From Lunularia cruciata (lineage: Eukaryota > Streptophyta > Marchantiopsida > Lunulariales > Lunulariaceae): a stretch of DNA of 64,000 bases. A program made the position numbers and the translations under genes. Where the stretch lies: positions 56,624,291 through 56,688,290 of the forward strand of contig OX419755.1 of assembly GCA_948567375.1 (NCBI GenBank), read 5' to 3'. This document shows, in pieces, positions 1 through 64,000 of the stretch (the first letter of the stretch is position 1; the number at the start of each line of letters is the position of its first letter). Under the pieces are notes generated by a model, which worked only from the letters and a program-made list of their open reading frames with translations, made no database searches and was not told the origin of the DNA.

Positions 1-180
1 CACACTTGACGGTGCAAACGGTGCAAAGTGACGGTGGGCCCCACCGTGAAGTCAGTACCCTAAACACAAAATCTAACCGTCGGAAAGTAGTCTCTGAGAA
101 ACAGCTAGAATAACTCTAACTACCATCACTGGAACTCCTATGTCCGAGCATCTAGATGCGGAACTACAAATGGCATGACA
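1..180 (-). repeat. LTR end of a minus-strand LTR retroelement
   Basis: This segment closely matches 43,850-44,025 by eye, and both copies stop abruptly at the same bases (TGACA on the plus strand). Read on the minus strand each begins TGTCA(T/C)GCCATTTG, the usual TG start of a plant LTR. Immediately to the right (from 181) copia pol sequence resumes in the pre-integrase region, so the LTR element had inserted into that copia. The rest of the LTR lies outside the window. Confidence 0.7.
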
Positions 181-189
181 CATTGGTTG

Positions 190-2939
190 TAATGAAGAGC
201 AAGAGATACGAAATCTTTATGAGCTTGTTGGAGAGACCATCACTAGAGGAGTGGCAAGTATTATTTCTGAAAATGAAGATCTCAAAGATCTTACTCAGTT
301 ATGGCACCTACGTTTGGGTCATATGAGTGAAAGGGATCTAAGTGAATTGTCCAAGCAACAACTTCTAAAGGGCCTTAAAAGTTGTAAGTTAAAATTCTGT
401 GAGCATTGTGTAATAGGAAAGCAACGGAGTGTAAGCCTTTCCACAAGAGTTCATTGCACAAAGGGAATCTAAGACTATGTGCATTCTGATGTTTGTGGCC
501 CTGCAACTATAGTTCAAAATCTGGAGGATTATATTTTGTATCTTTGGTTGATGATTACTCTAGGAGAGTATGGGTCGACAGCATGAAGCAAAAATCAGAG
601 GTCTTCTCTATCTTTAAACAATGGAAGGTGATGATGGGGAAACAAATTGGAAGGAAAGTGAAGTGTTTGAGATCTGATAATGGTGGAGAATACAAATCTG
701 GAGAGTTTGATAGATATTGTACGAGTGAAGGGATAATTCATCACTTTACCATACCAGGTACCCCTCAACAAAATGGTGTGGCAGAATGGATAAATCATAC
801 ACTCTTGGATAACGCAAGAATTATGTTAAGAAATGCCAGATTGGAGAAGAGTTTTTGGGTAGAAGCTAGAAATACGGCTTGTCATTTGGTAAACATTTCT
901 CCCTTTACTGCTATTGAGTGTAAGACACCTATGGAAAAATGGACAGGTTGGCATGTTGATTACTCTTCACTTAGAGTGTTTGGATGCATAGCTTATGTTC
1001 ATATTCAAGAAGAACAAAGGACAAAGTTAGATCCCAAATCTAGAAAATGTATATTCTTGGGATATGAGAAGTATACAAAGGGATATAGATTATGGGATCC
1101 AGAAAGGTTTTGTCTTGTTCTGAGTAGGGATGTAGTTTTGATGCAACTAGTATGATGATGAATATTATTATAGAAAAGAAAAAACAAACTCAATCAGATT
1201 TTTTTGAGATAGTTATTGATCTTGGAAATGAAGACATCTCACCTCTTGTAGATCAACCAAGTGAACCATTAGAAGAGCAAAGTCCAAAAGTGATTCATGA
1301 ACAAAGATATCCAAATAGGGATAGAAGGCCTCCAAAGATATTTGATGATTCCTTTGTAGCTTATGCTCTTCTTACGGAGAATGGTGAGCCTTCTTCATAT
1401 GAAAAGGCAACGCAAGATCAAGAATGTCAAAAGTGGCATTGTGCAATGGAAGAGGAGATGAAGTCTTTGGCCAAAAACCAAACATAGAGACGTGAAAAAT
1501 TGCCTATGGGAAAGAAGGCAATTGGTTGCAAATGGATATTCCGGAGGAAGGACTTCCAAAATTAGGTGGAGATCAATACAAATCAAGGCTTGAAGCAAAG
1601 AGTTATAGCCAAAAGGAAAGTATTGACTTCAATGAGATTTTTTCACTAGGGTGAAAAATCTCTTCAATCATGCACTATTGGCAATAGTTGCATTGCATAA
1701 CTTGGAGTTGGAACAACTAGATGTTACAACTGCTTTTTTACATGGAGAATTGGAGGAGGAGATTTACATGGATCAAGCTGAAAGTTTTGTGGTACCAAAG
1801 AACCAAAACCTGGTTTGCAGGTTACAAAAGTCTTTATATGGACTAAAGCAAAGTCCAAAACTTTGGTACATGAAGTTTGATGCTTTCATGTTTCAGCATG
1901 GATATAACAGAAGTGAATCAGATTGTTGTGTGTACCTCAAGAAGCTACATGGACCTAGAGTATTTGATTTAATCATCTTGGTACTACATGTGGATGATAT
2001 GTTGATTGCTGCGGAGGATATGGTTGAGGTGGAGAAATTGAAAGCACAACTTGGTAAGGAGTTTGATAAGAAGGACTTGGGTTCTTCAAAGAGGGTACTT
2101 AGGATTGAAATCCACCAAGACACTAGCAAGGGAAAGTTATGGATATCTCAAAGTAGATATTTGGAAAAATTACTTGCTTGGTTTGGCATGGAGAATGCAA
2201 AACCAACGAACACTCCAATGGCAAGTCATTTCAAGATATCACTGGAGCAATGTCCATCAAATGAGGAGGAGAGAAAAGTAATGTCAATTATTCCTTATGA
2301 TAGTGCTGTTGGGAGTTTAATGTATGCTATGGTCTACATTAGACCAGACATCTCATATGCTGTGAGTATGGTGAGTAGATACATGGCAAATCCAGAGAAA
2401 CAACATTGTGAAGTTGTGAAGTGGATATTTCTTTACTTGAAAGGGACTATAAATATTAACATTACCTTTGATGTGGAGAAGGACCGAGAAGGAGGAATTA
2501 CAGGGTATGTAGATTCTGATTTTGCCAAAGACTTGGATAAGAGAGGTCTACAACAGGATTTGTTTTTACACTTGTTGGTGGTGCAGTAAATTGGAAGTCT
2601 ACTCTCCAGTCTACTGTTGCTCTTTCTACTACAGAGGCGGAATATATGGCAACATCTGAGGCTGCCAAAGAGGCAATATGGCTACAAAGATTAAACAAGG
2701 ATGTAGGACTCCCTAACATGAAGTACACACTTTTTTGTGATAGCCAAAGTGCTATTCACTTGGCCAAGAATCAAGTATATCATTCGAGGACAAAGTGTAT
2801 TGATGTGAGACATCATTTTACCAGGGAAGCGGTGACAAATGGTGAGATCAATTTGCAAAAGATTGGCACACAGGTAAATGCAGCTGATATGTTTACTAAA
2901 CCTGTTCCTGTTGAGAAGTTCAAGTTATGCATGAACTAG
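190..2939 (+). pseudogene. Copia pol polyprotein, broken in several frames
   Basis: The reading starts in the GAG-pre-integrase domain (LWHLRLGHMSERDL at about 301-342, then the Cys pair CEHC). The integrase core follows with its acidic residues in VDDYSR, RSDNGGEY and GVAEW (493-1155). Reverse transcriptase (1651-2589) has TTAFLHGEL, SLYGLKQ and the LHVDDML catalytic box. RNase H (to 2939) has DSDFAKD, TTEAEYMA and FCDSQSA, and the tail ends ADMFTKPV. It is inactive: a stop at about 470 replaces Leu in the conserved GILDYVHSD, a frameshift lies near 490, and further stops or shifts fall near 1150, 1485 and 2588. The DNA-binding E/R step reads EWINHT where ERINRT is usual. Confidence 0.93.
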
Positions 2940-2998
2940 CTCAACGTTCAATGTCGCTCTTTGGGATGATATGGTGGATACAAGCAAAAGGTGGAGAT

Positions 2999-3425
2999 TG
3001 TTATGTTTGTCTTGTTATCAGTGACTTGACTGATCAAGAGCAAGAGCAAACTCGGTTGATGAAACATGCAGTGAGGACAGGGACAGTCACTTGTCTAGAT
3101 ATGTTCAGTTATTACTAAGGCTGAGTATTAAAGTGACTAGATATCTTGAGTGGTCAATACTCATGAAGTCATGCAAGTCAATATTCAGGAGTTCAGTCGG
3201 ATGACAGTGCCGAGCGACACTCTATATATATATATGCAATGAGAAATAAAGGTTCGTAGGCTGGTGTGAGCATGTTTCAGCCGTGGAGGTAGTTTCCGGG
3301 ACAGGGAGTGAACCACGTTATTTCCTGTTAGTACTCTCTGATTTATGTTTAATGGGCTTGATTTATGTTTAATGGGCTTCATGATGTGCTATTGCGAGAG
3401 GTTCTTGGGACAGTATTTTCTAACA
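2999..3425 (+). repeat. 3' LTR of the first copia element
   Basis: About 427 bp bounded by TGTTA...TAACA, directly after the polypurine tract. It holds a TATA-like run and a 21-bp tandem duplication (GATTTATGTTTAATGGGCTT, twice, about 3340-3379). No 5' LTR partner is in the window, so age cannot be estimated. Confidence 0.8.
3222..3235 (+). promoter_or_regulatory. TATA-like run in the copia LTR
   Basis: CTATATATATATAT lies about 225 bp into the LTR, where the U3/R promoter of a copia element is expected. Orientation and position fit; activity is an inference. Confidence 0.45.
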
Positions 3426-3545
3426 TTTAACAACCCAGGATGGTGATGGAAGATACAACATCCCTGGAATCTCAACTGTTGAAAGACGTCTTAGAAACCA
3501 GAATACCTGGAGGTTTTGAATCTACCGGAAGAAACGTCGGCATAC

Positions 3546-6500
3546 CTCACAAGGGTGAAGTTCCTTGACATGTTGGCGCATGCGCATGGCGGCAAGTTTT
3601 CTGTAATTGCAATCTTTGCGAACGGGCCTCAGGAGGTACTACTAATCGATGGAAGTGGGTACACTCGGGAGCCCACTGTTTATTCCTGTCCGTAAGCCAC
3701 TTGCCAATGATCCCAGTCTGTGATTCCATCAAGGTCATTGTCACACTCTCTTGTAGCATGAATATCGATGACACTTGGCAAAGACCACTGTTTATGACTT
3801 GACCGCAATCTCAATCTGTCCCCGAATTCTGTTTGGAGGGTAAGGATTCAATGAGGAAAAGCGTAAACGTAGTATTACACAACTGGGGAAATTTCATTAC
3901 CTTGCAATTTCTGGCGCATTGGTATTTGGTCCGTGACACGAACCAAATAATGTCGTAAACTGTCAGGAGCTTCTGCCAGTATGGCATCGAATCTAGCTTT
4001 CGAACGCGTCAAGATCTGCTCCGGTGGACTAAGAAAGCAGGGAGCAGTCAACGTGGAACACGCGCACTCTAAGGTCTGGATGGCTCTTGGTCAAAAGCGT
4101 TCCACCTTCGTTCAAAGCTTCATTCTGGACGTAATAGAAGCCAATAGTCTGTCAGTGCTACGATAGCAAGCACAATGAAAGCAGAACGTGAGTGGAATAA
4201 CACAGTTTCTGGTATACGTATATGAGCATGACAAATGATGATGCATAAAACTTAGTACTCACAGTGCGGGTCGAGTAAGTGATATCACATGTTCTGTTTG
4301 AACACAAAACTACGTCTACGTATTTGACCAGCATCTGGCCATGAGGGAAGAATGCAATGAGCTGCAGCTTAGGAAATCTCATCTTTAACAAGTTAGAATG
4401 ATCGAACAAAGTTCAAGAGCTGCGAAATTAAATGCTGTCAGACTGGTAAATAAGCCCCGGTATCTGCCATGAAGAAGTTACCTAAGCAGAGATAGAACTT
4501 AAAACCACATGTTCAGACAAGAAGGTAAACCTTGTGTTCAAAGATTTTAAGGTTATGACTTTCACTCCCGTTCTATAACTATCATCTTTTCAGTACTGCC
4601 TTTCCAGTCAGTTTATTGGTGTAGTGTTGCGCCTGTGGGATACAGCACTGCATTGGGTTCACCCATCAAATTTCACTTTGGTGAATACTTAGATGAAGAG
4701 GTTAGGAGGAGTTTTGTTACATAGGTAACAAAACTCAAACCTGGATCTCGGTACGACCCATGTTTAAGAAGACACTTTATTTATCAAAATGTACTTGTAG
4801 GCCACGAAAACTCCACCCCAAAGCAGCATGGTCCAACATGGGCAGCATGGTCCACGTGAACCATTTAGAGGAGTGAAGGTGCACGGAGAGATGCTCAAAA
4901 ACGAAAGTGGCGTGTAGAGATGAACTTAGATCCACATAGTGTGCTAGGGAAACAAGATCAGGGAAACTATCCGATCGCCGTGGGTACAGATCATAAACAG
5001 GATCGAAACATAGTTAGTTAAAGTACTTATCAAGCGAGATTTTAATATTCCTTGTGAGATAATTTGTAGATAATTTACTATTTTCCAAGAAACCACATCC
5101 AGAATCACTTATATCTGTAGCTATTTTACAATTTGCGAGGGTCAGCTCGCGATAAAGTTTCTGTGACTTTTTCTGGGACAAAACTTTGTCTCTAAATTTC
5201 TCATGCCAAAAGACAAGATTTCCGTGGTGAGGACTCTCTCTGGGAACCTTCACGGCCGTCTCGATTGCAAGTACGAAGCAAAAGGTGGGAGAACAGCGAC
5301 TCATTGCCAAGAGTTAGAACTATTTGCATCCTCTTATATGAAGGTTGGACCCACAGGACCTTCATTCATGCGGATGGAACTCTACACGGAACGCTTTCCT
5401 TGTTCGTTGTAGCACCGAGGTGCTCATATTGTGGCGAGAAAAGGCACAAGTTTGTGGACGTTGAAGTATGATGCAGAGAATGGTACCTATTTCATAACAA
5501 CACGAATAGGAGAAGAAAGCTTAGAAATCTTTCTGCTCTCATACAATGTGCTACTCAGATGTGCACAGCTTTGGAACCATAGTCATAGCTGTATGATTGA
5601 GATGAATATCTGCCAGTAGACGGATTCGGAGAGACCAATCTTGCATGGGATTATACTTTCATGGCGGATGGCGGATGGCGGATTCAGCTGCGGATCCGGA
5701 TATACGTACAAGTTCGCCTACACAACATCAATCTGATGAATCACTAAGGATTTCACATTTGAAAGACTTCCCTCAACGGCATTTACAAAAATCAACTGTT
5801 CTGGAACATTATTTTAGCAAGGATGATCCGACTCTGCACAATCGCTAGTCAGTTGAACGGGTAGCTTGCGCGATTCAGAAAGGGGAGGTCAAAACTTCTC
5901 CGCAAGCGAGACAGAAAGGTACATCAACGAGAACGGGACATAAGAAGCAGAACGAACTACGATGGTGTGATTAGGATATACTTTAGGAAGGGAATCCTGC
6001 GGAAAATCCAATCTGGTAGTGACTCACTGTTGCAGTATTGCCACATTCTTCACAAAGTCGAGAGCAATCCAGTAGACATACATCATACTGATACTACTAC
6101 CTCCTGTAAGAACTGTGCCTGCAAGTGCTATACACGTTATGGCGGTATGTAGAATAAGCTCAGGGAATGTGCTCAGTCCACCTGCATGCAGTTGACAGCA
6201 AATCGAGAAAATTGTAGAAACATGTATCCTTGGACTCGCAATGATTGTGTTAAACTTCAAAGCCCAGAGGAAGTTGAGGAGCATTCCACTTCTACTGAAA
6301 CTTTATGGCAAGGTTTTCTAAAGTTCTAAACTCTTTACCGTGTTCAATAGTGCCGTGAGCTAAATTCTGCCTTTCGTCTTGAACAGAAGATTGCTTAATA
6401 TCCAGATATTGAGGATAGGGAAATATACAGAATTTCACTCGGTAGCTAAAATCGTGCCACTTCTGCAATTTTGGAAATTAGAAAAAGACCATTACGCACG

Positions 6501-6692
6501 AGTGGCGGATTCCAGGAAGACAGACTGGTCATGGAAAGAATGACAAGTTCTGAAGAAGTAATTGGTGTGCAGAGATTGATGAGCCAGTAGTAGGCAAACT
6601 CTGTAGGACCTGAATGGTAAGGAACAAGGTAATAATACCCTCTGTATTCCAGAAAGGCAGCAGGCCGAAGCTAGGCATTCAGACCTGTGCAG
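3546..6692 (-). pseudogene. CER1/CER3 (GL1/WAX2)-like wax-biosynthesis gene, decayed
   Basis: Intact members make cuticular alkanes in the ER: an N-terminal fatty-acid-hydroxylase half with His boxes plus a C-terminal WAX2 domain. Recognisable exons on the minus strand are: about 6692-6495 (FWNTEGIITLFL, GPTEFAYYWL, SLHTNYFFRTCHSFHDQS); about 6187-6060 (FPELILHTAITC, GGSSISMMYVYW, LDFVKN); 4124 to about 4045 (NEALNEGGTLL, SHPDLRVRV); 4015-3901 (TRSKARFDAILAEAPDSL); 3717-3546 ([39 protein letters not shown]). Signs of decay: two 1-nt losses inside the first exon (before GPTEF and after YYWL), a 1-nt shift after VVPP, a His-box change (HSFHD instead of HSFHH), and no exon for the second His cluster or for the segment between RVRV and TRSK. 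The final exon would lie beyond the copia insertion. Family assignment rests on remembered conservation. Confidence 0.72.
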
Positions 6693-6699
6693 CAGTGGC

Positions 6700-9600
6700 C
6701 AACAGCACTTCAAGTATAAGATGGTCGTCCCTGATCTGACGATGATAGAGGAAACAAATTGATGAATGTCAGCGCAGCTGGATTGACATTCATTAAATGT
6801 CTATACCAAATTGAGATGGCAAATCAGCTCCATTCATGCGTGGTTAGATGGGTCAAAGGAGAGATGTTAAGGAACAATCTGGCAGTCAGGGATATTAAAT
6901 TCTACTGTAACGTGGATCGGGTACTCACGAATGAAATTCTCGATCGACTTCTCGCTCAAAAGCGACACCACATTCATAGATTTGATGTCCTTTGACAAGA
7001 CCATGGAAACGGGAGCAAGTCATCCACAGATGTGCATGAACCAGGCGACGCAAGGTCACCAAGAGCATGTGCCAACACTAATTGTCGATGTCGTGTCCCC
7101 CAAAAACGTTGGCGTCAATTGCTTCCTCCAAGAATGGGACGAAGACCAGACACCGCACCGTAAATGCGACATGAATACCCAATATTCATTCTATTAAGGA
7201 CTTGGAACTGAAACTGAAACTGAACTGAGTAACTTGAAACACCTCTGCACATGATATCTATGGGATCCCGGATACTACAGGATGTGCAAGAAGGAGTTTT
7301 GTGGAACACTTGGACTCGGAGCTAACCTTATGGCCTTCCAGAATCTGCCAAGGGCTGTCGATAAGAAACGGTTTTGTAGTCCCCATTCTGAAATGAATGT
7401 CCTGAATCTTATCTCAACTGGGACCCGAAGCATCCAGGATACGTTTACTCGATTGTCTACTTCTGCTTCATGATCAAAGATTTTGTTTGCGGGGCTACCT
7501 TCAAATCTGTTCCTTTGACGGCAAACCATGCAGTGTCAGGATTCATCGTAAGAGATTCTATGCTTCAGATCTCAGAAGTATATGTTCACTATGAACTTTC
7601 CCCGTGAATTGACAATCATCATGAACCTTTCATTACGATATCCAGAAGAGAAGAAACAGACAAGCCTAGATCTAGAACCACTACAAGCAAATGTGGAGTA
7701 AACCACTCCAATGTATTGAGCACCAGGTATAATATGCAATAACTGTTGGCTTCCCATCTCGACGCTCATATAGAAGACGCGTCCATATTTCTGGTTTATC
7801 GCACCTTCAACTCCGATACCGGTTTGCGACTTGGATAAGCTTCTCGGTGGAGAAATATTGTGGGTGTCGGGATCTGATGATGTCGGGCCTCTGTATCTCA
7901 AGCTCCACCATATCCATCTTATTTCAGATAATGACAGCGGAAGATTTTGTTTCTCCTAAGTCCCTAGTTATGAACTGAACTGAAGTCCTTTCCGTATCAG
8001 ACGCAGTTAAGTGTCCACCATTTGATGCAGTGCAATATCACTGCAGAAGAAACGTCGGAATGCTATCCAGTGCTCATGGAGCGGATAAATCTCCTGCAAT
8101 CCAACTATATGCCATCAATTGCAGACAACCAAGTGTGAAATCTGAGACTCAAACGACAACGCAGATACTTGTTGGTCACATAAACCTTAGTCTTCCAAAC
8201 GTTCTTATACGGACCAGCTGAAGGCTACTGAGCTACGATCCAGCGCGAGAGTCCAATTTTGCATGTCTGCCCCTTGATTCGGACGGGGAGTAACTCCCCT
8301 TTAGACCTGAAGAGCGAGCAATTTAGAATCCTTAGAATCTTACCTCAGGAGCTTGAAGATAGACTAATCTCTAACAAGCTCAGTTACAAGTTCTTCTTCC
8401 TCGAATTATATCTCTTTCCATCCACGCTTCTGGAACCGGAAATATTTATAGCCAAGGTGCTATAGATTTGACTCATGTCCTTGTTACACATCCTGCAATA
8501 TTCAGTCGCTTTCTCATCTAACCTTGCACACACAAAGCAAATATTCAGTCGCTTGCACATACAAAGCCGTGGGCAGTTGAGTGACAGCAAAATCGTAGAC
8601 ACTGCACATCAAATTACCGTACACAAAAATTAATTGCTACTCAAAGATTGCATTATCTACATCCGATAGATAACTAACTTCTGGACATCACCAAACTCCT
8701 TGGTCTACGAGCTGTAGAGCATGGTGTTAGCACCTGCCCTAGTTCTTTAGACTTCCGGGACCTAAATCACTCCCTCTGCCTTCAACCAGAACTTCTTGTG
8801 CAGGGCCTCAATTTGAGAATCCTTTTAGTCAAAGTTTGTTTCCGCTTCATCTTTGCAGGAATTAGCGCAAAGAGTTTTGCTCTTGCCCAGACTGGAACGC
8901 TGGAAACTTAAATCTTATCAACTACCATAGGCTAGCTGCAGAGATCCTGTGACCTTCTAATCGATCATTCACGCGCGGTGCACGTTTCCAGGGGCCTCCG
9001 TGTTGGTTATTCACAATGTGCAACGAGAGATGAGTGAACCTCGCTCTTAAAGTAACTGACAATAATTTCTTAGCAACTCTGAGAGCTCGAGGTGCCAGGG
9101 ACTTAGGGGAAGAATGCTTTGGTAGCATGCAGTTGAAAGAATAATATGCAGCGGAGACAAACGTTCAGACCAAGATTGTGCTTGTCAATCCGGTACAGTG
9201 GAATCATCACATGTTTACACATGGAAATGTTGATAACCTGCTACATTTCAGTTTAAATTTGTAAACGCATGAGGAAATGATTTCGGGTACAAAAGATCAT
9301 ATTCTGGTTATGAAGCTGAGATTTTTCATCGATACCGCGAGTTCATGTTCATATCTCGAAATGGATGAAGTTGCCTTTGGTGCAGTGAATCCTTTACAAA
9401 TTGGTTTCGATTTCTTAAACTTTGTCCTGGCGCGGAGCTCAATCCCAACCCCGATCAACCCGATTCGAAAGTCAAGCCAAAGTTACATACTACATTCAAT
9501 CTTCCGTCCCTCCTCCGCTGAAACGCCACCGAGACGTACAATTGTTAATCACCATCGCCATCCAGCCTCTTCAACCATTATTCTATACCTGTTGAAAACA

Positions 9601-11868
9601 TTACATTGTTAGATAAAAACTATTTCATAATTTTTTATGAAAACAATAGAAGCCAAAAGTGCCACTTTTCTTCCCCATTTGCTTTGTTCTGTCACATTTC
9701 GAGAATCAATTCTTCAACTGATCTATATAAAAAGAAATTATTTGTTCATAAAATAATGTCCTTTCTTGGCGAACTCCCAAACAGAAGCATCAAATAAATA
9801 CACTTTCATCATGGCTAAATATATACGTGGTACAAACTGCATCCAAATATAAACATGAGACGTGTAATTTTTATTGGGGCTCCTCTTCCAATTAAGGATA
9901 TCCTTGATATTCTTGATCCTCTTGAACAATATCCCAAACAGATATCTCTACAAGAGAATCAAAGAACACAAATGGTATAAACCCGTCCTTGGCATAGCTT
10001 TGCATAAGGACCATCCTTGGTGGTTTCCTCATCACAACCCGAAACACTCTTCAGCTTATCAGGTCCTTTCCACTAGAGGCTAAGTATTCGAACAAGCAAT
10101 TTCACTTCTCTAGTGTATACAGTTGCCTTCAGTACATAGAGTGCACACCACCATAGTGTTTGATCCCACATATTAGGTCATAATGCAATCACCTAGCTTA
10201 CAATAGTAAGCTAGACCTTTGGAGGTATTGGCTACAGTACCATAAGATGGCTTGATCTCCCAACCACCCAGTGATATCTGTTTCTTGTGTTCGTGAGAAA
10301 GTGCAAAGAAATTGATGGTCACCTACCTTTCTCTCCAAAATCCAATAGTTTACATCTCTAACTTCTTGATCAAGTGAACTCCACCAAATTCTTTTAGTTT
10401 GTGGTGCGCCAAACTTCACTGTATCTTCATCACACCAAATTCGTTGAAGGTAACTACATCATCCTTGACTCTTTAAAGGCCGACTAGCTCCTGTAAAGAG
10501 GAATCGGTCACTGAACAAATCTGATAAGCCCCCGTTCGACAGAATTATGATCTAGTTGACGTTGAGGACATGACATCCATCACAGGTCCTGACATTCAAA
10601 AGTGGGTGTTGAGACCAGTTTCTATCACCAGCACAACTCATTCATCTCGTCAAGCGAGCAATGAGGAGGTCCTATCACCAGGACAAAAGTCCTCTGGTTT
10701 TCTTCCCGAAAGTCTGAACGAGACAAGTGCAATGAGTTCCCTCCGAAAGTCTGAACGAGAAGGGGGCAATGAGCTGGTATCCACACTAGATCTGGATCAA
10801 CAAGCTGATCCGTGTTTGCTGCGGAATTGTGGTCTGGTGTGATCCAGGATGAAACGACCGACGACATAGACGTCTAGAGCGAGATCTCTTGGAACCTTTC
10901 AGTTGAGATCCCAGTTCTTTTCGAGACCAAAAACTCCATATTGACACAAAATCACAGCAATTTGTTCCAAGAACCAAAACCACACATTTGGAGAGCTGGA
11001 TAACACTCATGGATTGACGAGGACTTTATAGCCTTGCGTGCAGCATTAGTTTCACTCGTACTTCTCCTGCTAAGGTTGTAGAAATAATTCGCTGCTACTG
11101 CTCGGTTCTTTGGAAACCAGGTGTATCTTTGAAACCCCATATAAAGTATCATGTACACTCTTAAATTAGACACGTTAACATATTAAGGAAGGAATCTTGT
11201 CCGGAGTCAGCCCAGAAAACATCTCTAGATACAAACCCTAGAGCGTTGATGCACAGTAGATTCAGAATCATAGGCCATCTGTCCAAGTTCTTGATCCAGA
11301 AAAAAATCATATTTCAACTGTTGACAGACTTCATTCATCTCAGAATGGTAAGTGGCCGGATTATGTGTGCTTTAGAGCAGCTGCAAAATATCCGGTACAA
11401 TATGTCTAGGCACGAATTCCTACGTCGACAAAAGAATTGCTCTACGATATGAGGTTGCTCATCTGCGTATCTAGTTCTAGACTCGAGAAAACGCATTATC
11501 GAACTCTGGTTGGCTTCATAAATGCACTGCCTGTAAATCAGCTCGAAGTTCCTCTTGTGGCCCTGAACCTGATCATCGAAGGTTGAAGCAAAGGGCACTG
11601 GTCAATGTGCAGCTCATACAATTACATCATGGTGTTCAATCAGCATCAAATCTACTGCATTCCAGATCCCCCAAAGTCAGCCTTCAAGATAGAGATCATG
11701 TAAGGGCTTCTACACGGTATTGACATAATATGGGCAATGGTACATTAGTTGAGAATACCCGCTCGCAAGTTTCAGGTTGACTGTTTCCAACGTTACGATC
11801 AGGACTTCGAACGTGATAAATAATTATCTAGATATGAAAGAGCTCGATACACCAATTACACAGACAGG
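6700..11868. other. Gene-free stretch upstream of the CER-like pseudogene
   Basis: Only short ORFs in all frames, none with a domain I recognise. Upstream exons of the CER-like gene would be expected here but I could not find them. An 18-bp direct repeat (CCGAAAGTCTGAACGAGA, at about 10,707 and 10,746) is the only internal structure noted. The 3' UTR of the leucyl-tRNA synthetase gene must start at its right edge. Confidence 0.4.
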
Positions 11869-14800
11869 CTAGAAAGGGAAACAAGAAAACACACCGGATA
11901 AAAAGACAGCTGTTGGTTTTCCTGTTCAAACAAGAGATCCAAACAAAAAACGTTTGGATTAGATGGGACAAAAGATTCGACGTAAAGATGCTACGCAATT
12001 ATGGATGAAGTATTACACTTGCTTCACATGCTTTGCGCTACTTCCTTTGAAAAAGACGAGTAATGATATTATCCTCAAACGCCTCACCAACTAGAGGATT
12101 TTACTCCGATTCAATCACCTCTATCATTAAAAAGCTTTCCACCTGATGAATCCAGATTTCAACATACCAGGTGAGGGAGGAGATTGCCTCAAAAGTGAAA
12201 GGTGAGATGTAGCCAAGTTGAGTCCGTCCAACTGGTCCAACTCGTCAAACGAGTGAATGGTCACAGTATCTAACCCTAACTGTCTCTGCACCGCACAACA
12301 TGCCGTGCAATCGATATGTCAGTAAACTTTCATGTGTTCAACCAATTTTTTTAAATTGCTAGATTTTTAACTTCTCGGGGCAAGCGCAATGACTGGACAT
12401 AGGGACTTACAGTGATAAGGTGAGCGTTCTCTTCCAACACTTGAATTTCTCCAAAAGGGAGCCTTAAATCTAATGCCTGTTCAGAATAAGGGGAAACTTT
12501 AAGGTATGCATGAGGAGAAAACCCTAATACGTAGTACGATCCAGATGCCATAAGGTAATACAACTACCTGTTAGGACAGTAAATTACATTAAAGCCAATA
12601 CGGTATTAAAATCTGTTACCTGAACGCCGACAGCCCTTGTCTCATCCTTCTTAAACTTGAGGAAAGGCATAACAGATTGACTCAAAACCCGCTTGAAGTC
12701 AGCTACCTGCCATGAAAGTGTTCATAAAAGCCAAAATAAGAACGCGAGGTACAGAGACGTTCCAGTAAACTCACACTCCAGAGCGCCGACAGTCTTTTCA
12801 CAGAATAATATGCCTAGATTTATAACACAGGCTCAAAGCCTCAAGTTCTTGACATACTAAGTTCACGTAAGTTCATGCAAGAAAAACAGTGTAGTGTACC
12901 TGTGCAATTGGACTGCTCTTGACCGCGGCCAAAATAACCTGATCTGATTCAAAAGTCTCAGTATCCGCGTTGTAGTGAGACTGCAATATCCTCAGGCAGT
13001 CCTCCTGTCACAAAATACATTCACGGTGGTAAATATGTTGGGTTCAGTTCCGTGAAGGATATATCGTCTGCGGTAAAAGCAGTGTACCTTTAGTTTATAT
13101 TCACGGCGGTAAGTATACGAAAACAATATCCGTGACTTTAATATGATAGCTACAGACAGCAACTCATTCCATAATTTACTTTTGGAAGAGTAACCACATC
13201 AGTGAAAAGCTAGGCAACGAAGTAAGGACTAGTTAACTTTTCTCCTCGCGCTCCTCACTTTCCTGTCAGAGCGCGAAGGAGAAATCGTGAACACTAATAA
13301 ACTTGACTAAATACTTGATACAGTCCACACAAGCCCAGAAAACTTTGGAATACATCAACAGGATTTCTTCACTTATCAAAATGTAAGCGACAAGTGAAGT
13401 TGAGGCAGTTCCACCTCTGACGCCGGATATCTGCACTTTAGTAACAATCTAGGACCTTCACGTGAATCACACATTCATGACTCCCCACCACTTTTCTGAA
13501 CAGGAGGATAGATATGGGATGGGAACTGACCTGCCAACCACCATAATTCTCTGCAACAAAGACCCTCGCAATCGTCGGCTTTGGTCCATTTGGGGTAGGG
13601 TCAGGTTTCTTTGTCTTCTTGGGGGGAGCTGTCTGCTTCTGCAGTACCTTTCTCAAATCTATGATAACAGTCTGCAAGCAATAACCACGTCGCAAAATAG
13701 GAGATGCAAGAGGATAAGTTTAGGCTGAAAGTTACACCAATGCTTAGCAATAAAATCATGTACATTTGGTTCCACGAATACAAATGTATGAAATGGCCAC
13801 AAAGGAAACGGACGAATCTCCCAACATATTAAAATAAACCCACGAGGATTCCTGAAATTGACTAGGCCTATATGTTCTAATTTACGTACTTGTAGATACT
13901 TGTTGGCTCGTTGAAGTGTGTAGTTTGGAGCATCGGAAGCAGGCCAGCCCGCCTTGACAGCAAAACCATTATTTCCGAGTACATCATTCCAAACATGCTC
14001 CGCATAGTGAGGGCAGATCTGTCAAGCCATAAGGCACAACAGTGAACTGTTAAAACCCAACATATCTTATTACCAGAACAAATCCAGGAGATAAGGTGAG
14101 AGCAACTGCTGGAAACTTTCTTGGAAAGTGTTGAGTAAAGTTGATGAGGACGCATACTGGAGTGATAAGCTTAGTCTGAACATCCATGTATCGCCATAAC
14201 AGATCTTTGTGCATTCCTGAAGACCCACATGACAACCTGTACTCATCTCGCGCAGTCTACAAACATGGCCATCATGAATACGCCGTCAGGTGCTTCTACA
14301 AGCATAAATATCAGAGAAATTGAAGCACAACACACAAGAAACAAGCGCAGTGGATCTATAACTAGTAAACACAATACTGGGGAGAGCAAAAAGAAAGTAC
14401 CTGAAAGTCATAAAATCCTGTTTTGAGGGCATCTCTGAACATCATCGAGCTGTAATTCTTCTCGGTGAGAACGATGGCAATATTGATCTCGTTGTCAAAT
14501 ACTTTATCAGCAAAATTGTAAGGACCTATCCGTAGTGTATGTGCGGCAGGTAAGACCTCTTCCTCCATCCACGTAATTTCTCTGTAATCGCAGTAAGAGT
14601 TAGTGCGGCTTACTAGCTAAAGTACGAAAACTTTCCATGGTAGACATCCATCCATTACAGTTAGGCTCGATTAGTACGGATGAACGCACAACACAGGAGA
14701 ACACCCCTTGCATCACATCCCAATTCTGACAAGGTAAACACGAGTAGACTGCCATGACGGAAAGCAGCAGACAAAACTGGAGGCACAATGGCAGTCAGTT

Positions 14801-17800
14801 ATTAGTTCCAGCCAGAGAAGGAACAAAAGATAAAACTTACCACTAATCCCGAAGTAGGAAATGAGAGCAGAAGCCATTTGAAGAACGGAGGATCCAGACA
14901 CCACTAAGTGCATATGAAGTGCATATGACATGCAAGCATGAACGTGTGCAAACCGAAATGAATTGCATCCAAGGAAATGGAAATTGAGTGAAACTAACAA
15001 TGTGAAGGTAAGCCGAATTAAAGACATAATTGAAACACACCATGAGTAGCACCTGTAGAGAGAACTAGTATAAGACAAAACCGATTAAGCATCTGAAATT
15101 GAAGTCGGGGAAGGGTGGAGTGGAGCGAAGTGGGAGAGTGGATGGTGTCTTGGCTGGGTCGGAGCGGAGTGTGAGAGGACTGGATGGTATATTGCAGCAT
15201 GCGCTATCAACACATCAGTCCTAAAACATTTAACACTGAAGGAAGCAGAAAGGTGGTCTAGAAACCCTTCACGAAAGTACTAACGACTTCATCAGTGCCT
15301 AACGCAGGGCCTAAGTAGCTGGGCGAATGCCAGTACCCCTCGCACCGAGTTTCTCTTCAAACGCTCATGAGTGCTAAGGCAAACTCTGTTGCTTCCAAAC
15401 GTGCCGCTCAAATATGTAGCAGTGAGAAGTAAGGAAGCGCTGGAACTTATGCAGAAGCCAGCATGGCCAAGTAGGAGCACCTGTGAAGCCGAACGTAACT
15501 CGGTAGAAATTGGAAGGAATGGGCATAAAAAATGCAGAATAGAAACCATGAACAAGGAAAGGATGCATGATCGGGAGCACGAGCAAGGAAAGGATTTGAG
15601 ACGCACCTCGGTAATACCTGAAAGAAAACATCTATTAGTAGAGAAGCAAGCAAACAGAGTAGAATTGCAAGACGGCAATGAGAAAAATAGCATGAGTGAG
15701 AGTGATACATGCAAAAGAAAAAGATAGTGACGACTAGGAAGACGAGAGGAGAAAGATCATTGAAGAACAGGAAGAGGCAAGAAATACCATTAAGGAGTGT
15801 GAGAGAAGGAGAGACATTGTTTGCGTGAGGTGATGTGAGGGAGAGGGGCTGTAGAACCGAGTGGGTCTCATGCAGTTAAACAGCAAGCATCCGAATTATA
15901 CCAAACACAGAATATGTATTACATGCAAAAACAATTCTGTATTACACAAGTAGAAAGAGATTCGAGGGCTGTTGGTATAACTACCGGTGGCCGGTCTAAA
16001 TCATTACGAGCAAGTAATTTGCGGATGAAGTCAAGTTCATAGGTGTAAAGGTACAGATTACCCACAAAGACCACCCAAGGTGTACCCATAGAAATTCCGA
16101 AATCTTGACGGAAAAGCTGATTCCCGGAGGTGATGTAGAGGTTGCCAAATAAAAACAGCATCCAACGGACCAGAATGTCAGCATCAGCAGACACGAACTT
16201 GAGGTGTTTTGCCAACGGAGAAATGTTATATTTGCTTGTGAGCCATCTGTATTTGAAGTCGAAGGCAGAGGTCTCGACTACTAACACTGACTCTGTGTTG
16301 AGAGTGAAGCTATATTGGAAAGTGATCGGATGAGAGTAGCCAACCTTCTTTTGAGGTCGTCAAGGTGAGCCTTTGTAAATAGGGTGGTAAAATCAAAACT
16401 CTGAAAAAGACCTTTTCTTCTGGTGGCAGAAGGAGTCTTGACTGAACATTTGTCGCAGGGATTAGTGGACAGTGGTTTGCTTGGTCTTTGCACCTTCTCG
16501 AGTAGAATGGGAACCGCCAAAGAGTCGTCCAAGATCCAGCGGATGTTGGCCAGAAGTCCTGCTCGTAGGAACTCATCCATCCAGAGAGCGTGAGCTGTTG
16601 GTAGTAAGGCTTTGAAGAATGAGCTCAGCCAGAGTGATAGTTCGGAGAGGGACGTAGAGTGTCCAGCAGCAATAAACCTAGGGACGAAGGGTGACGTGGA
16701 ATTCGCAAGCGCAGCACAATGAGGGGTGTCTCTTGGTATCCTCGGAGTTGCAGAATACGTGAGTAGTATTGAAGGTGTTGTGAGAAAGCAAAAGCTGTGG
16801 TTGTGGAATCTGTATTGGTTTGTAAGTAGCTGAATGAGAATGAAGTTAGTTGAGCAGAGTTTGGACGTAGAGTGTCACCAAACGAACATAGAATTGTTTG
16901 GACACTTGTCCGGATAAGTAATAATGAAGTGGGATTGAAGCAAGAAAGGAGATTTCTATCGTGACTAGAGAGGAAGAGCGGATCGGCTGCATCAAATTCG
17001 TCCGGAATGGAGGGGAGGTTGAGGAACTGGTTAAACTGTTGTAGAAGCGTGTGACCTTCCATTGGTCAAGAAATTCCTTGGTTACATAAATTGCTTCCTG
17101 AGATAGTCTGTAGGCGCAAAGACCAGCAAGAAAGCTTGGATAGCATTGAAGGTGGAGGGGGAAGATGGGAAGACAAAACTTAGTACCTCTTGAGAAGAGA
17201 GGTGATATGTTGCTGGAAGGCAAGATATGAAGCTGCAATGACATGTCCATGGAAAGGGTCAATGAAACCTGGATGGTAAAGACAATGACACGGGGAAGAA
17301 AGGAGGGTTAGCTCCAACTGGGTGGATACTGTTCTCGCCGTTAGAGGATAGTCGAACTGTAGCCGGCTCAGAGTCCTAATCTACCTGTAGGCGGCGATGG
17401 GGACTTTGAGGAGATTCTTGGAGGTATAGCATCCAGAGATTCCCAGAGGTATGGCAATCGGGGATAGGAAGGGGAAGATGATGAGAGTAGGACGTATGTC
17501 GGGAGTAGATGTGTCGAGAGAGTAGTGGGGAGAGAGAGAAAGTAACAAATGATATATGAGAGCACGGACCTCCACTTCATCTTCATCTCTAAGTAGTACT
17601 GCAGTGGGAGAGGACGTGGAGAATTCAGAGAAGGTTGCCAAACCTAAAGCGCGAGAGGAAATCATCCGTGAGATTGTCTCAGTCAAACATAGTGAAGAGA
17701 TAAAAAGTCCTCATGAGGGAGCCCACGTAGCAGTTAGTGTTGCTCAAAGAGTAAGTGATGTAAATGTCTCCTTCGTCCATTATTGTCCTTTATTGGGTCG

Positions 17801-20800
17801 AGGAAGGAGTTATCACCGGTGTGAACGACCCTCAGGTCCCTTAACGTTTGGAGCATGGGATCAAGATCAGTCAACAAGTAAGAGGTAAGGATGCGTGCGG
17901 AATAGGGTTCCGGGTATAGTAAGAGAGGTCCAATGAGAGCAGAGAAGTAACCGACATGGCAACACGGGAAATTTCGCGTTCTAAAAATCAAGGGGACATG
18001 CTTTTGCAGCAGGTGAACAAAGCTTCTAGTCTGGTGTGTGTCCTCACTTTGTTAACCGCAAGATGGCCGAGTTGGCAGTATTGAAGACAAAGTTGGCATC
18101 GTCCATGGTGTCTCCCGCGTCAGCTAGCGCGAATCTTGTCGCATCGGCAGAAAACTCCGCTGCTCAACGAGTCAATAAATTCACCTGATCAATCCTTGAC
18201 GAAAATATTTGAAAGAAAGCGCAGAAGGTTCTCGATCAAAGCTAAGTTCTGTTGGTACTCGACATTACCTATAGATTCACGTATAGTCCTGAAGTTGCCA
18301 GTAGATTTGGACATTTTCTCCGAGTTGAGCATGATGTGTCCGTTACATCTAAACGCCAGAGGCCAATTCTTCTGTAAAAACTCAGTGATATGACTACATT
18401 AGTCAAATGTCATGGCATGAACACAATTCCAGGTTGACTACAATTTATAAACAACTGCAGTAACAATTCAAATCAGTACTCCTGGTCAAATTCACACCAA
18501 AAATTGCTCAATGCCACGTCTTGCTTGATACGGGGTACTCAATAGCAAGAAAGATGAGCACCCGAACGACTTGCGACAGGCATGATCCAACTACATCGTA
18601 GGCAACACAAAGGATAGCGTCATCAACCTGTAAAGACTTGACTAGAGAAATCCGAAATAGTTATTCCCACAAACCTCTGGGAAAACTGCTGTATGATTGT
18701 ATATCGAAAATGTCAAATGATTCTGAATCAAGTCCTTCCCTGAGACACGCAGATCGAATGGGTACCAATATCCAAACTCTTGCTTCATTTTCTGCAAGAA
18801 CATGAACAGATACAGCAGGAGTGTAAGACAGAAGAAAGGATCACAGAGATGTGAAACGCAGCTACTGTGACTACTATCAAAAAGAGGGACAACGGCACAT
18901 TGTCTGATGTTATGCAGCACCCCGTTAGGAGACCCGGTTTCACAACCACGTGGACTGACTTGACATGCCATGTACTCGGTTAGTTCCTGTGAAGCTTTTC
19001 TCGGCGAAAGTGAGGGTGAAGGGGAGGCCAGGTACACTTGTGACATTCTCCTTTATTCAGGTTCTTACCTTCTTTTCAAATGAGTCTCGACCAGTTTCAG
19101 TGAGCAACAAGCAGCCAGCAAGCCGTAGTGGGGGACATATCTAAGTTCCTTTGTAGGGTGAGACAGCATTGCAGAAAACATTTGATGGCAGCGGGAGACG
19201 GTGGGAAACGTACCCTGCTATTCTAATCTTTAGGGTGATAATTAGTGAATGCGGAAAACAGGAAAGAGAGGAGTGAATGGATTTAGGGCAAACACATTCA
19301 TAAATGGAATAAGTAGTGGTCTGTTACTTACCTTTCTTTTCAGAGAAAATGTGATTAGTTAAGTAATTCACCCATGTCCTTAATGAACTGAGAAGCATTT
19401 AGTCAGAGCGAGAGTATCAAAAAGATTGCATTCAATCGAGAAGCCAGGGAAGGTATTTATGCATCTCAAAGAGCAGCATTCAGCTTTCGTATAGCAAAGT
19501 CGATGTATGCGTGTACTAGTGAGTACAAAAGTCCTCAAATACCTAGTGAATTCAACCTTCTAATCCGAGGCTTGATACCGGCCGACTTTTAAAGTCAAAG
19601 TACGTCGAGTGATCAAGGTGAGGTGGCAAGAAGTAAGGAGTACAAGACATTCCTTACGTAACGCGTACGTTTCTCAAATTCATCGAGACTACTGCGACAC
19701 CAAATTATGGGAAATAGTGATCTGTTCATCTCTTGAAGCCAGCTTCATCACAAGGCCAGGCGTAAACTCCATATATGTCCAATGAGAGCAGAAGCCGTTC
19801 GTAGAACGGTGGATCCACATCCAATTAGGACAGAAGCGACGCAAACTAAGCACATGCAAATCTAAGTAACTAAGCGCATGCAAGTCGAAGCAATGCGCGC
19901 AATGCCAAATTGATAAACTGATACATTCCATGAACGATGACCAGTGCATTCACTATAAAGAGCAATGTGTCTCAAAACGGCATTTACTTAAACACTTGAT
20001 AGCGACCTCAGAAAGTCTAGACAAAGAGCTAGATTGCATCTCAGATTGTGGATGTACCGATTCTTACAGTTAGCAGGTCGATAGGAATTTTAGTGTCAGG
20101 CAGAGGACCATCGCGGAAGATGTAATTCCACACGGCAGGGGTCATCTGCTCTGGCTTCACCAGAGTACTCTTTGAACCAAATAAGTCGCCACCCTGCCGT
20201 CACATGCTTTTGTTAAATTGAGAGACAACGATTGCATTGACCTGGACTGACGGTATCTCCCACAGTTTTCACCAGCGGAACTACATTCTTAGAGATGCAT
20301 TGATCAATCTTCTCAAGTATATCTTCACCACCTACCTGATGGTTGGGTAGTAACAAAATGATAATAGTGATTTGGCAGTGAGAACTTACCTGTAGAAAAT
20401 GAGCAACAGTGTAATACGCCATGTAAATTGTGGAATCTGACAGCGATTCAACAAGGAACTGCTTGTCCCACGGTAACCGAGTACCTAAACCGAAAGACCG
20501 AGAGCAGGCCCACTGCAAAAGGATCAAATAATCATGGCATAAGCGGCAATTCCACCAACTTCCTATCGAACTACGTACTTTCAAACTGCTTATAGTAGCT
20601 TGTGCAGAGTGACCAGGGCCTTTATCAACGTCAGCATTATGAGCGTTAATTGAAGAAATGGCCGTAGGGACCTTGATCCTCCAACAATGTTTAGCAGAAG
20701 GAGTAATCAAAGCCACGGGAAGTAACCACATGGAAGTCTAACACACTAAACGTACAGCGTTGACAGTAAGAGGGCCTTGACAGTTAACAATTTGGAAGAC

Positions 20801-23800
20801 GACCACTTTACTTGATTGAGCCAGCCAAGAGTGTGTTCAAATCCATTGCGGGATTCATCATGGTAAAGCTCCATCTTGTTCAGACACTCCTCGGCTTTGT
20901 TTCTCCATTCGCTTTCTCCGTAGGTCAAGTACCTACAAGGTAGCATCATCCATGTTTAGTAGTTGCCCTTTGGCTAGGCTTAAAAGTGACTGACCTCCAG
21001 AGTACTCTTAGTCGTGGAATGTGAATCCAGATATTGGCTGAGGTACCTTGAACTATGGATCAACTTTACTTTCCAAGGATGGTACCAGGAGCTGAGTCAC
21101 GATTTTGTCTCTTAGAAGTTGCAGAACTATGTTACATTGTGGATGAAAGAAGCTTGATTAAGCAAGGCAACAATCAAGTAAGTAGATCAAGGGGCTCTCA
21201 AAAAGTACTGACTCAATTTACGCGTAGCATCGGGAATTCTACGTTGGGAGATATACGTCGAGACTTTCATGAAGAAAATTGATTCTGACTCGTACTAAAA
21301 TATGCCTAAGCTGCGTCCTGACACAATTTTACCAGGCATGAGAAAGCACCTACCACTGATCTGTCAGAGCAACAACACATTCGTCTCCAGACCTAGACAT
21401 AACCTTGCCTTCAGGTTCACTGTATACAACTGCATGCCCTGTTTCCAGCATCATCTGCACCAAGCCTCAAACTTTGTTAGAGGGACATTAATATGAAGGG
21501 AAAGATAACTTCCAAGGAAGATCCAGATGTAGACTTCCATAAGGAGAACGTTGCTGCATACACGATGCGAAAGCCGTGAATTCGAACATACGCAGCACCT
21601 ATTGTATAATGGAATATAAAACCCGTTGTAAACAGTCCAGTTCCCAAGCCCACGTCTGACTGGACTGACTCTGACATTTGACAGTAACAGGCAGCACCTA
21701 GCGGTATAGGTATATATCATGTATCAGTTCTGCTTTCATTTTATTGCCATTTCATCTACACTTCATACGCATTTAACGAGTTCTGGATCTCCCGTTCCTC
21801 GAACGGCTTTTGTCCTCATATATCCAATATCACGTATCGAGTGTAATATCAATCGTTGGTGAATAAAGGTGACATGCATTTAAGTGTACCTTTTTTATCA
21901 CTGGCTTGACGTCTGATACTTTTTGTCCCTTGTACTCGCCAACGAGCATTGTACCATCCGTAAAACCCTGCAGTACAAAGAACCATAATGAGCTACAGTA
22001 ATAATTCCCATTATGATGGGACTCCCCCAGAACAAGATTATACACTACTCCGTCCAGGGCAAGAACCTATTTACTGATACATATGGGGCCTGTTACAGAA
22101 ATGGAGGTTGCGATCATCTGTTGCTTACCTTCCCAGCCTTTGTACTATCCCTCAACTTTGCTACGCGACCCCCAGAGCAAATACCGTAGAATTAGGGACT
22201 CAGAATTTGCACAGATGTAATCCAAGATTCTTAAAGGTTCAAATTACAGTCCAGTAATGGGAGTGGTGGATACGAGGCGTAGAAAGGTCAACTATGAAGA
22301 GTAAGATGATACGAGATAGGTGACCCACTCAAATTATATCTAAAGTAGGGGGATTATTAATAGATAATGTAATATGCTTCTTCATATTCAAAACAGATAG
22401 CTTAATTGCCAACTTTGGTTCTTAGGTTACCGCTGGTAGTAAATACTGCCCATTATCCTGAGCGTAATATAAATAAAATTATTTACAGACGTATTCTAAT
22501 TCACCCTAGATTCTCCATCATCTGTATACTACCTCTCATTATTCAGAGTCTATGATCATTCTGGTGGTGAACATGGTACACACCTTGAGGTACGTAAGTC
22601 TTTTCGCTTCTGCAAGCTTCTCCTTGTCATTTTGACTTTTGATTTTGAGGTCGATGCAAGCCTTTTCAGCCGATTTGTCACCGAATCCAGGAATATTAAT
22701 GATGGGAATCAGCTCAAAAGGAAGCACCCATTCGTCCTTCACACCGTACTTCTCCCTGAAAGCTGTACATTTGGAAGTAACCGTTATCCACGAGTCCGTG
22801 AACAAAGAACCAGATAATCCAGATTCTCCATTCACGGAAACAAGATGAAGTAGCATGTGCTCACGTGAATACTCAACCTGGGCAGAAATATATGGCACAA
22901 CTAAAGGACCAACCTGGCTTTGCCTTCAGATCCTGCAGAGCCATATAATCATCGGGCGCATCACTGGGTACACTTGTGACTATACCCGTCCCTGAAACGA
23001 CACCGACATGTTTGCCATACAATCCTTGTTACTAAAGCCCACAAGCTTTTTTGATAGTCTGCAATAATCTGGTGGCATCTTTCTCTGATTTCCGAAATTA
23101 TAGAAACAATTGAAATATTCTGTCCTAGTAATAGTTCTGCAAAGGACCTGGAAGACTCAGATTTGTTCCCTGTATAAGTTTTATAAGCTGGATTAACTGA
23201 AAGACATTCGGGAGAAACCCAACCTTTGTCAGTAAGAATAGTGACCATTGGAAGGGCATAGATGACAGGATGACTGGTCAACGGTGAAATGAGCGGAAGA
23301 CCAATCAAGTCCTGCCCTGTCACTTGAAGCAGGCAAGTTGGTTTCTCAGGAACCTGTAACACATTCAAAGTAATACTTGAAAATGGTGACTGCATATTCC
23401 TCGTCTGAAAATGAAGGGTCAGAATCTAAGATACACCGATCTTGTTCACCCCGGCTATCACGCATAGATCGTCTCACAAATGGACACAAATGTGACTTAA
23501 GGGCCTGTTCATTACAAACAATAGATATAAGCAGTTGGACAGTATCACGCGGTGCTAAGTCTAAGGCAGCCATGCATCAAGTAGGCAGAGAACATGCCTT
23601 GGAGAGATGTTGGTACGCAAGATTCAAAGCAGATCGCTCGGTGATAATATACACATCTTGTTCATTTATTTCATATGCTCCATACTGGCCATCTGGGAGA
23701 ACCCAAGCATTTGTTTGCCCATACATTGTCTCTGGGCGTAGTGTTGCAGCAGCAAGATATACTTTTCTACCTTCCAACGCGGCCAGCTTGCCTGGAATAG

Positions 23801-26800
23801 AGAATGGCAGGTCATAACCATGTATAACAAAAGAACCTGAGGAGCAATGTGGCCTTCGTCCACACTGCTCAGCATATAAGTTTGTTCGCTGTCAAGAAGT
23901 CACAAAACATGAGTGCGTGAAAAGTAAAGGTTCTTACCAGTAAAAGGGGCCTTTACTTCCATCTTTATAAGGGTATACTCTTGAGGTTGAAGACCTTCAC
24001 CTGATGCTCTATCATGGTCTGCACAAGGCTGGACGTTGAATAAGGTATTAATCACAACTTGAAATGCATTGTTATATACAATGCCGTCAAAATAGAATGT
24101 TCTTTGGGTATCTAAATGTTAGCAATTGCATCAGTCAGTAGACGAAGCGATGGCAGATAATCTAAATGACGTTAGAGCAAGATACTTAAGCAGTGAAGCG
24201 AAAGGAACATACAACAAGCATCTACATCTACGTTAAGCATTTGGTACTTCAGCATTTTTTGCATCTCCGCGGTGAACAGTGTGAATTGTAGACTTCTCAA
24301 GCACTAACCTAGAATCCTAGGCAAAAATCTTACAACGTACTGAATTACTCGCATTCTGAAACCAGTGATCCGTTCCTTCCATCACTGGCTTTCTGCGGAC
24401 GTTAAAGCAACAGAAGTACTCTTGAGTTTTTAAGTAGAAACGTTCCTGGAGGTAGGTTCGATGAAATATTATTTATGAATACCACTATGCTAGCAAACAG
24501 AACCAATCACTTAATACGTGGTTCTATAAGGGTTAACCCCTCTGAAGCTTCTTCGATTACGAACCTGTCCATCCATTGGGGAATAAATGGCATATCGCAT
24601 GTCCTTCACGATCTGCACACATGACAACAAAACCGCGTCATGCCTTGTATTTTAGAGATGCCTTCGCCGATCTAGCCCATCCTCAGTAGGCTTTTATTGA
24701 TCTCAATCCAATTGTAGCTTGCAAGAAAATCTTTCTCACCTTTCCTTGTTCTTTCAGAGTTTCCATATGCCAGCAGACAAATGAGTCGTAGAAAGGATTG
24801 ACATCCGTAGTTATAAATGACCGGCGCCAGTCAACGCCAAGTCCCAATGCTTTCAGGTCATCCTGCGGTGTATACGAAGAATATTATACAACATAACTAC
24901 ATATTCGAGAAACGGAGCACAAGCCGTTCATGTAACCAATATCAACACAACCCTCTCTCTCGACCCAAAGGGCACAATTTAGAGTATTGCCATGCCTCGA
25001 AATTTGAGTCACTAATGGTCCTCTCTAATCGGTTACCTTAGCTAGTGGCGGAAAATACGATAGCCAATATGTAGGATCTCGGAACTTCGCAATTTCTTCG
25101 TCTTTGAGACCTAAGGACTGCATGATCTCCCACTGAAGAAAAACAGTACTGATAAATAACAACACAAGCGCATAAAATTAACTACATCACGTAGAGACTG
25201 TGCATTAGAATGGAGTGATCAAGATGAAAAGATGAATCTAGCAAGCCTACAGTAGTGAAAACAAACCCTAAACCAAATGAACACATGGGGCCAGAGCTAA
25301 AGATTGATACATACTTGAAACTTGGCCACACCAGCTTTGGCAGCCATCTTCGACTGGAATAATTGCAAGTCAGTGGTGAGCAAGCCAAAAAAAGCTTTAC
25401 CGTAGGTCTCAGCAGAAATAAGCATGAAGGTTTGAGAATAATTGGAGATGAAAGCGTAAGTAACGCGAAGGAGCTTATCGGACAGGGCAACAGAACGAAG
25501 TTGGCTAACTGTATATAGAAACACGGGTAATAACTCACTTTCTTGCTCTTGAACTTCTCGGGTTCTGCCTTCGCTTCTGCAGATTCTACAGGGGCTGCTG
25601 GAGGCGGTACCTTTTCTTCCAAGGAAGGAAATACGGGAGGATTCCCGTACTTTAGTATCTCTCGATCTATCTTGTCTGCACAAGCCTGCAAAAGGATATT
25701 TACAAGAAATAAAATGCTTTATGAGACAGTCCGGAAAAGATAAAGTATGATTCAACAATACACAAAATCCTGTGATGCAATGGCCTGACAAACAAAAGCT
25801 CTCCACTAGAGTGAATTCCTTTACAAAAACACTTTGAAACTGGGATCACTGCAAAGGACACACCTTTGCGGCGTTGCAGGTTGATTAACAATACTTGCGA
25901 CGTAACTCGACAAGAAGAAGTAATGGGTATCTAATCATATGCAGAACAAATCGTGCCCAAGGTTGATACTAAGGCTGTAATGTACGCGTAACACAACCAG
26001 GTCCTGTATTGAGGAAACCTGAACGAAAGGTGCTACCTGGATGTTAGAAACACATCACCTTGATAGGCATGCCTGTGCAGTGAAATCCAAAAGGGAAGAG
26101 TACTTGCTTTCCTCTTAATCGATGATATGCTGCAGCAAACTCCACCTAATTATACCAAATATGCAGCGTAAGTCCTGGTAGTAGGAGAGCGACATGCGTA
26201 CAGGCTTTGCATGACAGATTACAGAAAGAGATCATAAACATGTCAGTGATCCAAATGCTCTAGCTATCTCAGACGTTTCCTTCCGAGCTTGCAGCTAAAG
26301 GAAAAAGAGGATGGATCTCGGCAATGGAGAGTAAATCCCCGTCTAGATCTAGACCCAGACCCTGAAATGCTCTCTGTGTTGAATGAATCGTGCCTGTAGA
26401 ATACAAATAAGTATGTATGTAGTCCAGCTAAAATGCTCGAAGTCTGACCCCAATAGAGAGAACTAAGCTACATGGAGATAGTCATTTTCACATAATCTTT
26501 GCTGATTATGAGACCTCCCTGTACAGTACAGCATGAATTAACCACTTCTTTCCTAATCTGGCATCCGCAAGAACCTTCTCCAAAATTTTCTTCGTACATT
26601 ACCGATCACTCCCCTCCCTAAACCCCCAAAGGTCTTCAATTCTTCGGCTTCCACAATCACATGCATACCAACTGCATAGAATGTCAATCTTGACTGGAAT
26701 CACAGAGTTCATGTAGGCGCAAAATTTAACGCTCCTTGTTGATGATATGTACAATCTTAGACAATCCCTACCTTGCTAGCAGAAAATGCGTGTCCAAGAT

Positions 26801-26978
26801 GAAGCAATCCATTCATGTAAGGATAAGGAAAATTCCCGAAGAACTTCTCTCCCTCCGTCGCAGACTCGCTCGGAGCATCAACCTCAAACACTTTACCCTC
26901 CTCCCACCGCTGCTGTATTTTGGCCTCTATTTCCAGGAGCCGATCTCTTCGGGCATGACTTTTAGGACCGTCCTGCAT
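11869..26978 (-). CDS. LeuRS: Cytosolic leucyl-tRNA synthetase, complete, 29 exons
   Basis: Class I synthetase charging tRNA-Leu in the cytosol. Exons (high..low): 26978-26772, 26145-26059, 25685-25539, 25353-25315, 25132-25037, 24862-24740, 24612-24565, 24028-23938, 23791-23598, 23353-23224, 22991-22914, 22762-22584, 21967-21890, 21454-21354, 20932-20812, 20512-20390, 20193-20068, 18791-18675, 18371-18269, 18159-18048, 14581-14401, 14256-14158, 14018-13890, 13671-13531, 13004-12900, 12706-12620, 12476-12411, 12285-12168, 11921-11869. They join in phase to 3,279 nt = 1,092 residues, the usual plant length, with no internal stop. Motifs: HLGHAF at residues 60-65 (HIGH), editing-domain [11 protein letters not shown] (296-306) and SDAPDD (397-402), KMSKS (714-718). 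An in-frame TAA lies seven codons upstream of the ATG. All introns are GT-AG except intron 9 (GC-AG). The 3.5-kb intron 20 holds a Penelope-like copy in sense. Confidence 0.96.
14860..17995 (-). mobile_element. Penelope-like element copy inside LeuRS intron 20
   Basis: Same family as the element at 46.2-53.6 kb, in the sense orientation of the host gene. From the 5' side on the minus strand: a GIY-YIG block (GDIYITYS...CYVG, 17,771-17,721); a region ending in [13 protein letters not shown] that matches LDIRPTLLIFPF of the other copy; reverse-transcriptase pieces ([20 protein letters not shown]...[12 protein letters not shown], to about 15,920); then a diverged terminal repeat (15,720-14,860) ending in the GTTCT..AAATGGCTTCTG hairpin module. 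The YVDD box is missing and frames are broken, so the copy is dead. LeuRS exons on both sides are intact. Confidence 0.8.
19740..19950 (-). repeat. Terminal-repeat 3' module in LeuRS intron 17
   Basis: Read on the minus strand it contains GGATCCACCGTTCTACGAACGGCT followed by TCTGCTCTCAT in essentially the same order as the 3' end of the Penelope-like terminal repeat. The CCGTTC...GAACGG hairpin is preserved. Too short to show target-site duplications. Confidence 0.55.
21720..21850 (+). repeat. Terminal-repeat 3' module in LeuRS intron 13
   Basis: The plus strand carries GAGTTCTGGATCTCCCGTTC, then CTCGAACGGC, then TGTCCTCATATATCC, near-identical to the modules at about 61,690 and 63,250. It is antisense to LeuRS. 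The CCGTTC-CTC-GAACGG hairpin is perfect here. Confidence 0.6.
23354..23597 (-). other. GC-AG intron 9 of LeuRS
   Basis: The exon ends ...CTC TCC AAG and is followed by GCATGT; the next exon starts after GTTACAG with GTT CCT GAG. The joined protein (HLSK-VPEKPTC) follows the conserved family sequence. The only nearby GT would read into a stop within two codons. The donor is therefore GC. Confidence 0.8.
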
Positions 26979-27179
26979 TGTGAAATCGACAAGCAGCGAT
27001 TAATTCATAAATCAGAATCAATCTAGGACTTCAAGCACATTCCTCTGCTTGGACCTTGAGAACGTTCGGAATGTACTGTAGAGATGAACCGTCCAACAAA
27101 TTGAGATCCCAGATTTGGGTGGATTTTGGACCTCGTACAGATGATATGTCATGCCCAACAAATCCTGAATTACTGCTAG

Positions 27180-27449
27180 CTACCCCACAAGCTCAGAAAG
27201 GGGTTGATCAATCAAACGAATGACGAATACATGAGCTGCTTTGGAACACTGTGGATCGACCATGTTGGAACGAAGACGTCGATGGAAGAAATTTCCTTGA
27301 ATGAATCCAACGTAACGACGAGTTCCTAGAGCTGCAAGGCCACTGATCTGCTTCACACGCATGCCCCCAACATTTCGAGCTACAGGGTGCTCAGCTGCAA
27401 AAGCCCTAAACCTCCAGAACGAGTCCGTGCACGTCTTCGCCGTCCCCAC
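27180..27449 (-). other. Possible alternative 5' exon of LeuRS (targeting peptide?)
   Basis: An 89-residue ORF about 200 bp upstream of the LeuRS start, on the same strand. Its first ~60 residues are rich in Arg and poor in acidic residues (GTRRYVGF, FFHRRLRSN), like an organellar presequence. The bases at the LeuRS start also form a good splice acceptor (TCACAATGCAG). Against it, no strong in-phase donor was found, and the cytosolic ATG already has an upstream stop. It could be a chance ORF. Confidence 0.2.
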
Positions 27450-29210
27450 GATTTCGCTAGAACTTTAACGCAGCCTCTTCTAAGCTAGTGGAGATGCCCG
27501 TCAACTTCTTAGGCCCTCCAACCTTAGTTCTAGTCGCACTGGAGTTTCCACCTTGATCGACTTGGTCAACGTAGCGGCTCATTATATGTAACTGCTGCAG
27601 TCAATGGAACAAAGCAGGCACTTGTGCCACACGATAAGGTGGTGCTGTCAATACTGATTCAACAACTTGCATTCCCGTTTAAGGTTTGAATCATACCTCG
27701 ATGGTTTTTGGGTTTATCCTCGTAGGTTTATCTTTATATGGTTTTTGAGTTTTATACTTGTATGGTGTGATGGGTTTTACAGGTTTTATCTTTGTTTTGG
27801 GGTTTATCGTCATAAGTTTATCCTTGAAGGGTTTGGATAGGTCTTTTATCTTTTTATGGCTTCTGGAGGTTTTGGTTCTGGAGGATTTTCGGCTTTCTCC
27901 TCATAAATTCTACCCTTGTATGGCTTGATGAGGTTTTCCATCCTTCGTGTTACCCTATTTGCGTCTTGTCTTGTTTAGGGTCTCGATGATTTAATAGGTC
28001 GCTAGTAGGGTTTTAACATTGCCTGTCTGCAGCGTCTTTTAGCATCTCTCCGACACTGATCGTGATAGACGTGTTGGTTCAACATTATAAGGCCGAAGAT
28101 TCTTTGAGTCCTACTCGAATTGGCTAAGTGGGAAATTACAATGGCAATGGAAACAATGGAAACAATGGCTAAGTGGGAAATTACCTTGCCAACAGGATTT
28201 CCCTGCGAATCGGTCCCCAATGCGTGTGCAAAATGTGGCGCATTAATAACCGCTTAATCCTAAACAGCTTTATCTTGAGTACAACTTTACATATTTGTTT
28301 CAGTTTCCAAACTACTTATACAAAATCAGATATGAGGTACTTCAGGAAGTTTCACCTAACGTAGTCACCTAACGTCATGAGTAGAGTATGCCTTGTTAGT
28401 TTAGATTTGACACGGCGAATCCCCCAGACTACTTCTAAGTCATAGCCCGGATACCTTAGGTGCAGGACGGCAGATTTCTCATACCGATACTATTGGGACT
28501 TAGCCCCATTTAGCTCTCTTGTCTCCTCCTTGTTCGGCTAGATGGGGTCTTCTCATCCTTCGTGTTTTCTAAGCGGTCACCTTTTCTCTTCTTAGTCATG
28601 CTACTTAGATATCAAGTATGGCCATAGCTCCCGTGTAGAGAAAACAGAAAGAGAAGTACCACTAACAACAACAGAAACATCCGCATCAAATAAATCCATC
28701 GATAATTTCGACAGCATTAATAAGTAGGAATAACGCCTTACATGAACCATAAAATTTCAACTCGTGCACAATTCCACAACATTCCAGCTGGGCAAGATTC
28801 CGGTTAAGTACTTCAGCCTCCAACTTTGTACAGAATAACGAGGCAGTATACATGCGGCAAATCGTGAGCGCGCCGAGCTGGGAAAAACAACCATTGATGC
28901 TGTTGCTGCCTCTTAATAAGCCCCAGTGAACTCTCTACTTGATCCAATACCTACAATCCGCTGGTGTGCTACCAATACTCTAGTTTTCACTGGTCAAAAA
29001 TGCCTTCCACGAGTGCATACCGTTCCTGAATCTCAGAGAAGAAGGCAAAGCTGCACACAGTTGCAGCTACATTTACACTCCGGATGTAGCTGGTTCGTGG
29101 GTCCACAGGAATTAGAGATCTGTTCTAAACCCGGTGCAATCTTTTGATGCAAAGCACCCAGTGTCCCATCTGTCAGCAAGGTGTCACGGACATTAACAAG
29201 GATGTACTAA
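27450..29210. other. Spacer between LeuRS and GluTRBP genes
   Basis: It presumably holds the LeuRS promoter and the GluTRBP 3' UTR. 27,660-27,960 is a strongly strand-biased T/G-rich tract with degenerate GGTTTTAT / TTTATCxTxG words, resembling the R/U5 part of an old LTR. The word CATCCTTCGTGTT occurs twice (about 27,938 and 28,555). No coding region was recognised. Confidence 0.35.
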
Positions 29211-33097
<3,887 letters not shown>

Positions 33098-33995
33098 TTT
33101 CTCCCGGCTCACTACCTTTCAATACTGTCTGTCAACTACGTTACCTCGATGCAGGTTTACACACTCTGTAATCCACACGAAAGAAAAAGAAATCCCGGGC
33201 CGTTGACGAGCAAAAGAAGCTTCTGTTGATCTCGTTCAGGACCCCATCCCTCCTGCAAGCACTGTGGACTCTGAAGTCATCAGTGCAAGGGTTGGAAGCG
33301 GAGATTCGTCTGCGCTGAGGTCTTAGAACCAGAGCCTCTTCAACAACCTCACACTTGAATCACAGCGGCGGTGTTGACAGACTCTACACCTATATAAACC
33401 GTAAAGCTAGTGACGAAATACATTCCTACGTTGACTTCCATCTTTGGTTAGTTACCAAACATAAGAGAGAATCCACTAACTTGTATGAACTTTATGCATT
33501 AGGGGTTTCAGAAATAGATTTGATGGATGTCTAAGGAATTCTCAACAAACTTCAGAATATTTTTTAGTGAATTCTGTAACTAGACTAGATTGTAATAATT
33601 GAACACTCTGTAAATGCAGTTATGGTATATTTTATCCAAATTGCATTCATTTATAAAAATAAAGTCTTATGTTACAGATGTTTAGGAATGGCATAACTAA
33701 ATAAATGATTGTCAAACAAGGTGAAGTGTTTTTTCAAGAGGAGGCACCGTGGTTAGATGAGTCAAATATGATTTATGATTTGGTTTGGTTTGGTTTGGTT
33801 AGATGAGTCAAATATGATTTATGATTTGGTTTGGTTTGCGTATTCAAGATTCAAATTCTCCACCTCAACAATTCTAAATTCTAAACTAGAATTCACCACC
33901 CTCCCGAGCATGTGTGAATTGTCAAGCAACTAATGGTTTTGTAGTTTCGCATTGGTGTGTGAAATGATCAATGCCTCCGTGCGGCAACCAAGAAA
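33098..33995. other. Region upstream of GluTRBP
   Basis: Expected promoter and 5' UTR of the minus-strand GluTRBP gene, then AT-rich sequence with no gene. A 46-bp tandem duplication spans 33,751-33,840 (GGTTAGATGAGTCAAATATG... twice) inside a TTTGG-rich tract. No certain core promoter element was picked. Confidence 0.4.
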
Positions 33996-35300
33996 TTGAT
34001 TAGGGGTCAAGGAATTCGACATAGGGAGTGCAACAAAAATTTTGCAATGGGAGATCAAGTATCTTGTTTTAGTGCAAGAGACTCACTTTTTGACACTGAT
34101 CCAAGACCTATAGAGTCATCTTTGGATTTGCAACCTCAACAACCATTAGGGAAATTTGGAGACCTGTTGAGGATTGCTTCATCTACATCGTGCAAAACAA
34201 AGGAGGATGAGCAATTTTGCATGGCAATGCACCATTATAGCCAAATATTGGATTATTTGGAGTACCCCATGCACAACTTCATGGTGGGAATTACAAAAAG
34301 CCTATTTAGAAATTGACCGCATTTAGTTTCATAGCAACCTTTTTAATTAGGGAGTGACAGGGATTTCCTACATCTATGACAGGTGATAGGCTTTACAAGA
34401 TATGGTTGCGGTACATGAAACAGTACAAAGAAACTAGGGAGCTTAAGAACAAATCTACTCAAGAAGGTCTCACAGAGAAGGAATATGGCAAGGGATGGAG
34501 AACTATAGAGGATAAATTGAATAGAATGTGCTTGCATTTTGCAAGAATGGAAGCCATGTTTGGGACAAGAGCAAACATAAGTCCACCTGCAAAGGTAAGT
34601 TTAGGAGATTTTAATCCCAATTTGAGCGAGATTTGTGGCAAAGAGGTCCATGAAGGTGCACACGAGTGCTCACAATTCCCATTTCCTCCAGAGGTGGTGC
34701 TCCCTAACTCGGACCCCCAGTTGGTAGCAAACACCCAAGGGGTGGAAAGTATACAAAGTGGCATGGAAAATAGAATCCTATCACTCGAGGATGAGTCTCT
34801 ATTTGTTCCACCAATTGAGGATTCGCCTTTCATCACACCACCGCCTATAACTTCTACAAGGGATGGATCCGAGTGTGCTTTCATTGACCAAGAAGGAGAA
34901 TGTGTCCCAAAGAGGAGGAAAGGTGGAATATCAACAAGTAAGGTACACATGTTGTCACCTAATATGTCATTGTCTCATGGTTTAGCAAAAATTATGATGT
35001 TGAAGGCATATACTATAGAATCCAAGGAGAGGTTAAGACTAGCTAAATGAGAAGCCACCAACATGAGGAAAAGAAAGAAAACAATGATGAGAATGGAAGC
35101 AAAGCGTGTTAGTTTAGAGACAAAGAAGATGAGAACTGAAATTGAGAAAAAATTGAGCATAGATTAAAGGAAAGCTAGGGCAGACAAACACAAATTTAAG
35201 AAGAAGAGTTTGGAATTAAAGCGCACTCATGAAATCAAAATGAGTCTCATATAGGTAGGGAAAAATCATGAGGAGATAATTTAAAGTGCTCACTCAAGTT
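33996..35300 (+). pseudogene. Myb/SANT-like DNA-binding ORF remnant, probably transposon-derived
   Basis: Two open stretches (33,996-34,316 and 34,376-35,050). The second begins with a Myb/SANT-like helix set (GDRLYKIWLRYMKQYKET, then YGKGWRTIEDKLNRM, FARMEAMFGTR), followed by an acidic/Pro-rich linker and a basic KRRKGG patch. After a TGA at 35,048 the same frame continues as a charged coiled-coil-like tail (RKRKKTMMRMEAKR, KKMRTEIEKKL) to about 35,160. This layout resembles the Myb-like accessory proteins of PIF/Harbinger transposons or trihelix proteins. No transposase was found nearby. Assignment is by pattern only. Confidence 0.4.
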
Positions 35301-38300
35301 CAATGTCTATCATACTCTATTGATAGTGATAGAAAATAGTATACTAACATGTAACCTTTATTATGATTATAATAAAGATGATTTACAAAAACTTGATAAA
35401 TGATGCTAGTTGTTACCTCTTTACCACTCAATTCCTCCCATGTTTTTTCTTTGCAGAACCTATTTGGCCCAAGATGCCATGCATTGCCGCTCAATGCCGC
35501 CCATAACTCTTTTTTGTTGCCGCTCAATGCCACACTTTGTTGAATTAAGGCCAATAGGTGCTCATCGGCTCTCCTCAATGCTTGAAAGCGCTTTTGGGTG
35601 CTTGTAAATGGTAGTAGGTGCTTGTAGGTGCTCAAAGGCACTTGCTAGTACTTGTAAATGGTGGTAGGCACTCATAGGCGCTCATTTTAAATTGGTGGCG
35701 CTCATCGACGCTCGTTGGCATTGAGTGACACATGTAATGGGTTAAGTGTGATGACTCATGATGTTAGTGGCGCATATAGGTGCCAGGGTGGCGCACATAG
35801 GTGCCATGTGATGTCTCGTTTGATGCACAAGACACAATTGAGTATATATCACATGAAAATATGAGAGTTAGACAAAAATATGAGAGTTTCACAAGTGTAA
35901 ACTAAAATAGATATGAGTATAAAAGATAAATGTATACATGGGGATAAATGAACAAAGATGTTTATACCTGTGACTATGGGAGCCAATAAAACCTAAACCT
36001 GTGACTATGGTAGAGGAAGAGGTGAAGAAGAAGAGGGAGATGCACCATGGTGTTTAAGTGCTATTACTGTGTCCTCAAGTCTAGGACGGTATACATGATG
36101 TTGAATCTTAAATAGACTCAATGACCACCATATGGACCACTCACTCTCATCCAAGTTTTAGTGCCTAATACCGCTAGCAAGAAGAGAATATGGGTCACTA
36201 CTATAAGAACTCAGTCTACCTTATGTCCACTCCTCTTCTGCCCAACTAACAACAAGCCTATTGTCATGGACAAATCTGTCCAAAGCACTCATCAAAGGGT
36301 CAAATGACCAATTGTATGATGCTCTTTGTACCCCATAAGGATGGAAGTGGGTAGGGTGGATAGCACCATGTGGATGTTTCCTATAATAAGAGAGTGCATA
36401 ACTATCTATGATCAAAAGATCACAAAGAGGTAAACCTAATGAAGTAAGATACTCATATGATCTAACTCTAAGTCCTTTGAACTTAAAATCTCATTAGATA
36501 TCTATAGAACACAAACAAGCCATGAGGCAAGACCCAGTGTGCACTCCCTCCGGGAGTTTGGACCACTACCACATGCTCCGTAGCAACCACTCCACTCCAT
36601 CCAGAGTAAGATCTATCCACAAGATAACCTCAAAGCGTAGCAAATAGAATTAGATGAAATGGCTAACACCAAGACAGGCTACCCACCCTATAGGCCCGGA
36701 CTATGTATAAGGGTACCAACCATGCCTAGTTGTCTTGCTCTCCCATGCATGGAAACCAATAGCACTACAAACCCATAATGATGCCAAATAAGTAACATGA
36801 GGTCTCCACACTATGAGGTAATGTATGGGTGGCATCAGTTTGGGTCTGCATTGCATGACAAGTATGGGTGTGGTGAGCAATAGTATGTAGTCTTGGTCCA
36901 AGATAAGCCACACAAGCCTACATCTAAGCTAGACTACTCTCACTATCCTCTACACAAGCCCTCATCTGAGCTAGACTACTCTCACTCTCCTCTACCTGAA
37001 CATGTGCACTCTTGCACCTCTCTATAGCATATCCTAACCTCTCATGCATGATTCTATAATAAGACCCTATAACCCTTCGCCATGGCAGCAACACCTAGTA
37101 TGTCCAAGTCCAAGTAAGTTAATCTCTACCCTCTCTCCATCTCAGAAGTAAGCAAGGTCAGATGCCTCTCCTCCTTTGCAGCAAGTAAATCCTCTTGCTC
37201 ACAAAGGAATCTCTCTTGCTTTAGCACTAATCTCTCTCTCCTCTACACTCTCCAATCTACTCTTGTGCTCAAGCAATGATCTCTCTCTCTCCTCTACACA
37301 TTCCAATCTACTCTTGTGCTCAAGCACTATAATCTCTCTCCTCTACACTCTCCAATCTACTCTCATGCTCAAGGAGATTTCTCTCTCTACACTCAGCCAC
37401 TTGAACACAATCATCTAAAATAAAACCAATGTCAACAAAACAAGAAGGAGGTGAAGGTACTCTGAAATGCATGTGATCACCAACTCCCTCCACAGACAAA
37501 GAAAGTGGTGAAGTGGAAGAAGAGGGAAAAGGAGCTATCTCAACAAAGGGTAAGGGTTGTATCTCAGCACAAATTTGTTAAACACATATTCACAAGTGGT
37601 ACATTTAGTTCTCCATTAAGTACAAATTCATATTAGAATTTCAAAAATACACTAACTTCACAAGCTCATTAATTAAAGCTTCTTAAATCAACTCATTTAT
37701 TAAATTTGGTAATGGTATATACAAAAGAACTTTTTATGTTTTCCAACATACAAATACATATACATATATATATATATGACAAAACTCAAACTTAATCAAT
37801 CACTCACCATCCTCATTCTCTCCTTCATCCTTCCCATCATCAATAGTCTTGTCCTCATTCAAACTATTTGCATCTTCATGATCATCTCATGCTCTCCCTC
37901 GTGTATAATCTCCTCATCTCCATCACTTAGGTACATCAAGTCCTCCTCTAGAATGAAACCTCTCTCCATAAAGAGATGAGTGAGTATCTGCCCAAGGAAG
38001 GTGACCCTGAACTTGTGCCCCTTAGGACTACTCAATTGGCTTGAAAACTCTCCACCTCTACAATGATAGCTCTAAATGCTAACTCTTCCCAATCATAATC
38101 CTCCACACCAAATCTCCTCAACTTGGTCTTGGTATTGAGTACCAAATGCCCATGTACAATCTTGGGCCTAATACTGGGTGCAACAAGTGCACCCATCAAC
38201 TAGAAGAAAGCTCTATATGCAGGATACACACATTGCCTTGCAATATATCTTTTTGCAACCATATCTCTTTGTGCAAACCAGTTTGAAACAATTGTGTAAG

Positions 38301-40379
38301 GAACTATCCTCCGTCTTGGTGTTCTCCTCCTTGGCATGGCAAGTGCATCTCTAACTATATCTGCAGTCAATTGAAACTATCTCCTTCTTACCAAACCTAT
38401 GCAAGAGACCTTGTCCCACAAAATCACAAACTCCGTACATGGAAGGACCTACAAAACCCACCAAGAAAATTAGCTTAAATCTCAATTATAGAGACTCAAG
38501 ACAATGGGTGATGCTTGCTAGCGCCCAAAGCTGCCCCTTGATAGGAAGCGGCTGGTGTTGCACACCGCTTGGGGATGCCAAAGGCGCACATGGATAGTCG
38601 TACCTCACGGGGTGTCAAGAGGCTGATACCACGTGTCAATGCATGTCACTGCTTGGCAATGCTACCTAAAGGCGCACTCAAAGCCGCTACGGCACAATGG
38701 GTTTGGAAAGGACAACCAAATGCCACTAAATGATGCTTGGAGACGTTGGAAGGCACTCGGGTTTAGCATTTAGGGTTGGCATTGGATGGCACCAAGGGAT
38801 GCTAGGGGACACTAGATGATGTTGGGAGGCATTGTGGGATAGGGCTAGGAGGCATTGGCAATTTGGAGGCCTAATGCCTAAATCATAATCTTGAGGTGCT
38901 TGAACATTTGAAAGTAGATAGAAATGAAGAGAAAGCAATGGAGAAAGTTTGAATAATACCTTTGGACGTGGGTAGTGAAGTCCAACTGTAATTTTGAGGC
39001 TGATTATGTCTAGATCAACCTCCCAAATTTCCAGAGACAGCAATTCAAATCTGATGTTTGTCTAGCCAACACCACTTGATGAAATTTGTTGGGTGTTGAA
39101 TGGTATGAAAAAACTATGAGCCAATCTCCTTCTTGAGTATTTCTCATGTCAGGCCCACCAACTATCTTTTCATATCCCCAGATTTCTCCCATGGTTCAAA
39201 TTCAATCTTCTCTTCTTGGAAATCTCTCTTCTTGGAAATCTCTCTTCTCTATCTCTTGAATGCTCTCCTTCTCTCTTGCTCTTTCTCTCAAATCTCAAAT
39301 GCTCTCTTCCTCTTGAATGCTCTCCTTCAATTTGAATTCTGAAATTTTCTCTTCCTCTAAAAGTTCCAACTCTCTCAAACCCCATAGCAAGTTTGCCTCC
39401 TTCAATAGCAAGTTTGCCTCCTTTGAGTTAGCCTCCTTTGAACACACCCCACGTAGCAAAATGACTCCTTTGACCACCCCATACCCATAGCAAAATGAAT
39501 CCCAAACACCCCACACCCACATAATAGTGAAATGATTCCTTTGAACACCCACCCATGTAGTGAAATGACTTCTATTCAGATCTATAAAGATTAAGGTTTA
39601 TATAGCTCCACGCCAGAAAGAAACTTTGAATATCCAAACATCCAAAATGTGCACATTTAGTGGAAAAATCAATATTCAAGAGGAAAGAACTCAAATCTTG
39701 AGTGGTAACATGCAGCACTCCACATCGCCAACAAGCGCACCCAAGCATTACACAAATTGTGCAGTGCCACTCGGCATTGACGGGTGCAATAATTTTTTAA
39801 GTAGGAGGGTAGTCCTCATTGTCTTCCAGTGTCTACAAGCGCCATTGCATGGCACCTTATGGGCAATGCCAATAGGCACCAACAAGTGCAAGCAAACAAA
39901 TTTTGGCAAGTTAGAGGGCGGCTCCCAACATGTACAAGCGCCATTGCATGATGTCTACAAGCGTCATTGGGCCACTTAAACTTTTTTCCAACAACATATG
40001 GCAACTTTGAAGTGTAAACTTGCCCAACACCACACCTTGTAAGTGTTAGCTCATGCCCAACAAATATATAGATTAAGCTGACAAGAATTCTTTTTGCATC
40101 CCATGAATTCTTATTCCAATATTACATAAAGATACACTCATGGTCTAAGTTAGAGACTCATGGTCTAAGTAACAAGAATATGAGATATGAGATAAACCAA
40201 GTCAGCTCCACTACCAACCATCTCTACTCTAGTAGTAGGAACCACATCATTCCTACTCTCACATAGCATGGCAGCCAACTGGAACACTAGGATTGGGTCA
40301 ACTCCCAATGTAAACATGTCACTGGCCAAAAACAAAGGACGTTGCATAATCAACTAAGCCGCTCCCAACATCATGCTAG
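35301..40379. other. Transposon-derived region without a recognisable gene
   Basis: Short ORFs only. Blocks at 35,480-35,830 and 38,500-38,860 / 39,700-40,000 are rich in GGCGCTC / GCACTC-type words that look like diverged inverted copies of one another. 36,200-36,940 on the minus strand has short open runs with no family match. 37,200-37,390 is a tandem repeat (listed separately). 39,190-39,560 is CT-rich with repeated GCAAGTTTGCCTCCTT words. It may be the downstream part of the gag-only element and other debris. Confidence 0.35.
37226..37390 (-). repeat. ~50-bp tandem repeat, residual coiled-coil coding
   Basis: Three full and one partial copies of CTCTCTCCTCTACACTCTCC plus AATCTACTCTTGTGCTCAAG. 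On the minus strand each copy reads LLEHKSRLESVEERE or a variant, a heptad-like charged unit. Frames between copies are now broken by indels. Likely a decayed coiled-coil protein of a transposon. Confidence 0.6.
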
Positions 40380-43300
40380 ACTCATTCTGTGTAGTAGCAG
40401 GTGGCTGACTAGCAAGTAGTCCATTGTGCACTCCATCACCACCTACCACACCTACACTGGGACGTCTAGGAGCCATGGATGTCATCTGCAATGCCTCAGA
40501 TAGTATGAAAGACTAGGGAAGTCTGACCTATCTCCCAATCTCTCTTCTTTGTGGGTCCAACTCCACTGATGCTCCTCTAGGCTCTGGAGCACATACTGCA
40601 CTCCTAGTCAATGCTACAAATGCATCCACCTGTGATGCTCCGCACATATAGTCCAAAGCATCCCTGTTACTAGCATATGAAGTAGAAGCCTCAACACCCA
40701 AATCTGATCTCCTCTAAGTAATAGCCATACTAGCCAATCTCTACTCCAACTGCTCAATCCGAGTAGCTATAGTTGTATTAGAAGTAAGGGCAGGTACTAC
40801 ACCCCTACTAGGCGTAGATCCTCTACCACCACCTCTACCACCTTGTCCTCCATGAATTGGAGCTCCTCTACTACCTGCCATAGCAACCCTACCACTCCAT
40901 AACTCCGGGTGTAGGTCAAAACACCGATCACTAGTGTGACCAAATCTGTGGCAATGCTCACATTACCTTTGTGCTGGCTGTGATGCACCAGAGATATCAG
41001 ATCCGCTGCCTTGAGTACACTTTCTCCTATGGTGAGGTCCACCACAAGTCCAACAAGCAACACCACTACTCATTGGTTGCTGCTAACCCAAAAATGAAGG
41101 TAAGGTCTAACTCCACTAGGCCCTCTACTTGCTCCATAGGATCTAGACTATCCACTCTATCCTCAAAAACCAACTGGGCATGGTACACTCTACTGCACTC
41201 TAGAAGAAGTCATAACCGTGGATGAGGTCTCCCTACCAAATCCAAATGTCACCACTCTCTCCTCCACCATGTTGAGCTCAATACGCTCAGCCAAACCAAA
41301 GACCACTACCAAAGTAGGCAAAGTAGCATGTAACAACGTAGCATCACAAACTCTACATTGCAACTCCCTGTCCAGTATCCCATACCAAAACTGGACTACC
41401 TAAGCCTCAATAACTCTTTGAGTGAAACTGATCAGCCATCTCATACGAGTATATGCCTCACGTAGGCTCTCTCCAACCTTTTGTTGGAACTCTTGCAAGC
41501 TTCTTAGCTTGTCTGTCCGCACTCCTTGGTAGTTCTACCTCAAACACTAGAAGAACTCCACCATGGAGTTAAACCTCGGTACCACACCACCTCATGTAGT
41601 GCTACTTCCACTCATGGTAACATTATCTCCAACTAGTTCACTTCCACTAGCTCGACCAAAACTACTCGAGCTAGAACTCGTGGGTACTACCAATCTACTC
41701 CTGGCCATCAAACCTAAAGTGATAGAGATATAGTTTGGAGACCAATACTATCTCCATAACTTGATCTCCTCCAAATGAGCTCTCTTAAACTCATAGTAGT
41801 CATCCATCGGTGGACTCTCCAGATGCTAAAACAACCCCTTCCATGCCATGAAAGATGTAAACAAAGTCGGGTTCCGCATTTGTTGCAGATCACACCAACT
41901 ATCAAACTCCTAGATGAAGTCATCCAACTCAATGGTACCCACTATACCAGAGTAATGCTTAGAGCCTTTGGAGGCCCCACAAATCTTGTCCATGTCACAC
42001 AACAACGGTGCGGACACACCAAGTGATCTCTCAACTAAATCAGTTCTTGTATCAAACTCCAACTCAGAGTCCATCTCCTCCCTCACTGGGACCTGGGATA
42101 CATGTTGATACAGAGTACCACTCCAAGTAAACCCACTGCGTACTATAGGGCTATCTCCTCTGGAATCCCCAAAGAACTCCATTATGACAAAGTAACCACA
42201 ACCGCAAACTATAACAGCAAACCAAAACCACAAACTGCAACCGCAAGTCACAACCATAAGTACCTCACCAAGTGTCAACACCACCAAGTGTCAACTAAGC
42301 ACCACCCACTAATGTAACTCTAACCAAGATAACTACACTAAGGGAAAGGGCAACCTGTAACTTGCTATCACAACACACACTCTCACGGTTTGCAAGTCAT
42401 CACTTGCTGCCTCACTGGAGAAAAACAAAGATAGCCTGATTGGTCATCACTCTAGCCTCACTACCGAGAGCACACCAAAGCACCAACGCTCAAAAGTCAA
42501 GGCACCTCACACAAACGTGGCGCACAATTAGAAAGTAGAGAATGGAGGGGGTCCAATCACAAGAAATCTAAACAAAAACCTTCCATCTCATAAAATAACA
42601 CGGAACGGACTCTACCACCATTTGGCATTTGACATAAGAGAAGTTTGTATTTAAGTCCTAAGCTACCAAGATCACCAAGAATGGGATCAAATTGCCTCTC
42701 CTAGCCAAAGCTACAAGTGTATAGATAATAGTGGTACAATCACTAGGACAACAAGTGAAGGTGGACCAATTGGCTAGGGCACCAGTCTAGGAAAATTAAA
42801 TCTAAAGGTCAAACCCTATTGCGCACAATCTAGCAAGAAAGATAGATTTTGCCAACTAATGATCAAGATCTACTCTAAACTAGCTAGCCTCATGCCAACA
42901 AGCTGGCTTGCTAGCCTTTCTAGGCCTTTGTAGCATCTCATAGCCCACAACCCTGTGCCTCGAAGCCTCAAAATGCCCAAATGAGGCCTTTCTTCTTGCC
43001 TTTTTGAACCTCCTCCAAAATTTGGCAAAACTCCTCCAAACTTGTGAAAGTCCTCCAAACTAGCAAAAGTCCTCCAAATATGGCCAAATAGGGAAACTCC
43101 TCCAAATATGGCCAAATAGAGAAACTCTTCCAAATCAGGCCAAAATCTGACCAAAATCTGACGTAAAATCTAATGTAAACCCTAAAGTTAGCTGACCGCC
43201 AAATCCTCTGCTAACTCTTCACTCCAGCCAAGTTGAAAACATGGGTTTCTCCAAATCACAAATTCACAAGAATAGCTTCCCAACTCCACCTTCAATTTTA

Positions 43301-44025
43301 CTTTTCTGAGCACAACTTGTAACAAATTGGTCCTACCTTCACCTCTTGAGCTCAAAATCACAACTACTGCTCAAAATTTGCTCCTTTTGTGCTCAAAAAT
43401 TGGCAAGCGTTGCCGCACACTATTTGCCTTACTACCAAATCTCTATCAAGCAACGAGCTTCTGCACACTAAAGAAAAACTGAACTTCAATTGAGCTACCA
43501 ATGATCCACCGAGCTTGGAGATACCACCAACACTCAAAGTTCGTGTACCCAATTTCCCTTTGATTTCACTTCTCTGATGTAATCAAATTGTTTACCACTC
43601 TCCACTCAACTCAACTTAACTCAGATCATTACTTGATCTGTCATTCTATAAACTGCCAACAACTAGGCACTGATTACAATCAAGCCACACCTACTCTAGC
43701 TAAGAGAATCCAGGTGACACTCGTTGGCCTCTGTCCACTATAGCCAGGAACTCAAAGGCTCAACATCAAAGAATTGAGCTCTCTGGAGCTGCACTTCAAA
43801 AGTATACTCCCAGGACTCCAGCTAGGTCTGAACCCTAATGGTCCCATTGACGGCACACTCAATGGTGCAAAGTGATGGTAGGCCCTATCGTGAAATCAAC
43901 ATCCCAAACACAAAATCTGACTGTCAAGAAGTAGTCTCCGAGAAACTATTGAAACAACTCTAACTACTATCACTGGAACTCCAATGTCTGAGTAATCTAG
44001 ATGCAACACTGCAAATGGCGTGACA
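40380..44025 (-). mobile_element. LTR retroelement with gag but no pol (TR-GAG-like)
   Basis: On the minus strand the element starts at 44,025 (TGTCACGCC). After a ~1.7-kb LTR/leader there is a degenerate gag reading from about 42,290 (WKGLFQHLE, ALREAYTRM-type pieces) through two zinc knuckles near 41,060-40,940: CWTCGGPHHRRKC and CEHCHRFGHTSDRC. A Gly/Arg-rich stretch follows, then a tail to about 40,380 (GASVELDPQRRE, SMAPRRPSVGVV). Stops interrupt it. No protease, integrase or reverse transcriptase was seen. It is inserted in the second copia: pol sequence resumes directly at 44,026. Confidence 0.6.
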
Positions 44026-45943
44026 GCATGGCTATAGACTATGGGATCCAAAGAAGAGAAAAGTGGTCAAAAGTAGTGATATGATTTTCATGAACAAGAG
44101 ACTATGAAAAATTAAAATCAGATACAAGCTCCAATTGGATTTTTTGACATATAGTCTCTAGGAGAAGATGGATCTATCATGAAGCAAAACCAAGGAATAT
44201 GAGCCAATTACAATTGTAAATGATGCAGTTGAGTTAGATACAAGAAGTGTGAGCAAGCTGAGCCAACCCCAACTCTACTACCTTAGACAAGGAGATCCAA
44301 GTGGGAGCAATGGATCATCTCCTAGATATCTTAGTTTTGAGTATATTTTAATTATTGACGAGGGAGAGTTCGAGGACTTTCATGATGTGTAGAAGCACAA
44401 GGATAAAGATGGTTGGATTCAAAGAATGCAAGAAGAGATTTGTTCTTTGCAAAAGAACAACATTTATGACTTGGTGAAACTACCAAAAGGTAGGAAAATA
44501 TTGCAAAACAAGTGAGTTTTCAAGCTCAAAGAGAGTGGTGACAAGCTAATGATGTACAAGGGTAGACTAGTGGTCAAAGGCTTCGCATAGAAATAGTGCA
44601 TTGATTTTGATGAGATTTTTTCTCCAATTGTGAAGATGTGCTCAATAAAAATTGTATGTGGCCTAGCAACTAGCTTAGACTCAAAGCTTGAGCAGCTAGA
44701 AGTGAAGACTGCATTTCTACATGATGATTTGTAATAGGAGATTTACATAAAACAATCAAAAGGATTTGAAGTGAAGGGGAAGGAAAACATGGTCTATAGA
44801 TTGAGGATGAGCCTATATGGACTAAAGCAAGCTCCATGACAATAGTACAAGAATTTTGATTCATTTATGACCAAGCAAAGTTATAGACAAATGGAGTCAA
44901 ATCTATTTGTGAACGTCAAGAATTTTTGTAATGGTAATTTCATTATTCTATTATTGCATGTAAATGATATGCTTATCATCAAACAAGATAGGATGATGAT
45001 TTGTAAACTATTAGAGGAGTTGTTTAAATCCTTTGACATGAAGGATTTAGGTGTTGCAAAACAAATTCTAGCCATGTAGACTTTTTATGATAGGAATGAT
45101 GGGAAGCTATGGTTCTTGCAGGAGAAGTATGTGGAATGGGCACTATAGAGATTCAACATGAAGCAAAGCCAATGGTCATGCCTCTTGCTAATTATTTCAA
45201 GCTGAGTAGACAATCTGGTCCAACTATAGAGTATAAAAGGGAGAATATGGTAGATATTCCTTACTCCTCTACAATACATTTGTTGATATATGCCATGATA
45301 TGTACACAACTAGATATTGCTCATGTAGTTGGCATGTGAGCAAGTATCTTTCAAAAATACACTAGGAAGTGGTGAAATAGATCTTTAGGTACTAAGAGGC
45401 ACTTTGAGATTATGCATAAGGTTTGGTAGGGAGAAGTTGAGTCTTGAAGGATCAACTGATGTAGACATGGTAGGATCAGGACAATATGAAATCTAATTTG
45501 GGGTATTTGTTTACCTTTGCATGTGGAGCTATTTCTTGGTAGTCTAAATTACAAATATGTGTTGCTTTATACCCAATAGAGGCTGAATATATTGTATCAA
45601 ATGAAGCAAGCAAAGAAATGTTATGAATAGGGATTTCTTCAAGAGTTTGAATTAAAGCAAGATGAATACATAGTATTTTGTGACATTCAAAGTGCATTGG
45701 ACTTGAGTAAGAATTCCTTGTACCATGCAAGGAAAAAGCACATTGATACGAGATATCATTGGTTGAAAATAATGATAGAAGAGCAAAATATGCAACTCAA
45801 AAAGATCAATACATATAGAAACACAACAAATATGCTTACAAAGACCATTTCTAGAGAAAATCTTGAACTTGGCGGAGATGGACACAAGGTGAGAAATTAA
45901 GCAAGAATCTCCTTCTCATAGGGCCCAAAGGGAGGAGATTCTT
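44026..45943 (+). pseudogene. Second Ty1/copia pol remnant, heavily degraded
   Basis: Sequence resumes at the end of integrase (LWDPKKRKVVKSSD read through small errors at about 44,038). Reverse transcriptase follows (KTAFLHDDL near 44,705; YRLRMSLYGLKQAP near 44,797; LLHVNDMLI at 44,950, with Asn in place of the first catalytic Asp). RNase H traces follow (PIEAEYIVS, IQSALDLSKNS). Many stops. The region ends at a polypurine tract (AAAGGGAGGAGA, about 45,927-45,938) just before the LTR. Confidence 0.88.
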
Positions 45944-46197
45944 TGTTATGGAAGATTCATGTCCTGGCCAATAAAGAGTTTAAGGTGTTTCTCCTTCTCC
46001 CATTCAGTTTTGAAAGAACCCGGAAGTTAGACATAAGAAACTTCACTTAGAAACGTAATAAAACCAAGGTAAGTAAGGAGGTGGGTGAGAGAATGTGAGA
46101 ATAAAAGTACCTTAGGCCCTATAGAAAACCCTATGTTGTTAGTAAAGCACGGGTACTCCACACAAATTGTAGAGAGTTAAGGTTTGGGAAGTATATA

Positions 46198-48094
46198 AGT
46201 ATACAAGAACGGAAGCCATTCTGGGATTGGGTTATCCAGAACTCCTGAAGTGCAAATGAGCAATAAACAATATGTACATGATACTCAACACTAGGAATAT
46301 GTAACCCCGAGGGTAGAATGCACGGAAGGTCAATGACACGCAAGACTAGAGTAGTGAAATCCTGAAGTTAGAATGCATCGAAGGTAACCTACAGCAATGG
46401 CATAATTGAAATAAACATATTGAAACACAAACATTTCTATATGAGAAATATCATCAAATGAAACGCAAAATAACTATCATGTGGAAACCATTAGATAGCA
46501 ACTTGCATAGTTGAGATGCAGCCTGCAAAGAAATGGAGAAAATACTCCCACATAAGTAGAAAAATAAAGACTCCATGAAGAAACGGACAGCTGAAAAGGA
46601 TGGAGATGAACTGGTGGCAAGAGACAAGTAATAGTCGGTAAATATCACGGGTCAAGAAGAGCTGAGTCAGGAAACAAAAATTGGAGAAGGTGGATGAGGC
46701 AAAGCATAGGAAGGATAAATTTCTCAGAGAATGAGGGAAGATGAGCAAAGCATCCAAGGACGTGGATATCGATATATCACAACAAGCGCTATGGACGCCT
46801 GAGTCCAGAGAAGCCAAACAGCTGAGGGAAGCAGAAGATGGCCATAGTACATCCCCATGAAAACACATGCAACTTCATCAATGCCTCACGTAGTGCCAAA
46901 GTAGCTGAGCTAGAGTCAATACCCCTCATACCGAGTTTCTGCTCAAAAACTCATGAGTGCTAAGGAAAACTTGGTTGCTCCCCTACAATGCCGCTCAGAG
47001 CTCAGAAATAGTGAGAAATAGTGAGATACAATATGCATCAGCAAAACAAACATCATTGTAAGAAAAATGCAGCGCTGCACGGGAGGGACCAACAAAATAA
47101 AACAAAGTAGCAAGATACATGAAGCATCAACAAAAAAAACAGCAGCAAAGTCAGCGAAGGAAACATCTTTGTAAGAAAACTCAGCGCTTCTCGAGGAGGG
47201 ACCTGCAAAATAAACCTTATCACAAGAAAGCACAGTGTTGCAAGGGAAGGGACAAGTGGGGAGCCAAAACAACTTTGCTATCCTTCACAAGCAAGGACTA
47301 GTGGGAGAGACCCCAGCAAACCACAAGCGGGGAGTAAAAAATGTCACTGCTGCAACAAGAAAGGACAGCGGGAGAAACCCTATCAAACCCCAACCCAGCA
47401 AACCCAGCAAGAGAAACCCTCGCGACCAAAGAAACAAGTAAGAGTACTAAAAAGAAAGGAGGGGAACTGGCGATAGGGCAACCGACAGAGGCAACTGCAA
47501 CCTTGTGTGAAGGGAAGAACCATGTGGGCCACGTATCCATAAGCAGTGGACACGTGTCCAACAGTCTGTGATGAAAATCCACATGGCATAAAAATCCAAA
47601 GAGTGTTATACCACATATAATGTAACAATATGAAGTTTAGCGACGAAGTCAGTCGGGCTCACGAAGTAGCACATAACACAAATTAGCCTAGAATATTCCG
47701 GAAGTATCTAGGAAGCTTCTTGGGAAGCTTCCTGGTTAGCTTAGCTTGCACCTTAAGTATGTAGCTTCTAGAAGGAAGCTTCTAGAAGCTTCCAACTAGC
47801 TTAGCTTGCACGCCAAGTAGGCGGCTTCTAGAAGGAAGCTTCTTGAGAAGCTTCCTAGTTAACTTGGCTTGCACTCTAAGAAAGCGGCTTGAGGAAGCTT
47901 GTTGAGAAGCTTCTCAAGGGCCTTGTATGTACCTATAAATACCAAAGCCAAAGCTCACGCTAGGCATTCGGAGTTTTCCCTCATTCAATTGTCCCAATGT
48001 GAGCTTACATTCTCCTATTTCTCTCCTCGGTTTCGGTCTTTTATATATAAAATACACTAGAAGAGGCAAGATTGTATACAAGTCTAAGGGAAAA
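46198..48094 (-). repeat. Downstream terminal repeat of the Penelope-like element
   Basis: It matches 52,562-53,551 over its length, apart from a ~480-bp expansion (about 47,100-47,580) and a ~420-bp extra segment (about 47,620-48,045). From its 5' side on the minus strand it includes GTTTTTCCCTTAGACTTGTA, a conserved ACTCATGAGTTTTTGAGCAG block with AAACTC closing a hairpin, and a 3' hairpin module ending ...CTTGTATACT next to the target duplication. ORFs inside show no conserved protein features. Confidence 0.85.
47620..48045 (+). promoter_or_regulatory. Heat-shock-element array plus TATA box within one terminal repeat
   Basis: Absent from the other terminal repeat, where the flanks (CCACATATA / AAATACACT) are joined. 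Alternating nGAAn/nTTCn units occur at 47,691-47,704 (GAATATTCCGGAAG), 47,711-47,732, 47,764-47,792 (TTC-TA-GAA and GAAGCTTCTAGAAGCTTC with no gaps), 47,824-47,854 and 47,892-47,914. A TATA box (CTATAAATA) follows at 47,932-47,940, about 20 bp after the last unit. This is the layout of a plant heat-shock promoter on the plus strand, antisense to the element. Function is inferred. Confidence 0.6.
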
Positions 48095-48449
48095 ACTACT
48101 GGTGGGCTCAAAAATGAGCTCCCCACCTGGCAGAAAGAAACAGATGTTCTCAGATCTCTTTATATACTAAGCCCAATGATAGACCATAGATAGCATATAT
48201 AGGTATACGAGAACAGTAGCCATTCTAGGAACACGTTATCCAGAACTCTTGAAGTATAAATGATCATAGATAGTGTTTATATGAAAAAAGAAGTCAAGTA
48301 CAACTCTTGATCAAATGTATGGCATCCAGGCCTACAGTAAAAAGTACTAGTGGGTTCAAATTGGAGCTATCTGTCTAGGAGAAAGAATAGATGTTCTTAA
48401 ATCTCTATAGGTACTAAGCCCATCATAACCATGGATATCTTTTTCCATT

Positions 48450-51127
48450 TGTAAGACTGAGTGAAATTTTTTTTGGATCATGTGAAGGGGGTAATTCTCA
48501 GAGATAAAGCTATTTATAAGTTTTCTACAAGCTAAAAGGTATGACTTTTTGGAATTACATATCCGTCTATATCAAACACATTTGGATTTTATAATCCCAA
48601 GTTTACATTTAGAGGAAATGTCTGAAAGAACATGAGGGAGTGAGATTGTCTTAATGTGAGCAAAGTGAGGCAGCTCTTTCTTATCATAGATAGAGACAAA
48701 GATATTGAAGTCGTCATGAGTAATGCAACAATCGAGATAATCACAATGAGTGCCAAAATGAGTTCAAACTAGCTCACACGAGAGTTTGGGATAGATCGTG
48801 CCACCTTTAGCAGCATCATCCATATACATAAAATCCGTAAAATGATCGAGTCCCGAGCCAACCACTAGAAGATCATCAACATATCTTCAAACATGGGACA
48901 GGTCGTACAATAGAGCGACATCATTGGCATCCAGCAATCTGCAAATGAAGTCCAATTCATAGGTGAAGAGGTATAGATTAGCCACAAAGACAGCACAAGG
49001 TGTCCCCATGGGTATCCCAATCTCTTGACGGAAGAGCTTATTTCTGAAAGTGATGTAGAGGTTATCAAAAAGGAATAACATCCAACAGATGAGACAGTCC
49101 TCATCAACCGCCATGAATTTGAGATGTTTTGCCGATTGAGAGATATTGTTTTGGTTTTTAAGCCATCTATATTTAAAGTCAAGTATGGAGGTCTCAACCA
49201 TTAACATGGTTTCCCTATACAGAGTGAACCTATAATGGAAAATAGATCTGATGAGAGTAGATAGTCTTGTCTTGAGATAATGGAGGTGAATCTTAGTATA
49301 AAGGGTGGTGAAATCAAAACTTTGAAAAAGAACCTTTTCCAAGGTGGCAGGAGTTTGTTGCAAACCAAAATCTGTGGGAGAAGAGGATCTTCTCCTGGAC
49401 ATTCTTTGCAACCGCTCAAGCAAAACAAGAACGCCAGAAGAGTCACTCAAGATTCAGCTAGAGTCAACCATCAGCCCCACTCGTAAGAACTCATGCCGCC
49501 AAAGGTTGTTTGCAGAAGGGAGCAATGCTTTGAAGAATGAGCTCAACCAACAAGAAAGTTCAGACAAGGAAGTGGAGTAGCCTACTGCAATGAACCGAGG
49601 AGCAATGGGAAACTTATGGAATTTCCAAGCGCAGCAGAAGTAAGGAAGTCTCTTGGAATCCTTGGAAGCACAAAATCCCTGAGAGGTATTGAAACGGTGG
49701 TGAGAAAGTAAAAGTTGGTATTGAGGAAGCAATGAGAGTTTATAGGTTGCTGAAGGAGAATGAAGCTCGTTGAGTAAAGTTTGAATGTAAAAGTGTCGGC
49801 AAACAAATACAAAATTGTTGGGACACTTGTCCATATAAGTAATAATGAAATGGGACTTGAAATGAGCAAGAAGTTTTTGATCATGAGGAGAAAGGAAAAT
49901 CAGATTGACAGAATTGAAATCATCATGCATGGGAGGGAGATTGAGTAAAAGTTTAACCTTTTGTAGGATGGTGACTTTCCAGTGGTCAAAAATACTTGTG
50001 GTGCCCAATATGGCTTTGTAATAAAGAACAAAATTACGAATACAAGTTTGAATCACAATGGAAGTAGAGGGGGGAGAGGTAGGCAAAATCCAAAACTTTG
50101 TTCTTCTAAAGAAGAGAAGTGAAATGTTGGTGGAAGGTAAAATGTGAAGCGATGCTGTAATGACATGCACGTGTGAAGGGTTAATGAAACCAAGATGTTG
50201 AAGACAACTGCAAGGAGAAGGAGGAGAAGAAAAATGTGATAATTTCCATGAAAGGAATGCAAAGTTAAAGTGTAAATGGCCTAGATTTTTACCATACTTA
50301 AAAGAAACAATGGGGATAGTAAAAGGAGTACCTAAAGGTAAAGCCTATAAAACTTTTGGATCTCTCAACAAAGCTTGTAAACAGACCTTGTCTATCTCCT
50401 TAGAGGTGAAAGGGAAAATGAGAAGGGTGGGACGAATGTCTAGAGTGGATCTACGATGCAAGAGGTATGGAGACAAGAAGAGCAAAAGGGGTTTGAGGAG
50501 TGTAGTGATATCTGATTCAGTCCTAAGTAAAACCACTAAAGGAGTAGTTTTAAGGACATAAATAATCCTCAACAAATTATGAATGCAAAAATGTGCGAGA
50601 GAGGAGTTAGAGAGGGTATCAAAGTCAAACAAGAAAAATAGATGAGAAATACGATGGAGGTAATCTCAATAGGCATATCTTCTAGAAATGGGAAAGTTGG
50701 CCGTAGGGGATGTTGAAAGGGGAGAAAGAGTCTTGGAAGAAGAAACAGAAGGGGTGACAGAAGAGAGGAGAAGTGTGGTTGCGCTCATATTACGCCGGTA
50801 GTTGATGCAAGATACTCTACCACAAACATTGTACCCACGAGGAGCCCAACAGTTGAGGAGACGAATCCAAAAGAGCTCCTTCGGGTTAGCAAAATCTCTA
50901 AAACTAGTACTTGGAGGTACCTGGACCATAGGGAATAGACGGAAGTCATGAAACCCAAATTTAGCCATCATGGCCATCAAGGGAGTAAAGTAGAAGGTAG
51001 AAGACCAAAGAACAGAGAGAGACTTTCCCAAGCGGCAGTGTTGTTGAAATCTTCAAATAGCAGAACCCGTAGTTTGGCCCACATAGCATTTGTCATTATG
51101 AAAGGAATAAATGATATAGATAACACC
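48450..51127 (-). pseudogene. GIY-YIG endonuclease + Penelope-like reverse transcriptase ORF
   Basis: N-terminal nuclease: GVIYIIYS (from 51,127), KCYVGQT (to 51,071), RFQQH, then the catalytic Glu in KELFWIRLLNCWAPRGYNV (about 50,880-50,828), the signature order of a GIY-YIG domain. Reverse transcriptase: a DKCPNNFVFVC block; the KFHK version of the Penelope K(I/L)HK motif (WKFHKFPIAPRFIA, near 49,600); SFDFTTLYTK (near 49,315); EIGIPMGTPCAVFVANLYL (near 49,000); the active site YVDDLLVVG (48,884-48,858); and a distal LDCCITH...YDKKELP and YRRICN...LINSFISENYP thumb region to about 48,450. Breaks: TGA after TTGSAI, frame changes near 50,800, 49,454 and 48,890, and TGAs near 48,770 and 48,570. 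No C-terminal GIY-YIG is seen, so the domain order is permuted relative to canonical Penelope. Confidence 0.83.
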
Positions 51128-51463
51128 CAAGTCATATAAGGGATGAGAAATGAAACCTGTCCTCTATGGCAAAATCTCAAAGCCCTTAAGTGCTACAAAA
51201 TGGGATCCGGTTTTGTAGAAAAATGACTAGTGAGAAAACATGTCTTGATTGTAGGCCAATCAATCCTACCTGGAGGGAAAGGGAAAGTCTGAGTAAGGTT
51301 AAGTATAGAGATAGATTTGAAAGAGATGTTGCCTGGCAGAGAGGTGCCCATGTAGGGTGTAATCACGAGGTGAGGTGAAGGCAAAAGAGTGACGGGAAAG
51401 ACTTTAAAGAAATCCAGAACCTCGATCATGGGCAAAAAGGTGACTTAACAAAGGAACAAGAGG

Positions 51464-51647
51464 CTAACGTGGACTAGATTGTCCTAGTGACATGGACTGG
51501 AACATCCTGGTGATGTGGACTGGAACGTCTTGGTGATGTGGACTAGAACGTCTTGGTGACATGGATTGGAACATCTTGGTGACATGGACTAGAACATCCT
51601 GTTGACGTGGACTAAAACGTATTGGTGACGTGGGCTAGAACGATCTC
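51464..51647. repeat. 23-bp minisatellite in the Penelope leader
   Basis: Seven exact-length units starting at 51,487 and every 23 bp after (GTGACATGGACTGGAACATC + CTG and variants), plus one degenerate unit before. Units differ mainly by C/T and A/G transitions. Confidence 0.93.
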
Positions 51648-51754
51648 ATGACTTGGTCAAGGCTAATGTGGACGTGATCGAGGGTAAGAAATGCAAAATG
51701 ACAATGAGGATCAAATCTAGAGCAAGAGCGAGGTTCGAGAAGAATATAACTCTA

Positions 51755-51990
51755 GAACATGAAGAGTAAGGGGCCGAGGTGGCCATAACAATGGTGCAAG
51801 GCTTGAGAGCCAGAAAGAGAACCCAGAGGAAGACTATGGTTCAAGAAAGATCTAATTCCAAAGCATGAAGAGTAAGGGGCAGAGGTGGCCATAACCCTAG
51901 AGTAGGGCTCGAGGGTCAAAAAGGGAATCTAGAGGAAGAACATGAATAGGAAGGAGCAGAGGTGGTCTTATCAATGGAGCAGGGCTTGAG
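51755..51990. repeat. ~106-bp degenerate tandem repeat in the Penelope leader
   Basis: The phrase GAAGAGTAAGGGGC-GAGGTGG recurs at 51,761 and 51,867 (106 bp apart), and a shorter GGAGCAGAGGTGG version at about 51,950. Each is followed by GGGCTTGAGGG-type words. Probably leader repeats of the element. Confidence 0.7.
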
Positions 51991-52561
51991 GGCCATAAAG
52001 GGCTGATGGGGCCAGAGGTAGAGATGCTAGTGTACATTGAGCATGGGGCAAAGATGCCAATGTATAATAAGCATGGTGCACGGTTCGAGAGCCTGACAGA
52101 GTGCCACAAATAAAGGTAGAAAGATGTCACTGAAGAGAAGTAATGCCAAAGGCAAGTCAGAATCAAAGAAGACATATGCTCTGTGAGATAGCCAACAAAT
52201 TATCAAGTGAATGAAAGAACAAGAAATGCAACCAAGCACAACAAAAAGGGTTAGAACCATAACACGGGAATCAGCTAAATTGGCAAGCATCCATACTTCA
52301 TACAATGAAATCAAAATTGGGAATGAAAGTTTTGAAGACAAATGCCATAGTGAAAAAGCAAAATCCAATCATGGAACTAGAAAATTGGCAAATGAACCAC
52401 TGACAGGAATCTATAATGAATGAACCAGAGCTTATTTGTCCTAATCCGGCTATTGTAGTGGGGCCTGAATGTTGTATAAAGAAACAAAAAATCTGTTTCT
52501 AGATAAAACACAAAGGCGGCTGAACACAAACCCCGCCATTGCGGTCTCAAAGTGCCAATAG

Positions 52562-53551
52562 GATATATATAGGTATACAAGAATGGAAGCCATTCTGGGA
52601 ACGGGTTATCTAGAACTCATGAAGTGCAAATGAGTGATAAACAATATGTACATGATACTCAACACTAGGAATATGTAATCCCGAGGGTAGAATGCACGGA
52701 AGGTCAACGACACGCAAGACTAGAGTAGTGAAATCTTGAAGTTAGAATGCATCAAAGGTAACCTACAACAATGGCATAATCAAAATAAACATATTGAAAC
52801 ACCAACATATCTATATGAGAAACATCATCGAATGAAACGCAAAATAACTGTCACATGGAAATTGTTAGATAGCAACTCGCATAGTTGAGATGCAGCCTGC
52901 AAAGAAACGGAGACAATACTCCCACATAAGTAGAAAAATAAAGACTCCATGAAGAAACGGACAGCTGAAAAGGATGAAGATGAACTGGTGGCAAGAGACA
53001 AGTAATAGTCGGTAGATATCACGGGTCAGGAAGAGCTGAGTCAGGAAAAAAAATCGGAGAAGGTGGATGAGGCAGAGCATAGAAAGGATAAATTGCTTAG
53101 AGAATGAGGGAAGACGAGCAAAGCATCCAAGGACGTGGATATCGATATATCACAGCAAGCGCTATGGACGCCTGAGTCCAGAGAAGCCAAACAGCTGAGG
53201 GAAGCAGAAGACAGCCATAGTACGTCCCCATGAAAACACATGCAACTTAATCAGTGCCTCAGGTAGTGCCAAAGTAGCTGAGCTAGAGTTAGTACCCCTC
53301 ATACAGAGTTTCTGCTCAAAAACTCATGAGTGCCAAGGCAAACTCGGTTGCTCCCCTATAGTGCCGCTCAGAGCTCAGAAATAGTGAGAAATAGTGAGAT
53401 ACGATAAGCATCAGCGAAACAAACATCATTGTAAGAAAAATGGAGCGCTGCACGGGAAGGGACCAACGAAATAAAAATCCAAAGAGTGCATACCACATAT
53501 AAAATACACTGGAGGAGGCAAGATTGTATACAAGTCTAAGGGAAAAACAGT
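52562..53551 (-). repeat. Upstream terminal repeat of the Penelope-like element
   Basis: Direct repeat of 46,198-48,094, very similar through most of its length (for example GGAAGCCATTCTGGGA and ACAATATGTACATGATACTC in both). It ends at the internal side with the same GTATACAAGAA...GGTTATC hairpin module, so each repeat carries its own 3' module. Extends to the target duplication at 53,579 through an A-rich stretch. Confidence 0.87.
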
Positions 53552-53602
53552 TTGGGAAGTAAAAAAAACAGAAAAACAGTTTGGGAAGTATATACTCCAC
53601 CG

Positions 53603-53995
53603 GAATTGTAGAGAGTTAAGGTTTGGGATGTATTCAATCTACAATAATATATTGTAACTAGGATTTTCGTGGTGGCTTGATTCGTAATGAGAGGATAATT
53701 TCAAATTGTAGAGAGTTAAGGTTTGGGAAGTACATATTCCACCAGAATTGTAGAGAGTTAAGGTTTGGGATGTATTCAATCTACAATAATATATTGTAAC
53801 TAGGGTTTTCATAGTGGCTTGATTCGTAATGAGAGGATAATTTCAAATTGTAGAGAGTTAAGGTTTGGGAAGTACATATTCCACCAGAATTGTAGAGAAT
53901 TAAGGTTCGGGAAGTATTCAATTGACACTGATATCTTGTAACTAGGGTTTTCATAGTGGCTTGATTCGTAATGAGAGGATAGTTTCATATGCTTG
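53603..53995 (+). repeat. Three-copy 130-150-bp repeat inside the copia LTR
   Basis: Copies start at about 53,603, 53,755 and 53,887 with AATTGTAGAGA(G/A)TTAAGG and share GTAACTAG(G)GTTTTC..TGGCTTGATTCGTAATGAG. The leftmost unit lies partly at 46,165-46,197, on the other side of the Penelope insertion, which identifies the insertion point. Confidence 0.85.
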
Positions 53996-54009
53996 GTTAC
54001 TATCAAGTT

Positions 54010-54043
54010 CGTAGAGAGATCTATATTCATAAGTCTCTCTACG
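54010..54043 (+). other. 10-bp perfect hairpin near the copia LTR end
   Basis: CGTAGAGAGA (54,010-54,019) pairs perfectly with TCTCTCTACG (54,034-54,043) across a 14-nt loop. A second, overlapping pair ATTCATA/TATGAAT follows. It lies in the R/U5 part of the LTR, where it would be transcribed. Confidence 0.6.
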
Positions 54044-54239
54044 ACCTATGAATATGTATGTATTGATTACATATTAGATCAATTGACGGTTGATCTCGCG
54101 GTTTTTCCTCCGCATTGTCAGGGTTTTCACTATAAACTTTGTTGTCCTATGTTTCCTTTCAGGTTTATTTCACTTTCAAATTAGTTTCCGAATTGAATCA
54201 TTATTCTATAATCTTGTGGGAATCCTAACGGCACCAACA

Positions 54240-56384
54240 GATATTAGGGGGTTTCAGATTAGCCTTTTTGCAGCCCCATAGAAATTTGAAAGGAAATGTA
54301 TGGATTAATATAGGGATGGAATAAAAGAAATTCATAAATTTGTTACGTTGAAACAAAAATCATGACCCATACAATTTACAGGTTATGGATATTCAATAAA
54401 ATTTTATGAAAGCATTAATTAAAGCTTTTTTTCATGTCCACTGTTGTTCACATGTATCATTGACATTTCTTTCCCGCTGACCTGCACAAACCCAATATCA
54501 ATTTGTCATATCGTCCATTTAATAAAAGAAAAGACAACCACATAGAAAACAAAGGACGGGAAGACCTCGTCACCCTGTATAAAGGAGAGACAAAAAATGT
54601 AAAATGGTGCTATGCCCCATTAAAGTTTATATGAGAAATTTGCCCTACTATACCTAAGATATCCGAGCTATGCAAGTCGGACATTTTACAAACAATTGGA
54701 GCATCCAAAGAAGTATCACCTAGTGTGAATTGCTCTCCTATGGATTGCACTTGCAATGGACAACTATGTCTGAAATATGTTACAAAGTATGAGAGTGAGA
54801 GTGGTACTCCTTGGTGCCTAACATGATAAGCTCTCGTGCATTCCTTGACAAATTTGTCAAATGTCGTGTCAATCACTCCATATAACTCCCAAGGCTAGAG
54901 AAACAAAGAGGTGACCTCATTGCATGCCCATATACTTGGAGATCTTGTGAGCTGTTGTTGCACTCGCTGCCCATCTAGGGGGATGGGTAATCATTCCCTC
55001 CGAAACTATATCCCACCACGTATGGGTCCGTAACCACGATATCCGAAACTGTCACCTGATCATCTTGGACCAAGTATAAATCTGCCTTGACAAGTGTTGT
55101 TTGCAAAGCATACAAATGCTTCGTCTAAGCCAAGTATCCACTCTCTCTATCCACTCTCTCGTGCCATAGTAAATACTATGTCCTTAAGAGCATCATGGGT
55201 ATTTATCCTCATCCCTCCAAAATAATATTGTGTCATATGAACCGCAGCTGCATTTGATGTAGAACCACACATGAGTAATGAAGACGGAGATGGGTAAACC
55301 AAACCTAGGCTAAAACTCATCACGGTATAGAAAGTAGCGAATTCAAATCAAAATACCCTTATGCGAGATCGACGAACTAGGATCCAAAAGCATGCACCAT
55401 GGATTTAATATATCCCTCTCTCTATTCTCTGTCCGGTATTACTCTCTAGAATAACGCCCTAATATAATAGGGTAATTTTAAGAACCGGAAGCTCTCTAGG
55501 TTTTCATCACCCATATTACTCTCTAGAATCAACGCCCTAATATAATAGGGTAATTTTAAGAACCGGAAGCTCTCTAGGCTTTCATCACCCATATTACTCT
55601 CTAGAATCAACGCCCTGATATAATAGGGTAATTTTCTGATATAATAGGGTAATTTTAAGAACCGGAAGCTCTCTAGGCTTTCATCACCCATAAATTTTGT
55701 ACGAAATCTTATAGGTAATTCTATATCACCCGTAGAAATATCACCCGTAGAAATCCGTCCATTTTAAATTTGAAAACCCTCTATAAGCTGAGACTTCTGC
55801 AGCAGCTCAACATCCATCACGCTACTACCTACGGTCTTGCCCGCGTCAAGATTCTTCTCAGCTTGTTCTTACTTTCTAGGAACATTAGGGTCTTAGTAGT
55901 GCGGGAGGTTTTGAAATCGTAGGAGAAGTCGTAAAAAATTTCAGGGGACAGTTATCACCAGTGAGGGAGCAGCTGAGTCCGAAAGTTCGGTGGGAGGTTT
56001 GCAGCAAATTCAGGTATTACTGGATATAAGATTTAGACATCATCGTCAAATTGGATCCGGCGATCAGCTGAAGGGAAAAGGCCTTGCTCTTCTTCTTTTT
56101 CGGAAAGATAGAGAGAGGCTGTATCCGTTTCCATACGTGGATAATACACATGAGATGTGTCCTCACTGGAGACTGAAGGGGGGTAGTAAAATATGCACTC
56201 TCTTCCCCTATTGCGAACAAACGTTACCTACCATCACAATCCATTTTTGGGTAAGGAATTCGATTCCTCCTGGAGATAGCTATGACAATTGAGGTCTTTG
56301 GAACTGACTACAGATTCAGAGTCGACGATATTTGAACTATTTCCACCGATTTGTCATGTGAGGCTGGTGGTTATCCCTTAAGCA
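54240..56384. other. Spacer upstream of RST1-like gene
   Basis: 54,610-55,270 on the minus strand has an 88-residue ORF (TFDKFVKECTRAY, GEQFTLGDTSLDAPI) and further broken open runs that I cannot assign; possibly an unknown transposon. 55,437-55,691 is a tandem repeat. 55,700-56,384 should include the promoter and 5' leader of the RST1-like gene; no clear TATA box was chosen. Confidence 0.4.
55437..55691. repeat. ~78-bp tandem repeat upstream of the RST1-like gene
   Basis: Three copies of ATTACTCTCTAGAAT..AACGCCCT plus AATATAATAGGGTAATTTTA plus AGAACCGGAAGCTCTC..TTTCATCACCCAT. The third copy has an internal 20-bp duplication (TGATATAATAGGGTAATTTT). An open frame crosses it on the minus strand only because the copies lack stops. 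It starts ~950 bp before the RST1-like ATG. Confidence 0.9.
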
Positions 56385-59300
56385 ATGGCTGTGCACGGTG
56401 GCCATTACAGTAGTTTTTTGGAGAAGCTCCAGCTTCCGCATCCTCTGGTTCAGCGATTTGCTGTTAATGCAATATTTCAGCGACTCAAGAGTGGACCTGC
56501 TCACACCAATTTGAATTCGCCGATCGGTCAGGAAGCCTTTGCTCGTTGCCTTTCTTCTACGCAGCCTGCAGTGGTTGACCAGACCGTGAAGGAGATATGC
56601 AACTTATGCCGAGAGGAGAAACTTTCCGTGGAGAAGGGCTTGCAGGAGCTCCAGTCTGCTTTGGATTCTGTAAGCGTAGAGTCAGTAGGTGGTTTGGTGA
56701 ATGGAATCGGTTACTTATGCCGCCTATACATTCAAAGCGTCCAAGAGAACACTCCTTTTATTGGAAAAACAGGAGAGCTACTTGGAGTTGGCTTTCATCC
56801 TCTTATGAAGGTACAACGTCGTCCCATTTCCCGCTCAATTCTCATGTGCACATCATGGTGAGTTACATCTTTCGACACAATTTACAAATCAAAGATTCAT
56901 GAGTAAGACTCAGCTCCTTCGTACTTGGAAAATGAGCTACAAACTGTGTAATTTGAACATGGTGCGAGAATATTAAGGGCCTCCAGAAATTTTGCTAAAA
57001 CACATACAAAAAATTGAGGGCTTAGTGTTAGCCAGTGTACTCTCTGACTATTCACAATCTGTCCATGCGTTCTTGTGGACTGCGGAATGCCCGAATACCT
57101 TTTAGTACAGCATCCGCAAATCTGTTGACGAAGTACTGGCTAGAAGTAGCTGCCTCGAACAGTCGTTCACTGGTTCAAGTGTTCACTATTCTGTCTCACT
57201 GATCCTCCGATCATCTAGACTATCAAGGAAGTTTCCCCAACAATGGCTTTGAAGGTTTAAAACTCATGAAGATCTCCAAGGAAGTCAAATCTTATGACTG
57301 CGTACAGTCACGACCAGGACTTGAGGTTCCCCTGTCACTGTGATGCTCATTCATGTGGCAGAGGTCAACTTTGAGTTCAGCAGCAAGCACGGCCTGTGCG
57401 GACTTGTACTACTGCATTGTGCTTCGCTAGTCCATACAATGTTGGGGAAATATTCTGGGAGAACCAGCTGTTCGCGTGTGTGAACCACACTAAAATACGT
57501 CGTTCACAAGTTGTGCATCTGGCATCCTTTTCCCTCTGTTTATACCAAATCTCCTGCTTTTGTAATATCTGGGATCTTATTATACCTCATGAAGTGCATA
57601 AACTCTTACTTGTTCCTGGTCTCTTTGCAGTCCTTCCAGACGAGGGTGGAGGTCCATCAACATGTCTTGCAGCAAGTACGATTGATTCTAGTTCAAGCTC
57701 TTCCCGGAAAACAGGCAACAACCTTTAAGTTTCTACAGCCATTCATCACTTTTGTACTCATGCAGTCGTTGACCTCATCCAGCCATGTTCTATTTGCCCG
57801 GGAACTTCATTATCAGTTGTCATTGATGACACTGTCATGCCAAGCTCATGGCCTGCACCTGCTGAGGATGCTGATCAGCTACATTCAGCTTTATCCTGTA
57901 GAAACAACACAGGTGATTAGTTTGTGTCTCTTTGTTTTGTTACTATCTTCTCCATGTAGAATTAGAACGTTTTCTGTGAATGTCTCAGGTGCTCTTGTTT
58001 ATAACTATATGTGGATTTGTATGTGGATTTGCCTTGGCACTCATGAGTTTTCGAGCAGAAACTCGGTATGAGGGGTACTGACAATTGCTCAGCTACGTCG
58101 GCACTGCGTGAGGCACTGATGAAGTCGCAGGTGTTTTCATGAAGGTTTACTATGGCCATCTTCTGCTTCCCTTTGCTGTTTGGCATCTCAGGACTCGAGC
58201 GTCCATAGCGCTTGTTGCGATATACTTTATATCCTGTCCTTTTTCGCTTCGCTCTCGTTACCCTGTTACACTTCGACAGGTTTCTGCAGCCACCCTATCC
58301 TATAGCTCTTACATTGTTCCACTCCTCTATTCCCCAACTAATTCCCTCCTTATTATTTATCCTTCGCTCTTTGCCTGATTCATAGGACCTCTGGTGTATA
58401 CAGTGTTCCTACCAGACTACAGCCCACGTTTTTTATTTTTATTGTACACGCACTGCTTACTGGCAGTTTTTACATAGTGTTACCTATTTCTCGCAGTCGT
58501 TTGCATAGAGTTCTAGATTTCATGGTGGTTTACTAGTCTGTTAGCCATATGTTATTGTCAATTTGTTTCAATTATGCGTTTGCTTCAAGTTACATTCGAT
58601 GCATTCTACATTGTGGATTTCTCACTATACTAGCATTGTGAATCAAGTACATCTTACTTACCGATCATTTACACTTAAATGAGTTCTGGATAACCCATTC
58701 CCAAAACGGCTGCTGTTCTGGGAACGGCTTCTGTTCTCGTATACCAAGATGTGGATTTGTATTTGTAAACTAATGTTGAGCCTACATACCTCGCCAATTG
58801 CCTTTTCAGGAATGTGAAGTTGCATTGGCAGCCAGTAACGAACTCGTTAACGTATGGGAGAGTCATGCTAAGCAAAAAGAGATGCCCCAGGACAAGGTAG
58901 GACGCTGCTATGCCATACTCGGCACGTCAAGATGGATTTTCAGCCCTGAAGAAAGCGGAGGAAGGTTGAATTTTAGGAATTGGAGATAGCTTAAATACTT
59001 AGAAGACCTGTGTTATGTGTTTTGGAAGCTTCAAGCTGATAGTCCTTTTGAGCGCTTACTGAATCGAAGTATTTGAACTGCTGTACCAAGAGCACCGTAC
59101 TAATGCACGCTTTCGTACATGAAGGAGCTGGTGGACCTAGGGCTTCAACTCCTTGGCATGCTAATTGGATCGTGCCATGAGCTGCTGTCGCGAAAGGTCT
59201 CCTTTTATCACTTACTCCTCTTGGTCAGAAGGGTGATAAAGTTATTGAGGTCTCTGAGCCCAGATTTTACTTCTGTTGTCGAGGTGCATATGGTGTCCAT

Positions 59301-60794
59301 GGCCTATATGCTTGCACTCATGGATTGCGAGCAAGAGCAACTTTTGCTTCTTGATCTGGGGCTTGGTTGGCTGGAGGACATTCAGATGGAAGGTACTGCG
59401 TCAAACTTTGTCAAGATAAAGAACACCGTCTCCTCACGCTGTGTATGCGCTAGAAGACATGAGTTAACCTCTTTTCTTGCCCCATTCAACATCTTTATCT
59501 GATTGTTTACCGTTGTTACCCCGCAAGGTTTTTAGCTTCTTATATGGTACTAAAGTCCTCTTTCCCTAGGATACAGATTTGTGCGTCCGTCCACTCTTGC
59601 ATGATATAGCTTCCGCTTATTACCTCCCGCATGTATATATTTGTGTAGGAATGAAGTCTGAAACAGGCACAGCGTCATTTGGATCCGTTTTGCTCTTTTG
59701 GGTATTCCCTGCCCTACATGTGATGTCGTATCCTTCAGTTGCTGTGAGGAGCGTGGCGGGAAGACTATTGCAAGTGCTCGAAAGAATTGCAAAAGACTCG
59801 CAGGGCCACTGGAAGGAAGTTGGTTTTGCTGTGGTAGACTCAATAGCCGAGGATTGCAGCTGGGGAGAACAACACCTGGCAGTAGTGATGTCCCGCCTTG
59901 TTCATTCCATCTGGTCAGAGGTAAGGTATATGTACAGAATCACAAGTTTCTGTATAGTTGAGAACGGAAAACTTTTCTTTCACAATTTTCGGGAAGTTGT
60001 GGATATTTTACTCCTACACCAGAATATAATCTGCATTGCAGACTGAATAAACTTGTTGGCACATGCGCTTGCAGGAAAGAAGCAGCGGAAAGTGGCTTTG
60101 TAATCCTACAGATATTCCTATCACCAAAGCTAGTAATGGAAGAGAATGGTTGACCTGCCTTAGTGCTGTTTTGCGACGCACTAGTCAGCGTACCCGTGCT
60201 ATCTACCCATCAACTCTTTCTCTGCAGCAAAACAAAGGTGACAGTTTTTAGTTCTTAGCTCAACAAGAATTTAATAATAAACCTAATCCCGCTGTAATTA
60301 CCAGGTCTAATGCCCTTTAGATGCTGGGATCGGTTTTCTTTATTGGAAAAGACCTCGGACCAAAGTATCCGCCTTCTGATTCTTAGTTTTATTCTGTCAA
60401 AGCCTAGCTGGTCTTGGACCCTTCCCCTTGACAATCAAGCCAGGATTGAGTTGTCTATTTAAGTCTCTAACACTTATAGGTTTATTTCTTCAACTCATCT
60501 TAGTCGGGAATGGATTGATTGTGCACACAACATTGACGATGAGGTGGTGGTCTGATTTTTTGAAACTGTTACTAATCTCTAAACTTGTGATGTTCAGGGC
60601 TTTTGACATCGTTATGTACATTGGTGACTGTGTTCGCGATGCATCCCAATGGGGAGATTGCACTGGCTGCTACAGAGTGTCTGAGCTTGGTTGGAAATGT
60701 TGAGCCCATATGGGGTGTATCATTGCTGCCAGTGGTGCTTTTCTGCCTTAGATTTCGGGGAAGTATTCATCATCTCAATAGATCAGATGTTCAG
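56385..60794 (+). CDS. RST1: RST1 / focadhesin (DUF3730)-like protein, N-terminal part
   Basis: A very large HEAT-type helical protein. Arabidopsis RST1 is a cofactor of the cytoplasmic RNA exosome/SKI pathway, with mutants affected in cuticular wax and embryos. Coding exons: 56385-56810, 57631-57912, 58810-58896, 59125-59392, 59649-59920, 60075-60237, 60598-60794; all phases match and give 565 residues so far. Matching blocks: SSFLEKLQLPHPLVQRFAV at the start, STQPAVVDQTVKEICNLC, GLQELQSALDS, LFARELHYQL, EQEQLLLLDLGLGWL, YPSVAVRSVAGRLLQVLE, LAATECLSLVGNVEP, GVSLLPVVLF. The ATG has an in-frame TAA two codons before it (TAA GCA ATG). The gene must continue past 64,000: Arabidopsis RST1 is over three times this length. 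Two introns carry Penelope terminal repeats. Family assignment is from remembered similarity. Confidence 0.8.
58023..58748 (+). repeat. Solo Penelope-type terminal repeat in RST1 intron 2, with 14-bp TSD
   Basis: Flanked by ATGTGGATTTGTAT at 58,009-58,022 and 58,749-58,762. The insert runs from GGCACTCATGAGTTTTCGAG through GGCACTGATGAAGTCG and GCGTCCATAGCGCTTGTTG to the 3' hairpin module (GAGTTCTGGATAACCC... GGCTTCTGTTCTCGTATACC). It matches the terminal repeats at 46.2-48.1 and 52.6-53.6 kb in the same order but lacks the internal coding region. Sense to the host gene. Confidence 0.85.
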
Positions 60795-63700
60795 GTAAGC
60801 ATCTTCACCCTACCTGATCTTCTCCCAGCATTTGTTGAATCAATGGTATGGCTGGAAATTTGGTACGAGAATGAAAGATTGCTGTTTCGTCTTTCCCAAC
60901 ACGTTTGTAATCTTTTTACCTTTTTTTAACTTCTTGATGAGTAGTAGGGAAGAATTATGCATCAAGAAGTATCATCCACTGAGTTTCACCGTTCCAAGCT
61001 CTCAAAAATTGTAGGTAAAGTTCATGTTTACTTTTAGTGGTTCACTTTCCTGCTTAATATCACATAGGATGTCAGTAGTCCCACTCATATCATATTTGCC
61101 CAAAGTCTAAGCTACTATCTTTCGCTCATAGAGCACGTTGGGATATACAATATCCGACTCAGAAACCTTTGGAAAAAGACATCGATGGTTATTATGGTCT
61201 TAGCATTTACAGAGATCTGAGAAATTCAGTTCTCTCCAACCAAGCGGGGAGCTCCTGTTTGAGCCCACCAGTAGGTAATCTCATGGCCCTTTAAATAACA
61301 CCTGTATTTGTCTGTTTATATGACATGGATTTATACCCTAATCCATGTGGCTGGTCACCTAACCCCCAAGAGAATTCCAGGCTCGCCTCTCTTCTTTCGG
61401 TTTTCATTTGGGTTCTGTCTTACTTTCCTCTCTTAGCTTCCAAAGTGCGATTTCTTTCTACTGCCTCTATCGATTTCATCTAATTTCCCTTCGCTTTTAC
61501 TCTACAATCACATGGTTATGTTTCTGTTCTGAGTTATGCTTGCCTCCCTACTAATCTTGGTTTGCTTTCAGGTTTTCACCAGGTATGTCTTTGAGAGCGC
61601 GACATACCATGTGAAAACATCCTATGTGATATTCAGTTAGTTCTGCTTTGATTTTATTGCCATTTCATCTACACTTCATATGCACTTAATGAGTTCTGGA
61701 TCTCCTGTTTGAGGAACGGCTTCTGTCCTCATATATCCATATCCGACTCAGCACTCATGAGCACTTCGTATACATTTGTTGAGTCCCAGATCTCCAGTTC
61801 ATCGAACAGCTTCTGTTCTCATCTCTCATATCCGACTCAGCAGAACTCAGGAGTGCCTGGGCACTCATGAGTTTTTGAACAGAAACTTGGTACGAGGGGT
61901 ACTGACATTTGCTCAGTTACTTTGGCACTGCGTTTGGCACTGATGCAGTCGTATGTGTTCCGTGGAGGCTTGCTATGGCCGCCTTCTGCTTCCTCTTGCT
62001 GTTCCAGCGTTTTAGAACTCATGTGTCCATAGCGCAAGTAGTGATATACTCTATCCAGTCCCTTAATGCCTTGCTCGTCTTTCCCTGTTTTCTAGGAACG
62101 GCTCCTTTGGTTACTCTTAGGGTCTTCAATTTACAATTCCTTCTTGATATCTCTACTAGTCCTTTAGTGTTCGTTTTCATGCAGATTAACGGTTTCGTTG
62201 CAGGTTTTTAACTTCTGTTCATCTCTCTTCTTTGTTTCTTCACATCTATCATGTTTCTCTGCATTTACATTCCTCTCCATGCGATGATTACCTCTTTTCT
62301 TTTTGTTTACACACGTTGATTAACAAGTTTCTCTACAGGTTTTCTAGCTTCGGATCAATTTTTGATATCGTTGCTTTGTTTTGATTCCATTCTGTATGTT
62401 ACATTTCATCGACTTTTCGCATGTTCCTTTCAGTTATTTTCTGTTAATTCGATACTTCATTGCAATTATACATGCACTTCATACGCACTTGTTGAGTCCT
62501 AGATCTCCCGTTCATCGAACGGCTTCTGTTCTCATCTCTCATATCCGACTCAGCAGATTACACACATTGATTAACAAGTTTCTCTGCAGGTTTCTAGCTT
62601 CGGATCAATTTTTGATAGTCGTTCCTTTGTTTTGATTCCGTTCTGCACGTTACATTTCATCTACTTTTCTTTTCAGTTATTTTCTGTTAATTCGATCATT
62701 TCATTGCAATTATACATACACTTCATATGCACTTGTTGAGTCTCAGATCTCCCTTTCATCGAACAGCTTCTGTTCTCATCTCTCATATCCGACTCAGCAG
62801 ACTCTATCCAGTCCTTTTTCGCTTCGCTCTCTTCTCCTATTATCCAGTTGCGTTATACGCTTTGCTCCATCTCAGACAAAACATCCACTCCGCTCCCGCA
62901 TCGCTCCACTCCTCCCGTCCTCAACTAATTCCCTCTCTATTACCATTTGATCGCTGTTTGCCTGTTTCATGGTTCATACATGACTTTCGATGTCAAGGTT
63001 CTTGACCGACTCCAGACTTTAGCTTACTTTCATTCTTCAACCGTTGCTTGTAGGTGGTCGCTTAACCAATGTGTTAATTTTCTCTGCATAGCTGTTACCA
63101 AATACACGTTGCTTACTAGTCCTTTATATATGTTGTTCTCGATATCATGTTTACATACGATTTACATTTCATCTCTTTTTTGCATGTACTTTTCTTTCAG
63201 TTTTGCTTTCATCTTATTGGCATTCCATTTGCACTTCATATGCTTTTCATGAGTTCTGGATCTCCTGTTCCTCGAATGGCTTCTGCTCTCATCTCCTCAT
63301 ATCTGACTTCTCAGCACTTGCACTTGCCTTGGCACTCATGAGCTTTTGAACAGAAACTCGGTTCGAGGGGTACTGACATTCGCTCAGCTACTTCAGCACT
63401 GTGTTTGGCACTGATGAAGTCGTACGAGCTTTCGAGGAAGCTTACTATGACCGCCTTCTGCTTCCTTCAGTTGTTTAGTGTTTTTCAGGACTCAGGTGTC
63501 GATAGTGCTTGCTGCGATATACTATATCCAGTCCTCTGATCCTTTGCTCGTTTTCCCTTGTTCTCTGAGCGATTTCATACTTCCAGTGCTCTGACTCATA
63601 CACCTTCCACGATTTTCATTTCCTGACTCTCAGATCTTCCTTGACTTGCGATTTCCAGACTTCTACTTGTCTCTTGACTCTTGTTTATCTCAATCTTTTA

Positions 63701-64000
63701 ATTTGGCTCGTTCAGGTGCCATTCAGGTGCCGTTTCTTCCTGTTGTATTTATTTCTCTACTTATGTGGGAGTTCTGTATCCGCTTCTTTGATGGATGCAT
63801 CTCAGATATGCGTGTTGCAATCAAATTGTTTCCTAGTGACATTTACTTCGCCTTTCATTCGATGATGCCTTTTCTCTTTATATGCAGGTGTCCTGTTTTT
63901 GTTTATGCGATGCATCCAACTAGGATATAGGTGTTGCTTTTACATTGCTTCCAGGTTACAATTAAAAATGGGTAAATTCGACCAGATGTTCTTTATCTTG
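60795..64000 (+). other. RST1 intron 7 (at least 3.2 kb), largely repeat-filled
   Basis: It begins with GTAAGC after the exon ending GATGTTCAG. No further exon with RST1 similarity was found before the window end, so the intron (or an exon I missed) runs to 64,000. Confidence 0.6.
61180..63950 (+). repeat. Cluster of Penelope-type terminal-repeat pieces in RST1 intron 7
   Basis: 61,190-61,280 matches (in reverse) the start of the downstream terminal repeat (AGAGATCTGAGAA, GGGGAGCTC, GAGCCCACCAGTAG). The GAGT(T/C)..GATCTCC(C/T)GTTC..GAACGGCTTCTG module recurs at about 61,690, 61,780, 62,490, 62,740 and 63,250, several followed by CTCATATCCGACTCAGCA. The ACTCATGAGTTTTTGAACAG block occurs at 61,862 and 63,335. 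The last copy runs on through the body of the repeat (TACTTATGTGGGAGTTCTGT at 63,758) towards the window end. Confidence 0.75.

Follow-up and report, generated by a model that had tools for sequence, protein, structure and literature searches.

A nuclease-first Penelope-like retrotransposon in the liverwort Lunularia cruciata, probably nearest to the Chlamys group

Two groups of Penelope-like elements (PLEs) in which the endonuclease (EN) precedes the reverse transcriptase (RT), Naiad and Chlamys, were reportedly described by Craig et al. in 2021. Chlamys elements, whose hosts are green algae, spike mosses and slime molds, encode a GIY-YIG domain before the RT in one ORF, with a CxC motif in the linker and an EN that lacks the CCHH zinc motif; they have pseudo-LTRs (pLTRs) and microsatellite-like targets, and no hammerhead ribozyme. 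The ENs of Naiad, found in invertebrates, keep the CCHH motif. According to the accessible parts of the respective papers, Chlamys has also been reported in the brown alga Ectocarpus (PMC12477816), the PLEs of land plants include Dryad in conifers and EN-minus elements in conifers and Selaginella (PMC9033089), and the repeats of Mesostigma, a streptophyte alga, include PLEs whose layout is not given (PMC6947507).

The stretch of DNA that we analysed (the window: 64,000 nucleotides of Lunularia cruciata contig OX419755.1) contains at 46182-53594, on the minus strand, an element that we read from its sequence as an N-terminal endonuclease-bearing PLE nearest to the Chlamys group, with a probability of roughly 0.92. 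Its motifs, its architecture, its pLTRs and its GIY-YIG partner all argue for PLE membership. The copy in the window is dead (in-frame stops, a frameshift and a nested insertion), and the element type is common in the genome of L. cruciata. The nuclease-first layout is known already from other organisms, and the Lunularia element mainly adds a plant group to it. When set against the description of Chlamys, the element shares the N-terminal GIY-YIG in one ORF, the CxC motif, an EN core without CxxC, the pLTRs, the TA-rich ends and the lack of a detected hammerhead, whereas the host, a liverwort, differs; the likeness is one of features and not of RT phylogeny. Domain order and CxC linker are also common to Naiad, but there the EN has the CCHH motif and the hosts are invertebrates. 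With Penelope/Poseidon and the conifer Dryad elements it has the PLE-type RT, the GIY-YIG EN and the pLTRs in common, and AT-rich targets as in Anolis Poseidon (PMC11167929, PMC9033089; available parts). Unlike in the Lunularia element, the EN of Penelope/Poseidon is C-terminal (PMC11167929), Dryad being placed in that same group (PMC9033089), and Anolis Poseidon has a hammerhead ribozyme (PMC11167929, PMC9033089), as far as the accessible parts of these texts go.

Insertion site and structure of the element

The element is flanked by exact target duplications of 16 bp, GTTTGGGAAGTATATA being present both on its 3' side (46182-46197) and on its 5' side (53579-53594), and between its 5' end and the latter copy lies a filler of 30 bases (53549-53578) that repeats part of the target. 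It was inserted into a copia-like LTR with 142-bp tandem units, of which 2.9 copies occupy 53579-53987; a copia-like reading frame at 45631-45900, assigned by eye, stops just short of the element. The empty site can be read in two neighbouring LTR units (53708-53750 and 53850-53892), each of which spans the junction uninterrupted with 3/43 mismatches, and such a match was obtained with 0 of 100 shuffles; the joined flanks align over the junction to 53702-53990 at 94.5% identity.

Of the two pLTRs, the 3' one (46198-48096, minus strand) ends in a TA run and is split by the nested insertion, and the 5' one (52556-53548, minus strand) carries an internal deletion. The direct repeats 46192-47101 and 52566-53475 share 93.5% identity along 911 aligned bases. 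The pLTR of fuller copies measures ~1.43 kb, to which ~50 bases are added next to the ORF. The 5' leader (51352-52555, minus strand) contains two minisatellites, with units of 23 bp (51467-51642) and 106 bp (51714-51939). The initial annotation had claimed the extent 46182..53594, long direct terminal repeats, leader minisatellites and a clear target duplication, all of which were recovered, the extent being exact to the base. Its suggestion of a possible new family is less well supported: PLEs commonly have pLTRs, duplicate their targets and insert at AT-rich sites, and the permuted order has already been published.

Alignments of fuller copies skip from the equivalent of 48045 directly to that of 47620, and the foreign stretch in between (47620-48044, ~425 bp), whose tandem units at 47710-47913 are rich in GAAGCTTC, was therefore inserted into the window copy at a later time. 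It has pieces of 75% identity in another locus (L017:7923-8410), contains a TATA-like stretch and is perhaps a solo LTR. Among the Rfam matches for the window element and three further loci there was no hammerhead ribozyme and only weak matches of other kinds.

Clean target duplications were present in 3 of the 11 copies examined, namely that of the window (16 bp), L012 (15 bp) and L014 (14 bp). L022, with a TA-rich 12-mer, and L019, with an 11-mer, are ambiguous cases, and the remaining copies of the 11 showed either no duplication or matches of 10-12 bases that resemble chance or pLTR sequence. L012 is 5'-truncated directly after its upstream duplication. At the outer 3' end a short TA run gives way to unlike flanks in all 11 listed loci (those of 20 in which the alignment reaches the end of the pLTR) and in the window copy; an apparent bias to microsatellite-like targets is visible at the element ends only. 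The TA-run 3' ends, the duplications and the 5'-truncation fit target-primed insertion.

The reading frame and its domains

Between the leader and the 3' pLTR lies the pseudogene of a single ORF (48347-51351, minus strand; ~1,000 codons by comparison with copy L033), in which a GIY-YIG nuclease is followed by a linker with CxC and by a PLE-type RT. It is interrupted by a frameshift near 51.13-51.16 kb and by eight in-frame stops before its end: six TGA and one TAG between 51163 and 48359, and a further TGA at 48358 just ahead of the ORF end. In the better-kept L033 (C7:28681900-28686300), EN, linker and RT share a single frame, which has 1,010 codons including the stop and two internal TGA, and the ORF ends ~110 residues past the motif IYDKKE.

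The EN domain (GVIYIIYS..KCYVGQT..RFQQH..KELFWI..GYN) occupies 50828-51127 on the minus strand. The segment GVIYIIYSFHNDKCYVGQT, which starts at 51127, is the sole match to the GIY-YIG pattern used in all six frames of the window, in agreement with the earlier claim that there is no C-terminal copy; the pattern was met in none of 20 mononucleotide-shuffled windows and in 13 of the 24 fetched loci tested. Aligned copies mostly keep GVIY..KCYVGQT, RFQQH, ELFWI and the N of GYN, residues that presumably correspond to the catalytic ones of GIY-YIG nucleases. A CxxC between GIY and YVG was absent from P0001 and from 21 of the 22 aligned rows; the other row, L017, is out of frame at this place (judged by eye, as was the HH part).

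Of the two profiles that the initial annotation had named as a check, that of GIY-YIG (PF01541, Pfam) exceeded its curated cut-off in a single copy, in the first 156 codons of L033 (23.2 bits against 22.6, E 8.7e-5), the EN of L010 reaching 14.0 bits; RVT_1 stayed below its own, with 14.3 bits against 29.6 in L011. The NCBIfam profile of group I intron endonucleases, TIGR01453, matched L033 with an E-value of 2.3e-5, below its cut-off. No EN or RT was recovered by Pfam from six pieces of the window, but the piece meant to cover the EN began at 51052, past the GIY-YIG motif, and therefore constitutes no test of that domain.

With respect to L033, the differences at codon positions 1/2/3, pooled over 20 loci and the window, amount to 0.181/0.113/0.364 in the EN and 0.141/0.108/0.231 in the RT, figures that relate to one better-kept copy and in which the frames, chosen with tblastn, somewhat favour the signal. 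When all copies were compared with each other and the frames were not so chosen, the values were 0.125/0.098/0.150 for the EN and 0.119/0.100/0.139 for the RT, a much weaker signal. The comparison with L033 shows selection on the EN.

The CxC motif of the linker (CSC, 50204-50212, minus strand) has the form SPCSCL in P0001, in the window and in most aligned copies. The RT follows at 48600-49840 on the minus strand (ends approximate). L033 and the aligned copies contain YMDKCPNN, KFHK, FDFTTLYT, PMGTPCAVFVANLYL, YVDD and IYDKKE, which we take to be the motifs of PLE RTs; the window copy reads YMDKCPNN, KFHK (~49624), FDFTTLYT (~49318), GIPMGTP (~49018), YVDD (~48883) and IYDKKE, so that the KFHK, MGTP and YVDD noted at the outset do lie downstream of the GIY-YIG and in the same frame. 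In P0001 ~100 residues separate KFHK (584) from FDF (686), which leaves room for an insertion-in-fingers domain (IFD).

The RT piece of L033 matched no Pfam family, NCBIfam yielded no more than a Drt2 match of 12 bits that spans motifs B-C, and a PDB search with three RT queries returned nothing relevant. A CbiQ match in Pfam (5.4e-05, below its cut-off) was discarded as chance, because the frame in which it falls overlaps the RT region but is not that of the ORF. A profile of the family, which has little internal diversity, did not match a 633-codon part of the host TERT. The host telomerase RT gene itself was located at L038 (G000:C7:59194253-59194681), the genome's only match to the telomerase RNA-binding domain.

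Relatives in the genome and alternative readings

An RT-led search gave 1,027 candidates, of which 121 were scored, and 127 scored RT matches; for the EN, 150 matches were scored among 192 candidates. Both lists are lower bounds, and matches are not equivalent to elements, since a small number are fragments of a single copy. In at least 49 of the 127 RT matches listed, an EN precedes the RT on the same strand at no more than 5 kb, the gap being 1.42-1.61 kb in 31 of these 49. An EN lies downstream in three of the 127 (in two of them there is an upstream EN too) and only on the other strand in one, and 76 have no listed EN within 5 kb. All 20 copies that were chosen with an EN-spanning query had an EN match as well, but this is not independent evidence, because the query included the EN; the RT-led list is. 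The initial claim of a Penelope-like element with GIY-YIG ahead of the RT in a plant is thus borne out by the window and by its relatives across the genome. Chance occurrence of the GIY-YIG motifs is excluded by the PF01541 score of L033, the codon-position selection and this upstream association (49/127).

The window itself contains a further PLE (15997-17898, minus strand), older and from a different family, which has the same domain order as the main element: a GIY..CYVG remnant of a largely deleted GIY-YIG, a CxC in the form SPCHCL, and an RT. Depending on the piece, it is 37-65% identical to the L033 protein at the amino acid level.

We considered three other readings of these data. The element may be an N-terminal EN+ PLE that belongs to neither Chlamys nor Naiad and represents a separate liverwort or land-plant branch, as could be suggested by an RT that profiles hardly match and by the viral contigs, where 270 pattern matches included no confirmed relative. 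We consider this unlikely, given that the domain order, the CxC linker, the EN core without CxxC, the TA-rich ends and the absence of a detected hammerhead all fit the published description of Chlamys. Alternatively, canonical EN+ PLEs of the Penelope/Poseidon or conifer Dryad type, which have a C-terminal GIY-YIG, might form a tandem array in which an EN only appears to lie ahead of an RT that belongs to the next unit; partial tandems do form in PLEs, and the three RT matches with a downstream EN would agree with it. Such an arrangement is highly improbable in view of the single frame shared by EN and RT in L033, of an ORF that ends so soon after IYDKKE, of the clustering of the upstream gap and of the upstream EN that two of these three cases also possess; the Lunularia element has its GIY-YIG at the other end of the protein. 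That an EN-minus PLE has by chance come to lie beside an unrelated homing nuclease of the GIY-YIG type, or beside what is left of a group I intron, as the resemblance of the EN to intron endonucleases (TIGR01453) might hint, is scarcely credible when the association recurs at no fewer than 49 RT matches and also in the second family (37-65% identical), with a shared frame and selection in the EN.

Proposed life cycle and host range

For the N-terminal EN+ PLE nearest to Chlamys, which is the reading we prefer, a life cycle can be proposed. The pLTR would drive an RNA carrying the one ORF of ~1,000 residues; going by PLE biochemistry, the GIY-YIG domain would cut TA-rich DNA, the RT would copy the RNA starting at the freed 3' end, and a staggered second cut would create the duplications of 14-16 bp. 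Copies that are 5'-truncated or partly in tandem would leave pLTRs behind, and the window copy entered the copia-like LTR and has decayed since. We infer this cycle by carrying over the mechanism of a C-terminal PLE of Anolis, whose protein, according to the available part of the report, cleaves AT-rich DNA and begins reverse transcription at an internal position of the RNA (PMC11167929).

The liverwort identity of the host agrees with its 112.5-kb plastid contig, which carries rbcL (best PDB hit 9chz), trnR-CCG, accD, the genes ycf4, cemA and petA (these three identified by eye) and an undamaged frame of cysT, a marker of liverworts; the 565.8-Mb assembly includes at least eight contigs of 60-85 Mb, and the U chromosome of Lunularia is described as uniquely small (PMC9985172). 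Liverworts are apparently an unreported host group for N-terminal EN+ PLEs. A limited literature search returned no report of PLEs in liverworts by title or abstract, PMC2864245 and PMC12026656 each containing both terms at least once. The word Penelope is absent from the available text of the three liverwort genome papers checked, including that of Lunularia (PMC9985172), which describes a relatively large class of unknown repeats.

The poor profile scores suggest that elements of this kind may sit among such 'unknown' repeats. With nuclease-first PLEs extended to liverworts, the group may have passed through early land plants rather than merely survived in algae and spike mosses. A tentative idea, which we hold to be rather doubtful, is that N-terminal EN+ PLEs have a branch of their own in land plants, with at least two old families and at least 127 RT matches in one liverwort; it would have been passed down from early land plants or from streptophyte algae and would have escaped notice through poor RT profile scores.

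L033 and L034 (C6:44711300-44715500) are 98% identical over 682 aligned residues, a likeness that suggests a fairly recent spread of one subfamily. Within the window, pLTR-like fragments of 73-85% identity occur at 58028-58719, 61861-62084, 63324-63866 and 15176-15410, and a piece of the ORF C-terminus at 61169-61252; PLE debris is therefore dense in this stretch.
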